The notes under the pieces: generated by a model
Told to the model about the DNA's origin: nothing
The model's database searches: none
What the model saw: the letters and a program-made list of their open reading frames with translations, nothing else
NCBI GenBank assembly: GCA_016875095.1
Contig: VGSG01000032.1
Span: 1 to 40,859, forward strand
Origin: Deltaproteobacteria bacterium
GTDB taxonomy: Bacteria > Desulfobacterota > Desulfomonilia > Desulfomonilales > Desulfomonilaceae
DNA length: 40,859 nt
Direction: 5' to 3'
Shown: piece by piece, positions 1-40,859 of the stretch
How positions within the stretch are numbered: the first letter of the stretch is position 1
Layout of the letters: each line of letters starts with the position of its first letter
Program-made: the position numbers and the translations under genes

Positions 1-27
1 CGGCCTCAGCATTGGGGGTCAGGCCCG

Positions 28-53
28 AAGGTGCGAAAAAAATGCGCCTTTTT
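28..53 (+). terminator. Rho-independent terminator of a gene upstream of the window
   Basis: An 8-bp stem (AAGGTGCG at 28-35 with TGCGCCTT at 43-50, including two G-U pairs) encloses a loop of seven A residues and runs into five T residues (49-53). The run of A in the loop and T after the stem is the classic intrinsic-terminator form. It most likely ends a plus-strand gene lying before position 1. No gene is visible between position 1 and 331. Confidence 0.6.
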
Positions 54-67
54 ATTCATGCTCATAC

Positions 68-103
68 GTCGCGATACATGAAAAATCGCAGTATTTTCGC
101 GAC
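68..103. promoter_or_regulatory. Paired TCGCGA palindromes, possible activator-binding site
   Basis: GTCGCGA at 68-74 is mirrored by TCGCGAC at 97-103, and each half contains the self-complementary hexamer TCGCGA. The two hexamers are 28 bp apart centre to centre, a little under three helical turns. They lie just upstream of the sigma-54-type promoter at 115-130, which suggests an enhancer-like site for a bacterial enhancer-binding protein. That role is inferred from position and symmetry only, and the distance is shorter than is usual for such sites. Confidence 0.35.
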
Positions 104-114
104 ATAAACTCGAA

Positions 115-130
115 TGGCATATTGTTTGCT
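115..130 (+). promoter_or_regulatory. Sigma-54-type (-24/-12) promoter
   Basis: TGGCATATTGTTTGCT matches the sigma-54 consensus (TGGCAC-N5-TTGC with a following A/T). The invariant GG is at 116-117 and the invariant GC at 128-129, with exactly ten bases between them. The start of transcription would be near 141, leaving a leader of about 190 nt before the small gene at 332. A sigma-54-dependent response regulator is encoded close by (1558-2946) and is a natural candidate activator, but this is inference. Confidence 0.6.
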
Positions 131-331
131 CTTCTGTAATTCAATGCAGCAAAACGAATTGCTAATCCCCTCTTAGCAAAATGCTCAGGGAGAGGGATTA
201 TAACTGGGAGGACCGAGAAGAGACATTTGAGAAGTTATTGCAGGATGTTCTCCGCTTGATAGTCCGTCGGAGCGCACGCGTTCCCTGGGATTAGTCCTGA
301 GCAGAGCGTGGGGAGACAGGAGGGACTCCGA

Positions 332-694
332 ATGTCTGTGGAACGGATTGAAACCTTGATACGCACTGTCCGCGAGGTAATCGAAAGCGATTTTGATATT
401 CGCGTCATTTATCGTTGGAAAAAGGAAGCGCTGGAATACCTTCGGGAGCAGTTAGGCCCGGACCACTATTATACCCGCTGTTTCACCGATCACATGGCAG
501 AGATGGAGCAGCAGCATCTCTTGACCGGCGCCGGCGTGCTCGACGCTGTCCGCGTGCAGATGTCTCAATCCAATAGTAACATGTCAGGGAAACAACGGGG
601 ATATTCGTTCGGACCCGGCCTTTCCGCCGCGAACCGACGCAAAAATGCGCGGTCATCCGAAGAAGAACGCAGAGAAGGAGCCACAATAAGTTGA
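332..694 (+). CDS. Small protein of unknown function behind a sigma-54-type promoter
   Basis: A 120-residue soluble protein that I do not recognise. The ATG at 332 is preferred over an in-frame GTG at 308 because AGGAGGGA at 318-325 lies 6 nt before it. The first 75 or so residues look helical and folded, with a Trp-Lys-Lys motif and a Tyr-Tyr-Thr-Arg-Cys-Phe stretch. The last 45 residues are low in hydrophobics, rich in Ser, Asn, Arg and Glu, and are probably disordered. There is no signal peptide or membrane segment. It stands alone on the plus strand, preceded by the sigma-54-type promoter and followed by a repeat patch, so it is probably a single-gene transcript induced under a specific condition. 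The coding call rests on the ribosome-binding site and amino-acid composition; the function is unknown. Confidence 0.65.
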   Translation: MSVERIETLIRTVREVIESDFDIRVIYRWKKEALEYLREQLGPDHYYTRCFTDHMAEMEQQHLLTGAGVLDAVRVQMSQSNSNMSGKQRGYSFGPGLSAANRRKNARSSEEERREGATIS

Positions 695-748
695 GAAGCA
701 TTCTGATATCAGTTCGCTATTATTTTCGTAACACACGGGATGTGATCT

Positions 749-780
749 GTCATTGCGACGAGTGAAGCGACGAAGCAATC
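749..780. repeat. Dispersed intergenic repeat of the GTCATTGCGA...GAAGCAATC type
   Basis: The stretch starts GTCATTGCGACGAG and ends CGACGAAGCAATC, with ATTGC (752-756) and GCAAT (775-779) as complementary ends. From memory, repeats of this form are scattered between genes in many deltaproteobacterial and other genomes. It is the first of three different inverted repeats packed between 749 and 833. Confidence 0.55.
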
Positions 781-786
781 CTGTAG

Positions 787-806
787 GGGCGCATGGCCAT
801 GCGCCC
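787..806. repeat. Perfect 20-bp palindrome, REP-like
   Basis: GGGCGCATGG at 787-796 is followed at once by its exact reverse complement CCATGCGCCC at 797-806. It is preceded by TGTAG. This resembles a family of GC-rich intergenic palindromes (TGTAGGGGCG...) seen in many environmental bacterial genomes. It sits between the end of the small gene (694) and the end of the archaemetzincin gene (922), so it could also terminate either transcript, though no T-run follows. Confidence 0.6.
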
Positions 807-813
807 TTCCTGG

Positions 814-833
814 ATTCCCGTTTTCACGGGAAT
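814..833. repeat. ATTCCCG...CGGGAAT inverted repeat (dRS3-like)
   Basis: ATTCCCGT at 814-821 and ACGGGAAT at 826-833 form a perfect 8-bp stem with a TTTC loop. It has the ATTCCC-N8-GGGAAT form known from small dispersed repeats such as Neisseria dRS3. It directly follows the 20-bp palindrome, making a compound repeat block. The rest of 695-921 shows no gene. Confidence 0.55.
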
Positions 834-921
834 GACGAGAGGTTTGCTTCGGGTTTGACGCTCTCGCAATGATACCTTTCGGCAATGATATATTTCTTGC
901 GGCGAATTGGCATGATAACGT

Positions 922-1545
922 TTACGCGGTTTCTTGGCGTTTGAGGTCTGTCGGGTGCTCTTTCAGGGCTTTAGTGAGCGCTTCCGCGAGGAAGAGTTCG
1001 CAGTACCCGCACATGTAGTTCAGTTTGTGGTCGAGCTCAATGAGGTTGTGCGACGAGCGCATGACGCATCGGTCAGTGTGGCAATGGGGTATGTTGAAGG
1101 TGTGGCCGATCTCGTGGATAGCCACCTTCACCGCGCGCTCGAGAAAATGTTCGCGGGAAACAGTTTGGTTGCCGGTTCCTGCCCAAAGCCTGAATGAAGA
1201 CATAACCGCGGAAACGCCGTTCATGTATGCTTCGCCGAACACATAGGTAAGGATTGGGTTCGCGAGATCGTAAGTGGTGACTCCAATGACTTTGAGGTAT
1301 CCGTCGGCGTAAATCTCCGCCAGGCGCTTGATAATTGCCATTGCATTGTATTGGCCTCTGGAGGCCATGTAACTCTCTTCGGGAAGCGGGATGGCGGATT
1401 TTAAGTCCACCGGGAGCCTAAGCACGCCCTGGAGAGAGTCTGCCACGACTTGTAACAGACCGCTGTCCGAGTCTCCCAGGGGAATGACCGCAATGATGGC
1501 TTGAGTCCGCGAGACCACAGACTCTCTTTTTTTGGACTTGTCCAT
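922..1545 (-). CDS. amzA: Archaemetzincin-type zinc metalloprotease
   Basis: A 207-residue cytoplasmic protein of the archaelysin family, whose members are probable zinc peptidases. The zinc motif is at residues 144-154 (HEIGHTFNIPH), giving His144, His148 and His154 as ligands and Glu145 as catalytic base. Four cysteines follow in the family's own pattern (Cys155, Cys160, Cys179, Cys182), expected to hold a second zinc, and Met162 lies between them. The glycine usual in the metzincin motif (third residue after the second His) is Asn151 here. No signal peptide is visible. The ATG at 1545 lies 12 nt after the stop of the sigma-54 regulator gene, so the two are almost certainly co-transcribed with the kinase gene. 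The natural substrates of this family are unknown; a link to signal-driven proteolysis is inference from context. Confidence 0.85.
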   Translation of the reverse strand: MDKSKKRESVVSRTQAIIAVIPLGDSDSGLLQVVADSLQGVLRLPVDLKSAIPLPEESYMASRGQYNAMAIIKRLAEIYADGYLKVIGVTTYDLANPILTYVFGEAYMNGVSAVMSSFRLWAGTGNQTVSREHFLERAVKVAIHEIGHTFNIPHCHTDRCVMRSSHNLIELDHKLNYMCGYCELFLAEALTKALKEHPTDLKRQETA

Positions 1546-1557
1546 CCGTGGCCTGCC

Positions 1558-2946
1558 TCACGCCCTTTCAGGCGTGGTCGATAATTCCTGTGAGGCGCGT
1601 TCCAGCCCATATCTGCGGATCTTCTTGTGGAGAGTGGTTCGGTCAACCTGCAGAATCTTTGCGGCCCGGCTGATGTTCCAGTCTTCCTGGTCGAGGACTC
1701 TTCTGATGTGAGCAATTTCAGCCGCTTCCAGGGTCAACGCCGCGCTTTCGCGCGGGGCGCAAATCACGTCCGCTTTGAGGTACGAAAACGCGTCCGGGCC
1801 TATTATTGTCTTGCGCGCGGTGACTACTGCGCGTTCCACCACGTTCTCCAGCTCTCTGATGTTTCCCGGCCAGTCATATTCCACTAGGATTTGCATAGCT
1901 TCGTCGGTGATGGAGTCCACATTGCGATTGGTTTCCTGAGCGAAATTCTTGATGAAATGCCGTACAAGCAGTGGTATGTCTTCTCGGCGTTCCCTCAGTG
2001 GGGGCACCCGCAGGGTGATCACGTTGATGCGATAGTAAAAGTCCTGTCTGAAATTTCCCTTGGCCACTTCGTCGTTGAGATCCCGGTGCGTCGCGCTGAT
2101 AAGCCTGAAATCCGCCTTGATCGGCGCTACTCCGCCCACCCGGAAGAAGGTCTTATCCTGCAAGACTCGGAGCAGATCCACCTGCATTTTGACGCTGACT
2201 TCTCCCACTTCGTCTAAGAAGAGGGTGCCACCTTCGGCGACTTCAATCAGGCCCTTTTTGGGTCGAATCGCGCCGGTGAATGAGCCTTTTTCGAACCCGA
2301 AAATTTCGGCTTCCATCAAGGATTCCGGGATGGCCCCGCAGTTGATGGGAACAAAGGGCCCGCCCAGGCGGTTGCTGTTCGCGTGGATGGCACGCGCGAT
2401 AAGCTCTTTTCCCGTGCCCGTCTCTCCCAGGATGAGCACCGACGTATCACTGGCTGCGATTTCGACGATTTGCTCGAAGAGCTCCAACATGCCCTTGGAT
2501 TGGCCGATGATTTCGTCCGGGCCTCCCCAACAGCGGCTCACCTGGCTTTGGAGGTACTGCTTTTCTTCGAGCAGCCGCTTGTGCTCCAGCAGTTTGGCCA
2601 CCAAAAGGCTCAATCCTTCCGGGTCAAAGGGCTTGACCAGGAAATCGTTCGCGCCGAGCTTCATGGCTTCCACCGCGTACTCCACCGTGCCGTACGCGGT
2701 GATGATAACCACCACCGTAGTGGGATAGGCTTGACGCACCCGCTCCAGCAGCCCAAAACCGCCCATGCCCGGCATCTTGATGTCTACGAAGAGGATGTCG
2801 TACAAGTTCTGCTGCATCAGGTCCAGGGCTTGTTCGCCCGATTCCGCCCTGTCTACTACGGCAGCTTCTTTTTCCAGCCACGCGGCAAGGGATTCCCGCA
2901 CAATAAGCTCGTCATCGACCACCATGAATCTGTGTTTGTGAGCCAT
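1558..2946 (-). CDS. Sigma-54-dependent response regulator (NtrC family)
   Basis: A 462-residue DNA-binding activator that opens sigma-54 promoters when phosphorylated. Domains in order: receiver (about 5-120; acidic pair Asp11/Asp12, phosphoacceptor Asp55, Thr83, Lys105), AAA+ sigma-54 interaction domain (about 145-375; Walker A GETGTGKE at 174-181, sigma-54 contact loop GSFTGA at 221-226, Walker B TLFLDE at 241-246), and a Fis-type helix-turn-helix (about 412-450). The contact loop has Ser in place of the first Ala of GAFTGA. The ATG at 2946 is chosen because the receiver domain begins there and GGAGGGG lies about 11 nt upstream; an in-frame ATG 90 nt earlier would add a tail unlike any receiver. 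It follows the kinase gene by 181 bp and precedes the protease gene by 12 nt. Target promoters may include the one at 115-130. Confidence 0.93.
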   Translation of the reverse strand: MAHKHRFMVVDDELIVRESLAAWLEKEAAVVDRAESGEQALDLMQQNLYDILFVDIKMPGMGGFGLLERVRQAYPTTVVVIITAYGTVEYAVEAMKLGANDFLVKPFDPEGLSLLVAKLLEHKRLLEEKQYLQSQVSRCWGGPDEIIGQSKGMLELFEQIVEIAASDTSVLILGETGTGKELIARAIHANSNRLGGPFVPINCGAIPESLMEAEIFGFEKGSFTGAIRPKKGLIEVAEGGTLFLDEVGEVSVKMQVDLLRVLQDKTFFRVGGVAPIKADFRLISATHRDLNDEVAKGNFRQDFYYRINVITLRVPPLRERREDIPLLVRHFIKNFAQETNRNVDSITDEAMQILVEYDWPGNIRELENVVERAVVTARKTIIGPDAFSYLKADVICAPRESAALTLEAAEIAHIRRVLDQEDWNISRAAKILQVDRTTLHKKIRRYGLERASQELSTTPERA

Positions 2947-3127
2947 AATCGAATAGACCCCTCCTCTCCCCCGTTCGGTATCCGCAAGAGAACCGCCGCG
3001 ACCGCTTATTGTCCGCGATGCGGCTGGCGCTCCCAATTTTTATTCATCGTTGTCGGTTGAGCTCTCTACCCTGATGCCCCGAAGACCCGACCGCGCCTGT
3101 GGGTGATGGATCAGGCGGCATATCCCT

Positions 3128-4732
3128 TTACGTCGCTCGTCTCGCATCCTTCATGTGGCCTTGGGTTTCACCCGAAACCCTGCCGGTGTCAGCGGTGGGG
3201 AGAGTGAGAATGAATGCGGCCCCTTTTCCTTCGGAGCTCTCCACTTCCACAGTCCCTCCGTGCTGCGAGATAATGCCGAACAGCACACTTAGGCCCAATC
3301 CCACGCCCTTTTCGTCGGCCTTAGTGCTGAAAAACGGTTCGAAAATGTTGTGTTGAATATCTTTGGGCACACCCGCGCCCGTGTCTTCGACGCGTATCCT
3401 CATACGTTTCGAATCCGAGAGCGCTTCGCCGCGAATGGTGATAGTTCCCCCATTGGGCATAGCCTCAATGGCATTGAGCGTCACGTTCAGGAGGCCCTGC
3501 TTGATCTGGTCCCGATCGCCGTATATCTTGGGAAGATCTTCCGCGAGTTCCAGACGAAGAGAAACCTGCTGGAGCTCCATACGATTGCCGAGCAGGAGGG
3601 CAATCTGATCCAGCACCGGAGCGAGACTGAACGAGGACGCCTTGAGCTCGCTCTGACGGGAGAAGGAGAGGAGATTGCGGAGAATTCGCCCGCAACGCGC
3701 GGATTCGCCGGCAATGAGATCCAGGTACGCGCCGAACTGCTCCATATCCTTTGGTGAAAGCGACCCGTCGTCCAGCTTCTTACGCATCAACTTCGCAAAG
3801 GCGAGGATGCCCTGAATGGGATTATTGATCTCATGCACGGCCGCGGCGGCGAGTTTACCCAGGGCGACCAGCTTGTCCTGCTGGAGGAAGTGGGTGAAGT
3901 TCTCCTTTATGTTCTGAGCCTGACGGTCCAGGACAATATTCAACTGGGAAGTAATGTCCCGCCAGATGATGAGCGCGGCCTTTTCCCCCGTATCCGTCGA
4001 GGGTAATGGATGCCCGCTCACGCTGAAATACCGAACAGCGTCATTCTCAGCGGGTTCTTCTTTGACCGTGTGCACCGACTTACCTGTCCGGAAGACCTCT
4101 CGGGCCAAGCACGTTTCCCGTGACATGTTGCACATCTCCACACAGTCCCTCATGACCCAGTGACACGGCTTGTTCAAACATTGGTGTCGGGCAAGCCCGG
4201 ACCTCTCTTGAAGCGAACTGCTGATCTCCAGCACGTTCAAGTCTTCATCAACGATTATGAGGCCGGCGCCGGAGCCGGACAGGAGCGTTTCCTTGATGAA
4301 TTCGACGCTTTCAAGCCGGTTGCGCGCGGCGTTTAGTTGGCGCATCGCATCCTTGTGCGATTGCAGTATCCTCAAAGCGAATGAATCCAAAACCCGCGTT
4401 CCATCAGGCGCGATCCGTGCGAGCCTCAGAGCGAGGTTGGTATCCTGCGCGGTCACAATAATCAGGTCCGGTGGGTCCGACCTCAGGAGTTGTTCAAACA
4501 GGCGCAATCCTTGACCTTCGGAGTCGCCGCCGTTGATATGGTCCAGGAAGTCCGCGGCTCGGTCAATAATCCCCAGAAGAGTAACTCCATATCCCGCGGT
4601 CAGTAGCGATTCGAGAATATTGGCGCTTTCGGCGACAGCCTCGCAACCACCTACAATAAGCACTCGCAAGGAATGGGCTAGAGCGATATCGCGACGGTTT
4701 GCGTCTTTGTCCTCAGCGGCGTTCTTTCCCAT
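3128..4732 (-). CDS. Sensor histidine kinase with a cysteine-rich PAS region
   Basis: A 534-residue kinase without clear membrane segments, so probably cytoplasmic. Residues 20-130 resemble a receiver-like alpha/beta fold but I see no clear phosphoacceptor. Residues 140-265 form a PAS domain holding five cysteines within 24 residues (Cys185, Cys190, Cys197, Cys201, Cys208). The dimerisation/phosphotransfer domain carries His300 in AAVHEINNP. The ATPase domain follows (N-box Asn420, G1 box DTGAGV at 450-455, G2 box GVGLGL at 476-481). It is first in the minus-strand group with the sigma-54 regulator and is its likely partner. The cysteine cluster could bind a metal, an iron-sulfur cluster or act as a thiol switch; cysteine-bearing PAS domains are frequent in sulfate reducers, but the signal here is unknown. 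Confidence 0.9.
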   Translation of the reverse strand: MGKNAAEDKDANRRDIALAHSLRVLIVGGCEAVAESANILESLLTAGYGVTLLGIIDRAADFLDHINGGDSEGQGLRLFEQLLRSDPPDLIIVTAQDTNLALRLARIAPDGTRVLDSFALRILQSHKDAMRQLNAARNRLESVEFIKETLLSGSGAGLIIVDEDLNVLEISSSLQERSGLARHQCLNKPCHWVMRDCVEMCNMSRETCLAREVFRTGKSVHTVKEEPAENDAVRYFSVSGHPLPSTDTGEKAALIIWRDITSQLNIVLDRQAQNIKENFTHFLQQDKLVALGKLAAAAVHEINNPIQGILAFAKLMRKKLDDGSLSPKDMEQFGAYLDLIAGESARCGRILRNLLSFSRQSELKASSFSLAPVLDQIALLLGNRMELQQVSLRLELAEDLPKIYGDRDQIKQGLLNVTLNAIEAMPNGGTITIRGEALSDSKRMRIRVEDTGAGVPKDIQHNIFEPFFSTKADEKGVGLGLSVLFGIISQHGGTVEVESSEGKGAAFILTLPTADTGRVSGETQGHMKDARRAT

Positions 4733-4753
4733 GGGCCTACCTGTGAGTTTTTT

Positions 4754-4781
4754 ATTCTAGCAAAAGATGGCTGTGACGCAA
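4754..4781 (-). promoter_or_regulatory. Possible sigma-70 promoter of the kinase operon
   Basis: Read on the minus strand, TTGCGT (4776-4781) is followed after 16 bp by TAGAAT (4754-4759). The -10 matches consensus at five of six positions and the -35 at three. Transcription would start about 15 nt before the kinase ATG. Plausible but weak. Confidence 0.35.
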
Positions 4782-4874
4782 GCTCCCTCATGGAAGGGAC
4801 ATGGGCCACAGTCGGCCGCTGAAGAGCCATTTGGCGTGGAGCCGCTCGGTGGGGTGACGACTTCACGACCTCCT

Positions 4875-4885
4875 TATGCGCTCTG
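4875..4885 (+). repeat. Copy of an intergenic TATGCGCTCYG motif
   Basis: TATGCGCTCTG here recurs in two other non-coding places in the window, 28248-28258 and (as TATGCGCTCCG) 40429-40439. In those two it is preceded by TAG. It could be the edge of a degenerate dispersed repeat. Confidence 0.3.
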
Positions 4886-4890
4886 AAGGA

Positions 4891-4919
4891 TCGCCATTTC
4901 AGTCATCTCATGGTATACA
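4891..4919 (+). promoter_or_regulatory. Possible sigma-70 promoter of the APS kinase fusion gene
   Basis: TCGCCA (4891-4896, four of six matches to TTGACA) is separated by 17 bp from TATACA (4914-4919, close to TATAAT). Transcription would start near 4926, some 40 nt before the ATG at 4967. Only moderate similarity. Confidence 0.3.
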
Positions 4920-4966
4920 GATGCTTCCGGAACGCTCGTGGGCGCGCTTTTTGCGGGAGACAACGA

Positions 4967-7078
4967 ATGAAATGGCATAACGGCAAGACCATCTGGTTTA
5001 CCGGGCTTTCCGGATCGGGCAAGTCTACTCTCGCCTCCACGCTCAAGACTATCCTGGAATCAAGGCGTATCCCTGTGGTGCTCCTCGACGGGGACGTGTT
5101 ACGCAGCGGACTTAACCGTGACTTGGGTTTCACTGCTATGGACAGGGCCGAGAATATTCGCCGCGCCGGTGAAGTAGCTAAAATCCTTTCCGATGCGGGT
5201 CACACCGTGGTGGCTGCGTTCATCACGCCTTACGAGAGTCTCCGTCAGGCTGTCAGGGGTCTTTTCGAACCCGGCCGGTACGTTGAGATCTATCTTGATT
5301 GCTCTGTGGAGGTCTGCGAAAGCCGCGATCCCAAGGGCCTTTACTGCCGAGCCCGCGCGGGCGAGATACCGGAATTCACCGGTGTTTCCGCTCCATTCGA
5401 GCCGCCCGGGTCTCCGGATCTCGTGGTGCCGACAGGGTCCCAGACGGTGGAAGAGTCCCTCGCCGATGTGCTGAGCCACCTTGAGGCGCGGTTTGTCGAT
5501 CTGACCTGCCGGAGCTATGCATCGATCGGTCGCGGCCCCACCGGACGGCCGGGGAGAGTGGCGGTGATCGGACTTGACGGAGTTCCGCCTGCGCTGGTCT
5601 TTGACCGGGCCGGATCCGATCTGCACACGCTGCGAGCGTTAATGGAACATGGAGTATGGGGTCCTCTCAGATCCACTGATCCGCCCATTACAGTGCCGGC
5701 TTGGACATCCATGACCACGGGTAAGGACCCTGGGGAACTCGGTTTGTACGGGTTTCGCAATAGGCGGGATTATGATTATCGGGGTCTGGTGACCGCAAAT
5801 GCAGCGCAGGTGGAGGCGCGTCGCGTCTGGGATTACCTGGACGAAGCCGGTAAGACGTCAATCCTGCTTGGTATCCCGCAAACCTATCCACCTCGGCCAC
5901 ATCGGGGGATCACCATTTCCGGCTTCCTGGCGCCGGAGATCCACGGGCCCTTCACATTTCCTGAAGAAGTGGCCGCGGAGCTCCAGGAGGTCACGGGAGG
6001 CCGTTACCGGACTGATGTGGAAGGCTTCCGCACCAGGACAAAAGACCGCTTGCTCGAAGACCTGTACTCCATGGTGGATGCCCGCTTTCAAGCAGCCGGT
6101 CATCTCCTGATACACAAGCCTTGGGATTTCTTCATGATGGTCGAAATGGCCACAGACCGATTGCACCATGCCTTTTGGAAGGACTGCAATCCTGGCCACC
6201 CCCTCTTTCGCGCAGGCAATCCTCATGAATATACTATACGAGATTTTTATGCGTATCTGGACAAACGCCTCGGCTCGCTTCTGGCGCTGCTGGATGACGA
6301 CACAACCGTGTTGGTGGTGTCCGATCACGGGACCCGCAACAATTTGGGGGGAGTCCTGATCAACCAGTGGTTGGTGAACAATGGTTTCCTGGTTCTCAGG
6401 AACCCTTCGGACCAGCAGACGGATCTCAAACCCGAGATGGTCGATTGGGAGCGCACAAGGGCCTGGAGCGACGGGGGTTATTACGCTCGCATCTTTCTCA
6501 ATGTCAAAGGGCGGGAGCCGTCCGGGATCATCGATCGTTCGGAGTACGAGGCGGTTCGCACGGAACTGGCCGGGTTGCTTCGGGCCATTCCCGACGAAAC
6601 GGGTAGATCGATGGCCAACCAGGTGCTCAGGCCCGAGGAGATCTATCAGGCCTGCAACAATGTTCCGCCCGATCTGATTGTCTATTTCGACGATCTGAAT
6701 CGCCGTTCGCTCGGAATGGTAGGCGCCGCGCAGGTCTCGACCACCCTGGATACCGATACTCCGGACGGCGCGAACCACGATCCCGTGGGGATCTTCGTCT
6801 GCGCCAGGATGGGGGAGCTGCGCCGAGGTATTCACAAGGGTCGTCGCGTGGAAGGGGCTTCCGTGCTGGACATCACTCCAACAATCCTACATGAGTTTGG
6901 ACTGACGGCGCCTGAAGACCTGTGCGGAAGTGACCTTGTGGCCGATCGACCGGCCCTCAAACACCGGCATGTTTCGCGCTGCGAAGCGCGCTCGACTTCG
7001 CTTGAGCGCCGTTCCGGGTACACTTCCGAAGAAGAAGAGCTGATCAAGAAACGACTTGTGGACCTTGGCTACATCTAA
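4967..7078 (+). CDS. APS kinase fused to an alkaline-phosphatase-type phosphodiesterase
   Basis: A 703-residue two-domain cytoplasmic protein. Residues 5-175 are an adenylylsulfate kinase (CysC) domain that would phosphorylate APS to PAPS: P-loop GLSGSGKST (13-21), the LDGDxxRxGLNxDLGF region (40-55) and the KGLYxRARAGEIPEFTG region (123-139) are intact. The serine of the usual ISPY motif, the phospho-acceptor in E. coli CysC, is Thr87. Residues 195-660 belong to the alkaline phosphatase superfamily (type I phosphodiesterase/nucleotide pyrophosphatase), with a full set of expected metal and nucleophile residues: Asp204, Thr247, Asp397, His401, Asp453, His454 and His604. The ATG at 4967 has GGGAG upstream and begins the CysC fold; an in-frame ATG at 4910 is less likely. 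The tail (about 687-703) is a charged Glu-rich helix ending in DLGYI. The second domain's substrate is unknown; a sulfo- or phospho-ester, or PAPS itself, is possible. Confidence 0.88.
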   Translation: MKWHNGKTIWFTGLSGSGKSTLASTLKTILESRRIPVVLLDGDVLRSGLNRDLGFTAMDRAENIRRAGEVAKILSDAGHTVVAAFITPYESLRQAVRGLFEPGRYVEIYLDCSVEVCESRDPKGLYCRARAGEIPEFTGVSAPFEPPGSPDLVVPTGSQTVEESLADVLSHLEARFVDLTCRSYASIGRGPTGRPGRVAVIGLDGVPPALVFDRAGSDLHTLRALMEHGVWGPLRSTDPPITVPAWTSMTTGKDPGELGLYGFRNRRDYDYRGLVTANAAQVEARRVWDYLDEAGKTSILLGIPQTYPPRPHRGITISGFLAPEIHGPFTFPEEVAAELQEVTGGRYRTDVEGFRTRTKDRLLEDLYSMVDARFQAAGHLLIHKPWDFFMMVEMATDRLHHAFWKDCNPGHPLFRAGNPHEYTIRDFYAYLDKRLGSLLALLDDDTTVLVVSDHGTRNNLGGVLINQWLVNNGFLVLRNPSDQQTDLKPEMVDWERTRAWSDGGYYARIFLNVKGREPSGIIDRSEYEAVRTELAGLLRAIPDETGRSMANQVLRPEEIYQACNNVPPDLIVYFDDLNRRSLGMVGAAQVSTTLDTDTPDGANHDPVGIFVCARMGELRRGIHKGRRVEGASVLDITPTILHEFGLTAPEDLCGSDLVADRPALKHRHVSRCEARSTSLERRSGYTSEEEELIKKRLVDLGYI

Positions 7079-7166
7079 GGACCCTTTCGCGCGACTTCCT
7101 GACGCAAATCCTTCTGACTGTCGATTGGCCGCATGGCGGTCTGATTTTCGATCCCGGGGTGGTGAG

Positions 7167-9572
7167 ATGAAAAGCAAGCCGGTCAAAGGTCTGATCCTGG
7201 TTGCAGCAATCGTGGTCTGCGCGGTTGCGGCAATCGCGCTGCTCATACCGCGGATGAACACTTATCAACAAGAGGGCGCGCTGAAACTCGCGGTCTTAAA
7301 GCAGCCGGTGAATGTGGTCCGGGACGAGAAAGGCATGGCTTACCTGCGAGCTGAGAACATCCACGACGCCATAGCTGCCCAAGGCTTCGTGACCGCTCAG
7401 GATAGACTCTTCCAGATGCAACTTGCTCGGATGATGGCGCAAGGGCGCATATCCGAGCTTGCGGGGGAGAAGGCCAAACCGCTGGACATCAGAATGAGGA
7501 CCATCGGCATGCGCCGCCTCGCGCAGAAGCATGAAAAGATACTGGACCACGAGACAAGGAGTTTTTTCCAGGCCTATGTGGATGGAGTGAACGCCTTTGT
7601 GAAGAGCGGGCGGGATCTTCATCTGGAATTCTCTATCGCGGGCTTGCAGCCTGAAACCTGGACCATTGCCGATTCATTGTCGGTCCTCTACTACATGGCC
7701 TGGACTACTTCCGCCAACATGCAGACAGAGATCGTGGCCCAAATGCTCGTGGAAAAGCTGGGTTTGGACAAGGCCACTGAGATCTTCCCCTTAAACGTGA
7801 ATCCCGACGATCCGAGCGATACCGGGACAAGGTCGGCCCGCCTTCCAGTATGGCCGCAACTGCGCTTTGCCTCCGATCAACCTCTCCGAGATTTCCTGGA
7901 TTGGGCCGGGCCTCTCCAAGGGAGCAACAACTGGGCGGTGGCCGGACGACTGTCGGCGAGCGGCAAGCCCATAGTCGCCGACGATCCTCACCTTGACGCG
8001 CGGATCTTGCCAGGCGTTTGGTATCCGCTGGGCATCATCACGCCGGAATTCAGGGCCGTGGGAGTAATGGTCCCGGGGATACCGGGCATGGTGGTCGGCC
8101 GAACCGAGCACTGCGCCTTGGGAGTGACCAACGCCTACGGAGATTGCCAAGATCTATACGTGGAAACGCTCGATCCCAGGGATGCGAACAGGCACATGGA
8201 AGGCGCCGCATCGCAGCCCTTCGAGGTGGTGAGAGAGACGCTCAGGATCAAAGATAAAGCCGCACCAACCGGATACCGGGAGGAAGAACTTACCCTACGT
8301 TTTACCAAACGTGGGCCGGTGGTCTCCGGCGTTCTTCCGGGGCTCAGGACCAATAAAGTGATAACTCTCCGATGGGCCGCGAATGAAGCGATGGAACCCA
8401 GAATCGCGATGATGGATATGCTCAAAGCTCGCTCCATCGACGACTTGCGGGCAGCCCTTTCTAGTTTGACCATGATGGCGCTCAACTTCGTGTATGCGGA
8501 CAACCAAGGGAACATCGGCTGGCTCGTTTCGGGGCGGCTCCCGATTCGTTCGCAGGGCGAGAGTCTTGCGCCGTACGAGGCGCATGACGGAAAAGACAAC
8601 TGGGTCGGGTGGATTCCTCCGGAAAAGATGCCCCAAAGCCGAAATCCGGCAAACGGCTGGGTTGGAACCTGCAATCACAAAACCACCCGCAATGATTACC
8701 CTTACTATTACTCCAACCATTTCTCGCCTTCCTATCGGTACCGCCGTCTAAAAGAGCTTCTGGGCGATCCCAAGCCCAAGACAGCTCCGGATCACTGGAA
8801 GTTCCAGCGAGACGTGGACAATTTAATGGCTCGAGATATCGCGCCCATCATGTCAAGAGCGCTTCTCGGGCGCGAGGAAACCAGGAAGCTCGGTGAACTG
8901 CTGGGATCGTGGAATGCGCGGGACGACCTTGAAAGCGCTGCGCCCGCAGTCTTCCAGGGGGTTTACCGGAACTTCGCCCGTCTTGTGTACGAAGATGAGC
9001 TTGGCCCCGACCTCGCCTCGCTTATGCTCGGAAACTGGTATTTTTGGGAGGAACGTCTCCATCGCATGGTGAAAGAGGGCAACTCGCCCTGGTTTGACGA
9101 TATCCGAACAAAGGACAAGAAAGAGACCATGAACGATCTCTTTCGAGAGGCCGCGCTCCGGTTTATCCGAGATACGAGCGCTTCCCACGGGTCTGACCCG
9201 GGTGGATGGGCCTGGGGCCGGTTTCACCAGATAGAATTCGTGAATCCCATCAGAAGGGAAGGATTCGGCAAGGGCCTTCTGGGCGGCGGCATCCATCCCA
9301 TGGGCGGCTCGGGGGAAACTTTGTATCGCGCCATCTACTCGTTCAACGAGCCGTTTGCGGTGACGAATTCCGCATCATTGCGAATGGTCGCGGACCTGGG
9401 AGATGACGAAAAAGTGTTGGCCGCGCTGCCGGGCGGTGTGGCAGGTAGGACTTTCCACGCTCATGCCAAAGATCAAATCGGACCGTTCATGCGCGGAGAC
9501 CTCGTATATTGGTGGTTGAGCGACCAAGCCATCAGAAAAAACACTCGCGCGAGCCTGACCCTCACACCATAG
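7167..9572 (+). CDS. Penicillin-acylase-family N-terminal-nucleophile hydrolase, membrane-anchored
   Basis: An 801-residue amidase of the penicillin/acyl-homoserine-lactone acylase family, which is made as one chain and self-cleaves into alpha and beta subunits. Residues 8-27 are a hydrophobic segment that acts as signal or anchor, placing the enzyme in the periplasm. The alpha part is about 40-245. The predicted nucleophile is Ser253 in GPLQGSNNW, which would become the first residue of the beta subunit. The following SGKPIVADDPHL stretch and the late GGSGETLYRA stretch fit the family. The ATG at 7167 is preferred because it begins the hydrophobic segment; an in-frame ATG at 7056 would overlap the previous gene. 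It lies 88 bp after the APS kinase fusion and may share its transcript. Substrates in this family range from penicillins to acyl-homoserine lactones and lipopeptides; none can be chosen here. Confidence 0.9.
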   Translation: MKSKPVKGLILVAAIVVCAVAAIALLIPRMNTYQQEGALKLAVLKQPVNVVRDEKGMAYLRAENIHDAIAAQGFVTAQDRLFQMQLARMMAQGRISELAGEKAKPLDIRMRTIGMRRLAQKHEKILDHETRSFFQAYVDGVNAFVKSGRDLHLEFSIAGLQPETWTIADSLSVLYYMAWTTSANMQTEIVAQMLVEKLGLDKATEIFPLNVNPDDPSDTGTRSARLPVWPQLRFASDQPLRDFLDWAGPLQGSNNWAVAGRLSASGKPIVADDPHLDARILPGVWYPLGIITPEFRAVGVMVPGIPGMVVGRTEHCALGVTNAYGDCQDLYVETLDPRDANRHMEGAASQPFEVVRETLRIKDKAAPTGYREEELTLRFTKRGPVVSGVLPGLRTNKVITLRWAANEAMEPRIAMMDMLKARSIDDLRAALSSLTMMALNFVYADNQGNIGWLVSGRLPIRSQGESLAPYEAHDGKDNWVGWIPPEKMPQSRNPANGWVGTCNHKTTRNDYPYYYSNHFSPSYRYRRLKELLGDPKPKTAPDHWKFQRDVDNLMARDIAPIMSRALLGREETRKLGELLGSWNARDDLESAAPAVFQGVYRNFARLVYEDELGPDLASLMLGNWYFWEERLHRMVKEGNSPWFDDIRTKDKKETMNDLFREAALRFIRDTSASHGSDPGGWAWGRFHQIEFVNPIRREGFGKGLLGGGIHPMGGSGETLYRAIYSFNEPFAVTNSASLRMVADLGDDEKVLAALPGGVAGRTFHAHAKDQIGPFMRGDLVYWWLSDQAIRKNTRASLTLTP

Positions 9573-9722
9573 GGTCACACCCCCGCGGGACCCGCTGTGT
9601 GGACACAGGTCAGCGACATATTCGGCCACTGTTGACGAACACCGGCGCCCCCAGGGAATGGCCGGCGGTGATGCTCTCCGCGCTCCAGGGCATGAACCTC
9701 ATCTCAGCATTACAAAGCGGTG

Positions 9723-9758
9723 TCGGGGAAACCCTTGCCGCATGAAGGGCCTCCCCGA
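9723..9758. terminator. Large hairpin between convergent genes, likely bidirectional terminator
   Basis: TCGGGG (9723-9728) pairs with CCCCGA (9753-9758), and inside it CCCTT (9732-9736) pairs with AAGGG (9745-9749). It lies between the convergent acylase (ends 9572) and livK (ends 9797) genes. There is no T-run on either strand, so intrinsic termination is uncertain. The rest of 9573-9796 shows no gene. Confidence 0.4.
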
Positions 9759-9796
9759 TTCACGCTCACACCTCTGGATGGAATCAGCGCGGACGA

Positions 9797-11002
9797 TTAA
9801 CGCTTACCCCACACGAGACTGGGTTCACGCCAGTCGGTCAAGGGTTTGAATTCCTTTTTGGCCGCATCGCACTGAAGGACGCGATAAACGTGACTGCCTT
9901 TGCGCAGGTTCGGCCCAAACTCGATCTTGCCCAGCCCGGCGGTGTCGAAGTCCTTGTATGATTGAAGTGTGTCGATCAGCTTTTCCCGGGTCAGGTCCTT
10001 GCCGATATCCTGCATGGCTTTAGTCAGCATGAGCAAGGGAGTCCACATGAGAGGCGCCAAGGGCCAGTCGAGCGCTTCGGTAGCGCCGCCTTTGGTGAAG
10101 ATCTCCTCCATTTTTTTCCAGCCCGGCACACCTTCGCTGCGAAGTCCCAAGTTGAAGAAATGAAAATGCCCGTTGGCAAGGTCTCCGGCCATAAAGGTCT
10201 TGGGATCCACCGTCACGTAGTCGCCGAAGAAAATCGGCTTCCAGCCGACCTTGTTCGCCTCGGTAAGGAGTGCGGCGTAAACCGGCGCATAGCCTGCGAA
10301 AAAGCAGTGCGTCACTCCGGCGGCTTTGAGCTTCATAACCTGCGGATTGAGGTTCTTTTCACCTCGTTTGTACGGGGCGGCAGTGTGCGCAAGGCCGTAC
10401 TTCTTCCCGGCCAGCTCTACGCCGGACAGCGCGTCTTTGCCCCACTCGTCGTCCTGATAGCAGATACCTATCTTGGGATCTTTGGTCTTCAGGTCGTTGA
10501 TAATATAGTCCACCATCATGATCGAGTTATCCTGATCGGAACAGGCGTAATGGAAGAGGTACCGCCGCGGCGGGTCGAACATGGTCTGAGTGGTGGCCGC
10601 GGTGGCAAAGACCGGAATCTTTGCTTTGTCGATGTCCTCAATGATGGCCTGACACGGGGTAGAGCCGTAGACCGCGGTCAGGGCGAAGACTTTGTGCTGG
10701 TCCACCAGCTTGGTGAAGGCCGTCTTGGTCAGGACCGGATCATACTTGTTGTCCTCGATGACCACGTCAACTTTGCGGCCGTGAATTCCGCCCAAGTCCT
10801 CGTTGACCCATCTCTTCCAAGCCGCCAGAACCAGAGAGCACATTTTACCCAAATATGCCCCGGGGCCGGACATGTCTTGAAACGATCCGAAAAGGATCTT
10901 GTCGTCGGTTACCCCGACTTCGGCCTTCGCCGCCGGCGCGCTCAAGACAAGAAGCACCACCAAAGCCACGATCAGCAGCCCACTTCGCGCGATCACGTTC
11001 AT
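9797..11002 (-). CDS. livK: Branched-chain-type ABC transporter substrate-binding protein
   Basis: A 401-residue periplasmic binding protein of the LivK/Leu-Ile-Val-binding family (type I fold), which captures the ligand and hands it to the LivHM permease. The signal peptide is residues 1-27, with a hydrophobic core and a cleavage site after Ala-Lys-Ala. The mature protein starts EVGVTDDKILFG, typical of the family, and keeps the two-lobed pattern (receptor-family segments near residues 30-150 and 190-340). It is the last gene of the six-gene minus-strand operon, 23 nt after livM. The family binds amino acids, but in many anaerobes also aromatic or other carboxylic acids and amides; the CoA ligase within this operon points to an organic acid. 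Confidence 0.92.
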   Translation of the reverse strand: MNVIARSGLLIVALVVLLVLSAPAAKAEVGVTDDKILFGSFQDMSGPGAYLGKMCSLVLAAWKRWVNEDLGGIHGRKVDVVIEDNKYDPVLTKTAFTKLVDQHKVFALTAVYGSTPCQAIIEDIDKAKIPVFATAATTQTMFDPPRRYLFHYACSDQDNSIMMVDYIINDLKTKDPKIGICYQDDEWGKDALSGVELAGKKYGLAHTAAPYKRGEKNLNPQVMKLKAAGVTHCFFAGYAPVYAALLTEANKVGWKPIFFGDYVTVDPKTFMAGDLANGHFHFFNLGLRSEGVPGWKKMEEIFTKGGATEALDWPLAPLMWTPLLMLTKAMQDIGKDLTREKLIDTLQSYKDFDTAGLGKIEFGPNLRKGSHVYRVLQCDAAKKEFKPLTDWREPSLVWGKR

Positions 11003-11025
11003 TTCGCCCTCCTTTGGTCAATAGT

Positions 11026-12072
11026 TTAGTAAGTGTAAGGCCAGGTCTTGAAATACCTTTTCAGCCTGATCCAGATGCCGAAAAGCCCCTCCGGCTCGAA
11101 GAGCAGAAAGAGGATGATGACCAGGCCGTATACCACCACCGAAATCCCGCCTATACGCGGGGCCAAGGTCGGATAAGCCGAAGCCAACGGCCCGGACACG
11201 GCGCTGATGACCTCGGGTAGCAGCACCATGAAGACCGCCCCCAACACGGATCCGAGAACCGTGCCCATGCCTCCCACAATGATCATGGCAACATAGAGGA
11301 TGGATTGGTTGAACGTGAAGTGATCAGGGGCGATGAGCCCGAGCAGGTACGCGTAAAGAGCCCCAGACAGACCGGCCACAAAGGAGCTGACGACAAAGGC
11401 GAGAATCTTGTATTTGGCTAAGTTGACCCCAATAATCTCCGCCGCGATGTCACGATCTCGCACGGCCACCAGAGCCCGACCCGTGCGGCTCATGGCCAGA
11501 TTCTTGGTCAAAACGGCCACTAGTACGGCACAAAAGAGGATGACATAATAAAAAGAGTCATAAGAACCGAACTCAAGGCCCAGGAAGGCCGGGGTAGCGA
11601 GTTTGATGCCTTTGTCGCTTTGGGTCAGACTTTCCCAGTGGTAAATGACGTGCTGGACGATAAACTGGAACGCCAGCGTGGTGACCACCAAATAAAGGCC
11701 TTTTAGTCTCAACGTCGGAACGCCCACAATCGCGCCCATGACCGCCGACATCACAGCGCCGGACAAAAGGCATGGAACCATAGGCCAGCCGGCCTTTGCC
11801 GAGAGTATGGCGGCCGTGTACGCGCCCAGGCCCATGAACGCGGCATGGCCCAAGGAGATAAGCCCGGTCATGCCGGTAAGAATATTGAGACCCAAAGCCC
11901 CAATGACGGATACGCCCGAGATGCAGGCGACAAAGACTAAGTACTTACGGGCCCACAGGGGCAAGGTCAGCAACACTAGTAGGAATAAGATCAAGCCGAT
12001 CTTGGCCGCCGGGCTGGACAGGATGCGCAAGTCCTGGCGATAGGTCCGAACACAAAATCTGGTGACGGCCAT
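11026..12072 (-). CDS. livM: Branched-chain-type ABC transporter permease LivM
   Basis: A 348-residue inner-membrane protein with about ten hydrophobic segments, one of the two permease subunits of a LivFGHMK importer. It carries the family stretches LGLNILTGMTGLISLGHAAFMGLGAY (about residues 60-87) and GGMGTVLGSVLGA (about 267-280), the latter near the ATPase-contact loop. The N-terminal 25 residues are basic and cytoplasmic. The ATG at 12072 lies only 4 nt after the stop of livH, so the two are translated from one message. Length is normal for the family. Confidence 0.93.
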   Translation of the reverse strand: MAVTRFCVRTYRQDLRILSSPAAKIGLILFLLVLLTLPLWARKYLVFVACISGVSVIGALGLNILTGMTGLISLGHAAFMGLGAYTAAILSAKAGWPMVPCLLSGAVMSAVMGAIVGVPTLRLKGLYLVVTTLAFQFIVQHVIYHWESLTQSDKGIKLATPAFLGLEFGSYDSFYYVILFCAVLVAVLTKNLAMSRTGRALVAVRDRDIAAEIIGVNLAKYKILAFVVSSFVAGLSGALYAYLLGLIAPDHFTFNQSILYVAMIIVGGMGTVLGSVLGAVFMVLLPEVISAVSGPLASAYPTLAPRIGGISVVVYGLVIILFLLFEPEGLFGIWIRLKRYFKTWPYTY

Positions 12073-12076
12073 GGAC

Positions 12077-12967
12077 CTACACCCTCTCGATCTCTTTGGT
12101 CCCGAAGAGGCCGTACGGCCGGACCATCATGACGATCAGGACGATTACGTACGCCGTGATTTCGTTGATACCTCCACCCAGGTACTGTTCCAAGTAGAAA
12201 CCGGCGAGGTTCTCGGCAACCCCGATGATCAGGCCTCCGAGGATGGCCCCGACTACGCTGTCCATGCCTCCCAGAATGAGGGCCGGCAAGGCCTTCAGCC
12301 CCGCGTGGCCCATAATCGGTTCGAGATACGTGAAAGTAGCCAGAAGAACCCCGGCAATCGTGGCCACCACGGACGCAATGGCCCAGGAGGCCGTAAAAAC
12401 CCGTTTAACATTGATGCCCATCAGGAACGCGGTAGAGGTGTCCTCGGCGGTGGCCCGCATGCTCAGCCCCGCGCGAGAGTACTTGAAGAAGATGAAGAAG
12501 ACCACCAGGAGCAGGGCCGTAGCCAGGATAGTGAAGATCTCGGCTTGATTGATGGCCGCGCCGAAAAGCATGATCGGTTGAGCGGAAAAGGGCTTGGGAA
12601 ACTGTAGCTCCTCGTAGCCCCAGATCAGGCCGGTCATCCCGCGTATCACATTGGCCAGCCCGAGCGTGACCATTATGACCGCCAGAACGGGCTCGCCTAC
12701 CAGAGGCCGGATAACCATCATTTCCAGTAAGGACGATATTACGGTCATGAGGACGAGAGTCACGAGGAAAGCAGGGAGAAAAGGCAGCTTCAAGGCCGTG
12801 ATCAGGGTAAAGGACAGATAGGCGCCCAGCATCATCAACTCAGGTTGAGCGAAGTTAAAAATGTCCGTCGCCTTGAAGATGAGCACGAAGCCCAGGGCGA
12901 TAAGGGCGTAGACACTGCCCCAGGCCAATCCGGTTACGATCAGTTGCAGGAGAATTTGAAGAGCCAC
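12077..12967 (-). CDS. livH: Branched-chain-type ABC transporter permease LivH
   Basis: A 296-residue inner-membrane permease with about eight hydrophobic segments, partner of LivM. The early stretch GLAWGSVYALIALGFVLIF (residues 13-31) and the later MRATAEDTSTAFLMGINV (about 151-168) are family hallmarks; the latter lies in the loop expected to touch the ATPases. Length is typical. It begins 30 nt after the acyl-CoA ligase gene and ends 4 nt before livM. Confidence 0.93.
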   Translation of the reverse strand: MALQILLQLIVTGLAWGSVYALIALGFVLIFKATDIFNFAQPELMMLGAYLSFTLITALKLPFLPAFLVTLVLMTVISSLLEMMVIRPLVGEPVLAVIMVTLGLANVIRGMTGLIWGYEELQFPKPFSAQPIMLFGAAINQAEIFTILATALLLVVFFIFFKYSRAGLSMRATAEDTSTAFLMGINVKRVFTASWAIASVVATIAGVLLATFTYLEPIMGHAGLKALPALILGGMDSVVGAILGGLIIGVAENLAGFYLEQYLGGGINEITAYVIVLIVMMVRPYGLFGTKEIERV

Positions 12968-12997
12968 GGTTGACCTCGGTCAGGACTCAAAGCTTGT

Positions 12998-14806
12998 TCA
13001 GTTCTTTGACTTATACATCTGTTCGATCAACTCGCCGAACCTCTTGTGGACCGTCTTGCGACGCAGCTTCATGGTGGCCGTCAACTCATCGTCGTCGTGG
13101 TCGAGTTCCTTTTCCAGAAGGCGGAACTTCTTAATCTTTTCCACCTGCGCGAAGTCCTTGTTGGCTTCTTCCACCTCGGCCGCGATCAGTTCGTTGACTT
13201 CCGACAATTGCGCCAGGCTCTTGAAGGTGGTGTAGGCCAAATTCTTCTCTTGAGCCCATTTAGCCACGTTGTCGTACTCGATCTGGATGAGGGCGGTCAG
13301 GTACGGTCGTCGGTCGCCGATGACCACGGCCTCGTTAATATAAGGGCTACACTTGAGCCGATTCTCGATTTCCGAAGGCGCAATATTCTTGCCGCCCGCG
13401 GTGATGATGATTTCCTTTTTCCGGTCGGTGATTTTGAGACGGCCGGCTTCGTCGAGTTCACCTACGTCTCCGGTGTATAGCCAGCCGTCGACCACGGTTC
13501 GGGCGGTCGCTTCCGGGTCTTTCCAGTAACCGACGAAAATGTGGTCGCACCTGAGCAGAATTTCACCATCCTCGGCGAGCTTTATCTCGACCCCGGGAAT
13601 CGGCGGGCCTACACTGCCCAGCTTGACGTCTCCGAGCCGGTTGATGGCGCCGATTCCGGTCTCTTCGGTCATGCCCCAGCCTTCCACCACCGGCACACCC
13701 AGGGACATAAAGAATTTGAGAACCTCCGGCGCGATGGGCGCGGCGCCGCTCACCGCAAAGCGAGTCCTCAGGAGCCCCAGCTCCTTCTTTAGGTGCCGAA
13801 AAAGCAGCAGCCAGGCCAGGCCGTTGGCCAGCCGGAGGCCCATGGACGGCCTTTTCTTTTCTAAACGGGCCTCGGTCATTCGCTGACCCACGGGCACGGC
13901 CCAATGAAAAATCTGGCGTTTGAACCAAGAAGCGTCCTTCATCCGAATGATCACGCCGGCCATCATCTTCTCCCAGATGCGCGGCACGGCCAGGAAAAAG
14001 GTGGGAAGGATTTCACGCATGTCCATGAGGACCGTATCCACACTCTCGGCGAAGTTGACCGTAGCCCCGGAGTGGATCGGAAAAAAGACGGACATCAGGC
14101 GTTCGGCTACGTGACACAGGGGTAGGTAGGAGACGATCTCGTCGGAGTCGTACTGCACGATGACCTGACTGGCGTTTCTGAGAAAATTCATCACGTTGGC
14201 ATGACTCAACATGGCCCCCTTGGGAGGGCCGGTGGTGCCTGATGTGTAGACCATGATCGCCACGTCCGAGGGTTTCACCTGATCGACCAGACGATAGTAT
14301 TTCTCCCGATCCTTCTGTTCGATCCGCCGGCCGATCTCCTCCACCGCGGCAAAGGACATGATGTCCGGGTCCCGATAATTCCTGAGGCCTTTCATGTCCA
14401 TGACGATGATCTTCTTGATCAGAGGTAATTCGGCCTTGACCTCCAGAACCTTGTCCACCTGTTCCTGATCGTCACATATGACAAAGGTGGAGTCGGAATG
14501 GCCGATGACGTACTTGGCTTCCTTGGGCGGATTGGTCGGATAGACGCCGACCGCGACCGCGGCGGCGCTCTGCACGGCCAGGTCCGCGTAGAGCCATTCC
14601 GGCTCGTTCTCACCGAAGATGCTGACACGGCCGCCGGGCTCCAGACCCAACTCCACCAACCCCAGACAGAAATGACGGATATGCGCGCAGTATTCGTTGA
14701 AGGAGACCTCTTGCCAAACGCCATAGTCCTTCTCTCGCAAGGCGACCCGGTCGCCGTACTTGCGCACTTTGTCCAGGAAGAGATGGGGAATGGTGTCCAC
14801 CCTCAT
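12998..14806 (-). CDS. AMP-forming long-chain-type acyl-CoA ligase inside the transporter operon
   Basis: A 602-residue acyl-adenylate-forming enzyme of the FadD15/long-chain acyl-CoA synthetase group: carboxylic acid + ATP + CoA gives acyl-CoA + AMP + PPi. The AMP-binding P-loop-like motif is at 186-198 (VYTSGTTGPPKGA). The motif GWGMTEETG and the hinge region YTGDVGELDEAGRLKITDRKK follow, and the C-terminal lid carries the conserved Lys-Leu-Arg-Arg stretch near TATMKLRRK. No membrane segment is clear. Its ATG overlaps the stop of livG by 4 bp (ATGA), and livH follows 30 nt later, so it is made together with the importer. This suggests the imported acid is activated as it enters. Acid chain length or aromaticity cannot be told from sequence. 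Confidence 0.93.
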   Translation of the reverse strand: MRVDTIPHLFLDKVRKYGDRVALREKDYGVWQEVSFNEYCAHIRHFCLGLVELGLEPGGRVSIFGENEPEWLYADLAVQSAAAVAVGVYPTNPPKEAKYVIGHSDSTFVICDDQEQVDKVLEVKAELPLIKKIIVMDMKGLRNYRDPDIMSFAAVEEIGRRIEQKDREKYYRLVDQVKPSDVAIMVYTSGTTGPPKGAMLSHANVMNFLRNASQVIVQYDSDEIVSYLPLCHVAERLMSVFFPIHSGATVNFAESVDTVLMDMREILPTFFLAVPRIWEKMMAGVIIRMKDASWFKRQIFHWAVPVGQRMTEARLEKKRPSMGLRLANGLAWLLLFRHLKKELGLLRTRFAVSGAAPIAPEVLKFFMSLGVPVVEGWGMTEETGIGAINRLGDVKLGSVGPPIPGVEIKLAEDGEILLRCDHIFVGYWKDPEATARTVVDGWLYTGDVGELDEAGRLKITDRKKEIIITAGGKNIAPSEIENRLKCSPYINEAVVIGDRRPYLTALIQIEYDNVAKWAQEKNLAYTTFKSLAQLSEVNELIAAEVEEANKDFAQVEKIKKFRLLEKELDHDDDELTATMKLRRKTVHKRFGELIEQMYKSKN

Positions 14807-15594
14807 GACCGCAACTCCCCTTTGATCATGGTCTCATAATTCTCGCCTAGGTAGGCATTCTGTACGGCATGGTCCCTTTGTACTTCCTCCGGCGTCCCTT
14901 CGGCGATTTTCTGGCCGAAATCCAAAACGCACACGCGTTGGGAGATGTCCATGACCACGTCCATGTCATGCTCGATGAGGACGATGGTTACGCCCAGCTC
15001 CTGGTGGATATCCAGAATGAATCGGGCCATATCCTCGGTCTCCTCGAGGTTCATGCCGGCCATCGGTTCGTCGAGCAGCAAAATCTTCGGTTCTTGGGCC
15101 AATGCTCGGCCCAATTCGACCCGTTTCTGGACGCCGTAAGGCAGATTGGCCACGATGTGCTTGCGCCATTTTTCCATTTCCAAGAAATCGATGATCTCTT
15201 CTACCTTCGTGCGATTGACCGTTTCCTGCTCCGCCAGGTAGCCCAACAGGATGTTCTTGAAGAAACCGTCCCGGAAATGATTGTGCCGGCCCAGGAGCAT
15301 GTTGTCGATGACGCTCAGGCGCCCAAATAGCTCCACGTTCTGAAAGGTCCGGGCCACACCCAACCTCGCAACCTGATCCGGCCGCAGCCCCACGAGTTCA
15401 CGGCCGTCGAACTTGATCCCCCCTTCTTGAGGGCAATAGAAGCCGCTGATACAATTGAGGAGTGATGTCTTGCCCGCGCCGTTGGGACCGATAATGGCAA
15501 AGAGCCGACCGCTCTCCACCGAGAGCGACACCTGACTTAAAGCGACGATCCCTCCGAACGAGAGGGAAATGTTGTGCAGTTCCAGGAACCCCAT
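14803..15594 (-). CDS. livG: Branched-chain-type ABC transporter ATPase LivG
   Basis: A 263-residue ATP-binding subunit that powers the LivHM permease from the cytoplasmic face. Walker A is GPNGAGKT (about residues 36-43), the signature region is LPYGVQKRVELGRAL (about 148-162), Walker B is ILLDEP followed by MAGMN, and a switch His lies in VLIEHDMD. The long insert between Walker A and signature, and the C-terminal EGTPEEVQ...AYLGE region, are typical of LivG rather than LivF. Its ATG shares one base with the livF stop (TGATG), and its stop overlaps the ligase start by 4 bp. Confidence 0.95.
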   Translation of the reverse strand: MGFLELHNISLSFGGIVALSQVSLSVESGRLFAIIGPNGAGKTSLLNCISGFYCPQEGGIKFDGRELVGLRPDQVARLGVARTFQNVELFGRLSVIDNMLLGRHNHFRDGFFKNILLGYLAEQETVNRTKVEEIIDFLEMEKWRKHIVANLPYGVQKRVELGRALAQEPKILLLDEPMAGMNLEETEDMARFILDIHQELGVTIVLIEHDMDVVMDISQRVCVLDFGQKIAEGTPEEVQRDHAVQNAYLGENYETMIKGELRS

Positions 15595-16391
15595 CAGGAT
15601 AACCAGCGCTTGCGTCTCTTGTAGTGCTTGACCTCGGCGAAACTCTTTCGCTCCTTGTCGCTCTTCATGCCGAGGTAGAATTCTTTCACGTCTTCGTTCT
15701 CCATGAGTTTGTGGCTGGGGCCGTCGAGAACGATCTTGCCGTTTTCCATGATGTAGCCGTATTCCGCTATCGCCAAGGCCATGAGCGCGTTCTGTTCCAC
15801 CAGGAGCACCGACACCCGTTCTTCAGCATTTATCTTCCTGATGATGTCAAAAATCTCAGTGACCAGGAGAGGAGCCAATCCCAAAGACGGTTCGTCCAGC
15901 ATCATCAGGGACGGGCGAGCCATGAAGGCTCGCGCGATGGCCAGCATCTGCTGTTCGCCGCCGCTGACAAACCCTGCCTGGACCCTCAGACGCCTACTTA
16001 GCGCAGGGAAATAGGCCAAGACTCTGTCGTAGTCTCGCCGGAACTCTTCTTTGCCGTCACGTCGGGTGTGGGCCCCGACACGGATGTTTTCTTCGACTGT
16101 CAGCTCCGCGAAAACGCGGCGCCCTTCAGGCACCTGGGTAATCCCGAGACCGACAATCCTTTGGGGATCGAATGTGTGAACAGCTTCACCCCTGTATTCG
16201 ATGGTCCCCTTCGTGATCTCGCCGTCTTCGTAAGGGAGAAGACCGGAGATGGCCCGTAATGTGGTGGACTTTCCCGCGCCGTTGGACCCGAGGAACGCGA
16301 TGATCGCGGCCTCAGGCGCCTCCAAAGAGATGCCCCGGAGGACCAAAATGATGTCGTTATAGACTACTTCCAGATTATTGATGCGCAGCAT
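15594..16391 (-). CDS. livF: Branched-chain-type ABC transporter ATPase LivF, first gene of the operon
   Basis: A 265-residue ATP-binding subunit, partner of LivG. Walker A is GSNGAGKST (about residues 34-42), the signature is VSGGEQQMLAIARAF (about 141-155), Walker B is LMMLDEPSLGLAP, and the switch region is LLVEQNA. The C-terminus extends some 20 basic residues beyond the usual end (KRRKRW near the stop), which is mildly unusual. The order livF-livG-ligase-livH-livM-livK, with overlaps or gaps of 30 nt or less, shows one operon. The ribosome-binding site is weak (AGGCGGGC before the ATG) and I found no convincing promoter in the 690 bp upstream. Confidence 0.94.
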   Translation of the reverse strand: MLRINNLEVVYNDIILVLRGISLEAPEAAIIAFLGSNGAGKSTTLRAISGLLPYEDGEITKGTIEYRGEAVHTFDPQRIVGLGITQVPEGRRVFAELTVEENIRVGAHTRRDGKEEFRRDYDRVLAYFPALSRRLRVQAGFVSGGEQQMLAIARAFMARPSLMMLDEPSLGLAPLLVTEIFDIIRKINAEERVSVLLVEQNALMALAIAEYGYIMENGKIVLDGPSHKLMENEDVKEFYLGMKSDKERKSFAEVKHYKRRKRWLS

Positions 16392-17077
16392 GCCCGCCTA
16401 AATGTAACCTGCTGTTATTCGTAGCCGAAAGCTTGTTACACGAGCCGACGATTTCGTTCCCACCGCATCGTTGGGAGCCTCACTTCAAAGCGCTCCGAGA
16501 CCGGCTGTTATTAGGAATTACGCGACGGTCTTGTCATGTTGAGCCGCGCGCCGGCCCTGAGCTTCAAGGTGTGGCTCCGCCGGCTCCAAGAGGCTAGCTT
16601 TACGATGTCTCCACCACCTGACCTAGGAAAGACCGTCGTCACGTTACTGACAAGAACCCCGATAAGCCGGTTCTGAGCCTACCTCACCCTTCATCACTCC
16701 GTCAAACATTATTCCCGTTGCGCCTGTGACCGGAAAACAGAGCGGTCATGTGGAGCCAAAGGAAACGCCGACGCAACGCGAACTTGACACATGCGACTGT
16801 GATACGCGCCTTTTCCCACTTTGATCAGACCTTTGGGAAGAGTTCTCCTTCGTCCCACTCGATCTTGGTCCGGCCGGCCATTTTTTCTTTGAAAACTTCA
16901 GGAAGTCCGTGATAGACCAGTATACGTTAGCCGCACGTCCGTCCGCATACTGGAAGCATTTGAAACATTTGGAGTTCTTGGAAGCCCCCAGCCCCGTGAG
17001 GTTCCGGAGCGCACAGGCTTAACTTTACCGCGTGTTATGACGCTCCAATTCATTGTAGGAGATCAAAGACTGTTCTC
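16392..17077. other. Divergent intergenic region without an intact gene
   Basis: These 686 bp separate the divergent livF operon and the acyl-CoA ligase gene at 17078. No open frame of normal size is present. The part from about 16825 to 17021 reads like a broken coding relic on the minus strand. A TTGACA occurs at 16783 but no -10 box lies at a suitable distance. AGGAG near 17056 is some 16 nt before the ATG at 17078. Confidence 0.6.
16825..17021 (-). pseudogene. Possible frameshifted gene remnant
   Basis: On the minus strand, 16825-16926 reads as a 33-codon open frame ending in TGA that looks protein-like (contains VYHGLPEVFKEKMAGRTKIE and ends GELFPKV). Just upstream, in another frame, about 16921-17021 reads ALRNLTGLGASKNSKCFKCF and then QYADGRAANVY. 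Joining the two frames at about 16921 gives a continuous C-terminal segment with two cysteines. I do not recognise the parent protein. It may be a relic of a deleted gene, or chance. Confidence 0.3.
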
Positions 17078-18742
17078 ATGGAAAAGCGAATTCGAATCAT
17101 CAGTAAGACGACCTCGGCTTACGAGTATCCGCTTCTCGTCAAGCAATTGCTCAACACGCCCATTCTGTATGCGCCAAGTCAGGAGATCGTGTACCAGGAC
17201 AAGGCTCGCCACACGTACCGTGACTTCTACGAGCGCATCCACAGACTTGCCGGGGGTTTGTCAGCTCTAGCAGTGAGACCGGGCGATACGGTCGCGGTTT
17301 TGGACTGGGATTCGCACCGATATCTTGAGTGTTTTTTCGCGGTTCCTATGATGGGGGCTATCCTGCACACGGTCAATGTCCGGCTTTCGCCTGAACAAAT
17401 CCTCTTTACCATGAATCACGCCCAGGACGATGCTGTTCTGGTCCACGAGGATTTCGTCCCTATCTTGGAGAGCATCGCTCCGCAACTCAAGACGGTCAAG
17501 CTCTTTATTCTCGTGAAGGACGGACCGGAAAAACCACAGACGTCGCTCCCGATTTCGACGGAATACGAGGAGCTGCTTGCGTCTGCGGACCCTTCATTTC
17601 CGTTCCCTGACTTTGATGAGAACGCTCAGGCCACAACCTTCTACACAACGGGAACTACCGGCGAACCCAAAGGCGTCTATTTCAGTCACAGACAATTGGT
17701 CTTGCACACGCTGGGAGTTGCGGTCGCGGTGTCTGGTTACACAGCTCCGGGGCGGTTCCAATCCGGTGACGTGTACATGCCGATTACGCCCATGTTCCAT
17801 GTCCATGCGTGGGGATTTCCTTTCGTCGCGACCCTGCTGGGCGCCAAGCAGGTGTATCCGGGCAGATACATTCCATCCCGCATCTTGGAACTGATTCGAA
17901 GAGAAAAGGTGACCTTTTCCCACTGCGTTCCCACGATCCTGCACATGCTGATTAATGATCCGGCTGCGGCTGACGTTGATCTACGCGGCTGGAAGGTCAA
18001 CACCGGCGGAATGGCTCTTCCGAGAGGGTTGGCCAAGCGGCTCCTGGATATAGGGATCGATGTGTTCCACGGGTATGGCATGTCCGAGACATGCCCGATT
18101 CTCACATTGGCGAATCTCAAGCCGTTCATGATGAACTGGGACGCGGAAGGACAGCTCGATTTTCGCACCAAAACAGGCTTTCCTCTTCCGTTGGTGAACT
18201 TGCGAGTCATCGACGAGGAGGGGCGGCAAGCGCCTAAAGACGGAAAATCCCCGGGGGAAATTGTTGTGCGCGCCCCGTGGTGCACGCAAGGCTACTTCCA
18301 AGCTCCGGAGCGATCCGAGGAATTGTGGCGTGATGGATGGTTGCATACGGGCGATGTCGCGGTGATGGACGAGCAGGGTTTCGTGCTCATCACGGACCGG
18401 CTGAAAGACGCAATCAAGACCGGCGGCGAGTGGATATCTTCTCTTGCGCTGGAAAGCCTGCTCAGTCGCCATGAAGCCGTGTCCGAATCGGCGGTGGTGG
18501 GCGTGCCGGACGAAAAGTGGGGTGAGCGGCCGGTCGCGCTCGTGGCGCTGAAAGACAACTATAAGGATTCCACCACGCCTCAAGATTTGAAGAGCTTTCT
18601 GGAGCAGTTCGTTGTGGAAGGCGTCATTTCCAAATGGGCCCTACCCGATCGGATCTATTTTGTGGAAGAGATACCCAAGACCAGTGTGGGTAAGATGGAC
18701 AAGAAGGTGATTCGGCAACAACTCCGAGACGGGAATCGGTAG
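17078..18742 (+). CDS. AMP-forming fatty-acyl-CoA ligase
   Basis: A 554-residue cytoplasmic acyl-adenylate-forming ligase of the medium/long-chain fatty-acyl-CoA synthetase group. Motifs: TTGTTGEPKG (190-199), the GYGMSETCP region, the LHTGDVAVMDEQGFVLITDR hinge region, and the catalytic lysine Lys539 in PKTSVGKMDKK near the C-terminus. All parts of a normal enzyme of this family are present. It is a different subgroup from the ligase in the liv operon: shorter, and with the usual SVGK lysine motif. The start is supported by the domain beginning but the ribosome-binding site (AGGAG) is about 16 nt away. The next gene, an alkylsulfatase homologue, begins 47 nt after its stop on the same strand, so the pair is probably one transcript. 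Confidence 0.93.
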   Translation: MEKRIRIISKTTSAYEYPLLVKQLLNTPILYAPSQEIVYQDKARHTYRDFYERIHRLAGGLSALAVRPGDTVAVLDWDSHRYLECFFAVPMMGAILHTVNVRLSPEQILFTMNHAQDDAVLVHEDFVPILESIAPQLKTVKLFILVKDGPEKPQTSLPISTEYEELLASADPSFPFPDFDENAQATTFYTTGTTGEPKGVYFSHRQLVLHTLGVAVAVSGYTAPGRFQSGDVYMPITPMFHVHAWGFPFVATLLGAKQVYPGRYIPSRILELIRREKVTFSHCVPTILHMLINDPAAADVDLRGWKVNTGGMALPRGLAKRLLDIGIDVFHGYGMSETCPILTLANLKPFMMNWDAEGQLDFRTKTGFPLPLVNLRVIDEEGRQAPKDGKSPGEIVVRAPWCTQGYFQAPERSEELWRDGWLHTGDVAVMDEQGFVLITDRLKDAIKTGGEWISSLALESLLSRHEAVSESAVVGVPDEKWGERPVALVALKDNYKDSTTPQDLKSFLEQFVVEGVISKWALPDRIYFVEEIPKTSVGKMDKKVIRQQLRDGNR

Positions 18743-18789
18743 AAACGGCGACGCGATCCGGCCCCAAACATCAACCGAAAGGCGAGAAT

Positions 18790-20787
18790 ATGGTGATTTT
18801 CGGCTTCATTCGGAAAACATTCTTGGTGACTGCCTGTTTGGGCATTGTCACCTCAGCCTCCGGGTTTACCTTCGCGCAGTCTGATGGGCCGGAGGCGACC
18901 GGTTTCACCAAGGATGCGAATACGGCTGTGCTCAAGAGTCCTGCGCTGAAATGGGAAGACAAACAAGATGAGGAATTCGCCCGGCGCGGCTTTATCGCGA
19001 CCGACCAGGAGCTGGTCCTGAAAGACGCAGCGGGCAATGTTATCTGGAGCAACAAGGAATACGACGGGTTTCTCAAGGGAGAGGCGCCTCTGACGGTGAA
19101 CCCCAGCTTATGGCGTCACGCTGTGCTCAACTCGATTCACGGCCTCTTCAAAGTCACTGACGGAGTGTACCAGGTCCGAGGCCAGTCCATCTCCAACATG
19201 ACAATCATAGAAGGCAAGACGGGATATATCGTCTTCGACCCCCATATAAGCGTGGAAAACGCGAAAAACAACCTGGCTCTGGTATTCCGCCACGTGGGCC
19301 GGAAGCCGGTGGTCGCGGTGATCTACTCCCATTCTCATATCGATCATTTTGGCGGAGTCAAAGGAGTGACGTCCGAAGAAGACGTCAAGAGCGGAAAAAC
19401 GCGCATCATCGCTCCCAAGGGATTCATGGAAGCGGCAATGAGCGAGAATGTGCTCGCGGGAAATGTGATGAGCCGACGAGCCATGTACATGTACGGCAAC
19501 CTGCTCGAGCGAGGACCGAAAGGTCAGATAGACGCGGGCGCAGGCAAGACCGCGGAGGCGGGGACCGGTAGCATTATTGCCCCGACGCAAGTCATCGAAG
19601 AACAGGCCGCGCGCATGGAAGTGGACGGTGTGGAGCTTGTGTTTCAGCTCGCGCCTGGTGAAGCCCCTGCCAATATGCATGTGTACCTGCCGCAGAAGAA
19701 AACCCTGTACATCGCGGACAATTGTTTTCACACAATTCACAACATATACACCATTCGCGGCGCACGCACCCGGGATGCCCGGGCCTGGGCCGATTCAATA
19801 GAACAAGGGCTCCGATTCGAGGACGCTGAAGTGTTGATCGCAGGCCACAACTGGCCCTGTTTTGGCAAAGACAACGTGCGTGAGCACATGAACAACCAGA
19901 TTGATGCGCTCAGGTACGTGCATGACCAGACTCTGCGGCTCATGAATCAGGGATACAAGCCTGGCGAAATCGCGGAACTGATCGAGCTGCCCCCGAGCCT
20001 CGCGGTAAAATGGCCCCTCCGGAATTACTACGGCCACGTTAAGCACGACGTGAAGGGCATCTATAGCCTTTACCTCGGGTGGTACGACGGGAATCCGGCG
20101 AACCTCGATCCGCTCCCGCCTCGAGAAACCGGTAAACTGATGGTCGAATACATGGGCGGCGCCGACGCGGTGATCGGCAAAGCTCAGAAAGCCTTTGATC
20201 AGGGGCAGTATCGGTGGGTAGCCCAAGTGCTCGATTATGTCGTCTGGGCCGAACCCGCGAACAAGAAGGCTCGCGAGCTGGCAGCCGCAGCATTCAACCA
20301 GCTCGGCTACCAGACCGAGAACGCCACCTGGCGCAACGCGTACCTCACCGCGGCTTATGAGCTACGAGAGGGTGTCCAATCGGAAAAAGGCGGAAGCGCC
20401 GAGGGACGTGGCGCATTTATCATGGCGATCCCGTACACCGACCTGTTGGACGCTCTGTCCGTGAGGCTAAACGGCCCAAGGGCTTTCGGCAAACAGAGCG
20501 TAATCAACTGGGACTTCACCGATTCGGGGGAAAAGTACGTAACGACTTTACGGAACGCGGTTCTCAGCTATAAGAAGGGATCCAGTCCACAGGCTGACGT
20601 AACGCTTTCGCTCTCAAGGCTTGGGCTCCTGAAGCTCCTCTCCGGCATGGTTCCGTTGGAGCTCCTGGAAACGACGGGTGAAGTCCGAACCCAGGGCGCC
20701 AAAGAAAAGCTCAAGGAGTTGCTGGGGCTCTTTGACCGCCCCAGTCCCACTTTTCCCATCGCAACCCATGAACCGATAGGGCCCTGA
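18790..20787 (+). CDS. Exported SdsA-like alkylsulfatase homologue (metallo-beta-lactamase fold)
   Basis: A 665-residue protein with a signal peptide (residues 1-30, cleavage near Phe-Ala-Gln), so periplasmic or secreted. The metallo-beta-lactamase domain carries SHSHIDHFGG (180-189; ligands His181, His183, Asp185, His186) and the family's HNIYTIRGARTRDARAW (317-333) and GHNWPCFG (352-359, His353). The alkylsulfatase dimerisation region follows (about 380-520) and an SCP2-like lipid-binding domain ends the protein (about 545-660). Members such as SdsA1 hydrolyse primary alkyl sulfates to alcohol and sulfate. Against SdsA1 as I recall it, the two bridging glutamates align with Asn295 and Asp310, so the metal site may differ. 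The upstream ligase could activate the acid made from a released alcohol. Length fits the family. Confidence 0.85.
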   Translation: MVIFGFIRKTFLVTACLGIVTSASGFTFAQSDGPEATGFTKDANTAVLKSPALKWEDKQDEEFARRGFIATDQELVLKDAAGNVIWSNKEYDGFLKGEAPLTVNPSLWRHAVLNSIHGLFKVTDGVYQVRGQSISNMTIIEGKTGYIVFDPHISVENAKNNLALVFRHVGRKPVVAVIYSHSHIDHFGGVKGVTSEEDVKSGKTRIIAPKGFMEAAMSENVLAGNVMSRRAMYMYGNLLERGPKGQIDAGAGKTAEAGTGSIIAPTQVIEEQAARMEVDGVELVFQLAPGEAPANMHVYLPQKKTLYIADNCFHTIHNIYTIRGARTRDARAWADSIEQGLRFEDAEVLIAGHNWPCFGKDNVREHMNNQIDALRYVHDQTLRLMNQGYKPGEIAELIELPPSLAVKWPLRNYYGHVKHDVKGIYSLYLGWYDGNPANLDPLPPRETGKLMVEYMGGADAVIGKAQKAFDQGQYRWVAQVLDYVVWAEPANKKARELAAAAFNQLGYQTENATWRNAYLTAAYELREGVQSEKGGSAEGRGAFIMAIPYTDLLDALSVRLNGPRAFGKQSVINWDFTDSGEKYVTTLRNAVLSYKKGSSPQADVTLSLSRLGLLKLLSGMVPLELLETTGEVRTQGAKEKLKELLGLFDRPSPTFPIATHEPIGP

Positions 20788-20862
20788 AGGTAGCGTGATT
20801 GCAGAGGAATGGATTTCTATGAGGGATGTCCGGGAAGGCTCTTCGCAAGAGGTGCGAACCCT

Positions 20863-21300
20863 TCAGTGGGCCACAAGGGGATTTCGGATATTCAGGCGCG
20901 GGAATCGACTAAAGTCCCGATCCGCAGTCCAGAGTTCTCTTACTCCGTGGTGTCGGCACAAGGCGACAATCCGGGCATCATGTATCTGCGGTCCGGACGC
21001 GCGGGCGCTTTCGAGAACGGACCGAAGTTGAGGCCAATACGTATCGGACTCTGAGAGTAAAACGAGGCTGGGCGATTCGAGCCACGCGCTAACCTGATTG
21101 ATTGCTTGGTCCAAAGGAGTTGGCGGCGCATAAATCCGAGGGTGGCTCACAATGGCAACAAACTCGTGCATGCACGGCCAGGGAATGGCCCACGGCGAGC
21201 CACTTTCCGCTAATTCCAGAACTCGGGCGTACGCGGCGTCATGCCACAGCGAATCTGAGCGGTGGGCATAGACGAGGATGTTTGTGTCCACCGCAATCAT
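20863..21300 (-). CDS. vapC: VapC-type PIN-domain toxin
   Basis: A 145-residue PIN-domain ribonuclease, the toxin of a type II pair; such toxins usually cut tRNA or rRNA. The four acidic residues of the site are Asp5 (VDTNILVY), Glu46, Asp108 and Asp127 (in ELWTADRDF). Full length for the family and with no break. Its ATG overlaps the antitoxin stop by 4 bp (ATGA), and GGGAGAGGAGA lies just before it, so translation is coupled. The pair sits between unrelated plus- and minus-strand genes, as mobile toxin-antitoxin modules often do. Confidence 0.92.
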   Translation of the reverse strand: MIAVDTNILVYAHRSDSLWHDAAYARVLELAESGSPWAIPWPCMHEFVAIVSHPRIYAPPTPLDQAINQVSAWLESPSLVLLSESDTYWPQLRSVLESARASGPQIHDARIVALCRHHGVRELWTADRDFSRFPRLNIRNPLVAH

Positions 21301-21542
21301 TCTCCTCTCCCTTCATAGGTAAGCTCGCGGATCTTTTCCCAGGACGCTCCCGTCAGATGGGCCTGCAATCCATCGCCTTTGAAGCTTGCATCTCGCAGGC
21401 GAAAAGGTGTCCGTTTCTTGCGGTCGGCAATGATGCGGCGTAGCCCTTCTTCTACAAGAGCTTTTAACGTGGTGCGCTCCTCCGCTGCCACCTCGCGAGC
21501 TTCCTCCAATAAGCTGTCCGGTATCTGAATGGTAGTCTTCAT
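21297..21542 (-). CDS. vapB: VapB-type antitoxin, ribbon-helix-helix
   Basis: An antitoxin of 81 residues if begun at the ATG at 21542 (MKTTIQIPDSLLEEA), or 85 if begun at 21554. The N-terminal 45 residues have the ribbon-helix-helix pattern that binds DNA; the C-terminal part (FRLRDASFKGDG...LTYEGRGE) would wrap and block VapC. I prefer 21542 because the likely -10 box covers the upstream ATG and transcription would start within a few bases of 21542, giving a leaderless message. No ribosome-binding site is clear for either start. It is followed by vapC with a 4-bp overlap. Confidence 0.85.
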   Translation of the reverse strand: MKTTIQIPDSLLEEAREVAAEERTTLKALVEEGLRRIIADRKKRTPFRLRDASFKGDGLQAHLTGASWEKIRELTYEGRGE

Positions 21543-21556
21543 ATGGCTAACCATAT
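21541..21556. promoter_or_regulatory. Palindrome over the vapB -10 box and start, probable operator
   Basis: ATATGG (21541-21546) and CCATAT (21551-21556) form a perfect inverted repeat around CTAA. It covers the proposed -10 box and both candidate start codons. VapB-type antitoxins repress their own promoter by binding such palindromes, so this is the best operator candidate. Confidence 0.5.
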
Positions 21557-21579
21557 CATCCGAGGTGGCTAGATGTCAA
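21550..21579 (-). promoter_or_regulatory. Probable vapBC promoter giving a leaderless transcript
   Basis: On the minus strand a perfect TTGACA (21574-21579) is followed after 18 bp by TATGGT (21550-21555, four of six). Transcription would begin near 21543, next to the ATG at 21542. Confidence 0.45.
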
Positions 21580-21637
21580 CGAGCGGCTCGCACCGTTGAT
21601 AGCCTGTTTGGTAAGGACTCCAAATATCGCTTCGGTG

Positions 21638-24052
21638 TCAGCGCTCCTGGTTTATGCGGACCTTTAGTCGGCGGGCGAGTTCGGGGAATGCCGCAGGGAG
21701 TTCTTGGCCGTTGCTTTGCAACAGCTTTACAATCCTGAAAAAGACGATCTGGGCTTCACCCAGTTGGACGGCGATTTCCAGATCACGGCACAGATCGAGA
21801 AAACGGAGCACGTGCTCGGGCGCTGTCTCCTGCCAGGGCGATTCGCCCAGTTTTGATAGCAGGTCGATGATTCGCGACCTGATCAGCTTTTCCGCGGACG
21901 CGGTGTCAAAAGTAATGCGCCAGGATCGAGCCTCTTCCAGGATTTGCTGCAGCCCATCAGGAAACACGGCTTTGGCGAGCTTGGCGAGTTCGTGATGCAG
22001 GCGACGGTTCAAGACGAATCGAGCGGCTGCAAAGAAGGTATCAGGGATTTCGATACCGGTCTCCATGATCAAGGCAATGAATTCTTTGTTTTTTTCATAG
22101 AAGTCCTCAAAGAGCCCTGCCTGCTCTTCGTACATCATTCGTGTGACCCGATGGATGATGCGGGATCGCTCTTCGACGAAAAGATCGGGAAGCGCGAAAT
22201 AAGCTCCGGGAAAATGAGTATCCAACGTTCGGATCAGTTCGGTTGACGACTGCCGTTGAAACAATTGGACCAGCCCGTTCTTCAATGCCGCGTAGTCGTC
22301 CACTCCCGCCACGCCCTTTACGGAGCATCTCAAATCAGCGCCCCCCAGATACAGCAGGGCTGACGCAAACGAGCTGCTCTCCATCGTCACGGTGTCTAAA
22401 AGGGACATGCGGCTGATCAGCAACAACCGGTCTCCCGCCTTTTCCCTGGTCGAATCCTGGATGTGAACGCGGTAGCAGTACAGGTCGGAATTTTCTCGGA
22501 GATCCTCGAACGCGGACAAGATCGTCGCGTGCGCGGCGACCTTGGGCAGTTCAACTTTTTGGGGCCACACTTTTTGGACGAAGATTTCGTCTCCGCTCAG
22601 GAACGGCCGTTGATTGCTCCGGGTGTTGGAAAGCTCGTTCAGGAAATCGTCCTCCAGTTTTGGATCGAAGGATTCGGCAAGTTGGAGGACACGGGCCGCG
22701 TACTTGAGGATTTGGAGGGTTTCGATGCCCAGGATGTCGTCAAAAAACCAGCCGCAACTCGTATAGATCATCATACGGTTACGCTGCAATTCCAGCAGCT
22801 TGAGCGCCGCAACCTTGTCGTTTTCTTCCAGGGGCCGGCTCTGATGGCGCTGGAGGAAGCTGTCCAGGTTCCCGCGCTTGTGGAGCAGCACGGAAACGTA
22901 GTCGTCGCGGGCTTGCCACGGATCTTTGAGAAAATCTTGCGCCAATCGAGCGTAGATTGGGTCGACTCGATCGCGCAGCAGATCCATAGCCCTCTTGAGT
23001 GAAACACGCCACTTCTGGTCCCAGCCGGGTTTGTGGCCCACGTTGCATCCACAATCCTCCTTCCAGCGGCCCACGCCGTGAGCGCAGCTCCAGGCCGAGC
23101 GCTCAACAATCTCCACCTCGGCTGCAGGTGGGAACTTCTCGAGGAATTCTCCATAGTTGGTCAGTTGCACGCCAGGCTCTTCGTAGAGTCGGGAGATCGT
23201 ATAAGCCAGCGCCATCTCGCCGAATCGGTGATGGTGGCCGTACGATTCACCATCTGTTGCTATATGGACAAGTTGGTCCCAAGCGCGGCTGTCCGAAAAC
23301 GCCGCGAGCAGGCGGTTCTTGAAATCCTCGCCGCTGTCGAGCAGGCGCTCGAACGCGATCGCTTGGGAAATGGGACCGTCATAAAAGAACAGCGCAATAC
23401 TCCGGCCTTGCGAAAGGTTGCAGACATAGGGCCTTGTCGGATCGATCCTCGCTCCGTCCACAGTCACCCACTGACCGCGGGCCGATTCCCGAAACCGCCG
23501 GGCTTGACGGGGCGCAAGTATGGTGAAGCGGATACCGTTACGGACCAGAATTTCTAGGGTCTCAACATCGACCGCGGTCTCGGGTAACCACATTCCTTCG
23601 GGATCTCGTCCGAATCGATGCTCGAAATCTCTAATTCCCCAAAGGATCTGGGTCGCCTTATCTCTCGTGGCTGCTAATGGGAGTATGGTGTGATGAAAGG
23701 CTTGCGCGAGGGCGTTGCCGTGACCCGATCGAGTCTTACGACTTGTTGCGTCCGCTTCGAGTATGGCCTGGTATGTGTCCGGGGCATGCCTTTCGAGCCA
23801 AGGGAGGAGCGTGGGCCCGAAGTCGAAGCTGATATGCTCACAGTTGTTGACGATATCGACTAACCAGTCTTGCGAGTCGAATATCCTCGCGTGCGTGTTC
23901 GGCGTGTAGCATTCTTCTGCGATTCGTTGGTTCCAATCATGCCAGGGATAGGCGGAATCCTGGACTTCGATCTCTTCAAGCCAGGGATTCTCCCGCGGCG
24001 GCTGATAAAAATGACCGTGTATGCAGATGTAGCGGAGAGAAGCGGGCTGCAT
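21638..24052 (-). CDS. Glycoside hydrolase family 57 protein with DUF3536
   Basis: An 804-residue cytoplasmic protein of the GH57 family, which includes alpha-amylases and 4-alpha-glucanotransferases acting on alpha-glucans such as glycogen. The N-terminus has the HGHFYQPPRENPW motif (residues 12-24, His12 and His14). The likely nucleophile is Glu158 (GMWLPET, 153-159) and the likely acid/base Asp267 (IATDGESYGHHH, 264-275); these follow the conserved-region order of the family. The second half (about 340-790) is the helical DUF3536-type extension. AGGAG lies 6 nt before the ATG at 24052. It stands alone, divergent from hyuA and behind vapBC. Substrate and product are not known for this subgroup; glycogen turnover is the general expectation. 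Confidence 0.88.
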   Translation of the reverse strand: MQPASLRYICIHGHFYQPPRENPWLEEIEVQDSAYPWHDWNQRIAEECYTPNTHARIFDSQDWLVDIVNNCEHISFDFGPTLLPWLERHAPDTYQAILEADATSRKTRSGHGNALAQAFHHTILPLAATRDKATQILWGIRDFEHRFGRDPEGMWLPETAVDVETLEILVRNGIRFTILAPRQARRFRESARGQWVTVDGARIDPTRPYVCNLSQGRSIALFFYDGPISQAIAFERLLDSGEDFKNRLLAAFSDSRAWDQLVHIATDGESYGHHHRFGEMALAYTISRLYEEPGVQLTNYGEFLEKFPPAAEVEIVERSAWSCAHGVGRWKEDCGCNVGHKPGWDQKWRVSLKRAMDLLRDRVDPIYARLAQDFLKDPWQARDDYVSVLLHKRGNLDSFLQRHQSRPLEENDKVAALKLLELQRNRMMIYTSCGWFFDDILGIETLQILKYAARVLQLAESFDPKLEDDFLNELSNTRSNQRPFLSGDEIFVQKVWPQKVELPKVAAHATILSAFEDLRENSDLYCYRVHIQDSTREKAGDRLLLISRMSLLDTVTMESSSFASALLYLGGADLRCSVKGVAGVDDYAALKNGLVQLFQRQSSTELIRTLDTHFPGAYFALPDLFVEERSRIIHRVTRMMYEEQAGLFEDFYEKNKEFIALIMETGIEIPDTFFAAARFVLNRRLHHELAKLAKAVFPDGLQQILEEARSWRITFDTASAEKLIRSRIIDLLSKLGESPWQETAPEHVLRFLDLCRDLEIAVQLGEAQIVFFRIVKLLQSNGQELPAAFPELARRLKVRINQER

Positions 24053-24379
24053 GTCTTACTCCTGTTGACCCGGCCCGTTTGAGGACGCGAGTCAACAATC
24101 TACGACGCTGTTCTTTGGGTCACCAACTATTGATTTACATGCCTCTCAACAGGATAGCCGAATCCTCGGTAACACGAGACCTCGACACGATACGAGAATA
24201 GCCTTAACCGAGGCCAAGGGAAACCCTTTTTTGCCCAGAGCGGCTCCACGGCTCTTCTCGGATTCTGCGAAGCCCTCAAGCGCAGGGAAAGATTGACAAT
24301 CAGCGGTGTTCATTCTAGTATTTGAGGCTCTCCGGCCGCATGGATACACAGCTCTCTCCTGCGCATTCAAGGGGTTGCC
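24053..24379. other. Divergent intergenic region, GH57 gene and hyuA
   Basis: No gene is seen in these 327 bp. The end facing hyuA holds a clear sigma-70 promoter (24293-24321). The end facing the GH57 gene holds its ribosome-binding site but no promoter I can defend. Confidence 0.6.
24293..24321 (+). promoter_or_regulatory. Near-consensus sigma-70 promoter of hyuAB
   Basis: A perfect TTGACA (24293-24298) is separated by exactly 17 bp from TAGTAT (24316-24321, four of six matches to TATAAT). Transcription would start near 24328, about 50 nt before the hyuA ATG. It is the best sigma-70 match I found in the window. Confidence 0.65.
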
Positions 24380-26485
24380 ATGAGATTCAAGATCGGCATC
24401 GACGTAGGCGGCACGTTTACTGACTTCCTCCTCACGCGCTCCGACGGCCAATCCCGCACGTACAAAGTGCTATCAACTCCGAAAGACCCGTCCATCGCCA
24501 CCATGCAGGGCATCTCGGATATGGCCCGCGATGAAGGAATGACGCTGAAGGACTTTCTCCACGCCGTGGACGTGATTGTTCACGGAACTACGGTCACCAC
24601 GAATGCGGTTCTCACCTATCGTGGGGCAAAGACCGGGCTGATCACCACCCGGGGCGTAAGAGACGCTTTGGAAATGCGCCGAGGTATCCGGGAGGAGCAG
24701 TACAATAACCGTTACGCCAATGCTACGCCGCTCGTGCCACGGTATTTGCGTCTGCCGGTAACGGGCAGGCTGGACTACGCCGGAAAGGAAATCACCCCGT
24801 TGGATGAGGCGGAAGTAAGATCCAACGTTGAGCAGCTCAAGAAAGAAGGAGTCGAAGCCGTCGCCATCTGCTTCATGAACTCATTCGCGAACCGCGACCA
24901 CGAAGATCGAGCGGCAAACATCGTGCGAGAGCTCATGCCCCACGCCTACCTCTCCGCGTCGGTGGATGTGCTGCCATCCATACGATTCTACGATCGGGTC
25001 TCCACCACAGCGCTCAACGCGTACGTGGGACCTATTCTAAGACGGTACCTGGAGAATCTCCTCAAGAAGCTCGATGAGGCGGGTTTCCCCAACGTGCTGC
25101 TCATCATGCAATCCAATGGAGGCGTGGTTTCCCCGCGGGTGGCCATGGAAAACGCGGCCACTACATTGCTTTCCGGTCCCGCGGGCGGTCCGGTGGCAGG
25201 GATCGTGTACGCGGGAATCCAAAGATATGACGACTCGATCACCATGGACATGGGGGGCACGTCCTTTGATTGCGCTCTGATCAAGGACGCGCGGCCGTTT
25301 ACCACCACGGTGGGTGAGATCAGCAGGCTCAGATTGGCGCTCCCCATGCTCAACGTGGTGACCATCGGCGCGGGTGGCGGCTCCATCGGCTGGATAGACG
25401 AAGGCGGTCTCTTGAGAATGGGCCCGCAGAGCGCCTCGTCCGATCCGGGGCCTGCATGTTACGGGCTGGGTGGTGAAGAACCCACTTGCACGGACGCGGA
25501 CCTGATCCTGGGGTACCTGGATCCGGACTACTTCGCGGGCGGTCGTATGAAGCTCTACAAGCACAAGGCCGAGACGGCGATCCTGGAAAGAATCGGCCAA
25601 CCCCTTGGATACGACCTGTATGAAGCCGCAGCCGGCATGTACCGAGTGATCAATGTGAACATGGCCGCTGCCGTGCGAGAGGTCGCGGTCCAGCACGGAC
25701 AGGATCCGAGGGATTTCCCGCTGGTGGTGGCAGGAGGCGCGGGCCCCAACCACGCATGCATGATCGCCCGTGAACTGGAAAACCCGGTGTTGATTGTTCC
25801 GCGGGAATCTTCGATCTTCTGCGCCGCGGGCATGCTCATGTCCGATCTAAAGCATAATTTTGTCCGAACGTACCCGGCGCTGTTGAAGGATGCCAGCAAG
25901 AAGACCTTCCAGCGGCTCTTTGAGGAAATGAAGAAGGAAGGAACCGACCTCCTCGTCTCCGAGGGGATCAAGGAGTCCGAAATCGTCTATCGGTTCTCAC
26001 TCGATCTCAGGTACGTGAAGCAGTACCACGAGGTCGAAGTGGAAGTTTCCGCAGAGGAAGTCGGGCTATTCAACGTGCTCGCGATGGCTGCCAAGTTCCA
26101 TCCTGCGCACAACGCCCTGTACGGCTACTCGCTGGAGGAAGAAGGCACGCCGGTAGAGCTGATCAACATGAGAGTTGTTTGCATCGGTCAGACCGAGAAG
26201 CCGGAGTTCCAGCAGCAGGATTTCGCAGGTGAAGATCCTTCCCGAGCGCACAAAAAGGACCGCGAAGCGTTCATGCCGCTCCAGAAGGAATTTCGCAAGG
26301 TTCCGGTTTTTGACGGCCTCGCGTTGAGATTCGGCAACCGCATCGAGGGGCCTGCGATCATCGAGCAGGTAAACACCACCACTTTCGTGACCGGAGAGTT
26401 CAATGTGCTCACGGACCGGTACGGCAGCTTCACCATGTATTTGAAAGATCGTGAGGATGAGGTGAAAAGGAGGATTCTCGCATGA
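24380..26485 (+). CDS. hyuA: Hydantoinase/oxoprolinase/ketone-carboxylase family, HyuA-type subunit
   Basis: A 701-residue cytoplasmic ATP-using subunit of the family that includes N-methylhydantoinase A, the N-terminal half of 5-oxoprolinase, and acetone or acetophenone carboxylase subunits. The ASKHA-type phosphate loops are GIDVGGTFTDF (6-16) and DMGGTSFDCAL (290-300), with HGTTVTTNAVL at 68-78 and SGPAGG at 265-270. AAGGGG lies before the ATG. The stop overlaps the hyuB start by 4 bp (ATGA), so the two subunits are made together. The family phosphorylates a carbonyl or amide oxygen with ATP before hydrolysis or carboxylation. The reaction here cannot be fixed from sequence: the following CoA ligase suggests ketone carboxylation, the nearby cyclotransferase-like gene suggests 5-oxoproline. 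Confidence 0.9.
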   Translation: MRFKIGIDVGGTFTDFLLTRSDGQSRTYKVLSTPKDPSIATMQGISDMARDEGMTLKDFLHAVDVIVHGTTVTTNAVLTYRGAKTGLITTRGVRDALEMRRGIREEQYNNRYANATPLVPRYLRLPVTGRLDYAGKEITPLDEAEVRSNVEQLKKEGVEAVAICFMNSFANRDHEDRAANIVRELMPHAYLSASVDVLPSIRFYDRVSTTALNAYVGPILRRYLENLLKKLDEAGFPNVLLIMQSNGGVVSPRVAMENAATTLLSGPAGGPVAGIVYAGIQRYDDSITMDMGGTSFDCALIKDARPFTTTVGEISRLRLALPMLNVVTIGAGGGSIGWIDEGGLLRMGPQSASSDPGPACYGLGGEEPTCTDADLILGYLDPDYFAGGRMKLYKHKAETAILERIGQPLGYDLYEAAAGMYRVINVNMAAAVREVAVQHGQDPRDFPLVVAGGAGPNHACMIARELENPVLIVPRESSIFCAAGMLMSDLKHNFVRTYPALLKDASKKTFQRLFEEMKKEGTDLLVSEGIKESEIVYRFSLDLRYVKQYHEVEVEVSAEEVGLFNVLAMAAKFHPAHNALYGYSLEEEGTPVELINMRVVCIGQTEKPEFQQQDFAGEDPSRAHKKDREAFMPLQKEFRKVPVFDGLALRFGNRIEGPAIIEQVNTTTFVTGEFNVLTDRYGSFTMYLKDREDEVKRRILA

Positions 26486-28233
26486 GTGTCCAGATCGACA
26501 AAGTCCTGGTCTCGATTCTCCAGCGGCGCCTCAAATCCATCACTGAGGAGATGAGCATCGCGCTCACCATGACTACCCGCTCGCCCATTCTCTGCGAAGC
26601 AAAGGACTTCGTGACCGGCCTGTACGACGCAAAAGGCAAGATGCTGGAACAGACGGAGAATCTCCCTATCCTTTCGTTTTCCCTCGGGCCGGTCTGCGAG
26701 TATATCGTCAAGTACTTTGGCGACGAGATCTATCCCGGCGACGTGATCTTCCACAACGATGTCTTCTCTATGGGCAATCAGAACAATGATGTCGCGGCGT
26801 ACAAACCGATATTTCACAAAGACACCCTAGTCGGATGGGCTGCGTGTAAAGGCCATCAGGCGGACATCGGCGGAGCGGTCCAGGGCGGGTACAACCCCAA
26901 CGCGACAGAGGTGTGGCAAGAGGCGCTCCGCATACCTCCGGTCAAGGTCTACGAGAAAGGGAAACTGCGCAAAGACGTGTGGGACCTGATCTTCGCCAAT
27001 ATCAGGCTGGACATCGTGGCGGAAGACATGAAGGCCGAAATCGGATCTTGCGTGGTGGGTGAACGGGGTTTGCTGCGAATCGTGGAGCGATACGGACTGG
27101 AAACCTTTGAAGCGCATAAAGAATATCTGTTCAACTCCACGGAAAAGATGATGCGCGCGGAGCTTCGTTCCATCCCGAACGGCGTGTATCACGGGGAATC
27201 GACCTGCTATTACGACGGGAAGAATCCCGGTTCAGAGTACACCATTAGAGTGAAAATCACGGTGGAGGACGAAGAGATCAGCTTTGACTACTCTGAGACG
27301 GACGCTCAGACGACCGGCTTCGTCAACGGCACGTACACGTCCAGCGCTTCCGCGACGGTGCTGACCTTCCTTCAGATGGTCAATCCCGATATTCCGCACA
27401 ACGACGGGATGGTCCGACCCATCAAGATCATCATTCCTGTGGGGACCATCCTGAACGCGGCCTATCCCGCGGCCACCACCTACGGGAACCATCTGTGCCC
27501 CAACAATGCGGACGCCATCATGAGGGCTCTGGGACCTGTCATCCCCGACAGGGTGACAGCCGAGTGGAACGAGCTCCTCTGTTCGCTGACCACGGGAATC
27601 GACCCTCGGAAAAAGACCCCCTATGTGGATATCGGATTCATGGGGCTTAAGGGAGGCTCCGGCGCGATCAGGGGTTTTGACGGATACGATCACATCGGGA
27701 TGATCGACGCGTCGGGCGGTGTCCTCGATCAGGATTACGAGATGTTCGAGCAACAAACGCCCCATTTGTTGCTTAAGCACGAATATTGGCAGGACTCGGC
27801 AGGTCCCGGGCAGTGGCGGGGTGGCCTCGGGGTTGAGACCGAGTTCGTGATCGGATCGGATAGCACGAAGGTGGTCACGTTTGGCGACGGGGACGTGGAG
27901 CCCGCGCGGGGGGCCCATGGCGGAAGGGACGGCACTCTGAACAAGATAGAGCTTACCTATCCTGACGGCAGATATTACCTTTGCACCACTAAGGATCTGA
28001 TCGAAGGGGTTCCGAAAGGGACCGTCTACTTCCAACAAGCTGGTGGAGGCGGTGGATACGGAGATCCGTTCGCTCGTCCCCCTCAAAAGGTGGCGCAGGA
28101 AGTGCGAAACGGGATCATCTCTCTGGAATCCGCTCGCCGCGACTACGGGGTAGCGGTGGATCCGGAGACTTTTCAGGTGATCAAGGACGAAACCAAGAAG
28201 ATCAGGAGTTCGCGGCCGGTAAAGCCTCTGTAA
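26482..28233 (+). CDS. hyuB: Hydantoinase/oxoprolinase/ketone-carboxylase family, HyuB-type subunit
   Basis: A 583-residue cytoplasmic partner of HyuA, of the HyuB (hydantoinase B/oxoprolinase C-terminal) family. Family stretches: an N-terminal helix with LKSITEEMSIALTMTTRSPI, HNDVFSMGNQNNDV (about 93-106, with possible metal-binding His and Asp), GHQADIGG (about 124-131), and the glycine-rich end GGGGGYGDPFARPP. Length is normal. No gamma-type third subunit of an acetone carboxylase is present nearby, so the complex would be an A-B pair. It is translated by coupling to hyuA. A pair of hairpins separates it from the next gene, the CoA ligase at 28392. Confidence 0.9.
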   Translation: MSVQIDKVLVSILQRRLKSITEEMSIALTMTTRSPILCEAKDFVTGLYDAKGKMLEQTENLPILSFSLGPVCEYIVKYFGDEIYPGDVIFHNDVFSMGNQNNDVAAYKPIFHKDTLVGWAACKGHQADIGGAVQGGYNPNATEVWQEALRIPPVKVYEKGKLRKDVWDLIFANIRLDIVAEDMKAEIGSCVVGERGLLRIVERYGLETFEAHKEYLFNSTEKMMRAELRSIPNGVYHGESTCYYDGKNPGSEYTIRVKITVEDEEISFDYSETDAQTTGFVNGTYTSSASATVLTFLQMVNPDIPHNDGMVRPIKIIIPVGTILNAAYPAATTYGNHLCPNNADAIMRALGPVIPDRVTAEWNELLCSLTTGIDPRKKTPYVDIGFMGLKGGSGAIRGFDGYDHIGMIDASGGVLDQDYEMFEQQTPHLLLKHEYWQDSAGPGQWRGGLGVETEFVIGSDSTKVVTFGDGDVEPARGAHGGRDGTLNKIELTYPDGRYYLCTTKDLIEGVPKGTVYFQQAGGGGGYGDPFARPPQKVAQEVRNGIISLESARRDYGVAVDPETFQVIKDETKKIRSSRPVKPL

Positions 28234-28244
28234 TAACTGTTCCC

Positions 28245-28258
28245 TAGTATGCGCTCTG
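28245..28258. repeat. Copy of an intergenic TAGTATGCGCTCYG motif
   Basis: TAGTATGCGCTCTG here matches TAGTATGCGCTCCG at 40426-40439 and, in its core, 4875-4885. Here it starts 12 nt after the hyuB stop; at 40426 its TAG is itself a stop codon. It may mark the end of a degenerate dispersed element. Confidence 0.35.
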
Positions 28259-28282
28259 TTATCCCAAGGAAAACTCCTCCGG

Positions 28283-28334
28283 CCCCCCTTTAGAAAAGGG
28301 GGAATGAAGCGCTTTACCCCCTTTCTTGAAGGGG
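28283..28334. repeat. Double C-run/G-run hairpin repeat between hyuB and the CoA ligase
   Basis: CCCCCTTT (28284-28291) pairs with AAAGGGGG (28295-28302). A second hairpin, CCCCTT (28318-28323) with AAGGGG (28329-28334), follows, then ATACAGGGGGATT. Such elements are common between genes in many bacterial genomes. As RNA the first hairpin could slow or end transcription from hyuB, but no T-run follows. Confidence 0.5.
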
Positions 28335-28391
28335 ATACAGGGGGATTCCTGAAGCGATAGAACCCACCGCCAACACTGTGAAGGCGTTTTC

Positions 28392-29681
28392 ATGACAACC
28401 TTTATGCCCACGTATCATTCGTATGACGAGCTGGCTGACATTCAGCTCAAGGGCCTTCAATGGACCGTGCGCCACGCGTATGACGGCTCTCCGGTTTATC
28501 GGGCTAAACTGGACGAAGCGGGCGTCAATCCGGACGCAATCCGAAGCCTGGATGACTTGCAATCGCTCCCGTTCACAACAGCCAAAGACCTTGCCGCGGG
28601 CTATCCGTTCCCGCTTCTGTGTGTGCCCATGAGTAAGGTGGTCCGACTCCACGCGTCCTCAGGAACCACCGGCAAGCGCAAGGTGCTTTGTTACACCCAA
28701 AAGGACGTGGATGACTGGACCCATTTCTTTGCCCGCTGCTACGAAATGGCGGAGCTTACGCGGGAAGATCGGGTGCAAATCTGCGTGGGATACGGAGTCT
28801 GGACGGCAGGCGCGGGCTTCCAGCTCGGGTGCGAGCGTTTCGGAGCGCTCGCTGTTCCCGCGGGCCCCGGGAATTTGGATATGCAGATGGAATTCCTCCA
28901 GGACTTCCAGAGCACGGTCATCTGCTGCACCGCATCTATGGGGCTGCTCCTGGCCGAAGAAGTCCAGAGGCGAGGCATGAGGGATAAAATAGCGCTCAAG
29001 AAGATGATCTACGGATCCGAACGGTCGTCTGACGCCATGAGGACACGCATTCGGGAAGGCTTGGGTCTGGAGCACATGTTCGACATTCCCGGCATGACCG
29101 AGTTGTACGGCCCTGGAACCGGCCTCGAATGTTCGGCCCATCAAGGGATGCACTATTGGGCGGATTATTACATTGTGGAGATACTCGATCCGGAGACGCT
29201 GAAACCGGTTCCGGACGGCCAAGTTGGGGAAATGGTTGTCACCACGCTCCAAAAGGAGGCTGTGCCTCTCATCCGATACCGCACACGGGACCTTTCGGCC
29301 GTCATACCGGGAGAGTGTGGTTGCGGCCGCCTGATCCCGCGACATGACAGGATTTTGGGCAGGTCCGATGACATGTTCATCTTCCGAGCGGTGAATATTT
29401 ATCCCGGTCAGATAGACAGCGTGCTCAGCAACCTGCCGGGCATCGCAAGCGAGTACCAGGTGGTGCTCCAGCGCTCGGCAGATGGCAAAGATATTATGAC
29501 GGTGAGAGTGGAAAGAAACGCGGGAGCCGACAACGGCGCTGATGCCCGGCTCGCTGCCACGGTTCGGGAAGAGCTGAGAAAGAAGCTCCTTGTCACGCCG
29601 GATATAGAAATAGTAGACTACTCGTCACTCCCCAGGAGTGAACGCAAAACCAAGCGGGTGTTTGACAATCGAGATGAGTAA
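28392..29681 (+). CDS. paaK: Phenylacetate-CoA ligase family enzyme
   Basis: A 429-residue cytoplasmic AMP-forming ligase of the PaaK family, which joins CoA to phenylacetate or related aryl acids. The adenylate motif is SSGTTGKRKV (about 95-104); YGSERSSDAMR (about 214-224) and DIPGMTELYGPGTGLEC (about 235-251) are family stretches; the C-terminal lid ends RSERKTKRVFDNR, where PaaK enzymes have their catalytic lysine. Length is normal. It lies 158 bp after hyuB on the same strand, separated by hairpin repeats. A CoA ligase behind HyuAB recalls the acetophenone pathway, where a carboxylated ketone is activated by a ligase. The true substrate is unknown, and archaeal- and anaerobe-type PaaK proteins are broad. 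Confidence 0.9.
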   Translation: MTTFMPTYHSYDELADIQLKGLQWTVRHAYDGSPVYRAKLDEAGVNPDAIRSLDDLQSLPFTTAKDLAAGYPFPLLCVPMSKVVRLHASSGTTGKRKVLCYTQKDVDDWTHFFARCYEMAELTREDRVQICVGYGVWTAGAGFQLGCERFGALAVPAGPGNLDMQMEFLQDFQSTVICCTASMGLLLAEEVQRRGMRDKIALKKMIYGSERSSDAMRTRIREGLGLEHMFDIPGMTELYGPGTGLECSAHQGMHYWADYYIVEILDPETLKPVPDGQVGEMVVTTLQKEAVPLIRYRTRDLSAVIPGECGCGRLIPRHDRILGRSDDMFIFRAVNIYPGQIDSVLSNLPGIASEYQVVLQRSADGKDIMTVRVERNAGADNGADARLAATVREELRKKLLVTPDIEIVDYSSLPRSERKTKRVFDNRDE

Positions 29682-29723
29682 GTTGTCTCAGCCGCTTATA
29701 CTGTTCCACAGGGAAATTAGCGA

Positions 29724-30215
29724 ATGAGCACTGACTTCGTATTTGCGTACGGTTCCACCATGAACAGCTCCGATTTGCGCTCGTGGCTGGAAAGTAACGG
29801 TTTTGATTCATCTCTGGTGTTGAACCGGTGGCCCGCCGCATTGGAAGGGTACGATCTTGTCTGGAATTACTATTCCTCCAAGAGACGAGGAGGCTCTGCC
29901 AATCTTCAGCGAAAAGAGAAATCCATCGTGTGGGGAGTGCTCATCGAGTTCGAAGAGCCACTGCTAAAGGCATTCGATCGCAAGGAAGGGCATCCGGTCT
30001 TTTATTCACGAGGAGAGAAACGCCTTTCAGTAGTTCGGATGACGGACAACCAGAAGGTGGATGCGTGGGTCTATACCGCAAAGCCCAACAAGGGAGACCG
30101 CACGGACGTCTGGCCCACAAGAGATTACCGGAAGATTGTCCTCGACGCGGCAGAAGAGATGAACTTCCCAAGAGAGCGCATCGAACGAATCAGGAACTGG
30201 AAAACCGAGGATTGA
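29724..30215 (+). CDS. Gamma-glutamylcyclotransferase-like protein
   Basis: A 163-residue cytoplasmic protein with the gamma-glutamylcyclotransferase (AIG2-like) fold. The substrate-binding motif FAYGSTM is at residues 7-13 and the likely catalytic Glu88 is in AFDRKEGHP (84-91). Proteins of this family cut gamma-glutamyl-amino acids or glutathione-type peptides to 5-oxoproline, or act on gamma-glutamylamines. AGGGAAA lies before the ATG at 29724, 42 nt after the CoA ligase stop. It is notable that an oxoprolinase-family pair (hyuAB) is encoded 1.5 kb upstream. The last 20 residues are charged and may be a flexible tail. Confidence 0.82.
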   Translation: MSTDFVFAYGSTMNSSDLRSWLESNGFDSSLVLNRWPAALEGYDLVWNYYSSKRRGGSANLQRKEKSIVWGVLIEFEEPLLKAFDRKEGHPVFYSRGEKRLSVVRMTDNQKVDAWVYTAKPNKGDRTDVWPTRDYRKIVLDAAEEMNFPRERIERIRNWKTED

Positions 30216-30290
30216 AGCGTACCCCTTTGTTATGGCAGAAGGGGGGATCCCAGCGGCCGCAAGCGCATATCATCCAAGAACACCTGCGCA

Positions 30291-30899
30291 ATGACCACAG
30301 AACTCGAATTTTTGGCTCAGGTTCCCATATTCTCACGGCTTTCTCGCGACGAACTCCGGAGAGTCCTTGATCATGCCGAAAGGCAGGAATACCAAGCCGG
30401 CGAGGAGATAATCAGAGAAGGAGAAACGGACGCTCGACTATTCGTGATCCTCGAAGGCGCGATCGATGTGATCAAGGACCGGGGCGCGCCCAACGAAAAA
30501 ACTTTTGCCACGATGGGAATACGAGAATACTTCGGCGAGATGGCCCTGATCGATAACCTTGCCCGGTCAGCGACCGTTGTTGCGAGAAAGGCAACCAGCG
30601 TCCTGTGTATCGATCAGAAAGGCTTGTGCGAGGCTATCGAGAAAAACTCGTCCATCGCGATGGAATTGCTCAAGATGTTCAGTCAACGGATTCGAGCGCT
30701 GGAGAAGTGTCTCGTAAAGAACCTGGGAGGACTGCTTCCAATCTGCATGAATTGCAAGAGTATCCGCGACCAAAGCGGCAGTTGGGTCAAGCTGGAAGAC
30801 TACATTTCAGATCACACCGAAGCAGACTTCACTCACGGCATTTGCCCGGAATGTCACAGAAGACTCTACCCGCGCCATTTCGCCAAGAAAGAAACATAG
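30291..30899 (+). CDS. Cyclic-nucleotide-binding protein with a CxxC...CxxC tail
   Basis: A 202-residue soluble protein. Residues 5-130 are a CRP-type cyclic-nucleotide-binding domain with an intact phosphate-binding cassette, FGEMAL (81-86, Glu83) and RSATVV (92-97, Arg92). There is no helix-turn-helix. Residues 137-197 are a small domain with Cys152, Cys155, Cys185 and Cys188 in the pattern LLPICMNCKSIRD...GICPECHRRLYP. This tail is, from memory, found at the C-terminus of many PAS, GAF and receiver proteins of deltaproteobacteria, with a probable zinc or iron-sulfur site and no assigned function. The ribosome-binding site is poor. It is 75 nt after the cyclotransferase-like gene and convergent with the flotillin gene. 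Confidence 0.87.
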   Translation: MTTELEFLAQVPIFSRLSRDELRRVLDHAERQEYQAGEEIIREGETDARLFVILEGAIDVIKDRGAPNEKTFATMGIREYFGEMALIDNLARSATVVARKATSVLCIDQKGLCEAIEKNSSIAMELLKMFSQRIRALEKCLVKNLGGLLPICMNCKSIRDQSGSWVKLEDYISDHTEADFTHGICPECHRRLYPRHFAKKET

Positions 30900-30919
30900 C
30901 CGGCAGGAATAAGCCGTAG

Positions 30920-30956
30920 GATGCGGAGGGCCCGCGTTACGAGGGCGAACCGCATC
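30920..30956. repeat. GATGCGG...CCGCATC inverted repeat between convergent genes
   Basis: GATGCGG (30920-30926) and CCGCATC (30950-30956) are perfect inverted copies with 23 nt between them, preceded by CGTAG. The layout (GTAGG-ATGCGG ... AACCGCATC) resembles a dispersed proteobacterial repeat. It follows the cyclic-nucleotide-binding gene by 20 bp and could also end its transcript. Confidence 0.4.
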
Positions 30957-31070
30957 GCTTGCGGTCTGGTCGCGTGTGGCGCAGCTCACGTCGTTCCTTA
31001 TTATCGCAAAATACGCCAGCACAGAGGCCGGCGCCTACCAAATGCGCGAAAACGTCTATGCAGTAGGCTG

Positions 31071-32573
31071 CTAAGCTTCCGAGCTCTTCGCAGACGCGGG
31101 CTTTGACGGCGCCTTCTCCGCAGCTCTCCCCAGAAATTCCGGAAGTTCCAGTCCCGCTGTCTTGGCCAACTCGTGTATAGGCGGGAGCACTCCGAGCAAG
31201 CGGCGTCCAAGATCCGAAAGGCCCCCGTCGCCACCTCCGTCCCAGACAACGACCTTTTCAATGGGCAGATTCTTGACCGCTTCCACCTGAATATGTGTGA
31301 GATCCGTGAGCTTTTCGATCAGGAGCAACACAGCGGTTGATGAGGGATCTGAAGCGCACGATTCCACCAGAGCCTTGTAACCCGCGGCTTTGGCGTCCAA
31401 CTGGGCCTGTGTGCCTTGAGCTTCGGCCTGCATTTTCACCAGGACCGATTCCGCTTCGCCTTTCGCCACCAGCACTTTTCTTTGCCGCTCGGCTTCGGCG
31501 TTCACAACAGCCTTCTGGCGCTCGGCTTCGGCAGGCACAACTACTTCGGCCTTGAGCCTGGCCTCTTCGCGGCGGGCGCGAGCCTCTTCCGCGAGCCGCT
31601 GCGCGTCCTCTTGCGCGACGCGAATCGACGCGTCCGCCTGCACCGCAGCGGTCTGGCCTTTGCCTCTCGCTTCCTCTTCTGCAACCTTCTGACCGGCCTG
31701 GAACCCAGCCTTCTTCCCATTGGCCAAAGTTTCGGTCTCCACGGCCTCCGCGTCGAGCAGCGACACTTTTTGGCGGCGATCACGTCCGGCTTCGGCTTCA
31801 CCCACCGCAGCGCCGGCCTCTGCCACGGCCACGGCTTTTCGTCTATCTCGTTCCGCTTCGGCCTCGCCCACTACTGCCGCGGCATTGGCCGCAGCCACGG
31901 CCTTACGCTGGTCACGCTCTCGTTCCGCAACACCTATTTTGCCGAGCTTTTCCTGTTCAGCCACGTCGATGAGCGCCTGATTGACCGCTTCGGCCGCCGC
32001 CTTGCGACCAAGGGCCTTAATGTACCCGCTATCGTCTTCGATATCCTTGATGTTCACGTTGATAACAGATAGACCGATCTTCTCCAATTCCACGGAAACC
32101 GCATCATTCACTTTGGCCATGAACGCCTGCCGGTCCCGGTTGATTTCCTCAATCCTCAAGGTCGCGATCACCGCTCGCATTTGGCCGAGTATGATGTCCT
32201 GCGCCTGCTTTTGCACTTCTTCGATAGTCTGCCCCAGCAGTCGCACCGCGGCATTCTGCATGATACCTTCCTCAGTGCTGATCGCAGCAGTCACCGTAGT
32301 CGGCACCGAGACGCGGATGTTCTCCTGAGAAAGAGCGTTGGTCAGTTCTATGGGAACCACGAACGGTTCCAGATCCAGCCATTCATAGGATTGCAGAACA
32401 GGCCATACGAACGATGCGCCGCCGTGAACGCACTTGGCGGCTCCTTGACCGGTCTTGCCGTAGACAACCAGAATCCGATTGGATGGACATCGTTTGTATC
32501 GGCGGATGAACACCCACAAAAGCAGACAGAGAATCAGGACCAAAATGGCTGTCAAGCCGAATGCCGTGACCAT
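31071..32573 (-). CDS. Flotillin-like SPFH-domain membrane scaffold protein
   Basis: A 500-residue protein of the flotillin/YqiK family, which scaffolds ordered membrane domains. Residues 4-23 are one membrane-anchoring hydrophobic segment; the SPFH domain covers about 30-190; a long Ala/Glu/Arg-rich coiled coil with repeated AEAERDRRKAVA units runs from about 195 to 400; the C-terminal 90 residues include the VVVWDGGGDGG stretch typical of flotillins. The ATG at 32573 is preferred over one at 32606: AGGAGG sits 6 nt before it and it lies one base after the nfeD stop (TGAGATG). The longer form would add 11 charged residues and overlap nfeD. It is paired with an NfeD-like gene, the usual genomic partner of flotillins. 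Confidence 0.9.
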   Translation of the reverse strand: MVTAFGLTAILVLILCLLLWVFIRRYKRCPSNRILVVYGKTGQGAAKCVHGGASFVWPVLQSYEWLDLEPFVVPIELTNALSQENIRVSVPTTVTAAISTEEGIMQNAAVRLLGQTIEEVQKQAQDIILGQMRAVIATLRIEEINRDRQAFMAKVNDAVSVELEKIGLSVINVNIKDIEDDSGYIKALGRKAAAEAVNQALIDVAEQEKLGKIGVAERERDQRKAVAAANAAAVVGEAEAERDRRKAVAVAEAGAAVGEAEAGRDRRQKVSLLDAEAVETETLANGKKAGFQAGQKVAEEEARGKGQTAAVQADASIRVAQEDAQRLAEEARARREEARLKAEVVVPAEAERQKAVVNAEAERQRKVLVAKGEAESVLVKMQAEAQGTQAQLDAKAAGYKALVESCASDPSSTAVLLLIEKLTDLTHIQVEAVKNLPIEKVVVWDGGGDGGLSDLGRRLLGVLPPIHELAKTAGLELPEFLGRAAEKAPSKPASAKSSEA

Positions 32574-32574
32574 C

Positions 32575-33213
32575 TCACGCCTCCTCGGGATTCGAGATTC
32601 GTTCAACCTCCACCAGAGTGTCGTCCAGAACGCCGACCACTCTCACTTTGGCGCCGGCCGGCACCGGCTCTCCGTCGCGCGAACGAGCGTTCACAAAGCT
32701 GATCGCGCCGCTCACCATGACCCGTATCTTGCCCGCGCCTTTAGGTGGAATGTTCATGTACACCGTGCCCTCTTCGCCGATAGCGCTCCAGACCGACGCA
32801 TTGCCGTGCTCTTCCTGACGAAGCAGCCAGTACAGCAAGAACGATACGGCAAACATCGCGGCCAAGCCCCATGCGATACTGTAACAGATCGCAAGCACAG
32901 GCCACACACCGCCGGCTAGATACAGCGTACCCGCCCAACTGAAGAGCATGCCGAACGCGATGAGTGAGCGAATGGACACCAAAGTAAAGGTGACCGCCTC
33001 CCCATCATGTCCGTGGGCATGATCCGCGCCGCCGTGAACGTGGTGATCCCCGCCGCCATGATCCACGCTTGAATCCGTGACATGGTCGTGACCATTGGTG
33101 TCCATGCCAAAGATCATTACGATAATCTGCCAGATGAAAAGAACGCTGAAGGCCAGGGCCGAAACCGCGAATGCCTTGTTGAGAGCGCTGATTCCTTGCC
33201 ACCAGGCTTCCAT
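32575..33213 (-). CDS. NfeD-like membrane protein with a histidine-rich loop
   Basis: A 212-residue partner of the flotillin, of the NfeD-like/YqiJ group. There is a hydrophobic segment at about 14-34, a loop (about 38-71) with 10 histidines and several Asp and Gly (pattern HDH, DHHVH, DHAHGHD), two or three membrane segments (about 75-140), and a C-terminal OB-fold domain (about 145-208) starting around GEEGTVYMNIPPKGAGKIRV. The OB domain is thought to bind flotillin or another partner. GGAGGTGG lies before the ATG. The His-rich loop suggests metal binding (zinc, nickel or copper), which is not a general family trait. It is the first gene of the pair and begins about 74 nt after the proposed transcription start. 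Confidence 0.87.
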   Translation of the reverse strand: MEAWWQGISALNKAFAVSALAFSVLFIWQIIVMIFGMDTNGHDHVTDSSVDHGGGDHHVHGGADHAHGHDGEAVTFTLVSIRSLIAFGMLFSWAGTLYLAGGVWPVLAICYSIAWGLAAMFAVSFLLYWLLRQEEHGNASVWSAIGEEGTVYMNIPPKGAGKIRVMVSGAISFVNARSRDGEPVPAGAKVRVVGVLDDTLVEVERISNPEEA

Positions 33214-33267
33214 GGCTTCGCCACCTCCACGCTTCTTTCGGAACTGATGCTGATGAGCGAATGTAGT

Positions 33268-33286
33268 AATTGCAGGACCGGCAATT
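33268..33286. promoter_or_regulatory. AATTGC-N7-GCAATT palindrome at the nfeD transcription start
   Basis: AATTGC (33268-33273) and GCAATT (33281-33286) are perfect inverted copies 7 bp apart. The predicted start point of the nfeD-flotillin transcript is at about 33287, so a repressor bound here would block it. Alternatively the leader RNA forms a 5'-end hairpin. Confidence 0.4.
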
Positions 33287-33293
33287 ATCCGGG

Positions 33294-33321
33294 ATTATGA
33301 AACTGCCTTGCCGCTTCACAA
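33294..33321 (-). promoter_or_regulatory. Probable sigma-70 promoter of the nfeD-flotillin pair
   Basis: On the minus strand TTGTGA (33316-33321, four of six) is followed after 16 bp by CATAAT (33294-33299, five of six). The start would be near 33287. Confidence 0.45.
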
Positions 33322-33519
33322 GTTGTTCGCTCGATGACCCGTGGCGGCACGGGATACTCGACCCCAAGGAGAGGCCTGGAATCGCTTCGCGCCATGCCCA
33401 ACGGTGAAGTAACACCGCCGTCGAACTGCTCAAGAAGCTGGTTTCGCTCTATCTAAGAGCATACATCTCCGTGAGTCTCTCGATCAACCATATTCTTTGC
33501 GGAAGCGACGAACGATTCG

Positions 33520-35202
33520 TCATTCCTCGTATTCTAACGCGCCGATGTCGGGGGCCGCGCCCTTGTACGGCAGAGTAACGGGGTCGGACGATTTCCACAC
33601 TATGGATCTGTCGATTTGAAGGCGCTGCCCGTCGAGAACCGCAGTAACCCTCACAGGCTGATTCCGACCCACGAGTATAAGGTCGCCATCCATGACGCCG
33701 AACCCATCACAAAAGAAGGTGGCGTCTTTGACGGTCAAAACCGTGCCCGATCCGTCCGCTACGGCATATGTGAGCGGCCGCCCCGCGTCTATGCAGGGAG
33801 ACCCCGCTTTAAGTCGATAACTGCCGTTCGCAGGGTTTTCAAAGAGTGGGTCACCTTGGATGTTTCGCTGGAATGAGGCAAAAGTGATGGCGGTTTCGGC
33901 TTCCGTTGGCGACATAATGCTTGATCCCAGGTGAATCACCTCTTCTCCTTTTTTTGTTCCGATCAGGTTGTTTGCCCACAGGTCTCCGGATATCTTGCCA
34001 CGCGCGTTGTTGTAATAGATCTCCATGCCCTGGCGTTTCCGACCGTTGAATGCGAAAATATTGTTCAGAAAGACGTTGTCTCCGATTCGATAAGGAAAGT
34101 CATCGTCGGCAGGCCAGTAGAATGAAGTGACCGCGTATCCGAGATTGCCGGTAAAAGTATTATTGTAGATACGGTTTCCGGTCGCGGTTGAATAGGTGTG
34201 GAAGCCGCCTCTTTCAAAGAATTGATCTCTGGTGGTGTACAGAGAAAAGGTATTGTCGTCTATTTTTAGGCGCCCTCGATTATCGATTACGAGACAAAAG
34301 CGGAAGATATTGTCCGATCCGGCCATTTGCATGGCATTGGCGTCCTTGTTGGCATTCCGGAGAATACATCCGTGAAAGATATTTCGATGGGCGCCTCCCG
34401 CTAGATTTACAGCATGATGATGAACAGCCGAGAAGACGCATTGAAAAAACGCATTGAACCGAGGAGACTGACCGTGGGGACGCATCCCGTGCAACATAAG
34501 GTTCGCGTGCGAACGATCCGACCCCTTATCGGAGAGGCTGCAATTCACAAAGAGATTGTGATGCGCATCTCCCCGGAGTAGCACGATATCGCCGGCGCAG
34601 CCTCGCAAGGATACATTACGGAATGTGTTGTACATGCAGGGCCGGCCGTTCCGGTCTTCTTCCATTAAGACACCGTGGTACGCCAGGCGGCTCCCTGCGA
34701 ATTCGCAGTCCTCAATCACACAATGTTGCGTTCCCACCATTCGGGCGTATGCGGGATAGTTCTTGCCCGGGCGGTCAACTTTAAACCCTTTCACCACGAT
34801 GTGCGAGCGGCCTCCCAGGTTGACGCAGGCTGCGGAATCGGGATTTTCGTCAAGTATGACTCGATCGTCTTTGTGCGCCCGATACATGATGGGCTGTGAA
34901 GGCTCTCCTGACGCGACGGGGGCTATGGATTCGGCGTATCGGCCTCGATGAATAGATACCGTGTCTCCGGGCTGAACAGTCGCGTTAGCCTTTGATAAGG
35001 TTCTCCAAGGACGTTCGATTGTTCCGGAGTTCGAATCGTCCGCCGAAGGATGACGGGCGTTGACATGATATTCAGCGGCGCAACAAAGCCCGGTCCATAG
35101 ACTCACGACCAGGATTAGCTCACTCATCATGACTCGCCGCACAAGGGCCTTCGAGGGCATTTGTTCGAAAAGGCATGTCTCAATGGTTCGGTTCGCACTC
35201 AT
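33520..35202 (-). CDS. Exported right-handed beta-helix repeat protein
   Basis: A 560-residue protein with a parallel beta-helix fold like pectate lyases and other carbohydrate-active or surface proteins. From about residue 45 it reads YHVNARHPSADDSNSGT and PWRTLSKANATVQPGDTVSIHRGRY, the usual opening of such secreted proteins. Short rungs with Asn and Gly turns then run to about residue 480 (repeats of the NxFxxC and IYNNTF kind). The C-terminus (about 480-555) is a separate beta region ending APDIGALEYEE. The first 45 residues contain a signal peptide whose likely start is Met15 or Met25, while Met1 overlaps the stop of the upstream gene (ATGA) and is favoured by coupling; no start has a good ribosome-binding site. 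Catalytic residues cannot be assigned. Confidence 0.8.
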   Translation of the reverse strand: MSANRTIETCLFEQMPSKALVRRVMMSELILVVSLWTGLCCAAEYHVNARHPSADDSNSGTIERPWRTLSKANATVQPGDTVSIHRGRYAESIAPVASGEPSQPIMYRAHKDDRVILDENPDSAACVNLGGRSHIVVKGFKVDRPGKNYPAYARMVGTQHCVIEDCEFAGSRLAYHGVLMEEDRNGRPCMYNTFRNVSLRGCAGDIVLLRGDAHHNLFVNCSLSDKGSDRSHANLMLHGMRPHGQSPRFNAFFQCVFSAVHHHAVNLAGGAHRNIFHGCILRNANKDANAMQMAGSDNIFRFCLVIDNRGRLKIDDNTFSLYTTRDQFFERGGFHTYSTATGNRIYNNTFTGNLGYAVTSFYWPADDDFPYRIGDNVFLNNIFAFNGRKRQGMEIYYNNARGKISGDLWANNLIGTKKGEEVIHLGSSIMSPTEAETAITFASFQRNIQGDPLFENPANGSYRLKAGSPCIDAGRPLTYAVADGSGTVLTVKDATFFCDGFGVMDGDLILVGRNQPVRVTAVLDGQRLQIDRSIVWKSSDPVTLPYKGAAPDIGALEYEE

Positions 35203-36716
35203 GAGATCAAATTAGGGTCACGGGCTCGAATGTAATCTCGCAATTCCTTGGCTATATCGGATTCAAGCTCGATCCGGTCGTAGTCAATCTCCACATTGGC
35301 GAGCCACTGAAGGATCAAGGCGTCGCCGTTCTTAAACGCGCCGGGAAGTATGCCGGCAAAAAAGAAGCCCTCCCGCTCCAAATCGCGAACAAAGGACGCG
35401 GTGTGCGGATCGGAAAGATTCAGAAGCAGGCTCATGACTTCTATTTTGTCCCGGGCGAGTTGCTTGACCGTGGCCCTCAGTTGCCGGAGCAGGTCTTGTC
35501 CGTAGCGCTCGACTTCCAGGTAAGCAAAGTCCAGGTGATTGATGACAATGACGCTCATGAGAGCGCGCTCGGGCGGGTTTTCGAGTTCAAGAGCGGAAGG
35601 CGTCTCCACATACGCGGATACTCCGAGATTCTCATACAGCTTTTCGATCATTTCTCGGTGATGCGCGGGCGCGAACACGGTCGGTCGCTCAGGTTTCACA
35701 AGGTACAAGAAATGAGTGAGAAGGCTCACGCGCTGTGAAAGCTGTTCCGAGAAGCCTTTGAAGGTGACGGTGGCAGGCACGAATCCGATGATGAGCGCAC
35801 AATCCCTAAGCCCCAATTTGTGGCCGGTGCGTTGCGAGAACGTGTGATTCGTGACTGCCTGGCCGTACACGCCCATCAGGCCGCGAGACCGGGCCTGAGC
35901 AATCAAGTATTCCGTGAGATTAGAAAAACAGCCGTGGAGGCGATACCCCGGCTTGACGACTCCCTGGCCCAGCTCCGCGATCCGGGCCGCCTTATGCCAG
36001 AACATCAATGCGCAGTGGCCGACGATTTCATCGTCATTTCCCAAGGCCACGGCGGAGACCATCTTGCCGCTCTTGTTCAATTCCGCGAGCCGGTCCGGAT
36101 AGTACACGTCCTGGTATCCGTAAGTATAGCCGTATGTTTTGTACACCACTTTGGCTACTTCCAGCGCTTCGGAAGGAAGCATAGCCCGCACTGCGCATAC
36201 CGTCTTTTCTGGGGGAGCTTCCGGCCGGACTTCCGCGGGAGCGTACGGTCCCAAGTCGCACGCTTCATAGTAATCGGTGATGCTCTTTCCCTGGAGGCGT
36301 TTGATCAGGATGGTTTCTTTTCCCTGCGGGCCCAGGTTATTGAACGAAACCTGATCCCAGTATCGGGTCGGATGGAGAACGCGCCCCGACTCGGGACGCG
36401 CCTTGCCCGGTTTGCTCGTGGTTAAGTCTTCGGATAGTTCTTCGGGATCCACGGGCATTCCGCGATCCCGTATGGTGACTTGAATGCCCTCCGGGATCCG
36501 TTCGCATGAAACATCGAGAGTGGCCTTCTCGTGGGGCTCAAATGAATGATCGATGATTGCGGCGATAGCTTCCTCAACCCCGTGGCCGATGGATGCCCGC
36601 ACATCTTCTGAGAAGCCCAGTTTTTTGGCCACCTCTTGCACGTAATGGGCCGCTATCCCCGCGTACGCATTGTCGTTGGGGATAGTTAGTGTTGAGTATT
36701 CGCACTTGAATTCCAT
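35199..36716 (-). CDS. Degenerate GHKL (RsbW-like) domain fused to a GNAT-type acetyltransferase domain
   Basis: A 505-residue cytoplasmic protein. Residues 5-140 resemble the anti-sigma-factor kinase type of GHKL ATPase. The N-box reads EEAIAAIIDHSF (48-59), with Ala53 where RsbW-type proteins have the magnesium-binding Asn. A G1-like DRGMPVD is present (84-90), but the glycine-rich G2 lid is not recognisable. Residues 172-320 look like a GNAT acyltransferase domain, and a further 180 residues have a second alpha/beta domain (about 330-500). The ATG at 36716 has GGAG upstream and begins the GHKL fold; a longer in-frame form from 36866 would extend far into the preceding gene. It overlaps spoIIM by 31 bp and the beta-helix gene by 4 bp. 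A switch-protein role is inferred from the RsbW likeness. Confidence 0.75.
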   Translation of the reverse strand: MEFKCEYSTLTIPNDNAYAGIAAHYVQEVAKKLGFSEDVRASIGHGVEEAIAAIIDHSFEPHEKATLDVSCERIPEGIQVTIRDRGMPVDPEELSEDLTTSKPGKARPESGRVLHPTRYWDQVSFNNLGPQGKETILIKRLQGKSITDYYEACDLGPYAPAEVRPEAPPEKTVCAVRAMLPSEALEVAKVVYKTYGYTYGYQDVYYPDRLAELNKSGKMVSAVALGNDDEIVGHCALMFWHKAARIAELGQGVVKPGYRLHGCFSNLTEYLIAQARSRGLMGVYGQAVTNHTFSQRTGHKLGLRDCALIIGFVPATVTFKGFSEQLSQRVSLLTHFLYLVKPERPTVFAPAHHREMIEKLYENLGVSAYVETPSALELENPPERALMSVIVINHLDFAYLEVERYGQDLLRQLRATVKQLARDKIEVMSLLLNLSDPHTASFVRDLEREGFFFAGILPGAFKNGDALILQWLANVEIDYDRIELESDIAKELRDYIRARDPNLIS

Positions 36717-37684
36717 GTCCGATCTCCGTCCCTTCCCCCGAGAACCAGAAAAAACGCGAGCGACGCAAGAGAGATCATGGCAAAAGCCAGCTTGGCCCAT
36801 GCGGGCAGCGGCGAGGGCGAAAGGAAAGCCTCCACGAGCCCCGCTATGACCAGGAGCGGCACACACCCCAGGGCAAGACGCATCGCGATGCGGCCGCGCA
36901 TTGAGAGGAACTCCAACCGCTTATACGGTCCGGGATCCACAAGCGCATGACCGATCACCAGCCCTCCGGCGCCCGCAATAAAGATGGCGGACAACTCCAG
37001 GACACCGTGGGGCAAGACGAAAGACCAGAACTCCAGAGCCAGATTGTGCTCGTGACACAGCGCGGCTGCCGCGCCCAGCACGAGCCCATTGAGAGCCAGC
37101 AGATAACAAGTTCCAACGCCGAAAGTTATTCCCGCGGCCACCATGAGTAGGGTCACGGACACGTTGTGGGTCATGAGACGGCTGGACGCCAAGGGCGCCA
37201 CCGAATAGAGATCGTTGAACCAGACGCGGCCCTTCTCGACCCCCTGAATGATCCGCTCGGGCATGATCAGCTCGATGAACCCGGGATCGGTTGACCCGAG
37301 AAGAAAGCCCCCGAGTCCGCATCCTATGAACAGCGCGGCCGATAGAGCGACAAACCCTGACAATCGCCGGAAAGTTCTGGGAAAATCCTCCACAAAGAAT
37401 CGCACGATTGACCGCAATTCCAGACCCTTTTTCCGGTAGATCGCGCCGTGAGCCCTGATTACCAATCCGTTGAGGTACTGAATGATCTCGCGGTCGGCTT
37501 CTCCCGCGAGCTTGGAGGAATTGAGCGTGGACAAATCGGATATGGCCGCGGTGTAAAGCCTACCGAGTTCCCATAGCTCATCGCGGCCCAGCTTCGGTTT
37601 CGCGCCGGGCTTGAACTTGAGCAGGATTCGTTCAAGTAGTTGCCAATCTCCTTTGCGCTGCTCAACAAACTCGTTTATATTCAT
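36686..37684 (-). CDS. SpoIIM/DUF95-family integral membrane protein
   Basis: A 332-residue inner-membrane protein of the stage II sporulation M (DUF95) family. Residues 1-95 are a charged helical cytoplasmic domain (MNINEFVEQRKGDWQLLERI...). About six membrane segments follow, with the family stretch FWSFVLPHGVLELSAIFIAGAGGL (about 220-243), in which the His-Gly-x-x-Glu motif is conserved. The ATG at 37684 begins the typical family N-terminus; an ATG 36 nt upstream is possible. In non-sporulating bacteria such genes lie next to RDD-family genes, as here (RDD gene diverges 60 bp away), and their role is uncharacterised. Its end overlaps the next gene by 31 bp. Confidence 0.87.
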   Translation of the reverse strand: MNINEFVEQRKGDWQLLERILLKFKPGAKPKLGRDELWELGRLYTAAISDLSTLNSSKLAGEADREIIQYLNGLVIRAHGAIYRKKGLELRSIVRFFVEDFPRTFRRLSGFVALSAALFIGCGLGGFLLGSTDPGFIELIMPERIIQGVEKGRVWFNDLYSVAPLASSRLMTHNVSVTLLMVAAGITFGVGTCYLLALNGLVLGAAAALCHEHNLALEFWSFVLPHGVLELSAIFIAGAGGLVIGHALVDPGPYKRLEFLSMRGRIAMRLALGCVPLLVIAGLVEAFLSPSPLPAWAKLAFAMISLASLAFFLVLGGRDGDRTWNSSANTQH

Positions 37685-37744
37685 TTGAATCCAACGTATG
37701 AGAACACGCTTCGTCTTCAATCATAACACGGGCCGCGTAGCGCT

Positions 37745-38548
37745 ATGGAAAAAAACGGGCCGTCAGTCTCCATAGAGACCGCCGATCACTTCGAGCTGAG
37801 GTTCCGTATAGCAGGCATCGGCAGTCGCTTCCTCGCATTTTTTATCGACCGGGCCATTCAGGTCGGAGCGCTGCTCGGGCTGTTTTTTCTCATGCTTCTG
37901 ATCCTTCTTGCGGGCAGCGGATCCGCGCTGTTTGGCGAACGACCGGTTCGCTTCGTCAGGCCGTCGGGCCAATGGGTGATCGCTCTCTTAATCATAGCCG
38001 AAGGGGTTGTCTCCATCGGCTACTTCCTTCTCTTTGAGTATTTGTGGAACGGTTCGACCCCGGGCAAGCGCGTTGTGAAAATACGGGTCATACGAAATGA
38101 CGGTCGGCCCATTTCATTCATAGATTCGGCCCTGAGAAACGTGTTAAGGTTTGTGGACGTGATCGCAGGGATTTATCCGGTCGGGCTGGTGGCGATGTTT
38201 ATCGATTCCCGAAATCGCCGGTTGGGCGATCTGGCCGCAGGGACTCTGGGTGTGGAAGACATGGGCGGGAAAGCCCCGGAGTTCATGAGGAGCGAGCCAC
38301 GGGCTCACCAGTTCGATCAACTCCTTAAGCACGCCGTAGCGGATATGTCCGGAGAAGACTATGGCCTGCTGAGCAGGTTCCTCGACCGACGAAACGAAAT
38401 GGACTCCGAGCGACGCCGGGAGCTGGCCTGGGAGATCTATGTAAGGATCTTCAAGGAGCCTGGGCGCCGACCCGCGACTGATGGGGACCTGGAAAAGGCT
38501 CTCGAGGCTATTGCAGATCTGTATCGGGAGACCACACGGATTCTGTAG
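37745..38548 (+). CDS. RDD-family membrane protein
   Basis: A 267-residue inner-membrane protein. The RDD domain covers about residues 15-165: RIAGIGSRFLAFFIDRAIQ (with the Arg and Asp that name the family), a first hydrophobic hairpin (about 35-60 and 75-95), WNGSTPGKRVVKIRVIR (about 104-120), and a final membrane segment (about 130-155) followed by DSRNRRLGDLAAGTLGV. A cytoplasmic tail of about 95 residues, helical and charged, follows; it is longer than in minimal RDD proteins. Some RDD proteins act as sodium/proton antiporters, most are unknown. It diverges from spoIIM, a neighbour seen widely. Only 60 bp separate the two starts, so they share a control region. Confidence 0.88.
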   Translation: MEKNGPSVSIETADHFELRFRIAGIGSRFLAFFIDRAIQVGALLGLFFLMLLILLAGSGSALFGERPVRFVRPSGQWVIALLIIAEGVVSIGYFLLFEYLWNGSTPGKRVVKIRVIRNDGRPISFIDSALRNVLRFVDVIAGIYPVGLVAMFIDSRNRRLGDLAAGTLGVEDMGGKAPEFMRSEPRAHQFDQLLKHAVADMSGEDYGLLSRFLDRRNEMDSERRRELAWEIYVRIFKEPGRRPATDGDLEKALEAIADLYRETTRIL

Positions 38549-38658
38549 AACAGGAAGCGGTTACAAGGTCTATGATTCCTTGAACAAGCGGCCGGGGAGA
38601 CCCCCTCTACCCGTTCCCAAGGGACTTCGGCCCCCTCAGGAAGGACCAAGGTTACGCC

Positions 38659-39990
38659 ATGCCTCAGGAAAATGCTGAATCATCACATATGGTGGTAATC
38701 GTCGGCATTCGGGACGAGGGCTTTCAGGCGCAGGTCGCGCGCGCCGTGGCGCAGGTGGCCAAGAACGCATCGCTCGAACAAATAGAAAAGAGGATCAAGA
38801 CCCTGCCCTGGACCCTGACGAAGAGCGCCGACAGAAACACGGCTGCAAGGCTGGTCAAACTCCTGGAGGAGGCAGGCGCGGTCGTGCGTGTTGATCCCCC
38901 GCTTGAGGCGCCGGCTCTTGGCCGTATGGATCAGAAAGAGGTTGGGCGTGTCCCGCGAGAAGGGGTTGAGCGGCCGGCTCCTCAACCGATTGTGCCTGGA
39001 ACGGGGCCCAAGGCTGTTGTTGGGCGATCGTACGAGGAGGCGTCGGTTGCTTCTCCGGGGGCTCTGGAGATTGGTCCGCTTACCCTGGGCGGGATCCTGG
39101 ATCGCACGTTTCAGATATGCAAGAGCCATTTCTGGAAGCTTATTGGGATTCTCGTGATTCCTTGGCTGGTGATTGCGCTGCTCTCGATGATGGTAGCCCT
39201 TGGAGTGGGCATGTTCTGGTTGGCAGGCTCACTGACCGGCGCGGGGAAAGAGTTCTCGTGGGTTTTGATTATACCCCTGCTGGGAGCGTTAGTGGCCGTG
39301 GTCCTTGGCGCGGTGGCGGTTTTTTATCTCTCTCAAGGAGCGCTCATCTATGCGGTCTCTGCGATCCACCTGGGTCGCCCATTCCAGGTTTTCGCTTCCT
39401 ATCGCCTTGTGTTGGACAAACTTGTTCGCTTCATTTTCACATCAATGTTGTGCGCGTTATTTGTCATGTTGTTGATCTTTGTCCCCATTCTGGTTGGGGT
39501 GGTATTGTTTTTTGTGTCCCAGGGCCTCTTAGGATCGGGATGGTGGTCGGCTCTGACTTGGATTCCGTTGGCTGTCATCCCGACGTACGCGATTCCCAAG
39601 TTACTGCTTTTCGATAAAGTGGTGGTCCTGGAAGACGAGGCATATTACCAGGCGCTCAAAAGGAGCTGGAACCTCATGACCGGAAAAGCCGACAGCTCCT
39701 GGCCGGCAGGGTACTGGTTGCGGTTCGTTATTCTGATGCACCTTTTTGTGCTGATTAATATCGCCATTTCCGTGCTCTTTACGGTTCCCGCGACCATAAT
39801 CCAGTTGCTTGTCCCCGAGTCCTTGACCACCGTGACCAAGGTGGTTTCTCAGGTCATCAGCAACCTGGGAGGTCTGATTGCGGGCCTCTTCGGATCCGTG
39901 GGCGTGGTGGTCTTTTACTACGACATTCGCAATCGCAAAGAAGGCTTTGATCTCAGCATGCTTGCAGCCGTGAATGAACCGAAGCTATGA
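38659..39990 (+). CDS. Membrane protein with an L7/L12-like N-terminal domain
   Basis: A 443-residue protein. Residues 10-75 have the pattern of the C-terminal domain of ribosomal protein L7/L12 (helix-turn segments around LEQIEKRIKTLPWTLTKS and LVKLLEEAGAVVRVDPP), a fold also used outside the ribosome. A Pro/Gly/Arg-rich linker (about 76-130) follows. The last 300 residues have about six membrane segments with the PLTLGGILDRTFQICKSHFW opening and an AYYQALKRSWNLMTG loop, like glycerophosphodiester-type or DUF4013-type membrane domains. AAGG precedes the ATG. It lies 110 bp after the RDD gene and probably belongs to the same transcript. Function unknown; I infer a membrane-stress or envelope role only from its neighbours. 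Confidence 0.78.
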   Translation: MPQENAESSHMVVIVGIRDEGFQAQVARAVAQVAKNASLEQIEKRIKTLPWTLTKSADRNTAARLVKLLEEAGAVVRVDPPLEAPALGRMDQKEVGRVPREGVERPAPQPIVPGTGPKAVVGRSYEEASVASPGALEIGPLTLGGILDRTFQICKSHFWKLIGILVIPWLVIALLSMMVALGVGMFWLAGSLTGAGKEFSWVLIIPLLGALVAVVLGAVAVFYLSQGALIYAVSAIHLGRPFQVFASYRLVLDKLVRFIFTSMLCALFVMLLIFVPILVGVVLFFVSQGLLGSGWWSALTWIPLAVIPTYAIPKLLLFDKVVVLEDEAYYQALKRSWNLMTGKADSSWPAGYWLRFVILMHLFVLINIAISVLFTVPATIIQLLVPESLTTVTKVVSQVISNLGGLIAGLFGSVGVVVFYYDIRNRKEGFDLSMLAAVNEPKL

Positions 39991-40119
39991 AACGGAATCG
40001 CTGCGACGACTTTCCGGTTGAACTTGAATCAACAGAACCCTTCCAGCCTAATGCGGTCTTATTTCTCAGGGGTTGACGGATAACAATACGCCTATCGGGC
40101 CGCAGGAGAGGAGAAGATT

Positions 40120-40428
40120 ATGGGTGGACACACCGACATATCCAAACTTCTGAAACGCAAATTCGATCCGGTTTCGGACTGGCGTCCTGTCGGACCTCAA
40201 GCGGAGAAGGGTTCCAAGCTCAAATCCGCCGTGTCGGACACGCTCGAAGAGGCTCACAAGATCAAAGACTATGTTGAGAAGGCCATAGAGCCGCTTGCCG
40301 ACGATGCTAAAGCGCGGATCAGAGAAGCCTCTGCGATGTTGGTAGATGTGGCGGGGAAGTCCTCGAAAGAGGCGCGTAAGTTGCTGGCAAAGACCCTCAA
40401 GGGGCTGGCCAAGAAAATAGAGCCTTAG
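40120..40428 (+). CDS. Small helical protein of unknown function
   Basis: A 102-residue protein that I do not recognise. AGGAG lies about 8 nt before the ATG, so the start is well supported. After a short N-terminal part (MGGHTDISKLLKRKFDPVSD), residues 30-100 form one or two long amphipathic helices rich in Lys, Ala, Glu and Leu, like phasin- or LEA-type surface-binding proteins, though no specific family is clear. There is no signal peptide and no cysteine. It follows the L7/L12-like membrane protein gene by 129 bp. Its stop codon TAG is the first base triplet of a copy of the TAGTATGCGCTCYG motif. Confidence 0.7.
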   Translation: MGGHTDISKLLKRKFDPVSDWRPVGPQAEKGSKLKSAVSDTLEEAHKIKDYVEKAIEPLADDAKARIREASAMLVDVAGKSSKEARKLLAKTLKGLAKKIEP

Positions 40429-40765
40429 TATGCGCTCCGGCCGCCTTGCAGGGGCGTACTGAACGGTCGCAACGCTCACAGATGCCGCTTCATGATGGGG
40501 CTGTGTGTTTCTGCGCCAAGCCCACTCCTCCCGCGTGGTGAACCTTTTCCGAAGCGCGCAGATTCCATCTCTCTGCTCTATGTATGCCGAAGCGTTGGAA
40601 TTGACCCTCGTTCGATGCGTAATCTCTTGTAGGAGCGCGCCTACGCGTGGGGTTTGAGCCTTGCAGATATGATGTATCAGGTCCGGTTGGACAGAAATTG
40701 AGAGAGAAAGGTGTTGGTCGAGCGCGGGGCTTTTGATATGGCCCTGGACTGGAGGAGGGAGATGG
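40429..40765. other. Intergenic region with a short hairpin
   Basis: No gene is seen. A stem is possible from AGTATGC (from 40427) with GCGTACT (40454-40460), which could end the small gene's transcript. GTAGG (40629-40633) and CCTAC (40640-40644) form another short inverted repeat around AGCGCG. An insertion-sequence left end may lie somewhere here, before the transposase start at 40766, but I could not place it. Confidence 0.45.
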
Positions 40766-40859
40766 ATGAGCGTTCAACTGACACCGGTAGAGCGAAAGCA
40801 GAGGAAGAGGTTCACGGCTCGACAGAAGCTGGAGATCTTGAGGGAGTGGGAAACCACGG
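40766..40859 (+). CDS. Transposase-like protein, N-terminal part only (cut by window end)
   Basis: Thirty-one codons are present before the window ends. They read MSVQLTPVERKQRKRF and then TARQKLEILREWETT, the beginning of a helix-turn-helix like those in IS3-type OrfA and related transposases (Arg-Lys-Arg-Phe-Thr followed by a K/R-x-x-Ile-Leu helix). GGAGGAGGGAG lies just before the ATG. A second ATG at 40762 in another frame gives an acidic, unlikely sequence. An insertion sequence probably starts near here, its body lying outside the window. Family assignment is tentative with so few residues. Confidence 0.6.
   Translation, partial: MSVQLTPVERKQRKRFTARQKLEILREWETT

Follow-up and report, generated by a model that had tools for sequence, protein, structure and literature searches.

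The stretch of DNA analysed here (the window, 40,859 nt; G000:C32:1-40859, with G000 denoting the window's own genome) starts at base 1 of its contig, which leaves 114 nt of readable DNA 5' of a putative sigma-54 promoter and 331 nt before the short gene behind it. The features of this end of the window are as follows:

32-47, forward strand: TGCGAAAAAAATGCGC, a putative enhancer to which an activator could bind, located 83 nt before the -24 box
68-103, no strand assigned: inverted repeat GTCGCGA-N22-TCGCGAC with two TCGCGA hexamers, from a pattern search
115-130, forward strand: very probable sigma-54 -24/-12 promoter TGGCATATTGTTTGCT, based on sequence, weighted score, genome scan, family-wide enrichment and the relative G007:C71
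141-331, forward strand: predicted untranslated leader of ~190 nt, its start placed from the promoter
318-324, forward strand: Shine-Dalgarno-like AGGAGGG, read from the sequence, seven bases ahead of the ATG
332-694, forward strand: open reading frame (ATG at 332, end at 694) for a small helical protein of 120 aa, with four predicted helices across residues 3-83 and a disordered tail (ORF call, homologue search, profile and AlphaFold2 model)
922-1545, reverse strand: archaemetzincin-like metalloprotease (Pfam Peptidase_M54, 5.7e-18), a convergent neighbour outside the unit
1558-2946, reverse strand: sigma-54 response regulator with receiver domain, GSFTGA loop and HTH (Pfam), convergent to the small gene
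3128-4732, reverse strand: PAS histidine kinase (Pfam), presumed partner of the 1558-2946 regulator

The first-pass annotation had placed a sigma-54 consensus at 115-130, ahead of an undescribed small gene. Indeed, TGGCATATTGTTTGCT carries GG and GC with the 10-nt spacing, and its flanks are near the sigma-54 consensus. On both strands of the window, the pattern TGGCAYN6TGCW matched once, where 0.29 matches were expected in shuffles and 27 of 100 shuffles contained at least one. The weighted consensus score of the site (19.5 of 22) was tied by an unrelated place at 40370-40385, and five further places scored 18.5-19.0. The window by itself is therefore no proof of a promoter; the argument is carried by sequence evidence from the genome and the family. 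In the 4.7-Mb genome from which the window comes, TGGCAYRN5TGCW had 28 matches compared with 13 for a reversed control pattern, and all three family genes of this genome were preceded by one of the 28. By our own arithmetic, ~0.004 sites would be expected by placement alone within 400 nt before the three genes, and three were observed. The genome also encodes rpoN (PF04552 match, 8.9e-62). We consider the -24/-12 site at 115-130 very probably functional, and the claim of a sigma-54 promoter ahead of the small gene is supported by these comparisons, in which promoter activity is read from sequence.

A lineage-specific family of small proteins

The window protein gave no match to Pfam or NCBIfam at E<=1 and none in PADLOC, and its best E value in PHROGs was 0.07. 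This is in keeping with its earlier description as a 120-residue protein of no known family; the protein is no orphan, however, as it belongs to a lineage-specific family. When 60 genomes were searched with the window protein alone, 15 proved to encode homologues, among them its own genome, which has two paralogues; all 15 belong to one taxonomic family, probably the Desulfomonilaceae. A profile was built from 26 members, with the window protein among its rows and its homologues first found from that protein alone; it retrieved 63 homologous places, spread over 16 of the taxonomic family's 18 genomes, and beyond that family just matches that were weak and partial. Residues W29 and G42 are invariant and L9, F21, D22 and H45 nearly so, a pattern that the window protein fits. 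Its closest relative, at G007:C71, is 53% identical across residues 6-86. A Pfam search over the 26 members returned only four families, all at E 0.038 or worse, and a profile search of solved structures returned nothing below E 0.11. On this sequence and model evidence, the small gene encodes a member of a helical protein family that had not been classified before, whose short proteins are specific to one group of relatives of sulfate reducers and are predicted to form four helices.

An AlphaFold2 model from five sequences predicted helices at residues 3-18, 23-41, 46-54 and 60-83, with pLDDT block means of 86-95 across residues 1-80 and a low-confidence tail. Foldseek with this model gave nothing below E 0.66, and structural comparison recovered generic bundles only (HPt domains, FliS and FAT, Z 8-9). 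These share the predicted up-down four-helix arrangement but no sequence family match, and Z values of this size are unspecific for helical bundles. The nearly invariant H45, together with HPt entries among the structural matches, had suggested an HPt-like phosphorelay role. This role was dropped, because the Pfam matches of the 26 members at E<=1 included no HPt model and H45 precedes a short helix; the comparison with one HPt chain (Z 8.7) was tied with those of unrelated bundles. No catalytic signature was seen among the Pfam and NCBIfam family matches for the small protein.

Helical N-terminal parts resembling the small family were found by weak profile matches in two larger proteins from other genomes of the phylum, a TIR protein (L126, E 1.6e-4) and a 281-aa protein (L122, E 4.2e-6). 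There the stretch is part of a larger protein, whereas here it is free-standing, and the match is too weak to settle common descent. Because these weakly similar stretches are N-terminal in a TIR protein and a 281-aa protein, and because ankyrin-type genes adjoin some copies of the small gene, the small protein would most likely be a compact helical protein-interaction module, made only when a sensor fires. The TIR-domain protein L126 itself, with its similar N-terminal helical stretch, matches PADLOC TIR-TM.

Sigma-54 promoters and PAS activators around the family

The sigma-54 promoter is a trait of the small-gene family, albeit not a universal one. All but one of the 63 family places were fetched (a 25-residue fragment was left out), and 61 of the 62 had at least 150 nt upstream. 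Within 400 nt before the start of these 61, sites scoring at least 18.5 of 22 were present in 24, sites scoring at least 21 in 14 and perfect sites in 4. The corresponding counts were 1, 0 and 0 on the antisense strand of the same stretches and 2, 1 and 0 upstream of 117 other ORFs in the family loci, and shuffling of the 61 stretches gave means of 2.24, 0.04 and 0.02. The 24 sites are not independent: some belong to orthologues, and in two cases (G014:C162:693 and G016:C63:3825) a second gene shares its promoter with the one ahead of it. The -24/-12 element is thus conserved in relatives at the level of the family (24 of 61) and in the closest relative, G007:C71, whose promoter TGGCATGGGCATTGCT scores 20.5 of 22.

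The other 37 of the 61 members have no site of at least 18.5. In a tree of 59 rows (three of the 62 were too short, and the columns are too few for dating when the promoter was gained), two subclades, with 10 and 9 rows, were devoid of sites and a third, with six rows, had a single doubtful one; the site at G004:C10 was counted as doubtful because it lies inside a neighbouring reading frame. Among the remaining 34 rows, a core group defined after the sites were seen, 23 have a site of their own. For three more of the 34 (G001:C151, G007:C41 and G008:C269), which have no near site, a sigma-54 site is located 685-1085 nt before the small gene, behind an activator and with an ankyrin-type gene between. 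The G008 ankyrin-type gene matches Pfam Ank at 6.4e-30 and, used as a query, retrieved those at the other two loci.

The usual neighbour of the small family is an activator of the PAS-AAA-HTH type and not the response regulator found in the window. Upstream of 13 family genes, on the same strand, we found 11 distinct activator (EBP) genes, one of which precedes three family genes in a row; an ankyrin-type gene lies between in 3 of the 11 cases. Three of these activators were scanned for domains, and all were PAS-AAA-HTH proteins, two of them with a receiver domain as well. The EBP clade occupies at least 140 places in 17 of the 18 genomes (at most 96 candidates were scored per genome in several genomes). 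G005, which we take to be Desulfomonile tiedjei, has 22 clade activators, but the small gene has only two relatives there, both distant. Ankyrin-type genes between the sigma-54 site of a PAS activator and a small-family gene were noted at L159, L202 and L073. Upstream of 37897 in G011:C125 (L064), activator remnants in several pieces precede a family gene with a sigma-54 site, and this is probably a decayed cassette.

The DNA behind the activators was examined for 86 of the 140 clade EBPs, those in the eight genomes with a completeness of at least 90% and a contamination of at most 5%; the other 54 were excluded. A sigma-54 site of at least 18.5 was present within 500 nt behind the stop codon in 52 of the 86, compared with 3 of 86 on the antisense strand and 6 of 77 at 1000-1500 nt downstream; 34 of the 86 had no such site behind them. 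The position is narrow, with 32 of the 42 sites of at least 19.5 sitting 177-240 nt behind the stop codon. In the window's own genome, all seven clade EBPs have a site behind them versus 3 of 13 other EBPs tested (5 of 18 non-clade matches were partial and were not used). The small protein is encoded behind 7 of the 86. Ten target ORFs were scanned, taken from 10 of the 52 site-bearing loci as the longest ORF starting within 900 nt, which is not proven to be the first gene. Three found no match in Pfam, and the others included a cytochrome bd oxidase, a flavin oxidoreductase, MFS and TRAP-type transport proteins, a diguanylate cyclase and a redoxin.

Searched for shared motifs, 19 small-gene promoters yielded the palindrome TGTCCGA-N3-TCGGACA, with the best sites often near -125 and -190. 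Its log-likelihood was 63.9-64.1, versus 22.5-35.4 in 20 shuffles at equal search effort, and 36 EBP-downstream promoters without a small gene gave a related palindrome (62.2-63.2 versus 27.5-36.7 in 15 shuffles). A motif-free palindrome test gave modest support for a position at -126 (6 of 41 at -122 to -112) and none for -190 (2 of 31 at -186 to -176). We set aside a further cluster of palindromes at -220, since at several loci it coincides with the end of the EBP reading frame or lies close to it.

An activator gene with a sigma-54 promoter close by is also a feature of the Desulfovibrio vulgaris sigma-54 regulons, for which the published account (PMC4641369) describes promoters adjoining EBP genes, a few of them downstream (DVU0569, and ncRNAs after DVU0653 and DVU0679). 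The arrangement described here differs in that one PAS clade has been multiplied (at least 140 places in 17 genomes), that a site often follows its stop codon at ~200 nt, and that the targets repeatedly include members of an unclassified family of small proteins. Literature searches on sigma-54 and EBPs in Desulfovibrio and Desulfomonile, with subscription papers mostly outside their reach and no family name to query, listed no paper whose title or abstract opening describes the small family or the repeated arrangement. By relative EBP number, the D. vulgaris study places D. tiedjei and Desulfomicrobium baculatum ahead of D. vulgaris, which comes third (PMC4641369). The repeated activator-plus-promoter arrangement may help to explain why D. 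tiedjei ranks among the most EBP-rich genomes relative to size. An isolated promoter call thereby becomes a regulon that can be tested, built on a shared switch of a protein family not classified before, and G005 offers a system open to cultivation in which to study how so many paralogous activators avoid cross-talk.

Control of the window copy

No clade EBP gene was seen beside the small gene in the window, where the contig starts 331 nt before the gene, or within ~5 kb of it at G007:C71. The usual palindrome positions, -125 and -190, fall beyond the contig start in the window, and G007:C71 has no family palindrome at -126. All seven clade EBPs of the window's genome have other sequence behind them for ~1.5 kb and not the window gene, and the activator of the window copy is therefore probably encoded elsewhere.

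The 16-mer TGCGAAAAAAATGCGC at 32-47 is a better candidate for an enhancer than the TCGCGA pair. Its only other exact copy in the genome lies 123 nt before another sigma-54 site (C5:23468); a third copy, which has two mismatches, is followed by no good sigma-54 site. The chance of one random copy falling in such a position is ~0.0004, for a single pair of enhancer-sharing promoters found after the fact, and a longer alignment of the window and C5 stretches was equalled by 1 of 200 shuffles. No gene on the same strand directly follows the C5 site (G000:C5:23468-23483, L248), and inspection by eye showed a GC hairpin with seven T ~40-70 nt on. It is possible that C5:23468 drives a small RNA that shares the window's 16-mer upstream.

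Behind the window promoter, GCTAATCCCCTCTTAGC at 161-177 is common to G007:C71 with one mismatch (GCTAATNCCCTCTTAGC there), 30 nt behind the promoter in the window and 32 nt in G007:C71. A hairpin was predicted at 163-200 (z -3.77). The idea of a structured leader was dropped, as an Rfam scan of the window gave no match and the hairpin is not kept in G007:C71 (z +1.27).

The window pair of regulator (1558-2946) and kinase (3128-4732) is of the NtrC type, with AtoSC and ZraSR the closest NCBIfam models; its matches are below the family cut-offs, and it has no conserved link to the small gene. The first-pass annotation had noted a sigma-54 response regulator nearby, which was confirmed ~0.9 kb from the small gene, and had proposed that the local two-component system controls this gene. 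The distribution of the pair does not support such control. Relatives of the kinase occur in 7 of the 17 other genomes of the taxonomic family, and the regulator (71-80% identical) adjoins it in all seven. Within the assembled contigs, several of them short, a family gene was near the pair in none of the seven: the kinase contig had no small-family match in six, and in G005 the two lie on the same chromosome at least 1.7 Mb apart. The 16 kb surrounding G007:C71 (~5 kb upstream and 10 kb downstream) contained neither the kinase or regulator nor either type of activator.

The TCGCGA pair had likewise been singled out as part of a larger inverted repeat. The repeat is present and unusual: GTCGCGA-N22-TCGCGAC matched once in the window and never in 100 shuffles, for a pattern picked after being seen. 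The hexamers, at 69-74 and 97-102, are not enriched in the window (17 versus 21.6 expected), and the pair is not conserved. Among 30 family loci the window alone has two TCGCGA upstream, and the upstream stretch of G007:C71 has none at all. The pair was dropped as a family enhancer because the other 29 loci are without it.

Alternatives and the proposed switch

It is improbable that the TCGCGA palindromes serve the 1558-2946 regulator as sites for activating the small gene. The regulator is by domain content a genuine sigma-54 activator at a short distance, and a paired inverted repeat of this kind is unlikely by chance. The small gene and the regulator are, however, separate and convergent genes, and the pair is conserved in seven other genomes away from the family, as described above. 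The repeat arms begin 47 and 18 nt before the -24 box, nearer than usual enhancers, and they are not shared with relatives. G007:C71 keeps its promoter with no kinase-regulator pair nearby. A chance match at 115-130, with the small gene transcribed from another promoter, is very unlikely: it would account for the tied weighted score elsewhere in the window and for the 37 of 61 family places without a site, yet three sites were observed before three family genes where ~0.004 were expected, and the site is retained in G007:C71.

A third alternative, in which the ORF matters less and the sigma-54 promoter chiefly yields a regulated leader or a small RNA with a regulatory role, also has little probability. 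Leaders in the family are long and differ widely in length (29 to 322 nt), the D. vulgaris study reports EBP genes followed by sigma-54-driven ncRNAs (PMC4641369), and the C5:23468 site, with no gene directly behind it, has its GC hairpin and seven T. On the other hand, the ORF is conserved as a protein in many paralogues whereas the leaders differ, Rfam had no match in the window and the leader hairpin is not predicted in G007:C71. At C5, a terminator scan missed the hairpin (0 found), and the fold of the stretch favours another structure.

Compared with these alternatives, we consider it probable that the window gene is a member of the lineage-specific four-helix family, switched by sigma-54 through an activator that is typically a PAS sensor-activator rather than the nearby response regulator. 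In such a switch, sigma-54 holoenzyme would wait in a closed complex at 115-130 while the activator senses a signal through its PAS or receiver domains. After the signal, the EBP bound upstream would contact the holoenzyme by DNA looping and open the complex, and the transcript would comprise a leader of ~190 nt followed by the coding sequence of one small helical protein. In a typical cassette, the PAS activator gene would precede the promoter in the same orientation, and palindromic sites would lie in the interval that separates its stop codon from the promoter. The window copy is apparently solitary, and an activator made elsewhere would perhaps act through TGCGAAAAAAATGCGC at 32-47.

A broader picture is speculative and, taken as a whole, rather unlikely to be right. 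Here, the Desulfomonilaceae would have multiplied a PAS activator with private palindromes and its own sigma-54 promoter ~200 nt behind, which captured many targets, one of them, recurrently, the small protein; as an adaptor induced by the signal, it would work with the sensor or an ankyrin-repeat partner, or feed back on either.

Three further observations concern the window around the unit. The metalloprotease gene at 922-1545 lies directly behind the response regulator gene on the same strand, and its product scores 143.1 bits against NCBIfam NF033823, whose cut-off is 145. At 4910-7078 an APS kinase is fused to a type I phosphodiesterase/nucleotide pyrophosphatase domain. The intergenic stretch at 750-840 looks by eye like a dispersed repeat (GAAGCAATC, GCGCATGGCCATGCGC).
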